Notes under the pieces: generated by a model
What the model saw: the letters and a program-made list of their open reading frames with translations, nothing else
Databases searched by the model: none
What the model was told of the DNA's origin: nothing
Shown: in pieces, positions 1-35,686 of the stretch
How the letters are laid out: each line of letters opens with the position of its first letter
Position numbering within the stretch: the first letter of the stretch is position 1
Source: an uncultured Verrucomicrobiota bacterium
Lineage (GTDB): Bacteria; Verrucomicrobiota; Kiritimatiellia; RFP12; UBA3636
Length of the DNA stretch: 35,686 nt
Assembly (NCBI GenBank): GCA_949295265.1
Contig: CASFKR010000011.1
Location: forward strand, 1-35,686
Reading direction: 5' to 3'
Program-made: the position numbers and the translations under genes

Positions 1-294
1 AATGGCGACAGTCCCCGGCTCCACATGCAGATTGGTGTAGAGGACGCCGCCGCCCCCGCCGCCGCCACCGGAATTGTGCCCGCCGCCGCCCCCGCCGCCG
101 ACCACCAGCAGTTCAATGGTTCCGGCGCGATGGAAGACGATTTCTCCGTTGTTGGTGAAGGTATGCGTCTGAAGGCCGTTCCATTCGCGGGCGATGCCGC
201 CCTCGGCGATTTTTTCCGCGTGCAACGGCACGCAGAGCACCGCAAGGGCGGCAACAGACAGGAATGGACAAAGCCGTTGGGGGAGTGAATTCAT
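1..294 (-). CDS. Secreted glycine-rich protein, N-terminal part (cut by window edge)
   Basis: Reading the minus strand from the ATG at 292-294 gives 98 open codons running off the left edge, so only the N-terminus is present. Residues 1-26 look like a Sec signal peptide: a hydrophobic core around residues 11-24 and a probable cleavage site after Leu-His-Ala. The mature part starts with a short beta-rich stretch. It then enters a glycine domain: LLVV at 62-65, six glycines at 66-71, His-Asn-Ser, seven glycines at 75-81, then VLY. This Val-Val-Gly(n) pattern is typical of glycine-rich domains in large secreted or surface proteins of PVC bacteria (family knowledge). A GGAGG ribosome-binding site lies 9-13 nt upstream of the ATG. 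Enzymatic function, if any, would be in the missing C-terminal part and cannot be judged. Confidence 0.8.
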   Translation of the reverse strand, partial: MNSLPQRLCPFLSVAALAVLCVPLHAEKIAEGGIAREWNGLQTHTFTNNGEIVFHRAGTIELLVVGGGGGGGHNSGGGGGGGGVLYTNLHVEPGTVAI

Positions 295-365
295 GGCAGA
301 GCCTCCGGGGTGGGAAATCAAAGAAAGGAATCAGGGCGGGGCTGGCTGCGCGGCGCTCGGGCGGT

Positions 366-1703
366 TCAGCCGTTCTGCTCCAGCAGGAGATAGCCGCCGG
401 GCGGCAGAATGACCGCGCCGCCGGAACAGGCCGCCTTGCCGCCGCTCAACAGGAGGCGGCCCGACGGGAGCGCAAGCGTCCGCGCCGCGTGTCCCAGGTT
501 GACCACGGCAAACACCGTCTGCTCCGGCGTTTCGCGCCGGAACGCGAGCAGCTCTTCCGGCCAGGGGGTGTCGACCCACCGGGTGGCGCCCAGCGTGAGC
601 GCGGGCGTGCTGCGCCGCAGCGTAATGAGCCCGCGCACCAGGCGCATGCGTGTTTCGGCGGCCGGACTGTTCTGCTGCGTCCAGTCGATGCCTTGCACCG
701 GCCCGTGAAAGCGGTTTGCGAAAAAGTTGTGGCGGTGCGCATCGGCGATTTCCTGTCCGTTGTAGAGCATCGGAACGCCGTCGAGCGCAAAGCAGAGCAC
801 CAGCGATGCGGGGCACCATTCCGGACACACCTTTTCCACGCGGTTTTCGTACTGATCGTTGGCCAGATCATGGTTGTCCGTGCCGTGGATGAAGCGCGCG
901 CCCGGCAGGGCCAGCGCGCGCAGTTTTTCATGGGCTTCGCGCAGGGTGCAGACCGGTTTATCGCCCAGCAGCACGCGCGGCACATTTTGGACGAAGGAGA
1001 AGCCGTAATTCAGTTCAAAGGCGAAACGCTGCTCGTCGCGGCGGTCGCCCTCGCTTTCCGCGAGCATGACGAGCTCCGGCTTGAGCGCATCGATGCGGCG
1101 GCGTCCCTCCTCCCAGAAATCGAGCGGAACGAGTCCCGCCACATCGCAGCGGTAGCCGTCGACGTCGAATTCGCGGATAAAGTACTCCATGTTCCGCCAG
1201 AGATATTCGCGCAGTCCCGGCGAGTCGTAATTGAGTTTCGGGAAGCACCAGAATCCGTTTTCCGCGCTTCCGTCTTGTGCGCGCATCACGAAATCCGGGT
1301 GTTCCTTCAGAAAGACCGCGGCGGGTCCGCAGTGGAAGTACACCAGATCGAGCCACACGCGCAGTCCCAGCCGATGCGCCGCAGCCACGAAGTCTTTCAG
1401 ATCCGCATCGGTGCCGTACTCCGGATCGATGGCGTAAAAATCGCTGATCCGGTAGCTGTTTTTGGGATTGTTGCAGCCGGATTTGCGCTGACGCTCGCTC
1501 CAAAATTCCGGGCGGGGATCGTCATCCGCCAGCACAACCGGGCAGAGATAGACGATATCCACGCCGATGGAGGCGACATGCGGCAGCAGCTTCTCCGCGG
1601 CTTTGAGCGTGCCTTCCGGCGTAAAGGTGCGCAGATTGATCTGGTAAATCACCGAATGGCGCAAAAAGGCGGGCGCTTCTTTGACGGGAATTTCGGACAT
1701 CAT
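366..1703 (-). CDS. Alpha-amylase family glycoside hydrolase (GH13), cytoplasmic
   Basis: A 445-residue protein with the (beta/alpha)8-barrel motifs of GH13, which act on alpha-glucosidic bonds of starch, glycogen or maltodextrin. The barrel opens with VIYQINLRTFTPEG (18-31). Conserved region I is LDLVYFH (119-125). Region II is DGYRCDVAG with the presumed nucleophile Asp187 and its Arg185. Region III is LAESEG with the acid/base Glu216. Region IV is TDNHD ending at Asp279. A short beta-domain closes the protein, and there is no signal peptide, so it should act on imported or stored alpha-glucans. The open frame extends further upstream, but the ATG at 1703 (Met-Met-Ser) is preceded by AAAGGAGA at normal spacing, and the upstream codons overlap promoter and repeat sequence. 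Exact specificity (amylase, glucanotransferase, trehalose-related) cannot be read from the motifs. Confidence 0.93.
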   Translation of the reverse strand: MMSEIPVKEAPAFLRHSVIYQINLRTFTPEGTLKAAEKLLPHVASIGVDIVYLCPVVLADDDPRPEFWSERQRKSGCNNPKNSYRISDFYAIDPEYGTDADLKDFVAAAHRLGLRVWLDLVYFHCGPAAVFLKEHPDFVMRAQDGSAENGFWCFPKLNYDSPGLREYLWRNMEYFIREFDVDGYRCDVAGLVPLDFWEEGRRRIDALKPELVMLAESEGDRRDEQRFAFELNYGFSFVQNVPRVLLGDKPVCTLREAHEKLRALALPGARFIHGTDNHDLANDQYENRVEKVCPEWCPASLVLCFALDGVPMLYNGQEIADAHRHNFFANRFHGPVQGIDWTQQNSPAAETRMRLVRGLITLRRSTPALTLGATRWVDTPWPEELLAFRRETPEQTVFAVVNLGHAARTLALPSGRLLLSGGKAACSGGAVILPPGGYLLLEQNG

Positions 1704-1751
1704 CCGGGTCTCCTTTCCCAGGAACAGTCGATAAAAAATGATAAGATGCGG

Positions 1752-1780
1752 TTGACAGCGGAAGCATTCGCGCTTATTTT
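1752..1780 (+). promoter_or_regulatory. Sigma-70-like promoter facing right
   Basis: TTGACA at 1752-1757, a 17-nt spacer and TATTTT at 1775-1780. It is a strong consensus match, but the next gene on this strand starts about 480 nt away, behind repeats and a second promoter-like site, so its role is unclear. Confidence 0.4.
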
Positions 1781-1804
1781 CGGAAATTGTTGCGCGTTGG
1801 TCAA
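1776..1804 (-). promoter_or_regulatory. Putative promoter of the GH13 gene
   Basis: On the minus strand TTGACC (1799-1804), 17 nt, GAAAAT (1776-1781), about 73 nt upstream of the ATG. The spacer contains GTTGCGC on the plus strand (1789-1795), a motif also found in the spacer of the putP promoter. Overlaps the right-facing promoter at 1752-1780. Confidence 0.4.
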
Positions 1805-1817
1805 ACGGAGCACGGGG

Positions 1818-1943
1818 CAGGCTTATCCCGGATTTTTGAGCCATACGGAGGAAGGGAGTAGGGAAAAGAGAGCCAGCGGAGCGAAATCGCGCGAGGAATT
1901 TTGAATTTTGAGCCACACGGAGGGGCGGAGCCCCCTTCTGAAG
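1818..1943 (+). repeat. Dispersed repeat pair (GGCTTATCCCGG module and GAGCCACACGGAG module)
   Basis: Positions 1818-1850 recur at 35533-35565 with two mismatches in 33 bases. Positions 1908-1943 recur identically over 36 bases at 35606-35641. The second module contains the small inverted repeat GGGGC-gga-GCCCC. Both modules share the core GAGCCAYACGGAG. A 15-bp piece of it is also present in inverted orientation at 29468-29482. No coding frame is conserved, so this is a dispersed intergenic repeat and not a gene fragment that I recognise. Confidence 0.8.
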
Positions 1944-2022
1944 GCAGAGCCGCCTGAACGAAGTCAGCGCACCATTGAAGCGACGGCAAAGTTATTTTAC
2001 TGAACTTTCGGGTGAAAAAGGA

Positions 2023-2051
2023 TTGACGGATTATTCACGAGTGTCTAGTCT
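2023..2051 (+). promoter_or_regulatory. Putative promoter of the nuclease gene
   Basis: TTGACG (2023-2028), 17-nt spacer, TAGTCT (2046-2051). The same TAGTCT hexamer with the same 17-nt spacing is found at the putP promoter, and TAGCCT at rpsU, which supports a local -10 variant. It would give a leader of about 200 nt carrying the 2095-2115 hairpin. Confidence 0.45.
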
Positions 2052-2257
2052 TGAAAAGAGGCTACAGGAGCCATCTTTCAAGAAACTGGATCAATTATCC
2101 CGAAAAACGGGATAAGCCTGTAAGGTTCTTCAAGTTGCGCGAGATGCGGGAGTTTTGTTATTCTTATAGCATAATCTTTAAGAAGATAATCTTTAAGAAG
2201 ATGACGTTGTATCTGACATGATTTCATACCTTTGTATCCTACTAATTTCCATGTGCT

Positions 2258-3400
2258 ATGACTGACATAAGCAAGTTGCTGGCTGAAGCGAGAGTGATTT
2301 TGGAGAAAGCCAAAGTCGCGCAACAGGAAAGCCGACAGCGTGGAGAGCAGTTCAACATCTTCCATGCTTGTGGCGTAAATCATTATGAAACGAGACATTC
2401 TGCCATTCTTGCCGAGTTTCTGAATCCAGAGGGCAGCCATGGGCAGGGGGATGGTTACCTGAAAGCCTTTCTCGACGTAGTGCCGTTTCCTTTCCAGTTT
2501 GACACGTCCACAGCGAAAGTGACGACAGAATTTCCAACGTCCGACGGACGGCTGGACATCCTGATAACCAACGCCAAAGGTCAGGCCGTCATTATTGAAA
2601 ACAAAATTTACGCCGGAGACCAATGGGAACAGCTGAAACGATACAATACGTTTGCCAGTCGGCAATATCATGCAGGCAACTACGCCATTCTTTATCTTAC
2701 GCTTTGGGGCAATGAAGCGAGTGAGCAGAGCGGGGAGGGTGTGGATTATACGCGCATCTCTTACCGGGACACCATTTTAAAATGGCTCGAACGCTGCATT
2801 CCAATCTCTGCGCAGAAGCCTCTTATCCGCGAAACCATGATACAATATGCCAACCATATTAAAGAACTGACCTTTCAAACGATGGATGCTAAAAATAAAG
2901 ACGAGCTTATCAAGCTGATGATTGACAACGCAGAAGCAATTGCTGAGATAGACAACACAAAGGGTGACTACGTCAAGGCAATATGGGACAATCACATGAA
3001 GCCAAAACTGAAGGAATTGGCCACACGAATGGGATTTGAATTTACAGAGAGCAATATGGATTGCCTCCAAGGTGGCAAGGAATTCACATTCAAAAAGCCT
3101 GAATGGAAAACTATGACCATATTGTTTGGGTCTGAAATAAAAAAGTATAATGATTTTTATTATGGCATAGTTTCCCTTGACGGGAAAATGCCTGCCCAGC
3201 AAAAGCTGAATGTATTCGATGATGAACCTACAGATGGGTGGCCTTATGGATGGTCCTATCTTGAGCCTCCCTATCGGGCTTGGGACATGTATACCCTTGC
3301 GGCCATTGTAACCCACCCCGAAGATTTTGTTGGTTATATTGAGACCAAGATACAAAATGTCGTGGACGAACTGGAGCGCCTTGGAATCCGACTTGAATAA
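2258..3400 (+). CDS. PD-(D/E)XK nuclease superfamily protein (PDDEXK_4 type)
   Basis: A 380-residue protein whose N-terminal third has the PD-(D/E)XK nuclease core. An alpha-helical start is followed by HYETRHSAILAEFLNPEGSHG (42-62, Glu44). Then come a beta strand with Glu91, GRLDILI with Asp100, and VIIENKI with Glu114-x-Lys116. A QLKRY helix motif follows (Gln125, Tyr129). This arrangement matches the Pfam PDDEXK_4 group, proteins mostly of unknown biological role that often occur in accessory or defence regions (family knowledge). The C-terminal 200 residues are not recognised; they are aromatic-rich near the end. There is no Shine-Dalgarno sequence, but an in-frame stop lies 12-15 nt upstream, so ATG 2258 is the first possible ATG start. 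Codon use is visibly more AT-rich than the neighbours, and repeats flank both sides, suggesting horizontal acquisition. The natural substrate is unknown. Confidence 0.9.
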   Translation: MTDISKLLAEARVILEKAKVAQQESRQRGEQFNIFHACGVNHYETRHSAILAEFLNPEGSHGQGDGYLKAFLDVVPFPFQFDTSTAKVTTEFPTSDGRLDILITNAKGQAVIIENKIYAGDQWEQLKRYNTFASRQYHAGNYAILYLTLWGNEASEQSGEGVDYTRISYRDTILKWLERCIPISAQKPLIRETMIQYANHIKELTFQTMDAKNKDELIKLMIDNAEAIAEIDNTKGDYVKAIWDNHMKPKLKELATRMGFEFTESNMDCLQGGKEFTFKKPEWKTMTILFGSEIKKYNDFYYGIVSLDGKMPAQQKLNVFDDEPTDGWPYGWSYLEPPYRAWDMYTLAAIVTHPEDFVGYIETKIQNVVDELERLGIRLE

Positions 3401-3800
3401 CGGGGTACATGGAAATGTCCGTGGATGCTATCCAAAAATCTTTGCCACACGGAACATGAAATGCGTCGGCCGCCCACTCCGAGGGCGGTAAAGCCAGCGC
3501 AGTGGGGGGCTCCGCCGGGTGGCGGGGCGGCGGTTGCCGCCTTTTCTGCCGGTCGGCGTTAAACCGACCGGCCTTGGACAGCGCATGATGAGTCGGCCGC
3601 CCACTCCGAGGGCGGCAAAGCCAGCGCAGTGCGGCGGCACACGGCGGTGCGGTGGCGCTATCTGGGGCCACTGGGAGTGGGGCCACTGGGGCTACTGGGG
3701 CAACTGGGGCTACTGGGAGAACCGCGCTGACTGTGCTCAGGCGGCTGTGCTCCGCGCGGTTTTGCTCTGCGCCTCTGCGGTTGTGCGCTCTCGGGCGGGG
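3401..3800. repeat. Intergenic mosaic repeat region A
   Basis: Noncoding stretch between convergent genes. The module GTCGGCCGCCCACTCCGAG plus GGCGG(T/C)AAAGCCAGCGCAG occurs twice (3465-3502, 3592-3629). Between them lies a perfect hairpin with stems GCCGGTCGG/CCGACCGGC (3548-3572, 7-nt loop). It is followed by a GGCGCTATCTGGGG junction (from 3653) and a 9-bp tandem array. After that comes CTCTGCGCCTCTGCGG (3768-3783), a motif also seen near 29.55 and, as its complement, near 31.7 kb. The modules recur in regions B, C and D in the same orientation and order. Confidence 0.85.
3662..3719 (+). repeat. 9-bp tandem array, CTGGGGCnA type
   Basis: About six units of CTGGGG(C)nA with one irregular unit (GGGAGTGG). 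Part of region A. Same unit family as 7781-7834 and 10976-11062. Confidence 0.85.
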
Positions 3801-5921
3801 CTATGGAGCGAGGAGGAAGAGGTCGCCGCGCTGGGGCGGCAAGGTGCAGTCGACAGCGTTTTCGGAGCCGGGAAGGCTCGCGCAGAAGGTCAGCGGCGTA
3901 TTCGTGCGGTTGAAAAGCAGGTAGGCCCAACTGCCGTCGGATGCCGGGGCGCGCACGGCTTCGAGACCGATGACGGGTTTGCCGGAGTCGGTGTGTACGG
4001 CGTTCAGGATGGGGTTGACCCCCGCCTCGCGCAGAAGAGGCTGCAGCACCGCGGAGAGTTCTGCGACGTTTTTGCCGGGGTCGAAGCGCAGGATGCGTCC
4101 CTTCCCGAGCGGCTGAACGCGCACGGCGGACAGCGTTTCGAGCGTGTTCGTCGGGAAGTCCGCAAAGGGCGCGGGCTTGCGCATCGCGCCGGTGACGGTG
4201 CGCGAGAGCGAATTCGGATTGATGAGCAGGGTGCCGCCCTGTTCGACCCAGGCGCGGAGGGCGGGCGCCGTTTCCGGTCGGCAGGCGTCGATGCAATCGG
4301 GGACGAGGATGGCGCGGATGTGCGCGGGAATGGCGGCGACATCGCGCTCGAGGAGAATTTCCGTCGGGTAGAAGGAGAAGACTGCCGCATCGACGAAGTC
4401 GGCAAGCGGGAGCGTCTTTTCGCACCACGGGGCACCGGCGGAAAGCTTGAGGCGGTGGCAGGCGCGGACGCGCTCGGCGGCGCGGCTGTGCAGGATGGCG
4501 AGCGTGTTGGTTTCGGTAGCGGGCTTGCCGGGGGCGAACCAGGGGAGCGCCTCGCGCACGGCCTCACGCGCGGCGGCGAGTCCGTTGCTGAGCGCGACGG
4601 GGGAGAGTACGTAGGGGTTGAGCACGTCGTCGGGCCGCTTCGGGCGGGCGGTTCCGGCGGCGGCGGTGGCGGCCTGGTCGAGCTCGAGCCGCCCCGATGC
4701 GTTGCGCCCGTAGCGGGTCCAGGCGCGCGGATTGGGGCGCAGCGGCGCGAGCGTGGCGGCGGCGTAGCCGCGCGCGAGTTCTGCGAGCACGGCGGAGCGG
4801 ATGGCGGCGGGGTCGTCGGTCAGCCGGATTTCCGGCGAGAAAACGGGGCGGCCCTTGGCGACGGCTAGGCAGTAGCGGGCGGTCAGGAGCGGGTGCTCCG
4901 TGCGGGCGGGCGCGCTCAGGAGCGGGGAGGCGGCGTTGGCGGTGACGGGGTCGATCCCGGGCAGCGCGTCGGCGGCCGGCTGGAAGAAGACGGGGACGCC
5001 GAGCGTTTCTCCGGCGCGGCGGACCAGTTCGGCGAAGCAATCCTCTTCGAGGTTGGCGTAGATGAGGTGCGCGGCAAAGCTTTCGTAGCGTCCGCCGCTG
5101 AGGCGTGTGATGTTCGGGAAACTGTTGAGCGGCGGCGAAACTTCCCACGCCTTATTGACGTCGGCGATGGTCTTGTATTCGCGGCGGATGCGCCGGAGGA
5201 TCGCCGAACGTCCCCACGTGGAGCGGTTCTGCGGGTCGGCATCGGCAAAGAGCCGGACGGCATCGGGAACGGCGCGGATGGTCTGCTTGAAATCAGCCAG
5301 ATCGGCGGACCAGATGTGGAGCCAGTGTTCACGCCCCAGTTCGGTGGTGACGGACCAGCGGACGCTGGTGGATGCGGGTTCGGGCCAGCATCCGGCGTCG
5401 GGGATGACGTCTTCCATGTTTTCGAAGGCGCCATGCGAATCCGGGGCGATGGCCAGGTCGCACACCAGCGGCAGGGGCGCGGCAGCGGCGTGGCGCAACG
5501 CCCGGAGATTGCGGCGCGGGATGGGGTCGGGGCGGTAGCGTTTGCGCCACGGGTGGTTGGGGGTGAGCGCGACGCCCCCGATGCCGAGCGCGTCGCAGGC
5601 GCGTTCGCCGGCGGGGATTTCCGCATAGAGCCATGCGAAGTCGGGCGGCACGACGCTCTCCGGGTGGCGGATTTCCGTGTCGAGGTCGAGGCCCTCCGGC
5701 GCAAAGAGGAAGAGGAAGGCCTCCGGGCGCGCGGTCACGGACACGGCGGGCACCGCATTCGTGGCGGCGGGTGCCGCGGACGCTGCGGCGGCGGGTGCCG
5801 CGGGTGCTGCGGACGCCGGAGCCGCAACCTGTGCCGCTGCGAAGAGCGGCCAGGCGGCGGCGAGGAGCGCGAGGAGGCGCGTGCGGCGCGTGCGGCGCGC
5901 GGGAGGGTCAGGCACGGTCAT
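3801..5921 (-). CDS. Secreted GH42-like putative glycoside hydrolase
   Basis: A 706-residue protein with a Tat-free, Arg-rich n-region and hydrophobic signal peptide (residues 9-31). An Ala/Pro low-complexity linker (33-58) comes next. The body resembles clan GH-A TIM-barrel enzymes of the GH42 beta-galactosidase kind: a helix motif YKTIADVNKAWE (249-260), the strand VFSPEI with Glu364 as a possible nucleophile, then RAILVPDCIDACRPETAPAL and WVEQGGTLLINP (537-569). That last region is like the Rossmann-type second domain of GH42. A small C-terminal beta domain follows. I could not place the acid/base residue with certainty, so activity is inferred. The start codon region overlaps the end of the DUF1846 gene by 14 bases, so the two are probably translationally coupled. 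The gene ends beside repeat region A. An alternative is a non-catalytic carbohydrate-binding relative. Confidence 0.85.
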   Translation of the reverse strand: MTVPDPPARRTRRTRLLALLAAAWPLFAAAQVAAPASAAPAAPAAAASAAPAATNAVPAVSVTARPEAFLFLFAPEGLDLDTEIRHPESVVPPDFAWLYAEIPAGERACDALGIGGVALTPNHPWRKRYRPDPIPRRNLRALRHAAAAPLPLVCDLAIAPDSHGAFENMEDVIPDAGCWPEPASTSVRWSVTTELGREHWLHIWSADLADFKQTIRAVPDAVRLFADADPQNRSTWGRSAILRRIRREYKTIADVNKAWEVSPPLNSFPNITRLSGGRYESFAAHLIYANLEEDCFAELVRRAGETLGVPVFFQPAADALPGIDPVTANAASPLLSAPARTEHPLLTARYCLAVAKGRPVFSPEIRLTDDPAAIRSAVLAELARGYAAATLAPLRPNPRAWTRYGRNASGRLELDQAATAAAGTARPKRPDDVLNPYVLSPVALSNGLAAAREAVREALPWFAPGKPATETNTLAILHSRAAERVRACHRLKLSAGAPWCEKTLPLADFVDAAVFSFYPTEILLERDVAAIPAHIRAILVPDCIDACRPETAPALRAWVEQGGTLLINPNSLSRTVTGAMRKPAPFADFPTNTLETLSAVRVQPLGKGRILRFDPGKNVAELSAVLQPLLREAGVNPILNAVHTDSGKPVIGLEAVRAPASDGSWAYLLFNRTNTPLTFCASLPGSENAVDCTLPPQRGDLFLLAP

Positions 5922-7434
5922 AGAGGGCGCGGGTGGGAAAGACGGGGTCGGATGTGACGCGCAGCCCGAGGCGGCGCATCGCTTTGATGTCGGAGCCCAC
6001 GGACAGGTGCGTCATGTGCACTTCGCAGTTCCGCAGCAGCGGCAGTTTTTCGAGGGCGAGCTGGGCGGGCGAATTTGTGTGGGCGGAAATGGCCAGCGCC
6101 ACGAGCATCTCCTCGACGTTGAGGTTGGAGGTTTTGCGGCCCAGCATGCCGGATTTGAGGTCGGTCACGGACTGAACGACGATCTTCGGGAGCAGTTCGA
6201 GGTGGGGCGGAATCTGCGCGAGGTGCTTGAGGGCGTTGATGATCATGGCCGCCGTGGAGCGCAGCAGGGTGGAGTTGTGCCCGGTCAGGATGGCGCCGTC
6301 ATGGAGCTGAATGGCGGAGGCGCAGCAGACGCCGTGGAAGCCGCGGCCTGCGGCTTCGCCGGCGGCGGCGGCTTTCCGGGCGGGTTCCACCACGGGGCGG
6401 TCGGTCTCCTTGAGTCCCTGCGAGGAGGCGATGGTGCGGAGCCGTTCGACGACGGACTCCGGGACGCGCCCCAGCGCGTAATCGCATTCGCCGACGAGGA
6501 GGCGCCGGATGATTTCCTGGCGGGAGGCTTCGCGCACGGCTTCATCGTCATCGATGGCGAGTCCGCACATGTTCACGCCCATGTCGGTGGGGGAGCGGTA
6601 CACCTGATCGGGCGGCAGGAGCCGCAGGAGCAGGTTGCGCAGAATCGGGAAGGCGGCGACGTCGCGGTTGTAATTGACGGTGGTGACGCCGTAGGCCTCT
6701 TGGTGGAAGGGGTCGATCTGGTTGAAATCGCCGATATCGGGCGTTGCGGCTTCGTAGGCGATGTTGACCGGGTGGGTGAGCGGCAGGTTCCAGACGGGGA
6801 ACGTTTCGAACTTCGCATAGCCGGCTTTCACGCCGCGGCGGTTTTCGTGCCAGACCTGCGAGAGGCAGGTGGCGAGTTTGCCGGAAGAGGGGCCGGGCGC
6901 GATGATGCCGACGATGGGGGCTGTGGTTTCAATGTACGGGTTGCGGCCGAAGCCTTCGGGGCTCAGGATGGCGTCCGGATTGTTCGGATAGCCGGGGATG
7001 GGCTCGTGCACATAGACGTCGATGCCGTCTTTGCGCAGGCGAGCGATGAATTCCGCGGTTTTCTCGAACCGCGGGTCGTAGCGCGTGATGGCGACGGCGC
7101 GCACGGAGAGTCCGGCTGCGCGCACGTCATCGATGAGCCGCCGCACTTCGGCGGCATATGTGGTGCCGAAATCGGCGCGGTACCGCTGGCGCTCGATGTC
7201 GCCGGCATAGGCGCAGACGATGAATTCGATTTGCGTGCCGAGCGACTGCAGCATGCGCAGTTTCACGTCGGGCTCGAAGCCGGGCAGAATGCGCGCGGCA
7301 TGCAAGTCCTGCAGCAGTTTGCCGCCGATTTCCAGATAGAGTTTGTTGTTGAAACGCCGGGCGCGCTTGCGGATTTCCTCACTTTGGAGCGCAATGTAGC
7401 GGGCGTTGTTGAATGCTGTGCCGGGAGTGTTCAT
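5908..7434 (-). CDS. DUF1846 domain protein
   Basis: A 508-residue protein that matches DUF1846 over its whole length (usual size about 500 residues). The start is AFNNARYIALQSEEIRKR (7-24), then LYLEIGGKLLQDLHAARILPG (32-52). Next come a nucleotide-loop-like APGPSSGK (179-186), the run AGYAKFETFPVWNLPL (204-219), and VNYNRDVAAFP. DUF1846 proteins are cytoplasmic and their biochemical role is not established; the glycine/serine loop suggests nucleotide or phosphate binding (inference). The open frame continues far upstream through repeat region B, but residues before the ATG at 7434 are repeat-derived. A promoter-like CCGACA-17-TACAAT ends 7 nt before this ATG and there is no Shine-Dalgarno, so the mRNA may be leaderless. 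Its 3' end overlaps the next gene by 14 bases. Confidence 0.93.
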   Translation of the reverse strand: MNTPGTAFNNARYIALQSEEIRKRARRFNNKLYLEIGGKLLQDLHAARILPGFEPDVKLRMLQSLGTQIEFIVCAYAGDIERQRYRADFGTTYAAEVRRLIDDVRAAGLSVRAVAITRYDPRFEKTAEFIARLRKDGIDVYVHEPIPGYPNNPDAILSPEGFGRNPYIETTAPIVGIIAPGPSSGKLATCLSQVWHENRRGVKAGYAKFETFPVWNLPLTHPVNIAYEAATPDIGDFNQIDPFHQEAYGVTTVNYNRDVAAFPILRNLLLRLLPPDQVYRSPTDMGVNMCGLAIDDDEAVREASRQEIIRRLLVGECDYALGRVPESVVERLRTIASSQGLKETDRPVVEPARKAAAAGEAAGRGFHGVCCASAIQLHDGAILTGHNSTLLRSTAAMIINALKHLAQIPPHLELLPKIVVQSVTDLKSGMLGRKTSNLNVEEMLVALAISAHTNSPAQLALEKLPLLRNCEVHMTHLSVGSDIKAMRRLGLRVTSDPVFPTRALYDRA

Positions 7435-7441
7435 GCGCCGG

Positions 7442-7470
7442 ATTGTACCATATCGCGCCCGACTTGTCGG
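7442..7470 (-). promoter_or_regulatory. Promoter of DUF1846 gene, predicted leaderless
   Basis: Minus strand CCGACA (7465-7470), 17 nt, TACAAT (7442-7447). Only 7 nt separate the -10 box from ATG 7434, so transcription would begin at or next to the start codon. No purine-rich ribosome-binding site is present. Confidence 0.5.
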
Positions 7471-7609
7471 CTCCCGCCGGGCGGGGCGGGGCGGCGGTTG
7501 CCGCCATTTCTGCCGGTCGGCGTTCTCAGGCGGTGAATCACCGCCGACCGGCCTTGGGCGCTGGCTGATGAGTCGGCCGCCCACTCCGAGGGCGGCAAAG
7601 CCAGCGCAG

Positions 7610-7645
7610 ACAGGACGTACAGGACGAACAGGACGAACAGGACAT
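7610..7645 (+). repeat. 9-bp tandem array, ACAGGAnnn type (4 units)
   Basis: Four units: ACAGGACGT, ACAGGACGA twice, ACAGGACAT. The six-base ACAGGA core is fixed and the following three bases vary. Confidence 0.9.
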
Positions 7646-7780
7646 TCGTCGCTCCTCAGGCGGAGGACGGCTTTTTCAGCCGGCAGATTGCCGGTGCCGC
7701 GCCGCCCTGGTGCGCTGGCAGCGGCGTGGCAATGCCGTGGCGCTATCTGGGGCCACTGGGGGGCACGGTTGTGTCTTTTT

Positions 7781-7834
7781 CTGGGGCTACTGGGGCTACT
7801 GGGGCCACTGGGGCCGCTGGGGCTACAGGGGCAG
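7781..7834 (+). repeat. 9-bp tandem array, CTGGGGCnA type (6 units), overlapping the maf 3' end
   Basis: Six consecutive 9-bp units. The last three bases of unit five (CTA, 7823-7825) are the maf stop codon read on the minus strand. Unit six encodes the final Leu-Pro-Leu of Maf. Confidence 0.9.
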
Positions 7835-8455
7835 CGGGGTGGCAGGGAGGGGATAGCCGAGGGAACGGAGCGCGGCGGCGATATCCGGGGCGGGAAGCCC
7901 CATGATGTTGGTATAGGAGCCTTCGCAACGGGAAATGATGCGCTCGCCGAAGGTGTCGATATCGTAGGCGCCGGCGCGGTCGAGCGTGCGGGCCTGTTCG
8001 AGATAACCGGCGGCAAGGGCGCGGTCGATGCGCCGGAAATGCACCGTGGAAACGGCGATGCGCCGGACGGGTTCCGGGGTGTCGGGGCTGACCAGGCAGA
8101 AGGCTGTGAAAACGCGCTGCGTCCCCTCCGAGAAGGAGAGGAGCATGCGCAGCGCATCCGCCTTGTCTTTGGGCTTGCCCAGGACGCGGCCGTCGGCCTC
8201 CACCACGGTGTCGGCGGTGAGGATCCAGCACCCGGGATGCGCGGACAGCGCCGCCACCAGCTTGGCGTGCGCGTTGGCGGCGACGGTAGCCGCGGGATCT
8301 GCGAGCGCGCATTCCGCGGCGTCCGCGGGCATTACGCGAAGGCGTACGCCGAGCGCGGCGAGGATGCGCGCGCGGCGCGGCGAAGCCGAGGCGAGCAGCA
8401 GCTCGGGTGCCTGCGCGCACGGCGGTACCGGGGACAGCGGAGGACGCTCAAACAT
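7823..8455 (-). CDS. maf: Maf family nucleotide pyrophosphatase
   Basis: A 210-residue Maf/HAM1-fold protein. Maf proteins hydrolyse non-canonical or pyrimidine nucleoside triphosphates to monophosphates and influence septum formation. The substrate-binding signature is ASASPRR (22-28). Asp82 in TADTVV is the expected catalytic acidic residue, followed by VLGKPKD with Lys94. The C-terminal signature is GSYTNIMGLP (179-188). The subfamily (YhdE, YceF) cannot be assigned safely. ATG 8455 begins 42 bases after the lepA stop, and upstream in-frame codons overlap lepA. A Shine-Dalgarno is not evident, so translation probably depends on read-through from the rpsU-lepA transcript. The stop codon and last residues lie inside a 9-bp tandem array (7781-7834), and the tail LPATPLPL is probably repeat-derived. 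Confidence 0.94.
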   Translation of the reverse strand: MFERPPLSPVPPCAQAPELLLASASPRRARILAALGVRLRVMPADAAECALADPAATVAANAHAKLVAALSAHPGCWILTADTVVEADGRVLGKPKDKADALRMLLSFSEGTQRVFTAFCLVSPDTPEPVRRIAVSTVHFRRIDRALAAGYLEQARTLDRAGAYDIDTFGERIISRCEGSYTNIMGLPAPDIAAALRSLGYPLPATPLPL

Positions 8456-8496
8456 GGGGCCGGGCGGGATGCGCTTCGCGCCGCAGGGCGGTCGGC

Positions 8497-10308
8497 TCAG
8501 GTTTCTTCGGAACTGGAGCGCAGGACGGCGACAAACGCCTCCTGCGGCACGTTGACGGTGCCGCACTGCTTCATGCGCTTTTTGCCTTCCGCCTGCTTCT
8601 TGAGCAGTTTCTGCTTGCGCGTGACGTCGCCGCCGTAGAGCTTCGCCGTCACGTCTTTGCGGAAGGGGCGGATGTCTTCGCGCGCCACAATGGTGCCGCC
8701 GATGGCCGCCTGAATCGGAATGCGGAACATGTGCGGCGGAATCGATTCCTTGAGGGCCGCGCAGATTTCGCGGCCGCGCGCGCGGGCGCGGTCGCGGTGC
8801 ACCATGCACGAAAAGGCGTCGACCGGGTCGCCGTTGAGCAGGATGTCCATGCGGACGATCGGCGAGGTCTGGTACCCGCAGTGCACGTAGTCCATCGATG
8901 CGTAGCCGTGGGAGACGGATTTGAGCGTGTCGTTGAAATCGACGAGAATTTCGTTGAGCGGGAGGGTGCAGGTGAGAATGACGCGTTTGCCGTCGAGGGA
9001 GTCGGTTTTGTCGACGGTGCCGCGGTGATCCATGACGACGCGCATCATATCCCCGATGCAGCTGGTCGGGGTGATGATGGTGGCGCGGATGAGCGGCTCT
9101 TCGATGAAATCGATATCCGCCGGATCGGGCATGCGGATGGGGTTGTCGATTTCCGTCACCTTGCCGTCATGGGTATGGACGAGATAGACGACGGCGGGGT
9201 GCGTGGAAATGACGTCGCAATTGAACTCGCGGCGCAACCGTTCCTGCACGATTTCCATGTGGAGGAGTCCGAGAAAACCGCAGCGGAAGCCGAAGCCCAG
9301 CGCCACGGAGGATTCGGCGTGCCAGGTGAATGCCGCGTCGTTGAGCTGGAGTTTTTCCAGCGAGGTGCGCAGTTTTTCGTACTCGTCGGTCGAGACGGGG
9401 TAGAGCCCGGCGAACACCATGGGCCGCACTTCGCGGAACCCGGGCAGGGGCTCGGCGGCGGGGGCGTTTTTGAGCGTAATCGTATCGCCGGTGCGGATTT
9501 CGCGCGGGTCTTTGACGGCGCCGATGATGTAGCCCACTTCGCCGGCCGTCAGCGAGGCGACGGGGCGCATTTTCGGCGTGAAAATGCCGACTTCCTTGAC
9601 CTGCGTGGTGATGCCGGTGCCCATGAACTGGATGGTATCGCCCGCCTTGACCGAGCCGTCGACGATGCGCACATACGGGATGACCCCGCGGAAAGCGTCG
9701 TACAGGGAGTCGAAAATGACGGCGCGGAGGGGGCCTTCCGGCGCGTTGGAGACGGGCGGCGGCACGAGGGCGACGATGCGCTCGAGCAGTTCCGGCACGC
9801 CCTGCCCGGTTTTCGAGGAAACCAGCGCGCAGTCATCCATCGGGATGGCCAGCGCCTCCTCCACCTGGTGTTTGCAACCCGGCACATCCGCCGAGGGCAA
9901 ATCGACCTTGTTGAGGCACGGGATGATCTCGAGGTTGGCATCAAGCGCCAGATACGTGTTGGCGACGGTTTGCGCCTGGACGCCCTGCGCGGCGTCGACG
10001 AGCAGGATGGCCGCTTCGCAGGCGGACATCGAGCGGGAGACTTCGTACGTGAAGTCGACGTGCCCGGGCGTATCGATCAGGTTGAAGAGATATGTTTCGC
10101 CATCCTGTGCGGTGTAGGACATCGACACGGGGTGGGACTTGATGGTGATGCCGCGTTCGCGCTCGAGGTCCATGGAGTCCAGGAGCTGGTCGCGGAAGGT
10201 GCGCTCATCCACCGCCCGCGTGAGTTCCATGATGCGGTCCGCCAGCGTGGACTTACCATGGTCGATGTGGGCGATGATGCAGAAGTTGCGGATGCGTTCC
10301 AGATTCAT
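8497..10308 (-). CDS. lepA: Elongation factor 4 (LepA), ribosomal back-translocase GTPase
   Basis: Full-length 603-residue translational GTPase that acts on ribosomes stalled or wrongly translocated and also affects initiation and ribosome assembly (family knowledge). G1 is AHIDHGKST (13-21), the G2 region is RGITIKS (52-58), G3 is DTPGH (79-83), G4 is NKVD (133-136) and G5 is SSK (164-166). The end has the LepA-specific C-terminal domain signature GGDVTRKQKLLKKQAEGKKRM, given here only to name it, followed by a short tail. ATG 10308 is the obvious start because the family starts with the same MNLERIRNFCIIAHIDHG pattern. It lies 115 bases downstream of rpsU on the same strand and is followed by maf after 41 bases, so rpsU-lepA-maf is likely one transcript. 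Confidence 0.98.
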   Translation of the reverse strand: MNLERIRNFCIIAHIDHGKSTLADRIMELTRAVDERTFRDQLLDSMDLERERGITIKSHPVSMSYTAQDGETYLFNLIDTPGHVDFTYEVSRSMSACEAAILLVDAAQGVQAQTVANTYLALDANLEIIPCLNKVDLPSADVPGCKHQVEEALAIPMDDCALVSSKTGQGVPELLERIVALVPPPVSNAPEGPLRAVIFDSLYDAFRGVIPYVRIVDGSVKAGDTIQFMGTGITTQVKEVGIFTPKMRPVASLTAGEVGYIIGAVKDPREIRTGDTITLKNAPAAEPLPGFREVRPMVFAGLYPVSTDEYEKLRTSLEKLQLNDAAFTWHAESSVALGFGFRCGFLGLLHMEIVQERLRREFNCDVISTHPAVVYLVHTHDGKVTEIDNPIRMPDPADIDFIEEPLIRATIITPTSCIGDMMRVVMDHRGTVDKTDSLDGKRVILTCTLPLNEILVDFNDTLKSVSHGYASMDYVHCGYQTSPIVRMDILLNGDPVDAFSCMVHRDRARARGREICAALKESIPPHMFRIPIQAAIGGTIVAREDIRPFRKDVTAKLYGGDVTRKQKLLKKQAEGKKRMKQCGTVNVPQEAFVAVLRSSSEET

Positions 10309-10423
10309 GGCGGCGAGTGGGAGACGTGGGACAACAGAAACGGCCGCTTGCAGATTCGAGCCTCAGGAAGGTCGAACAGGCAGGCGGCCGGTTGAATGGC
10401 GTCCGGTTCAAACCGGAGCGCGA

Positions 10424-10642
10424 TTACATGCGGGGCAGGGCAGGAGGAAGAGCCTGACGGCGCGCGATGGAACGGGCACGGGCGCGGGCGCGCTCGGACT
10501 TTTTCCGACGCTTGGCGCAGGGCTTCTCGAAGTAGCGGGTTGCGCGAACCTGCTTGATGATGCCTTCCTTGTCCATGGCCTTCTTCAGGCGCTTGATGGC
10601 TTTGTCGATGGCTTCACCCTTCTTGACTTTGACGACGATCAC
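10424..10642 (-). CDS. rpsU: 30S ribosomal protein S21 (bS21)
   Basis: A 72-residue basic protein with the bS21 pattern: VVKVKKGEAIDKAIKRLKK, then YFEKPCAKRRKKSERARAR. bS21 sits on the small subunit near the anti-Shine-Dalgarno end of 16S rRNA and helps mRNA binding at initiation. The start codon is GTG at 10642, chosen because AGGAGG lies 8 nt upstream, the best ribosome-binding site in the window. The C-terminus is Arg/Ala/Pro rich, as in many high-GC relatives. A promoter lies at 10727-10755. A small hairpin TCCGGTT/AACCGGA lies between this stop codon and lepA. Confidence 0.96.
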   Translation of the reverse strand: MIVVKVKKGEAIDKAIKRLKKAMDKEGIIKQVRATRYFEKPCAKRRKKSERARARARSIARRQALPPALPRM

Positions 10643-10726
10643 GTGTGTTTCACCTCCTGTCCGGGCCCGGCGACCACGGTGGGTTGCTGCCGACTGCCCC
10701 TTCCCGCAGATGCGGAAAGTCCGGAA

Positions 10727-10755
10727 AGGCTATCATAAACCCGATATCCCTGCAA
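10727..10755 (-). promoter_or_regulatory. Promoter of rpsU-lepA-maf
   Basis: Minus strand TTGCAG (10750-10755), 17 nt, TAGCCT (10727-10732). It leaves a leader of about 80 nt that contains an imperfect hairpin (TTCCGCA/TGCGGGAA, about 10701-10717) before the strong ribosome-binding site. Confidence 0.5.
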
Positions 10756-10886
10756 CCCCGTTTCGCGCAGCGCGCAGCGGCGGGGCGGCGGTGCCGCCTC
10801 TTCTGCCGGTCGGCGTTAACCGACCGGCCCAGGGCGCTGGCTGATGAGTCGGCCGCCCACTCCGAGGGCGGGCGAAGCCGGCGCAG

Positions 10887-10949
10887 ACAGGACGAACAGG
10901 ACGCACAGGACGGACAGGACGGACAGGACGGACAGGACGGACAGGACGG
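10887..10949 (+). repeat. 9-bp tandem array, ACAGGAnnn type (7 units)
   Basis: Seven exact 9-bp units: ACAGGACGA, ACAGGACGC, then five ACAGGACGG. Confidence 0.92.
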
Positions 10950-10975
10950 GTGGCGTGGCAGTGCGGTGGCGCTGT

Positions 10976-11062
10976 CTGGGGCCACTGGGGCCACTGGGGC
11001 CACTGGGGCAACTGGGAGTGGGGCAGATGGGGCTACTGGGGCCACTGGGGCCACTGGGAGCG
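10976..11062 (+). repeat. 9-bp tandem array, CTGGGGCnA type
   Basis: Units of CTGGGGCCA/CTGGGGCAA/ATGGGGCTA with one irregular segment around 11012-11026; about nine units in all. Confidence 0.88.
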
Positions 11063-11072
11063 CTTTGCCTCC

Positions 11073-11108
11073 GATGATTCCGATAATTCCGATGATTCCG
11101 ATGATTGC
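11073..11108 (+). repeat. 9-bp tandem array, GATGATTCC type (4 units)
   Basis: Four units: GATGATTCC, GATAATTCC, GATGATTCC, GATGATTGC. It ends 15 bases before the -35 box of the methyltransferase promoter. Confidence 0.9.
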
Positions 11109-11122
11109 GTCGGCGATGGGGC

Positions 11123-11151
11123 TTGCGGCGGGGCGGAGAAGCGGGGATAAT
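11123..11151 (+). promoter_or_regulatory. Promoter of the methyltransferase gene, predicted leaderless
   Basis: TTGCGG (11123-11128), 17 nt, GATAAT (11146-11151). The -10 box ends 7 nt before ATG 11159, the same geometry as the DUF1846 promoter. Confidence 0.5.
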
Positions 11152-11158
11152 GCGCGGC

Positions 11159-11983
11159 ATGAGCAAAGGTGAGTCCCGGGAAACAATATCCAGTGCCCGG
11201 CAACGCAATTACTGGAACCATCTGGCCGATGCGTATGCGCAGATGACGCGCATCCGCATCGATGATTTTCATTTCGGTCCGCAGATTCCCGGCGAGAACA
11301 CCCTGCATCTGCTGCCGACGTTTCAGCCGGGACAGCGCGCGCTCGAGCTGGGCTGCGGCGGCGCCCAGAACAGTATCTGGCTCGCGAAGCAGGGCGTAGC
11401 CTGCGTGGCGCTGGATATTTCGCAGGGACAACTGGCGCACGCAAGGCAGCTGGCGGCGAAAGCCGGGGTTTCCATCGAACTGCGGCGCTCGTCGCTCGAG
11501 CGGTTTGAAGCGGTTCTCGAGCCCGGCGAACTGTTCGACTTCGTCCACAGCTCCCATGCGCTCGAATTCGTGCAGGAGCCGGGCACCATTGTCGCCGCCA
11601 TGCGCCGGCATACGCGTCCCGGCGGCACGGTGATGGTCTCCACCGTGCATCCCCTGTTCAACGGACTGTGGATGGCGGACGGAGAAATCGAGGATGGGGA
11701 CGGCGGGGACCTCGGGGAGAGCGGCAGCGGGCTGTTCCTGACGGATTATTTTGCACCGCCGGATGATGTTCGCGACGATGAAGCCGGGCATGCCGTTTCC
11801 CGCGCCTGGCCGGTTTCCGCCTGGTTCCGGTGGTTCCGGGACGCGGGGCTGGAGGTCACGGCGCTGGCCGAACCCGCGGCGACGCCCGACGCGCCCTACA
11901 CGAGCGATGACTGGGCGGACCACGGCGGGCAGCTCGACCGCATCCCCTCCACGCTGATTCTGGTGGGACGCGTCCCCGCCTGA
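11159..11983 (+). CDS. Class I SAM-dependent methyltransferase
   Basis: A 274-residue Rossmann-fold methyltransferase. Motif I ALELGCGG (61-68) binds S-adenosylmethionine. The acidic residue ending strand 2 is Asp86 in VALDIS. Later motifs are LFDFVHSSHALEFV and RPGGTVMVSTVHP, as in small-molecule (UbiE/Methyltransf_11-type) enzymes. The acceptor substrate cannot be deduced. Two ATGs are possible, 11150 and 11159. I prefer 11159 because a TTGCGG-17-GATAAT promoter ends 7 nt before it and ATG 11150 lies partly inside the -10 box. The gene is alone on the plus strand, directly after repeat region C, and its stop is 6 bases from the convergent lpxI stop. Confidence 0.92.
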   Translation: MSKGESRETISSARQRNYWNHLADAYAQMTRIRIDDFHFGPQIPGENTLHLLPTFQPGQRALELGCGGAQNSIWLAKQGVACVALDISQGQLAHARQLAAKAGVSIELRRSSLERFEAVLEPGELFDFVHSSHALEFVQEPGTIVAAMRRHTRPGGTVMVSTVHPLFNGLWMADGEIEDGDGGDLGESGSGLFLTDYFAPPDDVRDDEAGHAVSRAWPVSAWFRWFRDAGLEVTALAEPAATPDAPYTSDDWADHGGQLDRIPSTLILVGRVPA

Positions 11984-11989
11984 GGCATC

Positions 11990-12853
11990 TCAGAGCACGG
12001 GGGCAGGGGGCAGCCCGGCGTCGAAGGCGCAGACGGCGATGCCGAGGCGGTCGGCCTCGCGGAGCAGGGACGGCTGATCGAGCAGAAGCGTCCGCCCGGC
12101 CTGAACCGCGATGGCGGCGCACCGGGCCCGGTGCATGACGCGCAACGTGCGGTGGCCGACGACCGGGATGTCGAACCGCATGTCGTGGCCATGCTTGGCG
12201 ACCTTGACGACCAGCGCGCCTTTGCGGGCGATTCTGCCGCCGCGCAAAATGGTGGAATCCGTGCCTTCGAACCCCTCGACCGCCAGCACAACGCCATCCT
12301 TGACGACGACGGTCTGACCGATATCCAGGTCGCAGACCGCCATGGCGATGCGGCTGCCGAAGTCCAGATCGCGCTGCAGCGAGTCGCTCAGCGGGGTGCG
12401 CGTGAGGAGCCCCGGCGCGGGAATGTGGCGCCGCAGAAAGAGGGAGGAAGGCAGCACCCTGGTTCCCAGACTCTCGATTTCCGTGATGAGCCGGGTGAAG
12501 ATGGTGTGGGCGTTCTGGATGCCGGTTTCGCGCAGGATGCGGAGCACTTCCGGGTCGAAGGAGGCGCGGAAGAGCGAAAGCGGCGAGATTTGTCCCGCGA
12601 GAATCGCGTGATGAAAACCGGCATCGCGGATGGTGTCGCGGAAGCGCTGCAGCGAGGAGAAGGACAGGGTCTGCGACCAGTCGCCGAGCGCGAGCGTCGC
12701 GCGCGGTGTGGAGCCGCGGAACCCGAGCACCCCGATGCGCCGGACGCCCGCCGCGCGCGCGCCTTCCGCCACGAGGCGGGGGAGCGCACCATTGCCGGCC
12801 AGGAGCAGCAAATCCTCCGGGCAGGCGGGTGTGGCGGCTTGTGCGGGTTCCAT
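11990..12853 (-). CDS. lpxI: UDP-2,3-diacylglucosamine pyrophosphatase LpxI
   Basis: A 287-residue protein of the LpxI (DUF1009) family, which cleaves UDP-2,3-diacylglucosamine to lipid X in lipid A biosynthesis. It replaces LpxH in bacteria that lack it. Recognisable segments are LLLLAGNGALPRLVAEGAR (16-34), GFHHAILAGQISPLSLFR, DLDFGSRIA, a long central stretch VVVKDGVVLAVEGFEGTDS, and HDMRFDIPVVGHRTL. Length fits the family (about 270-290). The start ATG 12853 follows a Pro-rich out-of-family extension of the open frame. It is the last gene of the uppS-cdsA-hemolysin III-lpxI series and shows that the organism makes lipid A, hence has an outer membrane. Confidence 0.94.
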   Translation of the reverse strand: MEPAQAATPACPEDLLLLAGNGALPRLVAEGARAAGVRRIGVLGFRGSTPRATLALGDWSQTLSFSSLQRFRDTIRDAGFHHAILAGQISPLSLFRASFDPEVLRILRETGIQNAHTIFTRLITEIESLGTRVLPSSLFLRRHIPAPGLLTRTPLSDSLQRDLDFGSRIAMAVCDLDIGQTVVVKDGVVLAVEGFEGTDSTILRGGRIARKGALVVKVAKHGHDMRFDIPVVGHRTLRVMHRARCAAIAVQAGRTLLLDQPSLLREADRLGIAVCAFDAGLPPAPVL

Positions 12854-12906
12854 GGGTGCGGGAAAAGGCGGGATGGTGCGGATCAGGCGCCGGTGGCAGG
12901 GGCGTG

Positions 12907-13599
12907 TCAGTGCAGGACGATGTAGCGGAAAATCACGAAGAACTGCGAGAGCGTGCCGCCGAGGACGAAGAGGTGCCACACGGCATGCATGAAGGGGACG
13001 CGCTTCATGCAGTAGAAAATGACGCCGATGGAGTAGAACAGGCCGCCGATAAACGTCCAGAACAGCGGCCAGAAGCCCATCGCTTTCCAGAGCGGATACA
13101 CCGCAATGAGCGCCACCCAGCCCATCAGCAGATACGAGGCATTCGACAGGAGGCGGTACCGGTGGATGAAGAGGCACTGGAAGACGATGCCCGCCACGCA
13201 CAGGCCCCACTCCACGCCGAAAATGGCCCACGCCCAGCCCGGCGAATAGAGCCGGATGCCGCCGAGGCAGAACGGCGTGTACGACCCCGCAATCAGAAGG
13301 TAGATGGACGCGTGGTCGAAGTAGTTGAGGATGCGCTTGGCGCGGGGTGCCGTAATGGCGTGGTACAGCGTCGAAAAGAGGTACAGGAGAAACATCGTCA
13401 CCCCGTAAATGGAGACGGCGACGACATTCCACGGGTTGTGGTCGATGGCGGCGAACACAACGCCCAGCGTCAGGCACGCCAGCGAGAGGATGGCGCCGAT
13501 GCCGTGCGTGACGGCATTGGCGATTTCCTCTCTGGTTGTCTGGACCTTGGGTCCGGTCGGGACGGAGGTGTTTTCGAGCGTGTCAGAAGGCGTGTTCAC
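12907..13599 (-). CDS. Hemolysin III / TrhA family membrane protein (PAQR-like)
   Basis: A 230-residue integral membrane protein with seven hydrophobic segments, of the hemolysin III family (YqfA/TrhA, related to PAQR receptors). The metal-site residues are present: Ser76 and His80 in FSTLYHA, Asp95 in FDHASIY, His205 and His209 in HAVWH. Members have been linked to membrane fluidity homeostasis; hemolytic activity is doubtful. The conserved family start REEIANAVTHGIG is at 23-35. No ATG lies upstream of it outside the cdsA overlap, so a GTG start at 13599 is proposed, 35 bases after the cdsA stop. It may start elsewhere. Position between cdsA and lpxI suggests co-expression with membrane lipid synthesis. 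Confidence 0.9.
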   Translation of the reverse strand: MNTPSDTLENTSVPTGPKVQTTREEIANAVTHGIGAILSLACLTLGVVFAAIDHNPWNVVAVSIYGVTMFLLYLFSTLYHAITAPRAKRILNYFDHASIYLLIAGSYTPFCLGGIRLYSPGWAWAIFGVEWGLCVAGIVFQCLFIHRYRLLSNASYLLMGWVALIAVYPLWKAMGFWPLFWTFIGGLFYSIGVIFYCMKRVPFMHAVWHLFVLGGTLSQFFVIFRYIVLH

Positions 13600-13634
13600 G
13601 GCAGAAAGGAGAACCGGTCCGGCAGGGCGGTCCG

Positions 13635-14618
13635 TCAGTCTTTCAGGAACTGAATGACGTAGATGTACATGAAGGGAGCCGAAAACAGAAGCGAGTCGAA
13701 GATGTCGAGGATGCCGCCCATGCCCGGGAAGCGGGAGGAGGAATCCTTGACGCCGACGGAGCGCTTGATGAGCGATTCCGCCAGATCGCCCAGCACGCCG
13801 GTCGTCGTCAGCAGCAGGGGCAGGGCGATGGCATGGATGAGCGAGAAGCGGGTCTGCCCGATGCAACCGCCGCCCCACGTGGCGAGCAGACCCCAGCAGA
13901 TGAGCGAAATACCCACCGAGAAGACATAGCCGCCGACGAGACCTTCAACGGTCTTTTTGGGGGAGACGGACGGGATGAGCTTGTGTTTGCCCCAGAGCAT
14001 TCCGAAGGTGTATGCGCCGATGTCGGAAAATTTGACGAGCAGGGCAAAGAGGAGCAGGTAGAGGCGTCCCGTGTAGTTGGTGGCGCCGTTCTCGAAGACG
14101 GGCCATTCGAAGGCGAGGCGCACGATGAAGCTGAGCAGGACCGCGATGTACCAGAATCCGGCGTAGGAAATGGCGAACGTCTCCATCGCGTGGCGCGTCT
14201 GGCCGCGCAGCACGCCTGCCACCAGCAGCGCCGCGGGCGTGAACGCCAGCACGTAGCTGGAGAAGTCGAGGCGTCCCGGCGGCACCGGTACCCACGACGG
14301 GAAGCGGGCTTCCATCACGGAGATGACGACGGGCGATTCCATCGCGGTGATCAGCAGGAGGAGTGCTCCGCAGATGGAGGTGAGCGTCAGTTCGTAGTGG
14401 TACCCGGTGTCGGGGGGGCCGTTCCCTTCGTCCGCGCTGATCTGGCGGGTTGCCAGAAACTTCCGGTTTGCGGAGGTGACCATCTCGTAGTACTCGAGCT
14501 GGGCCAGCGCAAAGATGCCCAGCAGGAGCACCATATGCGTCCAGGCAGGCAGCAGAAAAATGATGCCCAGACAGATGCCGGCTACGGAAAAGCCTGTGAT
14601 GAGGCGCCACTTCAGCAT
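13635..14618 (-). CDS. cdsA: Phosphatidate cytidylyltransferase CdsA
   Basis: A 327-residue polytopic membrane enzyme that makes CDP-diacylglycerol from CTP and phosphatidic acid, the branch point of phospholipid synthesis. Multiple hydrophobic helices start at residue 10. The CDP-alcohol signature lies at 282-309: SLIKRSVGVKD followed by FPGMGGILDIFDS, with the conserved Lys-Arg, Lys-Asp and the two Asp residues of ILDIFD. A 20-30 residue hydrophilic insert after the second helix (around 57-75) is longer than usual. It is 94 bases downstream of uppS, the common uppS-cdsA order; the dxr and rseP genes that often follow are absent here. Confidence 0.96.
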   Translation of the reverse strand: MLKWRLITGFSVAGICLGIIFLLPAWTHMVLLLGIFALAQLEYYEMVTSANRKFLATRQISADEGNGPPDTGYHYELTLTSICGALLLLITAMESPVVISVMEARFPSWVPVPPGRLDFSSYVLAFTPAALLVAGVLRGQTRHAMETFAISYAGFWYIAVLLSFIVRLAFEWPVFENGATNYTGRLYLLLFALLVKFSDIGAYTFGMLWGKHKLIPSVSPKKTVEGLVGGYVFSVGISLICWGLLATWGGGCIGQTRFSLIHAIALPLLLTTTGVLGDLAESLIKRSVGVKDSSSRFPGMGGILDIFDSLLFSAPFMYIYVIQFLKD

Positions 14619-14712
14619 GGGAGGAGGGTCACGGACGGGAACCGCGGCAGATGGGGGAGGACGGGTTCAGGGCGGAAAGGGGAGGAAAAAGGGGGAGATG
14701 CGCGGGGCGGGG

Positions 14713-15453
14713 TCAGGTGGCGGGCTGCGCGGAGGAACCATGGCTGTCGACGATGCCGCCGAACCGGCGGTTTCGCGAGGCGAAGATGTCCAGCGCGCGT
14801 TGCAGGGAGTCTTCCGTGAATTCCGGCCAGGGTTCGGGCAGGAAGACGAATTCGGAATAGGCGCACTGCCAGAGCAGGAAGTTGGAGATGCGCTGTTCGC
14901 CGGAGGTGCGGATGATCAGATCCGGATCCGGCACGTCGGGCAGATATAGGCGGGCGGCAATGGCGGCTTCGTCGACCTGTTCGGGTGCGAGAATGCCGTT
15001 CTTTACATCTTCCGCAATGCGGCGGGCGGCCTGCGCGATTTCGGTGCGGCCGCCATAGGAGAGGCAGATGATGAGTTGGGGCCCGGTGTACGCGGCGGTT
15101 TCCGCTTCGGTTTTCGCGAGGGCGGCTTCGACGTTCGGCGGCAAATCGCTGCGGCGTCCGCTGATGCGGAGCCGGATCTGCTCTTCATCGAGCACGTTGC
15201 GGTTCTGCGCCAGGAAGGTGGTGAGCAACCGCATGAGACCGCTGACTTCCGCCTCCGGTCGTGACCAGTTCTCGATGCTGAAGGCGTAGAGCGTCAGCCA
15301 CCGGATGCCGAATTTGCGGGCCCCGCGAAGCAGGCGGCGGACGGATTCGGCACCGGCTTTGTGTCCCTGAATCCGGGGCAGACCGCGGGTTTTCGCCCAG
15401 CGGCCGTTCCCATCCATGATTACGGCTACGTGCTTCGGATAATTCTCATTCAT
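14713..15453 (-). CDS. uppS: Undecaprenyl diphosphate synthase (UppS)
   Basis: A 246-residue cis-prenyltransferase that extends farnesyl diphosphate with isopentenyl diphosphate to the C55 lipid carrier used for peptidoglycan and O-antigen. The catalytic Asp14 lies in IMDGNGRWA (12-20). Other motifs are GHKAG (30-34), LYAFSIENWSRP (55-66), LIIRTSGEQRISNFLLWQ and the C-terminal YSEFVFLPEPWPEF. ATG 15453 is chosen; a TTG two codons earlier would add only two residues. A promoter-like TTTACC-17-TAGAAT ends 8 nt before this ATG with no ribosome-binding site, so the transcript may be leaderless. Confidence 0.97.
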   Translation of the reverse strand: MNENYPKHVAVIMDGNGRWAKTRGLPRIQGHKAGAESVRRLLRGARKFGIRWLTLYAFSIENWSRPEAEVSGLMRLLTTFLAQNRNVLDEEQIRLRISGRRSDLPPNVEAALAKTEAETAAYTGPQLIICLSYGGRTEIAQAARRIAEDVKNGILAPEQVDEAAIAARLYLPDVPDPDLIIRTSGEQRISNFLLWQCAYSEFVFLPEPWPEFTEDSLQRALDIFASRNRRFGGIVDSHGSSAQPAT

Positions 15454-15461
15454 TTCCAACG

Positions 15462-15490
15462 ATTCTACCAGATAATTCTCCTCCGGTAAA
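15462..15490 (-). promoter_or_regulatory. Promoter of uppS operon, predicted leaderless
   Basis: Minus strand TTTACC (15485-15490), 17 nt, TAGAAT (15462-15467), 8 nt before ATG 15453. The -35 box borders repeat region D. Confidence 0.45.
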
Positions 15491-15494
15491 TGGC

Positions 15495-15840
15495 GTGGCG
15501 GCGGGGCGGCAAACTGCCGCCTGTGGTGCCGGTCGGCGTTAACCGACCGGCCTTGGGCACTGGCTGATGAGTCGGCCGCCCACTCCGAGGGCGGGCGGGG
15601 AACCCCCGCTGGTGATGCCGGTCGGCGTTAGACCGACCGGCCCTGTTCGCTGGCTGATGAGTCGGCCGCCCACTCCGAGGGCGGCAAAGCCAGCGCAGAC
15701 AGGACGAACAGGACGGACAGGACGGACACGACGAACAGGACGAACAGGACGAACAGGACGAACAGGACGAACAGGACGAACAGGACGAACAGGAATTCGT
15801 CGGCACCTCAGGCGGCAGATTGCCGGTGCCGCCCTCCGCC
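15495..15840. repeat. Intergenic mosaic repeat region D
   Basis: Contains the hairpin-plus-double-stem unit twice. Hairpins GCCGGTCGG/CCGACCGGC are at 15528-15551 and 15617-15641. Each is followed by TGGCTGATGAGTCGGCCGCC. The second copy keeps the full AGCCAGCGC arm (to about 15698); the first has lost it and runs into GGGCGGGCGGGG. Then come an 11-unit ACAGGAnnn array and CCTCAGGCGGCAGATTGCCG, as in region B. The CTGGGGCnA array is missing here. Confidence 0.87.
15699..15797 (+). repeat. 9-bp tandem array, ACAGGAnnn type (11 units)
   Basis: Eleven 9-bp units, the longest array in the window. Eight end in CGA, two in CGG and one in ATT; unit four has ACACGA in place of ACAGGA. Confidence 0.93.
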
Positions 15841-15901
15841 GCTTCGCTCGCAGAAAGGGGACTGGACAGATCCCTTCGTGTGAAGATCGAAGCCGGGGGA
15901 A

Positions 15902-15943
15902 GGAAAAGAAAGGTGCCGGGGAAGCGGGGGCTTCCTCGGCACC
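15902..15943 (-). terminator. Rho-independent terminator of the symporter gene
   Basis: Stem GGTGCCGGGGAAGC (15912-15925) pairs with GCTTCCTCGGCACC (15930-15943) around a GGGG loop, 14 pairs with one G/T mismatch. In the minus direction it is followed by TTTCTTTTCC. It lies 21 bases past the symporter stop. Confidence 0.85.
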
Positions 15944-15964
15944 GGAGCGAATCAGGAAGGGTGA

Positions 15965-18418
15965 TCAGTCCTTCTTATCGGCGTCCTGCCCGGCTTTGCC
16001 GGCGGCCTGTTCGGCTTCGCGCTGTTCGAAGACGGCGACGTCCGCCAGGGAGACATCGCCCTCGACCATGCCGTTGTCCAGCTCATTGCTGGTGCGGTTG
16101 GAAAGATCGCGGAACAGGTGGAACAGGTCGCGGATGCCGCCCCACATGAACCACACCGTGGTGATGACACCGGCAATCGACGGCACCACGAGCGACATCA
16201 CGAGGAAGTAGTTCGCCCAGCCGGCGTCGGAAATCGGGGAGAAGTGATTCCAGATGCAGATGCCCACGAAGGCCAGAAGGAACTGCCAGATGACGGAGTA
16301 GGCAAACACCGACCAGGCAATGATCTTGTCGCCCGTCGTGTAATCCGGCGTGATGGAGACGAAGTAGTTCAGGAGGTTCTTCCACGAGAACTTGTTCTTC
16401 ACTTCCTGCTTGAGCGGGTTGACGTTGTAGATGCCGCGGTGCAGGAGGCGGTCCAGGTTGTAGGGTTCGCGGCAGGTGAGCAGCGAGACGACCCAGTAGC
16501 CGATGATGCCGGAAATCGTGGCGATGAAGGTGATTTCCATCGCGTTGACCGGGAATTTGACGGCATCCATCTTCCAGACAATCCACGGCGAGCAGACGGC
16601 GGTGACCCCGTCGAAAATTTTGGAGACGAACGGGATGGCGCCCCAGCGCTCGAGCGCCGGGTAGATGGTGTCCGCCCAGTTGCGCTGGATGATCAGACCG
16701 GCCGCCGAGATGCCGCCGCCGAGGAAGACGGAGGCGTAGGCGCCGGCCGTGGTGCCGCGGCGGGAGTAGAGACCGAAGATGACGACGGCCGCGCCGCCGG
16801 CGCTCCAGATGGAGACCGCGACGGTCAGGAACAGGTTGATGAAGTCCAGCTGCGCCAGGAAGATCGAGGCGAAGAAGAAGACGATGCCCACGAACAGCGT
16901 GGAGAGGCGGATCATCAGGAGGTGCGTCTTCGGGGACGGCGGCGTCTTGCAGAAGGGCAGGATGAGGTCCTGCACAATCGTGAAGCCGGAGTTGAAGATG
17001 CGAGAGTCGTCCGTGGAGACCATCAGCAGGATCATGAGCAGCGAGAAGATGGCCAGCAGCACGGGCGGGAAGAAAGACTTCATGACCATCGGGAGCATCA
17101 TCTGGTTGAAGAGGCTCCGGTACTCCTGATACGCCTGGCGGCCTTCCTCGGGAGAAGCGCTGTGGTCGAGGATGGAGCTCAGCACCGTCGTATAGTACGG
17201 GGTGTCGATGTTGTTCTCGCGGCAGAGCAGGGCGGTGCGGTGCTGTTCACCGGCTTCGTTGACCGTGAGCACGGAGCTCATGGCGGCCATCTGTTCCTCG
17301 AGCGGGAGCGTGGTGGATGCGGCCGGCGGCATGGTGGCGCCTTCCACGATATCGTAGTAGACGGGCTTGAGCTTCGCCTGGATGTCGCCGATGACGGCGT
17401 CGCGGACTTCGGGCTGTTCGTAGAGAACTTCGTCAACGACCTTGGTGGCGAGTTCCTGGCGGATGTTGTTGGCCAGCGGGGCGTAGTTCTTGTGGTTCAT
17501 CACCACGATGACGGTGATGACGAGCAGGATGCACATCGTCCAGGAGAAGCCGGCGCGCCAGGTGGCGAGAATGCCGGACATCTTCTGTTCGTGCGGGGTG
17601 CGGCCGGCCGTGGAGGAGTCGTTGCCGATCCAGACGTAGTTGTTGAAGAAGCGCTGGAGGAGCGTCACGACGAGCGCGAACATGTTGAAGTCGCGCAGGT
17701 TCTGGATGTCGTAGGGGTTGAGGAAGCTTTCACCGGGCGCGCGCTGCGCCATGATGGGGGCGATTTCTTCGAACCAGGAGAATTCCGTCAGCACGAAGAC
17801 GGAGAGAATCACGAAAATCGGGTAGGAGATGAGCCCCTGGAGGGAGTCCGCCACGATGAGCGAGATGCGGCCGCCGGGCAGCACGATGCAGAGCGCCAGC
17901 GTGATGCAGATGAACAGGAAGAGCGGGAAGGTCGGCACCATCGTCCCGAAGATGGAAATGTGGTGCGGAACGCCGAGCAGATACAGGAAGAAGCGGGCGG
18001 CGACGGCCGGGCCGATGCAGTTGGTGAGCATTTCCGCGAAGACGCGGATGGACGTGGCAAAGATACGGAACGAGCGCGAATAGCGCATTTCCAGGAACTG
18101 ACCGCCCGACATGGCGCGCGTTTCACGGAAGCGGTAGTTCACATACCCCGTAATGCCCAGGAAGACGGAGACCGGCAGGAGCAGGTGGTTCCAGAAACTC
18201 ATGGCAAAGCCGGTCTGGTAGTTGGCTTCGCACATGCCGACCAGCGTAATCACGCCCAGCGCGTCCATGACGCTGGAAACGCAGATGATGTAGCGTCCGG
18301 CTACGCGCCCGGCAGCGATGTAATCGGAGAGGTCCCGCACATATCGGTTTGAGTAAAATGCCAATCTCAAAACGAAAAAGATCGGGACGATAATGATCAG
18401 CCAATGGTACCAGCTCAT
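15965..18418 (-). CDS. Large sodium:solute symporter family (SSS) transporter
   Basis: An 817-residue multi-spanning inner-membrane protein of the SSS family, which couples Na+ entry to solute uptake. It begins with a hydrophobic helix (3-22) followed by the family feature SDYIAAGR (31-38). It contains about fourteen hydrophobic segments. Two features exceed the usual 450-550 residue size: a hydrophilic insert of about 130 residues after the helix ending near 300 (rich in Glu, Gln, Asp), and a long C-terminal extension with further helices and a charged tail ending KKD. Large SSS proteins like this are common in PVC bacteria beside glycoside hydrolase genes (family knowledge). It follows the two GH50 genes on the same strand after 179 bases, so sugar or oligosaccharide uptake is the natural guess; the substrate is not determined. 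A good terminator follows. Confidence 0.93.
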   Translation of the reverse strand: MSWYHWLIIIVPIFFVLRLAFYSNRYVRDLSDYIAAGRVAGRYIICVSSVMDALGVITLVGMCEANYQTGFAMSFWNHLLLPVSVFLGITGYVNYRFRETRAMSGGQFLEMRYSRSFRIFATSIRVFAEMLTNCIGPAVAARFFLYLLGVPHHISIFGTMVPTFPLFLFICITLALCIVLPGGRISLIVADSLQGLISYPIFVILSVFVLTEFSWFEEIAPIMAQRAPGESFLNPYDIQNLRDFNMFALVVTLLQRFFNNYVWIGNDSSTAGRTPHEQKMSGILATWRAGFSWTMCILLVITVIVVMNHKNYAPLANNIRQELATKVVDEVLYEQPEVRDAVIGDIQAKLKPVYYDIVEGATMPPAASTTLPLEEQMAAMSSVLTVNEAGEQHRTALLCRENNIDTPYYTTVLSSILDHSASPEEGRQAYQEYRSLFNQMMLPMVMKSFFPPVLLAIFSLLMILLMVSTDDSRIFNSGFTIVQDLILPFCKTPPSPKTHLLMIRLSTLFVGIVFFFASIFLAQLDFINLFLTVAVSIWSAGGAAVVIFGLYSRRGTTAGAYASVFLGGGISAAGLIIQRNWADTIYPALERWGAIPFVSKIFDGVTAVCSPWIVWKMDAVKFPVNAMEITFIATISGIIGYWVVSLLTCREPYNLDRLLHRGIYNVNPLKQEVKNKFSWKNLLNYFVSITPDYTTGDKIIAWSVFAYSVIWQFLLAFVGICIWNHFSPISDAGWANYFLVMSLVVPSIAGVITTVWFMWGGIRDLFHLFRDLSNRTSNELDNGMVEGDVSLADVAVFEQREAEQAAGKAGQDADKKD

Positions 18419-18508
18419 AATGACGGGTCTTGGGAACAGTTAGGGGTGTGTGAAATCCATTAAGCAAGAGAAGAATAACGGAATCCTGCCTGGTAAGGGA
18501 AGTGCCTT

Positions 18509-18541
18509 TTTCAGGAAAAGCGCAACAAACTTTTCAGGAAA
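18509..18541. promoter_or_regulatory. Paired TTTCnnGAAA dyads upstream of the symporter
   Basis: TTTCAGGAAA at 18509-18518 and again at 18532-18541. Each is a perfect TTTC/GAAA dyad, and the centres are 23 bp apart, about two helical turns. Possible operator or activator site in the GH50-symporter gap; GTTGCGC (minus strand) lies between them. Confidence 0.35.
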
Positions 18542-18597
18542 CCGGCACCGCGCCGCGCAGAGGACTGGTGGCGGGTGCCGATTCGGAGGGGGGGCGG

Positions 18598-20862
18598 TCA
18601 GGGCGCAGGGTTTGCCGCTGCGGGGGCGTCGGCGCCGTCCATGCGGTTGGCGAGGACGCCGCGCGCACGGTACTCGTACATGTGCTCGCCGACTTCGCGC
18701 CCGGCGGCGCAGAGCTCGGGGTAGGGGCGGTCATTGCCGTCCACCCAGCCGATCTGGTAGGCCTCGCCGTCGCCGCGGCCGACGAGCGGCTGGTCGCGGT
18801 ACTGGAACCAGTGCGTGCCGATGACCATCGGGTGGCACAGGGCGCCCTGGACGAAGCGCGTGTACGCACGGGCGCGCTCCGTCTGATCCGGAACGGGGCA
18901 GAGCGAGGCGCGGAACATGCCGCGGTCAAACGTGCCGAAGTGGAATTCGCCGATGATGAGCGGACGCTCCGGGCGGTTTTCCGTCCAGATGTCGGGCAGG
19001 TTGAAGAGGGCGTTGCAGTAGGTGTTGACGGAGAGCACGTCGCAGTACTTGGCGGCGGCATCCCAGATCTGCCCCTTCTGGCGGAAGCCGACGAGGCGGC
19101 TGCCCAGATAGAGCCGGTTCGGCGCAACGGCGCGGAGCGCGTCGCGGACCGTCTTGTAGTAGATGTCGAAGAAAGCGGCTTCGAAGGCGGAGGCATCCTC
19201 GCGGAAGCCCTTGCCCTTGGGGGCGGCGGTGAGCTTCTTGAGGTCTTCCCACTGCTGAATGTCGAGTTCCCAGGCCGCATTGAGGGCTTCGACGGTCTTG
19301 TACTTCTTGAAGGCGCGGCTGAAGAACTCGCGCTTGGAGCCGCAGGACTCGAAATCGGCGGCGAACATCTTGCCGATGACGGCGTTGACGCCCAGCTCGT
19401 TGTCGACGAAATAGCCGATGCACATCGGGTCGGTCACCGACTTGGCCAGGTGCGCCTCTTTGGCGAAGGCCTCCTTGACGGCGGCGAAGAACTTCTCGCG
19501 GAAATCGGGTGCGAAGCAATCGTAGAAGACGCGGTCCGGCAGCATCGGGACGGAGCGGTTGCGCTCGAAGACGCATGCCGTGTAAGGCTTGGCGCTCATC
19601 GCCATGATTTCGCGGGCGCCCCAGTTGCCGATGGTGTTGATGCCCCAGGAATCGAGTCGCTGGATGACGAAGGCGTAGTAATCGTCGAGGTAATCCTCTT
19701 TACCGAACTTCTTTTTCAGCGCCCGGACCGTGAAGGGCATCATGCCGTCGGCGGGAATCTCGGAGGCGTACCAGTTGGGGTGGAGCGCGCCGTTGGGGGT
19801 ATCGGTGTTGTTGCGCACCACGTCGATGCCGGTGGAGAAGAAGAGATGCCCGTCCGGCGTGACGAAGTACCACTTGCCGTCGACCTTCTGAACGCGGAAA
19901 GAGCCGGTGGCCTCGAGCTGCGGACCGTTGGCCCAGCCGCCGAAGCGGTCCCAGCTGGCGGGCGCGGGCTTCAGTTCGGCGCGCTCGCGCGCCAGATCGG
20001 CGACCAGTTCATCGTAGGAAGCGACCTTTTCCGGCCAGTCGGCGTGGATGTTCTGACCGAAGGCGTCGATGAACGGGAAGAAATTGTCTTTGGGGACGAT
20101 GCGGGTCGCGTCCGGCTCACCTTCGAGGCGGAAATTGGAGATGCGCGCATCCACGACCCACTGGAACTGCTCCTCGTAGGGCCACTGCACCTTGAGCTCG
20201 ATCTGGGAGACGCGTTTGGTGTCGATGACGTAGATGGACGGCGTACCGCGACGACGCGCCTTGGGGTCGCGCGGCGGCTGCGGGTCCTCGGGCGAGAGAT
20301 ACAGATCGGCGTGCGGCAGGAAGATGCGCATCGTCGCTTTTTCGCCGGGGTTGAGGCCGATACCGGTGTTGATGGCGCGGTTTTTGGCGAGGATGGCGGA
20401 GGCGTGGTCGCCGGAATCGGAGTTTTTGCCGCCGGAGGAAAGGTGCATCGTCAGCCGCATCTGGCGGTCGGGCGAGAGATTCTCGACGTCAACGGCGAGC
20501 CAGCGGGCGCCGGAGAGATCGATGCCGTCTTCACCGGCTTTGGGTTCGATGCGCATGCCGCAGTCCCACTCCGCATTGGGGAGGCGCAGGCGGTACGAGC
20601 CGTCCGCCTCGAACTCGAGTTTGGCGTCATGCACGGCTTTCACCTGATTGCGGGAGAAGGCGAGCGGGCGGACTTTCGCCACAGGCGCGGGCGCCTCGGG
20701 CTCCGGCGCGGGCTCGACCTCGGGCGTCGGCTCCGCCGGTTCCTCCGGTGCGGGCGGTTGCGGCGAGGGCGGGGTGACCGGCTCAAAGTAGCCGGCTTGC
20801 TTGAGGCGGCAGGCGGCGAAAACCACCAGAATGACAACCAGGAGGAGATAAAAGCGTTTCAT
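18598..20862 (-). CDS. GH50 (beta-agarase family) glycoside hydrolase, lipoprotein
   Basis: A 754-residue GH50-like enzyme. GH50 members cleave beta-1,4 bonds of agarose and related galactans, mostly exo-acting. Residues 1-18 are a lipoprotein signal with lipobox VFAAC (Cys18), then a Pro/Glu linker (to about 62) and a beta-sandwich domain (about 65-250). The catalytic domain starts at FIDAFGQNIHADWP. It includes WDRFGGWANGPQLEATGSF, GYFVDNELG with Glu489 as the acid/base, LIIGEFHFG with Glu639 as the nucleophile, and HWFQYRDQPLVGRGDGE. Both catalytic Glu residues are intact. The open frame runs upstream, but the lipoprotein start at ATG 20862 is convincing; no Shine-Dalgarno is seen. It lies 61 bases after its paralogue and upstream of the symporter. 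Agar specificity is not proven; other galactans are possible. Confidence 0.93.
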   Translation of the reverse strand: MKRFYLLLVVILVVFAACRLKQAGYFEPVTPPSPQPPAPEEPAEPTPEVEPAPEPEAPAPVAKVRPLAFSRNQVKAVHDAKLEFEADGSYRLRLPNAEWDCGMRIEPKAGEDGIDLSGARWLAVDVENLSPDRQMRLTMHLSSGGKNSDSGDHASAILAKNRAINTGIGLNPGEKATMRIFLPHADLYLSPEDPQPPRDPKARRRGTPSIYVIDTKRVSQIELKVQWPYEEQFQWVVDARISNFRLEGEPDATRIVPKDNFFPFIDAFGQNIHADWPEKVASYDELVADLARERAELKPAPASWDRFGGWANGPQLEATGSFRVQKVDGKWYFVTPDGHLFFSTGIDVVRNNTDTPNGALHPNWYASEIPADGMMPFTVRALKKKFGKEDYLDDYYAFVIQRLDSWGINTIGNWGAREIMAMSAKPYTACVFERNRSVPMLPDRVFYDCFAPDFREKFFAAVKEAFAKEAHLAKSVTDPMCIGYFVDNELGVNAVIGKMFAADFESCGSKREFFSRAFKKYKTVEALNAAWELDIQQWEDLKKLTAAPKGKGFREDASAFEAAFFDIYYKTVRDALRAVAPNRLYLGSRLVGFRQKGQIWDAAAKYCDVLSVNTYCNALFNLPDIWTENRPERPLIIGEFHFGTFDRGMFRASLCPVPDQTERARAYTRFVQGALCHPMVIGTHWFQYRDQPLVGRGDGEAYQIGWVDGNDRPYPELCAAGREVGEHMYEYRARGVLANRMDGADAPAAANPAP

Positions 20863-20923
20863 CGGAGGAGGGCGGGACGAGAAGGGACAAAAAAGACGGG
20901 AAGGTAGAGCGGAAACCGCGGGA

Positions 20924-22927
20924 TCAGGACCGGCGGCGGAAGGCGACAACACGCGTGTGGGGCGTATCGACCGGATAGAGTTCCTCGCCGATGGTGCGGG
21001 AGGCCTGAATCATTTCCGGATACGGGCGGTCGCACCCGTCGACGAAGCCGATTTCGTAGGCTTCGCCGTCACCGCGGCCGACGAGCGGCTGGTCGCGGTA
21101 CTGGAAGTAGTGGCACCCGACGACCTGCGGGTTGCGCATGGCGCCCTGCACGAAGCGGCGCAACGTGCGCGCGCGCTCCGCCTGATCAGGGCAGGGCGTG
21201 GGACCGCCGCTGCCCATGCCGCGGTCCACACAGCCGAAGTTGAAGGCACCCACCAGAATCGGCTTGTCGATGATGCGCCCGTGATCGCCGCGGGGGACGA
21301 ACTGCGCCGTCCCGTACGCATGGATGTTGATGGACAGCACGTCGGCGTAGACGGCGGCCGTTTCCCAGACGTCCGGCGGTTGCCGGAAGCCCTTGAACGC
21401 ACAGGCGAAAAAGAGCTTGTGCGGAGAGAGCGTCTTGACCGCCTGGCGGCACACGCGGAAGTAGCGGTCCAGCCACTTGCGCCGGAAGAGCACCGCATCT
21501 GCGGCATAGCCGGGACCCGGGACGGGGCGACGGATTTCCGAGAATTCCTCCCAGGTGGAGAAATCGGTGCCCCACGCCTGGTTGAGCGCGGAGAGCGTCA
21601 GGTGGCGCAGGCGCACGTCGCGCAGAAACTCGGCTTTGGTCGGGCAGGTGCGGAACGGCTGCGCAAGGAGCCGGTCGACAATGCCCGCGAAGTCCTTCTC
21701 GTTGTCCACGCAGTAGCCGAGGCACATGGGATCCTCGAGCGAGTGGGCAACGGATTCTTCGCGCTTCTGCGTCTGAATGGCTTCCACCATGCGGGAGGCG
21801 AATTCCGGGTGGAAGCAGTCGTAAAAGTCCGTACCCTTGACCATCGGGACCTTGGGGGCCGTGTCGTAGAGCAGGACGAGATACGGTTTGCGCCCGTAGA
21901 GCGTGAGCTTGTGCGCGCCCCAGCGGCCGATGGTGTTGACGCCCCAAGCGTCCATGCGGCGCAGGATGAAGTCGTAGTAGGAAGCGACGTAATCCGTTTC
22001 GCCGAATTTCTTCTGGAGGTTCCAGTGTGTGAAACTCATCCACCCGTTTTTGGGGACGGGCGTTTCGAACCAGTCGGGATGCTGATGCCCGTTGGCACGG
22101 TCGGTGCAGTGGCGCAGCGTATCAATCCCGTAGGAGAAGAAGAGATTTCCGGAGGGATCGATAAACCACCAGCGGCCGTCGATTTTCTCGGTGCGGAAGT
22201 GCCCCGTGGCCTCGCGGCGGGGTCCGGTCGCCCAGCCGCCGAAGGCGTCCCAGTTGCGCGGTGCGGGGCGCAGTTCGGGGAGCTCTTTCTCGAGGTCCGC
22301 GATCAGGTCTTCGTCGGACCGGATTTTTTCCGGCCAGTCGAGGTGGGCGTTCTGACCGTAGGCGTCGATGAACGGCGTCTGCCACGGGGGCAGGGGAACC
22401 GGGGGCTCATCGGCGGGGACGGGCAGCACCTGAAAGTCGCTCAGCAGAAAATCGGCCGCGAGCTCTTCGCGGTGCGCATCGGTCGCCTGAATGCGGAAGC
22501 ACAGGCACGTCAGGCGCAGCGTGCTGCGGCGGTGCGGCTCTTCGGGACGGGCGGAAGGGCGTTCGCCCTGGCCGGGCATGACCCCGGCCGGGAGCCGGAG
22601 GCGCAGCGTGCCGCGCTCGCCGGGATCCAGCACGATGCCCGTGCGGGCCAGTTCCGGAGAACCGCTTTCTTCCGGCGCCGTCGCAGCCTCGAAGAGGAGC
22701 GTCTCCTGATGCCGGTAGAGGTTCTCCACCTGCACGGAAATCACGCACGGAGACGGCAGAACAAGCTCCGTCGTTCCCGTTTCGCCGTCGATGAAACGTG
22801 TCTCGGAAAAGGGCCCAATGCTGCGCGCCGTGAGGCGGTAGGCATCCGGACGCTTTTCGAGCGTCGTGTTTTCAGGGGTGGCGACTTCGAGAATCGGCAG
22901 AGAAGACTGCGCGTCTGGTTCGGTCAT
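20924..22927 (-). CDS. GH50-like paralogue lacking the nucleophile glutamate
   Basis: A 667-residue protein with the same architecture as its downstream neighbour: a beta-sandwich (about 25-170) and a GH50 barrel from FIDAYGQNAHLDWPEK. The acid/base site is kept (CVDNEK, Glu410). At the nucleophile site the neighbour reads GEFHFG and this protein reads GAFNFG, with Ala561 encoded by GCC. The later HYFQYRDQPLVGRGDGE is conserved. It has no signal peptide and should stay in the cytoplasm. By GH-A chemistry, losing the nucleophile should abolish normal retaining hydrolysis, so a binding, scaffolding or regulatory role is possible (inference). The rest of the protein is well conserved with no frameshift, which argues against a decaying gene. 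A promoter lies at 22981-23008, and it is the first gene of the GH50-GH50-symporter series. Confidence 0.92.
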   Translation of the reverse strand: MTEPDAQSSLPILEVATPENTTLEKRPDAYRLTARSIGPFSETRFIDGETGTTELVLPSPCVISVQVENLYRHQETLLFEAATAPEESGSPELARTGIVLDPGERGTLRLRLPAGVMPGQGERPSARPEEPHRRSTLRLTCLCFRIQATDAHREELAADFLLSDFQVLPVPADEPPVPLPPWQTPFIDAYGQNAHLDWPEKIRSDEDLIADLEKELPELRPAPRNWDAFGGWATGPRREATGHFRTEKIDGRWWFIDPSGNLFFSYGIDTLRHCTDRANGHQHPDWFETPVPKNGWMSFTHWNLQKKFGETDYVASYYDFILRRMDAWGVNTIGRWGAHKLTLYGRKPYLVLLYDTAPKVPMVKGTDFYDCFHPEFASRMVEAIQTQKREESVAHSLEDPMCLGYCVDNEKDFAGIVDRLLAQPFRTCPTKAEFLRDVRLRHLTLSALNQAWGTDFSTWEEFSEIRRPVPGPGYAADAVLFRRKWLDRYFRVCRQAVKTLSPHKLFFACAFKGFRQPPDVWETAAVYADVLSINIHAYGTAQFVPRGDHGRIIDKPILVGAFNFGCVDRGMGSGGPTPCPDQAERARTLRRFVQGAMRNPQVVGCHYFQYRDQPLVGRGDGEAYEIGFVDGCDRPYPEMIQASRTIGEELYPVDTPHTRVVAFRRRS

Positions 22928-22980
22928 GGCAGGGTGAAAAAGGGCGGCAACGGAAGTTGCGCAACAAAAGACGGATGCGA

Positions 22981-23008
22981 ATTATGCTGAAATTGTGCAG
23001 TTTCGCAA
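22981..23008 (-). promoter_or_regulatory. Promoter of the GH50-symporter gene series
   Basis: Minus strand TTGCGA (23003-23008), 16 nt, CATAAT (22981-22986). Downstream, at 22956-22965, is the perfect palindrome GTTGCGCAAC, about 16 nt past the -10 box, a position suited to a repressor operator. Confidence 0.5.
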
Positions 23009-23025
23009 CCCGTTTTACTCCGAAT

Positions 23026-23093
23026 GCCCGGATCGATGGCAATCCGGGCACGGGAGAAACATCCGGTCATCCGGTTCGCGGACGGAACCGGAT
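23026..23093 (-). terminator. Two hairpins downstream of the PA14 gene
   Basis: A perfect 10-bp stem CATCCGGTTC/GAACCGGATG with a 6-nt loop (23068-23093), then an 8-bp stem GCCCGGAT/ATCCGGGC (23026-23049). They follow the PA14 stop by 20-87 bases. The first is followed at a distance by only TTT, so termination is plausible but not canonical. The second abuts the GH50 promoter. Confidence 0.5.
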
Positions 23094-23112
23094 GCCGGGC
23101 TATGTCCGTTTT

Positions 23113-26100
23113 TTAGTGGACAAGCAGCGTCGTCGGGCGCGGCGGGATGTACGCGACCTCCGTATGGTGGAAGGAAGTCACGACCATGTGTTCGGCGGCC
23201 TGCGAGGTGCCGGCAAAGCCGACGATGACGGGGCCGGTCCAGTCCTCGATGTTGATGGTGCGCACATTCTCACCATTCACATACGCGCGGAGCCAGCGGC
23301 CTTCGCGGACGATTTCGAGGTCGACCATTTCCGGGGACGGCCAGGAGATTTCCGTCCGTTCGGTGGCGCCACCCTCTTCGGTGCGGGCGCCGACGTAGAC
23401 GGTGGACTGATCCCAGCGCAGACGCATCAGCGAAAGGTTCGCGGCGGCCGCATTGGTGGAAGCGGCCACGTAGAGACCGTTTCGGGCATTAGGCTGATAA
23501 CCGTTGCACCCGGAGACGGTGGCGCGGATGACGAAGTCGGCACCGGCGTCCATCTCCCGGTAGAGGAGGTGGCCGTTGTTCGAGGTGCCGCCGATGCCGT
23601 TGCCGCCGCCGCAGCTGGCGAGCGTCACGAGGAGTTTCTCCGGATCGTAGCGGCGTTCCGCGGGCGTGCGGTGCATCTGGACGATGCCGCGCATGCCGGT
23701 GCCCCACTGCAGATCCTTCCAGTCGCCGAACACGATGGACTCGGAGCCGTCCGGGTAGGCGGGCGTGGAAGCGGCCATGGCGGAGGAGAGCGCCGTCACG
23801 GGGATGTCCGTGAAGCCGCCGGTGCCGGAGCCGTTCTCCCAGAGAATCTGGAGCACGCCGTAGCTGGTGTCGTTGCTGCCCGTGCGGTAGAGCGAGGTGA
23901 TGGGGAGGGGGGCGCCCGCCTTCAGATACAGCCAGTCGGTCGTCTGGATGTACGAGAGGTTCTCATTGGTGGAGACGTTGCGGGTCATGTTCCCCTGGAG
24001 CGCGACACCGTTGAGGCAGAGCGTGGCGTAATCGTCGGCCGCGACGCGGAACCGGTAGTAGCCGGAGTACGGCGGCGTGAGGAAGCCGGAGTACAGGCCG
24101 AAGAAGTTCTGGCGGTCGATGGACGTTCCGTTTACGGAGAGGTTGCCGTCGGCTGCAGCCCAGTTCGGGTAGGCGGCATTGCCGACGCGGATAACGGAGG
24201 AGGCAATGGGGCCATCCTGCCAGCTTCCGGAGTAAATCTGGTTGAGACCGTTTCCGGACTCGGTCGGCGCCTGCTGCGCAACGCCGAGCTGGAGCGAGGT
24301 CGGCAGGGCCTCGTAGGAGGTCTCGCCGAAGGCGCCGGAGAGCGGCGTGAGCGTGAAGAAGGTAAGTTCGCGCGGATCGTCCGTCGTGAACGTGTACGGG
24401 ATGGCGGTTCCGGTGGCGGCGCCGCTGACGACGAGGTCGGTCGGAGCGTTGGTCGGAATGCCGGTGTGGGCGTACACGTCGAACGTGTCGTCGTAGCGGC
24501 TGAGCATGTCGCTGAGCCAGAAGTAGCCGTTGATGCGCGAGCCGTAGAGCTCGGCGGCGCGGTTGGCGTCATCGATTTCGCCGGAGGCTTCCGTGAAGGT
24601 TACGGTGACGGAGCCGTCTTCAGCCGTCTCGGCAACGGCGGAGATGGAGATGTCGCTGTAATCGAGGAAGGAGATGCGGTCGATGGCCGTCGTGGAGAGC
24701 GAGTTGTAGTCGCCGGAAGCGGCGCCGAAGGCGACCGGAACGGCGCCGAGCAGTGCATCGGAAAGTTCGATGGCTTCGCCGACGGGAATCCACGTGTCGA
24801 GGGTGCGCGAGGTGCCGTCCAGCACGTAGCAGTTGACGGTGGAGCCGACGCGGCGGATGCGCAGGTAGGCGGAGGAGGCGAAGGTGCCTTCCGGGAGCGC
24901 CTGCGTGTGGAGCGTCTCGGTGGCGCTGTCCGAACCGGCGCGGGAAATGATGCGCACGGTGCGGCCGGAGAGCAGGAGGCCGAACTTGGCGGAGGTCTCA
25001 TCGCGCGGCGTGTCGCGCAGGACGATGCCCGCTTCGGTGTCGCCGCCCGTTGCCGGGATGACGCGCGCCAGCACGTCGAAATCGCCCGCCGGGGAGTCGC
25101 GCCAGATGATCTGACCTTCGTCGTAGTCGCCCGCAAAGCCGCGGCCGGCCGCCTGGAAGGTGAACGCCTGCGTTTCGTGGTTGTACGAGACGGTGCCGTT
25201 GCGGCCCGCACGCCCGAGGTCGTAGGAAGCCCAGGGGTGGGGGAGCGGCTCGCACTTGTAGTTGGGGTTGTTGACCCACTTGTCGCTCGTGTCGCCGTTG
25301 AAATCGCAGTAGTTGGCAATCAGCGAGTAGGCGCAGCCGCCGTCGTTCTGGACGAGCGTCCACTCGAGGAAGTAGTTGCGGCCCGCTTCCATCCAAATCG
25401 GGCAGGAATAGGTGTAGCCCGAGCCCCAGCCCTTCGTGCGGACGACCGTGACGCCGTCGATGCGGACCGTGCCGTAGTCGTCGGCTTCAAGTCGGAAACG
25501 CCAGAAGCCGGTTTCCGGCACGCGGAAGTTGGACTGGCTTTCGATGGTGAAGTGGGTCGTGTTGGTGATGCCGGTGCCGATCGAGCCGGCGACGTTCGGG
25601 TAGATGCTGGCGTTGTTGTCGCCGTTGGTCCAGGGCTGCCAGGTGTTGGACTGATAGCAGGTGGAGCCCACCAGCACGCCGTTCTGATAGTACTCGTTCG
25701 CCATGCCGGTCAGCGAGGCGGTCAGCGTATTGGTCGTGTCGATGGCGATACGGGCGGGCATCGAGGCGCCGACCGCATAATCGGCGGCCGTTGCGGCGCC
25801 TTCCGCATCCGTGGTGTGGTAGTGGCTGACCACGTCGTAGACGTAGCGGTAGCCCGCTTCCACGTTCGAATCCACGAAGGTGTTCACGTTGCCGGCCGTG
25901 GTGGCGACAAGCGTGCGCCCGCTGAAGCCGACCTGCGTGCGGTACACCGTGTTGGAATCAATGACGGCATCGGCGGGGATGGGGTGGTCCGTGCCCCAGG
26001 AGACGGTCATCGAGGACGCACCGGGGTCCACCTGGACGAGCTGGCGCGCATCGATGTCAACCGCCGTAAAGGAAAGGGTGTTGGTGCTCTGGGGGCAGGC

Positions 26101-26742
26101 GGCAATGCCGGCGAGCAGACCCAGCTGCCCGAAGGATGCACCCATGTCGCGCTGGCCGAAGAGCGTCCAGTTCTTCTCGCCGACCGGGCTCCAGTATGCG
26201 TAGACCACGGTGCCTTTGCGCATGAGGCGCATGCGCACGGACTCATCGGCGGGCCATTCATCCTCGACGGTCCGCAGGTCCGACGTGTTCGCATCGTCAC
26301 TCAGGCGGGCAATCAGACGTGCGCGGTTCGTGCCGTTCGTGGTGCTGGAGGTCGTTTCGCGGCACAGTAAAATGTGCGCCGACGAACTGAGCGTGTAATT
26401 GCGGAACATGACGCCGGCCTTCGCATAGTTGCCGATATTCGCGTTGTCGGACGTCTTGTAGAGCGGCGGAATGGTCGCGATGACTTCACAGTCTCCAGCC
26501 GCCGGTGCGCTGTAAAGCGAACCGCTGTCGCTGTTGCCCCAAATATCCGTGCCAAACGAAGTAATGGCTACGGATTGCGTGCCGCTGAAGCTGTTGGTCG
26601 ACAGAATGCAGACGGGTTGGTTGTCGGTTTGATTGGAATTGATTGCAAAGCTCCTGCCGAACCAGTAGTCGGCGCTGTGAGCCGTCAGTGTCAGTGCGGA
26701 GACAATGAGTGTGCAACCGATTCCCTGAAACGAACACTTCAT
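23113..26742 (-). CDS. Large secreted protein with PA14-like and concanavalin-like domains
   Basis: A 1209-residue exported protein. The signal peptide is residues 1-24 (ending TAHSA). It is built from repeated beta-sandwich units. There are three DUF1349/LamG-like domains (about 25-240, 530-710, 1020-1205), marked by AGVMFRN, AGIVLRDTP and RNGLYVAAS. A fibronectin-like unit follows the first (about 245-330). There are two PA14-like domains (about 360-500, 840-1000), with FWRFRLEADDYGTVRIDG and YYRFRVAADDYATLCLNG. PA14 domains bind carbohydrate. No catalytic domain or C-terminal anchor is recognisable, so glycan binding or adhesion is likely. Start choice: the first ATG (26751) has no room for a ribosome-binding site, but ATG 26742 has GAGAA 9 nt upstream. 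It has its own promoter (26827-26856), divergent from putP, and precedes the GH50 series. Confidence 0.9.
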   Translation of the reverse strand: MKCSFQGIGCTLIVSALTLTAHSADYWFGRSFAINSNQTDNQPVCILSTNSFSGTQSVAITSFGTDIWGNSDSGSLYSAPAAGDCEVIATIPPLYKTSDNANIGNYAKAGVMFRNYTLSSSAHILLCRETTSSTTNGTNRARLIARLSDDANTSDLRTVEDEWPADESVRMRLMRKGTVVYAYWSPVGEKNWTLFGQRDMGASFGQLGLLAGIAACPQSTNTLSFTAVDIDARQLVQVDPGASSMTVSWGTDHPIPADAVIDSNTVYRTQVGFSGRTLVATTAGNVNTFVDSNVEAGYRYVYDVVSHYHTTDAEGAATAADYAVGASMPARIAIDTTNTLTASLTGMANEYYQNGVLVGSTCYQSNTWQPWTNGDNNASIYPNVAGSIGTGITNTTHFTIESQSNFRVPETGFWRFRLEADDYGTVRIDGVTVVRTKGWGSGYTYSCPIWMEAGRNYFLEWTLVQNDGGCAYSLIANYCDFNGDTSDKWVNNPNYKCEPLPHPWASYDLGRAGRNGTVSYNHETQAFTFQAAGRGFAGDYDEGQIIWRDSPAGDFDVLARVIPATGGDTEAGIVLRDTPRDETSAKFGLLLSGRTVRIISRAGSDSATETLHTQALPEGTFASSAYLRIRRVGSTVNCYVLDGTSRTLDTWIPVGEAIELSDALLGAVPVAFGAASGDYNSLSTTAIDRISFLDYSDISISAVAETAEDGSVTVTFTEASGEIDDANRAAELYGSRINGYFWLSDMLSRYDDTFDVYAHTGIPTNAPTDLVVSGAATGTAIPYTFTTDDPRELTFFTLTPLSGAFGETSYEALPTSLQLGVAQQAPTESGNGLNQIYSGSWQDGPIASSVIRVGNAAYPNWAAADGNLSVNGTSIDRQNFFGLYSGFLTPPYSGYYRFRVAADDYATLCLNGVALQGNMTRNVSTNENLSYIQTTDWLYLKAGAPLPITSLYRTGSNDTSYGVLQILWENGSGTGGFTDIPVTALSSAMAASTPAYPDGSESIVFGDWKDLQWGTGMRGIVQMHRTPAERRYDPEKLLVTLASCGGGNGIGGTSNNGHLLYREMDAGADFVIRATVSGCNGYQPNARNGLYVAASTNAAAANLSLMRLRWDQSTVYVGARTEEGGATERTEISWPSPEMVDLEIVREGRWLRAYVNGENVRTINIEDWTGPVIVGFAGTSQAAEHMVVTSFHHTEVAYIPPRPTTLLVH

Positions 26743-26826
26743 GGTTAACATTTCTCAGTTAGGGTGTTTGCCAGGAGAATGAGGCGTCGGCAGAGCCACG
26801 TTGCTCACATGGTTGCTGACACGGGG

Positions 26827-26856
26827 AAGATAGCGAAATCCGGAGGGCGGTGTCAA
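26827..26856 (-). promoter_or_regulatory. Promoter of the PA14 gene
   Basis: Minus strand TTGACA (26851-26856), 18 nt, TATCTT (26827-26832); a perfect -35 box. About 85-nt leader. Divergent to the putP promoter, with only 6 nt between the two -35 boxes. Confidence 0.65.
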
Positions 26857-26862
26857 GCAGGC

Positions 26863-26891
26863 TTGAAGGAGTTGCGCAAAAAGAGTAGTCT
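26863..26891 (+). promoter_or_regulatory. Putative promoter of putP
   Basis: TTGAAG (26863-26868), 17 nt, TAGTCT (26886-26891). The spacer contains GTTGCGCAA (26871-26879), which resembles the palindrome at 22956-22965. Confidence 0.45.
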
Positions 26892-26972
26892 GACGGACGT
26901 TTCTTCCGGTGGAAATCTTCCGGAAGCGTGTGATGTTTGCGCCTCGCGCGGCGCTTCAACCCCTTAATACGG

Positions 26973-28604
26973 ATGAACGTACCCCTGTTTGCCGCCGTCG
27001 ACTGGTTCGTGAGCGGCGCTTTTATTGCCTATCTGCTCCTGATGCTGGCCATCGGTTTCTTCTTCTCTTCGAAGACGGCCACGATGGATGAGTACTATCT
27101 GGGTGGACGCAAGATGAACAAATGGGTCGTGGCGCTTTCGGCGCAGGCCTCGGACATGAGCGGATGGCTCCTGATGGGGCTTCCCGGCGCCATTTACCTT
27201 TCCGGGTTCAGCGAGGCCTGGATCGGCATCGGTCTCGGCATCGGCACCTATCTGAACTGGAAAATCGTCGCGCACCGGCTGCGTCAGTATTCCCGCGCCT
27301 GCAAGGATTCCATTACGATTCCGGACTTTATCGCCAACCGCTTCCGCGATTCGCTCGGGGTTTCCCGCCTCATCGCGGCGCTCATCACGCTGGTGTTCTT
27401 CACGTTCTACACCGCTTCCGGCTTTGTCTCCTGCGCGAAACTCTTTTCCGAGATCTTCAGCCTCGACTATACGTGGGCGCTCTGGATCGGCGCTTTCGTC
27501 GTCATTTCCTACACCCTGATGGGCGGATACAACGCCGTCTGCTGGACGGACTTCGTTCAGGGGTCGCTCATGTTCATCGCCATCGTGGCGGTGCCGGCGG
27601 TCATCCTCTTCCAGGCGGGCGGCTTCTCCGCCACGGTTACGGCCCTCAATGAGGCGACGCCCGAGGCGCCCAACACCCTCCTGAACCTCTTCACGAACGC
27701 CTCCACCGGTCAGTCCATCGGCCTGATCGGCCTCTGCTCGAGCCTCGCCTGGGGCCTCGGCTACTTCGGTATGCCCCACATCCTCGTCCGCTTCATGTCC
27801 ATCGACAATCCGGCGGAGGTCAAGGGCTCCCGCCGCATTGCGATGACCTGGGTGTTTATCTCCCTGGGCTGCGCCGTCGCCATCGGCCTCTTCGGTCACA
27901 TCTTCCTGCCTCACTACGGTCTGCCCGCCTACACGAATGCGAATGACGCGGAGCGCATCTTCCTGACGATGATCGGCACGATTTTCTCGGGCAACTGGTT
28001 CCTGAGCATCCTCGCCGGCATCTTCTTCTCCGCCGTGCTGGCCGCCATCATGTCCACGGCGGACTCGCAGTTGCTCGTTTCCGCATCCGCTTTCTCCAAC
28101 GACATCTACAAGGTCGCGCTGCGCCGCAATGCCAAGGAGAAGGAGCTCGTGCTCGTTTCCCGCCTCACGGTTGCCGCCGTCGCCATCGTTTCGATTATTC
28201 TGGCGATGAACGAGGAGAGCGACTTCTTCAAGGTTATCATGAAGATGGTCTCCTTCGCCTGGGGCGGCTTCGGCGCCTCGTTCGGTCCGGTCATCCTGCT
28301 GGCGCTCTTCTGGCGCCGCACGAACCTGGCGGGCGCCATCTCCGGCATGGTGGTCGGCGCCGTCACCTGCTTTGTCTGGAAGTTCATCCTGGCGGCTCAG
28401 TTCGCAGAATGCTGCCCGATCTTCGGCCTCTATGAACTGGCACCCGGCTTTGTGCTGAGTTTCCTCACCATCGTCATCGTTTCGCTGCTCACGAAGGCTC
28501 CCTCCAAGGAGATTACCGATGAGTTCGACTTTGTCAGACAGCTCGATGACCGCGCCGAGGACGCCGCCAAGGCGGTGACGGAGTCGCTGCAGGCGAACCA
28601 CTGA
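26973..28604 (+). CDS. putP: Sodium/proline symporter (PutP-type SSS)
   Basis: A 543-residue inner-membrane Na+:solute symporter with the PutP signature. YYLGGRKMNKWVVALS (41-56) is followed by ASDMSGWLLMGLPGAIYLSG (59-78); Asp61, Ser63 and Gly64 correspond to the Na+/substrate-site residues of E. coli PutP. Thirteen hydrophobic segments are visible, the usual number. ATSTADSQLL-like residues (SAVLAAIMSTADSQLL) form the Na+ site near helix 8. Length and order fit PutP closely, so proline is the likely substrate, though related amino acids are possible. An in-frame upstream extension to 26937 exists but is not family-like; ATG 26973 is preceded by only a weak purine stretch. It is divergent from the PA14 gene and ends in a strong terminator (28644-28683). 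Confidence 0.93.
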   Translation: MNVPLFAAVDWFVSGAFIAYLLLMLAIGFFFSSKTATMDEYYLGGRKMNKWVVALSAQASDMSGWLLMGLPGAIYLSGFSEAWIGIGLGIGTYLNWKIVAHRLRQYSRACKDSITIPDFIANRFRDSLGVSRLIAALITLVFFTFYTASGFVSCAKLFSEIFSLDYTWALWIGAFVVISYTLMGGYNAVCWTDFVQGSLMFIAIVAVPAVILFQAGGFSATVTALNEATPEAPNTLLNLFTNASTGQSIGLIGLCSSLAWGLGYFGMPHILVRFMSIDNPAEVKGSRRIAMTWVFISLGCAVAIGLFGHIFLPHYGLPAYTNANDAERIFLTMIGTIFSGNWFLSILAGIFFSAVLAAIMSTADSQLLVSASAFSNDIYKVALRRNAKEKELVLVSRLTVAAVAIVSIILAMNEESDFFKVIMKMVSFAWGGFGASFGPVILLALFWRRTNLAGAISGMVVGAVTCFVWKFILAAQFAECCPIFGLYELAPGFVLSFLTIVIVSLLTKAPSKEITDEFDFVRQLDDRAEDAAKAVTESLQANH

Positions 28605-28643
28605 GCCCCGGCGGCTGTTTCCGGCGCATGCCCCGCGCCGTGC

Positions 28644-28683
28644 AAGGGAGTCCCGCGGTCCGTACCGCCGGACTCCCTTTTTT
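28644..28683 (+). terminator. Rho-independent terminator of putP
   Basis: 10-bp stem AAGGGAGTCC (28644-28653) with GGACTCCCTT (28670-28679), 16-nt loop containing CGCGG/CCGC pairing, then six T residues. It lies 40 bases after the putP stop. Confidence 0.92.
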
Positions 28684-28705
28684 CTGCCAAACTTACATCG
28701 CAACG

Positions 28706-28996
28706 ATGAATCCTGAAGACGAAGGCCCCTGTGCCGACCTGCCCATTCCGCTGGAAGACTGGCTTCTGGCCTGCGAGCCCGGGGAAGAACCCGAACCGCC
28801 GCTGCTGCGCCCGGAGGCGCACCGGCGCGTCATGAGGTGCCTGCGCCTCCTCGCCCAGCTTTGCGAGGCAGCGCCAGATGACCCCGAGGTGGCCGCGCTT
28901 GCTGCGGCGCCCGTCTCCATCGCGGTCTTCCCCGACGCCGAGGCCTTCGCGCAGTGGGAGCACCGCTGCCACGCCGCTGCCACCCGCCTGCTGTAG
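28706..28996 (+). CDS. Small hypothetical protein, acidic, 96 residues
   Basis: I do not recognise a family. The 96-residue product is acidic and helix-prone. A Pro/Glu-rich first third (LPIPLEDWLLACEPGEEPEP) leads to a helix with RRVMRCLRLLAQLCEAAPDD, then VSIAVFPDAEAFAQWEHRCH. GC at third codon positions is high, as in neighbouring genes, which supports coding. It has no signal peptide. The ATG at 28706 lies just after the putP terminator, and no ribosome-binding site is evident. The open frame begins upstream inside the terminator, which is unlikely to be translated. It could be a genuine orphan gene or chance; comparison with relatives is needed. Confidence 0.5.
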   Translation: MNPEDEGPCADLPIPLEDWLLACEPGEEPEPPLLRPEAHRRVMRCLRLLAQLCEAAPDDPEVAALAAAPVSIAVFPDAEAFAQWEHRCHAAATRLL

Positions 28997-29683
28997 CGCG
29001 GCCCGCCGCTTCCCCAGAGCCGCAGAGGAAAGCAGGCGAAGGGGGATTTTTTAGACAGGATTTACAGGATTTACAGGATTTTTTGCTAGTAGCACGCCCG
29101 TGCCACGCCGCTTCGCCGCCGCTCCTGTTTCCTGTATGTCCTGTATGTCCTGTACGTCCTGTCCGGCGCTGGCTTTGTAGCGGCGGTCGACTGCTCAGCC
29201 AGGGCCTATCCGTCGGCTGCGCCTCCGCCGCTTCGCTCGAGGACGCTTTGCGCCCGCCGGGACCGCGTTGGCCCGGCGGGCGCTGATTTAGCTTTTTAGG
29301 CTATCCGCAGGATTCGCGTTGCTCATCCCGCGGTTAAGCATAGGTGAACCCTTCCCAGGGTTCTTCGAGGTGTCATGCGGGCGCGTTGCGCCCTTACATC
29401 ATCTGGCGGCTTTGCCGCCTGTATGTAACCTCAATTGCCCTTAGTCGGAGCGTTAGCGGAGACAGAGTCCGTGTGGCTCAAATCCCCTCAAAAATCCTGT
29501 AAATCCTGTGAATCCTGTCTAAAAAAAAAACTTCGCCAGCTTTCCTCTGCGTCTCTGCGGGAAACAAAAACTGCGACGTAACAGGGGCGGAGGAAATTCC
29601 TCTGCGTCTCCACCTCCACTGCGTCTCTTCTGCGGCTCTGCGGGAACAAAACCGTCGACTGCTCAGGCAGGCGGCGGGGAAAA
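28997..29683. repeat. Intergenic repeat region E
   Basis: 687 noncoding bases between convergent genes. An inverted pair of about 62-bp arms lies at 29021-29083 and 29490-29550, each made of CGCAGAGGAAAGC(A/T)GGCGAAG, a poly-T run and three ACAGGATTT units (29055-29081; 29492-29518 inverted). Inside are four TCCTGTnnn units (29130-29162), a perfect 10-bp hairpin GCCCGCCGGG/CCCGGCGGGC (29252-29281), and three consecutive hairpins: GAACCCT/AGGGTTC (29346-29363), GGGCGC/GCGCCC (29379-29393) and GGCGGC/GCCGCC (29405-29419). Beyond the right arm, CTGCGTCTCTGCGG-type motifs repeat to about 29643. No transposase remnant was found. Confidence 0.85.
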
Positions 29684-31654
29684 TCAGGCGTTCGTGGTGC
29701 CGTGGGAGAGGCGCGACCACGACAGCAGCGGGGCGTCCGTCTTCTTCCAGAGCGCCAGCGCATCGTCCAATTCCGGGATGGTGTCGATGCGCCCGGCGCC
29801 GTAATCCGCCGTGCGGCGCATGCATTCGCGCGCGCGTTCGATAGCGCCCGCCAGCCGGATCTGGATGGTTTCGTAGCCCTGCGGGCGGTTCCGGCTCATC
29901 CACATCATGCGGTGTTCGGCGGCGAAGGCTTCCATCGCCGTGAGGTAGGTGCGCATTTTGAGCGCGAGGGCGCGGACCGCGCCGCGGCGCTGCTTCGGCG
30001 GGTTGTCCCACGCCGAAATGAGCGCGTTGCACAGCTCGATTTTCGCGAGCAGCACATCGAGGAGCGCACGTGCATACGGGATGGAGCCGCCCATCCCTTC
30101 GGGCGTTTCCGGCGTGCGCGAGAGAATGTGCGAGATGTAGCGCAGCCGGTGCGGGAGCGCCGCCCAGTCGCACACAAAGCCCGCGCTGTCCGCAGGCGCC
30201 GTCTCCGCCTGCAGCGAACTGGCGCCGATCATCATCAGCGGATCGTCCCAGAGAATGGCGGACCAGAAAGGCGCCGCTTCTTTGGCGACCATGCGCACGA
30301 CTTCGTAGGAGTCATCGCCGTGGATGGCGGCATGCTGGTCGGGCGGGGAGGGGAGAACGTGATTCTTCGGGTCGCGGTACGCCTGGTTGGCGCACGAAAT
30401 GAGCCCGATGAACGCGCTTTCAAAGTCGCAGTAGGCGCCGTCGGTTCCCCAGAGGGTGAAAAAGACGTCCTTCACCTCGCATTTGCGCATGGCGTAGAGC
30501 GCGGCATGCAGCGTGGGCGCCGTTTTGCTTTCGGAATACCAGAAGAGGTTGGCAGTCGAAATGCCGGAGACCACGACCGGCTCCTGATAAATGCTGCGGT
30601 AGCGCTTGATCGGGGTGATGAATTTGTAGGCGCTTTCGCTGTCGTAATCGGCATGGCTGAAGCGCATGTTGTCCGGAATCTGCAACTTCAGTTCGTCCGG
30701 GAAGACGGCTTTGACGTCGAAGTATTCGTGTTTTTTGGAGGCCGCGCGCCACCAGGCTTCGCCCCACATGACAGGTTTAAGCTCCAGGGTTTCGCACAGC
30801 TCCGCAATGCGGTTCGCGTGGCGGGCGACCAGGTCGATGACCGGCGGCTGCGGGGCGTTCGGATGGAGAAGGCGGTAGCGGCCCGAACCGAGCCAGCGCG
30901 ATTCATCCATGCCGACGTGGATGACGCGCGAGCGCACATTGTCGCGCCAGAACCGGAGCATTTTTTCGATGAGGTCGTAGGCGCGTTTGCTGTCGACGAG
31001 CAGGTTGCCCGCAATGTCGTGGATCGGCAGATACGCGCGCCAGCGGAAGAGCTGCTCCAGGTGCGTGAGGGTCTGGATGGAGGGCACCAGCTCGAGCCCG
31101 AGCGCATCGGCGTAATCGTCCAGTTCGCGGATTTCCTCCGCCGAGTAGGCGCCGCGGTGGAATCCGAAAAAGGGTTCGTCTTCCAGTTTGAACGTGTCTT
31201 CGCAGTAGAGCAGCACCCGGTTGAAGCCGAGGAGCGCAAGCCGTTCAAAGGTGCGGTGGAGCGATTCGGGCTTCGGCACCGCATTGTGCGAGCAGTCGAT
31301 GAGCACGCCGAACGTCTCGAACGGACAGGTTTCCGTGCCCGGAATCCCTTCCGCCAGGCGCTTTGCCGAGCGGGCGAATGTTTTCCGGAGTTCCTTCTCC
31401 GGCAGGGTGCGCGAGAGCCGGTACAGTTCCGCCATCAGGAGTCCCAGCGTGCGCAGCGCCCGGCACGGTCGGTCGAACGAAATCGTCAGCCCGCCGTCTT
31501 GCGCGGGCGAGACGAGTTTCGCGACTTTGCCCGGTTTGCACCGCCGGAAATGGATCGGGATGCCGGTGTCCACCCCGTGCAGGACGGGGTAGCGTTCGGT
31601 GAGAATCCGGAGCGCGGGGCGGAGTTCCTGAACGGGGAAAACACGGAATTTCAT
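29684..31654 (-). CDS. GH20 beta-N-acetylhexosaminidase, GcnA-like
   Basis: A 656-residue protein similar to the GcnA branch of GH20, exo-enzymes releasing GlcNAc or GalNAc from glycans by substrate-assisted catalysis. A small N-terminal domain (1-105) precedes the barrel, which opens with FGVLIDCSHNAVPKPES (115-131). Strands FNRVLLYCED (144-153) and LELVPSIQTLTHLEQL (187-202) are typical. The catalytic pair is Asp250-Glu251 in HVGMDES, followed by LGSGRY (255-260) as in GcnA proteins. VMWGEAWW and LFWYSES supply further substrate contacts. A helical C-terminal domain completes it. No signal peptide, so it probably trims imported amino-sugar oligosaccharides or recycled cell wall. It follows yicC by 78 bases on the same strand and ends beside repeat region E. 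Confidence 0.92.
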   Translation of the reverse strand: MKFRVFPVQELRPALRILTERYPVLHGVDTGIPIHFRRCKPGKVAKLVSPAQDGGLTISFDRPCRALRTLGLLMAELYRLSRTLPEKELRKTFARSAKRLAEGIPGTETCPFETFGVLIDCSHNAVPKPESLHRTFERLALLGFNRVLLYCEDTFKLEDEPFFGFHRGAYSAEEIRELDDYADALGLELVPSIQTLTHLEQLFRWRAYLPIHDIAGNLLVDSKRAYDLIEKMLRFWRDNVRSRVIHVGMDESRWLGSGRYRLLHPNAPQPPVIDLVARHANRIAELCETLELKPVMWGEAWWRAASKKHEYFDVKAVFPDELKLQIPDNMRFSHADYDSESAYKFITPIKRYRSIYQEPVVVSGISTANLFWYSESKTAPTLHAALYAMRKCEVKDVFFTLWGTDGAYCDFESAFIGLISCANQAYRDPKNHVLPSPPDQHAAIHGDDSYEVVRMVAKEAAPFWSAILWDDPLMMIGASSLQAETAPADSAGFVCDWAALPHRLRYISHILSRTPETPEGMGGSIPYARALLDVLLAKIELCNALISAWDNPPKQRRGAVRALALKMRTYLTAMEAFAAEHRMMWMSRNRPQGYETIQIRLAGAIERARECMRRTADYGAGRIDTIPELDDALALWKKTDAPLLSWSRLSHGTTNA

Positions 31655-31732
31655 CGGCGGGACAGCGGCATGGCCGCAGGGCGGCGGTGCGGGAGAGGGG
31701 GAAAACGGAGGCGCAGAGGCGCAGGGGCGCGG

Positions 31733-32608
31733 CTACTCCAGATTTTGCACCTGTTCGCGGAAGGTTTCAATCAGCGTTTTGAGCTCGACGACATGCCGCG
31801 CGATTTCGGCATCGTTCGCCTTGGAGCCGATGGTATTCGCTTCGCGGTTCATTTCCTGGCACAGGAAGTCGAGTTTGCGGCCACAGGGCTCCGCCGCGTC
31901 GAAGAGGGCGACGGCATGTTTGAAATGCGATTCGAGGCGCGTGAGCTCTTCGGAAATATCCATCCGGTCGGCGTAGAGCACCATTTCGCGGCGCAGGGCG
32001 GGATCGTCCGGCGGGAGGGTTTCGCCCAGTTCCGCCACGCGTTTGCGGAGCGCTTCGAGGTGCGCCGGCGCCACGAGCGGCGCGCGGCGCGCAATCGCCG
32101 CGCGCTCGTCGCCCATGCGCTGCAGGCGTTTTTCCAGGTCGCGCCGCAGGGTTTCCCCTTCGCGCCGCCGCATGTCGTTGAGCGAGCGGAGCGCCCCGGA
32201 GACGGCGTCTTCGACGACGGGGCGGACGCGCTCCGGGTCGGGCGCCGGGGCTTCCGGGAGGCAGCCCGGCATGCGCGCGAGCTCCGAGAGCGAGAGCTCG
32301 AAGGGGAGCCCGGACTCCGCCGCCAGGTCGCGCAGCGCGGCGAGCGCGGCTTTGACGGCCGCCGGGTCGATGCGCGAGCCCTGTTCGGCGGGCGGCAGCG
32401 TGAGGCGCACCGTCAGCTGCGCCCGTCCGCGGGTCAGGGCTTCGTGCACCAGCGAGCGGCAGCCTTCCTCCAGCGCGGAGAGACCCGCGGGCAGCGAGAG
32501 GTTGCAGTCGAATTGCCGCCGGTTGACGGTGGCAATCTCCGCTTCGGCGCGGATGCCGTTTTGCTCGGACGTCGCCCGGCCGAAGCCGGTCATGGACAGG
32601 GTGGACAT
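31733..32608 (-). CDS. yicC: YicC family endoribonuclease
   Basis: A 291-residue YicC/YloC protein, an endoribonuclease family implicated in small-RNA and mRNA decay. The N-terminus has the hallmark MTGFGRA (6-12), then VNRRQFDCNLSLP. The C-terminus has the DUF1732 signature: DRMDISEELTRLESH, GRKLDFLCQEMNREANTIGSK and ELKTLIETFREQVQN. Length matches the family (about 290). ATG 32608 is set by the conserved start; upstream frame residues are not family-like, and the preceding sequence is pyrimidine-rich with no Shine-Dalgarno. It is 125 bases downstream of icd with a hairpin between. Confidence 0.96.
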   Translation of the reverse strand: MSTLSMTGFGRATSEQNGIRAEAEIATVNRRQFDCNLSLPAGLSALEEGCRSLVHEALTRGRAQLTVRLTLPPAEQGSRIDPAAVKAALAALRDLAAESGLPFELSLSELARMPGCLPEAPAPDPERVRPVVEDAVSGALRSLNDMRRREGETLRRDLEKRLQRMGDERAAIARRAPLVAPAHLEALRKRVAELGETLPPDDPALRREMVLYADRMDISEELTRLESHFKHAVALFDAAEPCGRKLDFLCQEMNREANTIGSKANDAEIARHVVELKTLIETFREQVQNLE

Positions 32609-32675
32609 GGGGGCGGGGGGGAAAAAGATTCGGTTGTGGAAGATGCCGCCGACGGAGGGCGGGGCGGACGGCAAA

Positions 32676-32711
32676 CGGTCCCCGGGCAGCGCAAGGCGCC
32701 GCCGGGGACCG
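32676..32711 (-). terminator. Hairpin, probable terminator or attenuator after icd
   Basis: Perfect 10-bp stem CGGTCCCCGG (32676-32685) with CCGGGGACCG (32702-32711), then TTTGCCG in the minus direction. It lies 22 bases past the icd stop and before yicC. The T run is short. Confidence 0.6.
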
Positions 32712-32733
32712 CGGGAGCGTGCCGGGAAGCCGC

Positions 32734-33996
32734 TCAGCTGCGAATGGCGGCAACGAGCGCCTGACCGAATTCGGAGCAGCGGACCTCGCGCGCGCCTTCC
32801 ATCTGGCGGGCAAAATCGTAGGTGACGACGCCCGAGGAGATGACCTTGTCCATCGCCTTTTCCACAAGGTCGGCGGCTTCGGTCCAGCCCAGATACCGGA
32901 GCATCATGGCGCCGGAGAGAATCAGCGAGCCGGGGTTCACTTTGTCCAGCCCCGCATACTTGGGCGCCGTGCCGTGCGTGGCTTCGAAGATGGCCGCGCC
33001 CGTCGTGTAGTTGATGTTCGCACCCGGCGCAATGCCGATGCCGCCGACGGTTGCCGCCAGCGCATCGGAAATGTAGTCGCCGTTGAGGTTGAGCGTGGCA
33101 ATGACCGAGTACTCGGCGGGGCGCGTCAGAATCTGCTGCAGGAACGCATCGGCGATGCAGTCCTTCACGATGATTTCGCGGCCCGTCTTCGGGTTGTTGA
33201 AGCGGCACCACGGTCCCTTGTCGATGACCGTTGCGCCGAATTCATCGCGCGCCAGCGCATAGCCCCAGTCGCGGAAGGCGCCTTCCGTGAACTTCATGAT
33301 GTTGCCCTTGTGCACGAGCGTGACGCTGGGCAGATCATTGTCGATGGCATACCGGATGGCGGCGCGCACGAGGCGCTCCGTGCCTTCCTTCGAGACGGGC
33401 TTGATGCCGATGGACGAGGTTTCCGGGAAGCGAATCTTGGTGACGCCCATTTCTTCGCGCAGGAAGGCGAGCACTTTTTTCGCCGCATCCGTGCCGTTCA
33501 TCCACTCGATGCCGGCATAAATGTCCTCCGTGTTTTCGCGGAAAATGACCATGTCGGTCTTTTCCGGATGTTTCACGGGGGAGGGAACGCCGGAGAAGTA
33601 GCGGACCGGGCGCAGACAGACGTAGAGGTCGAGGAGCTGGCGCAGCGCCACGTTCAGCGAGCGGATGCCGCCGCCGATCGGCGTCGTCAGCGGCCCTTTG
33701 ATGCCCACCAGATACTGCCGGAAGGCGTCGAGCGTTTCATCCGGGAGCCACGTGTTGTCGCCGTAGACGGAGACGGCTTTTTCGCCCGCATACACTTCCA
33801 TCCAGGAAATGCGCCGCTTGCCCTGGTAGGCGACTTCCACGGCGGCATCCCAGACGGGGAGCGAGGCTTTGGTGATGTCCGGGCCCGTGCCATCGCCTTC
33901 GATGAACGGGAGAATCGGATGGTCGGGGACGATGAGCCCGTCGGGACCCATGGTGACCGGTGCGCCGGTCTCGGGAACGGTAATGTGCTGAAACAT
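32734..33996 (-). CDS. icd: Isocitrate dehydrogenase, NADP-dependent
   Basis: A 420-residue enzyme of the E. coli Icd type (416 residues), oxidising isocitrate to 2-oxoglutarate with CO2 release in the TCA cycle. Substrate loop [13 protein letters not shown] places Ser113 and Asn115 as in E. coli, including the serine that AceK phosphorylates there. Other motifs are [13 protein letters not shown], the [14 protein letters not shown] region, [10 protein letters not shown] with metal-binding Asp, and [11 protein letters not shown]. The Lys-Tyr pair after THGTAP, and VTYDFAR with Tyr and Arg, indicate NADP rather than NAD. The start ATG 33996 gives a family-like N-terminus; the longer open frame overlaps the upstream gene. 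It is 38 bases after the YdjY-like gene stop, with the short hairpin GCGGCTC/GAGCCGC (34015-34031) in the gap. Confidence 0.97.
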
Positions 33997-34034
33997 GGTT
34001 GGTTGGAGAGGTAAGCGGCTCCGGGAGCCGCCGA

Positions 34035-35435
34035 TTAGTCCACAAAAATCTGTACAAGCGAATGGGTGTCCCGCACGGCGTCGAGCCAGGGGCGGACCGC
34101 GGCGTAGGGGAGGGACCCGGGAACAAAGACGAGGAGCACGCCGATGTCCGGCGGCGAATGCTTTTGCAGGAGCGCGGGGAAGGCGTCGACCGAGCTCACG
34201 GGAATGTCGGTCGCCGAGAGGTCGGGCTTGAGCGAATTTTCGCGCCACGTTTCGGTAATGGCGACGAGCGTGACCGCCGGTGCCGCGCCTTCTTCCGCCG
34301 GGGCCGCAAAGCGCAGTTCGCAGGGTTGCGAGAAGCGCTGCTCGCGGTCGCGCCACGCTTCCTGCGGAAGGAAGGCCTTCACGTAGGGGAAGCCCGCCGG
34401 GGGCGCATCCACGCGCACGCCCGTGTCTGCGCTGTCCAGCCGGTCGAGCAGCTGCGCCATCGCCCGCAGGTCGCGGATCGCCACGGTGTCATCCCAGCGG
34501 ACCGAGAGGTAGACGTCCTGCCGCTGTTTTTCGCGCATGTCGCGCAGCGCCTGAACCGCCTCGGTGGCCGAAACGGGCTCCGCCCCGTCGAGCGAAATGC
34601 CGTCGGGCTTGAGCGTCAGCGTGAGGTCGCGCACGCGCAACGGCGCACCTTCGGGACGCGCTTCGGGCTTGAAGGTGATGACCGCCGGCGCCCACGCGTT
34701 GGTCGGCGCATGTTTCGCGATGACGTTGCTTTCGTACACTTCGTTCTGCATCGCCATGCGCGGCACGTCCAGAATCGTAATCTTTTCGTTGTAGGCGGAA
34801 ATGAGGGAGCCGGGGCCGCTCGAATCGACGTCGAGCGATTTGTCTTTCTCGAGCCAGGCACCGCCCAGATAGACGAAGGTGCGGTCCGCATACGGCCGGT
34901 CGGTCTGCGCGTCCTGAATGAGGTCCGCCAGCGGCATCGCCGGTACGCCGTCCATGGTGACGGTTGCCTCGAGGCGTTCCCCGGCCGACCAGTAGCGGTA
35001 GAGGTTGTAATCGACGGTGCGCCCGGGTTTCATGCCGATGAAGTCGAAGGCCCGGCGGATGTCCGCTCCAAGCGCAAAGGTCTGGAAGAGGGCTTCGTAT
35101 TCATGCCCGGAATTGAGCGTGATGAGGTAAAACTCGGCGATGGAGCCGCGGCTCAGCCCCGTCGTGTGGGCGTCGATTTCCACCGTGCGTGCCGTTTTGT
35201 CGGCGCGCACGCCTTTGGCGACAAAGAGCGTGTCTTCCTTGCCGGCCTGTGCCTTTTTGGCGGCCTCATAAGTGGCGTCGACCTGCTGTTCGAGGGCCGC
35301 AAGCGCCTTTTGGGTCGCCGCCTGAACGTTTTCCTCTTCGTCGGCGGGCGGCTCGGTCGCATCCGCCGCCGGCAACCAGGGGGTGAGCGCCATCGCGGCG
35401 CAAACAGGAAGGAGGGAACGGATGAATGTACGCAT
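34035..35435 (-). CDS. Secreted YdjY-like domain protein, unknown function
   Basis: A 466-residue exported protein. The signal peptide is residues 1-24 (hydrophobic core 7-21, ending PAADA), then an acidic, coiled-coil-prone stretch (30-66). Residues 68-165 resemble the YdjY domain: [20 protein letters not shown], then [16 protein letters not shown] (102-117) with the His-Glu of that family, and [10 protein letters not shown]. YdjY proteins are predicted redox or Fe-S associated, but their role is unproven. A second half (about 250-466) is not recognised; the [12 protein letters not shown]...[19 protein letters not shown] stretch has an ExbD/TolR-like look (weak). The start ATG 35435 is preceded by a good promoter but a weak ribosome-binding site. 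Its closeness to icd is probably incidental. Confidence 0.85.
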
Positions 35436-35490
35436 GAGAAAACCCCGCAAGAATGGATGAAATACAAAGCCACGCTGACGTGTTGCGTCA

Positions 35491-35519
35491 AGTATACCCA
35501 AGCCTTTTTTCCCTTGCAA
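35491..35519 (-). promoter_or_regulatory. Promoter of the YdjY-like gene
   Basis: Minus strand TTGCAA (35514-35519), 17 nt, TATACT (35491-35496). Immediately downstream lies the inverted repeat TGACG-tgttg-CGTCA (35476-35490), over the expected transcription start, a possible operator. Confidence 0.6.
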
Positions 35520-35532
35520 ATCGCGCCCGCCT

Positions 35533-35641
35533 CAGGCTTATCCCGGATTTTTGAACCACACGGAGGGAGATTTGTGAAACTCAGCCACGCGATGAGTTAA
35601 GATAATTGAGCCACACGGAGGGGCGGAGCCCCCTTCTGAAG
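35533..35641 (+). repeat. Second copy of the dispersed GAGCCACACGGAG repeat pair
   Basis: 35533-35565 matches 1818-1850 (31 of 33 bases) and 35606-35641 is identical to 1908-1943. The order and orientation are the same, but the spacer is different and shorter (40 against 57 bases). The rest of the window to 35686 shows no gene. Confidence 0.85.
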
Positions 35642-35686
35642 TCTCCACGAACGTTCCGACCAAGGTGTCAAATAAGGACTTTTTCT

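Follow-up and report, generated by a model that had tools for sequence, protein, structure and literature searches.

The window, by which we mean the whole analysed stretch of 35,686 nucleotides, encodes a GH50-type protein, P0001, that lacks the catalytic nucleophile of its family. The genes run in the order PA14 protein, nucleophile-less protein, GH50 and SSF symporter, and a second SSF gene lies upstream on the opposite strand (Table 1). The downstream symporter is unusually long (817 aa), and the family profile matches it in two stretches. A further glycosidase near the locus (29684-31654, minus strand) is GH20-like and has a GH20C C-terminal domain, and the genome carries three GH130-family genes. 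A preliminary description of this DNA had placed P0001 first in its operon, which holds within the GH50 pair only, because the PA14 protein gene precedes it on the same strand and a PKD-domain gene likewise lies upstream in relatives. A Pfam scan of the neighbours revealed no regulator; a distant partner is possible. The region was also scanned for promoter- and terminator-like sites, with results near chance.

Table 1. Features of the P0001 locus. Fractions refer to the nine distinct proteins of the nucleophile-less clade.
Feature	Position	Strand	Remarks
Large PA14/GLEYA-domain protein	23113..26742	-	Pfam; signal-like N-terminus; upstream of P0001
Nucleophile-less GH50 protein P0001	20924..22927	-	Intact ORF, 667 codons (667 aa); no signal peptide
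N-terminal CBM-like beta domain of P0001	22418..22927	-	About residues 1-170
Arg335	21923..21925	-	Almost always Asn in active GH50s (Aga50D Asn460); Arg in 9/9
Glu410, acid/base	21698..21700	-	Kept (Aga50D Glu534); 9/9
Ala510	21398..21400	-	Invariant Arg in active GH50s (Aga50D Arg646); clade alignment
His536	21320..21322	-	Tyr in active GH50s (Aga50D Tyr672); His in 8/9, Arg in 1/9
Ala561 (codon GCC), nucleophile column	21245..21247	-	Aga50D Glu695; Ala in 8/9, Thr in 1/9
Asn563	21239..21241	-	His in active GH50s (Aga50D His697); Thr/Asn/Ser in clade
Sugar-binding segment His606-Glu622 (HYFQYRDQPLVGRGDGE)	21062..21112	-	Retained; includes Phe608, Arg618, Glu622
Adjacent GH50	18598..20862	-	Both catalytic Glu (Glu489, Glu639); N-terminal membrane/lipoprotein signal
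SSF-family sodium:solute symporter	15965..18418	-	Pfam; downstream

Sequence and predicted structure confirm that P0001 is of the GH50 type. A phmmer search of the PDB returned AgWH50C (5z6p) at an E-value of about 1e-74 and Aga50D (4bq2) at about 1e-73, and the AlphaFold2 model (pLDDT 86, pTM 0.89) has GH50 agarases as its best PDB matches. In Pfam, hmmscan gave just a weak GH42 match under the cut-off and did not place the protein in GH112. A search of the genome for GH112 was uninformative, as it gave no match there and none in the control genomes.

The phmmer alignment sets GAFNFG of P0001 opposite GEFHIG of Aga50D and GEFHFG of AgWH50C. The loss of the nucleophile, which the preliminary description had read from the GEFHFG of the neighbouring gene (Glu639, codon at 18946-18948), is thereby confirmed against two characterised enzymes, with Ala561 in the column of Aga50D Glu695; residue numbers and roles for Aga50D were taken from PMC11079163. 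VDNEKDF lies opposite IDNEKSF, whose Glu has been changed to Gln in the mutant chain 4bq4, an independent mark of the acid/base residue. The two Glu columns are 161 residues apart in Aga50D, as expected for Glu534 and Glu695. The acid/base residue and the substrate-binding segment had been described as retained, and both are: Glu410, Phe608, Arg618 and Glu622, the last three corresponding to Aga50D Phe742, Arg752 and Glu757, are present in all nine clade proteins. Asp408 and Asn409, which flank the acid/base residue, vary in a few members, Asn409 (Aga50D Asn533) being Ser in two of nine.

Another acidic residue in the role of nucleophile would have undone the original reading. None was found: no invariant acidic residue has been gained in the alignment of the nine clade proteins, so no substitute nucleophile is evident. 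Position 534 is Asp in seven of them and Asn in both P0001 and L024, the latter with Arg536, and we rejected this explanation. By its sequence, P0001 is a GH50 protein by descent in which the defining mechanistic feature of the family, the nucleophile, is missing. With the nucleophile replaced and no acidic substitute found, retaining hydrolysis is unlikely.

Relatives were sought in the source genome, 19 genomes of its family, 162 of its order, 346 of its class and 388 drawn from the phylum. Close nucleophile-less relatives occur in 10 genomes from two families of one order and comprise 9 distinct proteins, which read GAFNFG, GAFSFG, GAFTFG or GTFTFG at the nucleophile site. The search across the 346 genomes of the class found no further members, and just a weak fragment matched among viral contigs. 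A tree of 73 proteins, for which the nucleophile columns were masked, joins the nine sequences in a single group with 100/100 support. The GH50s that form its sister group have both Glu residues, and some of them come from the same loci. The view that the nucleophile-less GH50s are a clade of single origin, maintained by selection, is well supported by these comparisons. No description of such a group was found in the literature searched, of which coverage was partial. The Ala/Asn pair of the preliminary description recurs in part among the relatives, since Ala is present in eight of nine (Thr in the other) and adjacency to a GH50 is conserved, but position 563 varies among Thr, Asn and Ser. 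The CBM-like N-terminal domain is kept in P0001 and missing from the other members. In agarases the substrate tunnel is roofed by this domain (PMC8551122), and a small substrate is thus plausible.

One further GH50, L072 (G480:C189:6461-8134), carries Val at the nucleophile position (IAVFHFG) and keeps all other active-site residues. It is an isolated case of Glu to Val, perhaps an assembly error: its codons look locally scrambled relative to those of its close relative L073, which is normal.

The clade is under purifying selection similar to that on the adjacent active GH50s, with pairwise dN/dS values of 0.07-0.18 and 0.05-0.39, respectively; the earlier description of the gene as conserved and intact stands. 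Among 59 active GH50s, 56 positions are near-universal (at least 97% identical). The clade keeps 46 of these in at least eight of its nine members, and seven (406, 508, 510, 534, 536, 561 and 563) are replaced in at least seven. Position 335, Arg in all nine, is a further replacement. These substitutions fall within, or immediately after, strands 332-337, 402-407, 505-507, 530-534 and 557-562 predicted in the AlphaFold2 model, mostly as i,i+2 pairs near the barrel-strand ends, a spacing that suggests side chains pointing into the barrel. In Aga50D numbering, the putative inner-face changes are Asn460Arg, Arg646Ala, Tyr672His/Arg and His697Thr/Asn/Ser. On the alignment, loss of the nucleophile is coordinated with the replacement of several neighbouring residues, which suggests that the GH50 protein has been repurposed for a new intracellular role and that the gene is not dead. 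This remodelling around an invariant proton donor would be explained by a changed reaction no less well than by pure binding.

In relatives, the usual gene order is a large PKD-domain protein, a GH50 with SEFHFG, the nucleophile-less protein and a GH50 with GEFHFG. The SEFHFG gene, a second GH50 type counted in five of the loci, lies directly upstream of the nucleophile-less gene at L089, L090, L091, L092, L093 and L094 and is missing from the window. A gene for an FAD-oxidoreductase-like protein follows the pair, co-directionally in G011 and G014 and convergently in G043. The nucleophile-less gene and the following GH50 share a 4 bp overlap in G008, G017 and G014; the G016 contig ends within the neighbouring GH50, whose nucleophile is therefore unreadable. 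G018 has an active copy that is not directly preceded by a nucleophile-less gene, which shows that the two genes need not occur together. With tblastn, G008, G014 and G017 gave 17-31 GH50 matches, and the family is thus much expanded in gut/rumen-type Verrucomicrobiota.

P0001 and its clade are predicted to be cytoplasmic, as the preliminary description had proposed for P0001. Hydropathy shows no hydrophobic N-terminal segment in nine clade members, and none is visible by eye in the tenth (G001). The adjacent GEFHFG GH50s mostly start with one, for example MKALFFVIAFIAAAIFAVHRL. The active copy in the window had been called a lipoprotein, and it does have a possible lipobox (FAAC). Most orthologues lack the Cys and look membrane-anchored, among them those at L089, L090, L094 and L095, which unlike the window copy have an N-terminal anchor without a lipobox Cys. 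The lipoprotein assignment is consequently uncertain even for the window copy.

We tentatively favour the reading that P0001 is an intracellular inverting enzyme that uses an external nucleophile, most likely phosphate. A glycan would be cleaved outside the cytoplasm by the exported GH50 neighbours, its short products would be taken up by the sodium symporters, and P0001 would bind these in the cytoplasm. The cavity left by the nucleophile, together with Arg335, His536 and the small polar residue at 563, would accommodate an anion, inorganic phosphate being the likeliest. With phosphate attacking the anomeric carbon and Glu410 giving its proton to the leaving group, an inverting phosphorolysis would take place and yield a sugar 1-phosphate. 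In the nearest variant the reaction is still inverting, but water is the external nucleophile. On the fuller form of the proposal, which we hold as doubtful though worth stating, a lineage of retaining GH50s may have become a cytoplasmic inverting phosphorylase by exchanging its nucleophile and the residues around it for an anion-binding site, and would represent a new type of phosphorylase in clan GH-A that shares an operon with its hydrolase relatives.

A proton donor and phosphate-binding residues suffice for an inverting phosphorylase (PMC8950772), and in the clade alignment the proton donor is present and the nucleophile/base carboxylate absent. The phosphate site of GH112 is close to where the related GH42 beta-galactosidases have their nucleophile (PMC8106489). 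Phosphorylases and hydrolases of GH130 differ in having basic residues or carboxylates, respectively, and in being cytoplasmic or secreted (PMC4599007). Positions 335 (Arg) and 536 (His or Arg) are basic in all nine members and would be candidate phosphate contacts at the vacated site. Against phosphorolysis, just two basic gains lie clearly near strand ends, Asp408 and Asn409 beside the acid/base residue vary as described above, and no dedicated sugar-phosphate enzyme was identified in the operon.

A close rival, nearly as likely as the phosphorylase, is a non-catalytic pseudoenzyme that binds imported oligosaccharides in its barrel without cleaving them and acts as an intracellular sensor, buffer or regulator. 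The nucleophile is gone from every member while the sugar-binding residues are kept, there is no signal peptide, and the gene is under selection. Against it stand the invariant proton donor and the fixation of particular new residues, including basic ones, around the former nucleophile, and Pfam recognised no regulator among the scanned neighbours; the specific sensor or binding role put forward in the preliminary description is not supported. A new base, for instance Asp534 or His536, could instead activate water to take the place of the nucleophile, which would make P0001 an inverting hydrolase. The proton donor is available for this, and Asp534 and His536 occur in seven and eight of nine members; the candidate base is not universal, however, since P0001 has Asn534 and L024 has both Asn534 and Arg536, and we consider this reading improbable.

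Slightly less probable again is that P0001 assists the neighbouring GH50 as a non-catalytic partner or chaperone subunit. The idea draws on the homo-oligomeric state of some GH50s, structures of which include dimers and a tetramer (PMC11079163), and on the tight adjacency of the two genes with its 4 bp overlaps. The neighbours carry export or membrane-anchor signals, though, and P0001 carries none, a difference in location that disfavours the pairing, as does the lone active copy in G018. Decay into a pseudogene, or an assembly or sequencing artefact, is effectively refuted. The Glu to Val change in the otherwise normal L072 indicates that sporadic losses or errors occur, but the nucleophile-less ORFs are intact in ten genomes, form a single clade, have low dN/dS and share coordinated replacements. 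Moreover, converting a Glu codon (GAG/GAA) to GCC takes two base changes and the loss is common to relatives, so it is not a sequencing error. Overall, the earlier interpretation is partly supported; the clade and its co-replaced residues are new to the present analysis.

Similarity would label the genes of this clade as GH50 agarases, yet here is a conserved clade that, as its sequences indicate, cannot use the GH50 retaining mechanism. Should P0001 be a phosphorylase, a hydrolase would have been converted to a phosphorylase inside one (beta/alpha)8 family. With unconverted relatives adjacent and few defining substitutions, that change would be testable by mutation. Should it be a binder, it would offer a bacterial pseudoglycosidase in a tractable operon.

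Compared with known systems, P0001 shares with Aga50D (4bq2) and AgWH50C (5z6p) the fold, the acid/base Glu and the equivalents of Phe742, Arg752 and Glu757. It differs from them in lacking the nucleophile Glu695, in having other residues at Asn460, Arg646, Tyr672 and His697, and in having no signal peptide; most clade members also lack the CBM-like domain. GH112 resembles P0001 in its (beta/alpha)8 barrel, its proton donor without a nucleophile carboxylate and its cytoplasmic location (PMC8106489), but P0001 has no detectable sequence membership in that family and its phosphate binding and phosphorolysis are putative. The GH130 mannoside phosphorylases and hydrolases show the split noted above between basic residue and carboxylate and between cytoplasmic and secreted proteins (PMC4599007), although they are five-bladed beta-propellers and use three phosphate-binding basic residues, against at most two evident in P0001. 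Heparanase 2 and the beetle GH28 pseudoenzymes are likewise conserved, catalytically impaired copies within glycosidase families (PMC12406646, PMC6549527); these, however, are eukaryotic and belong to other families.
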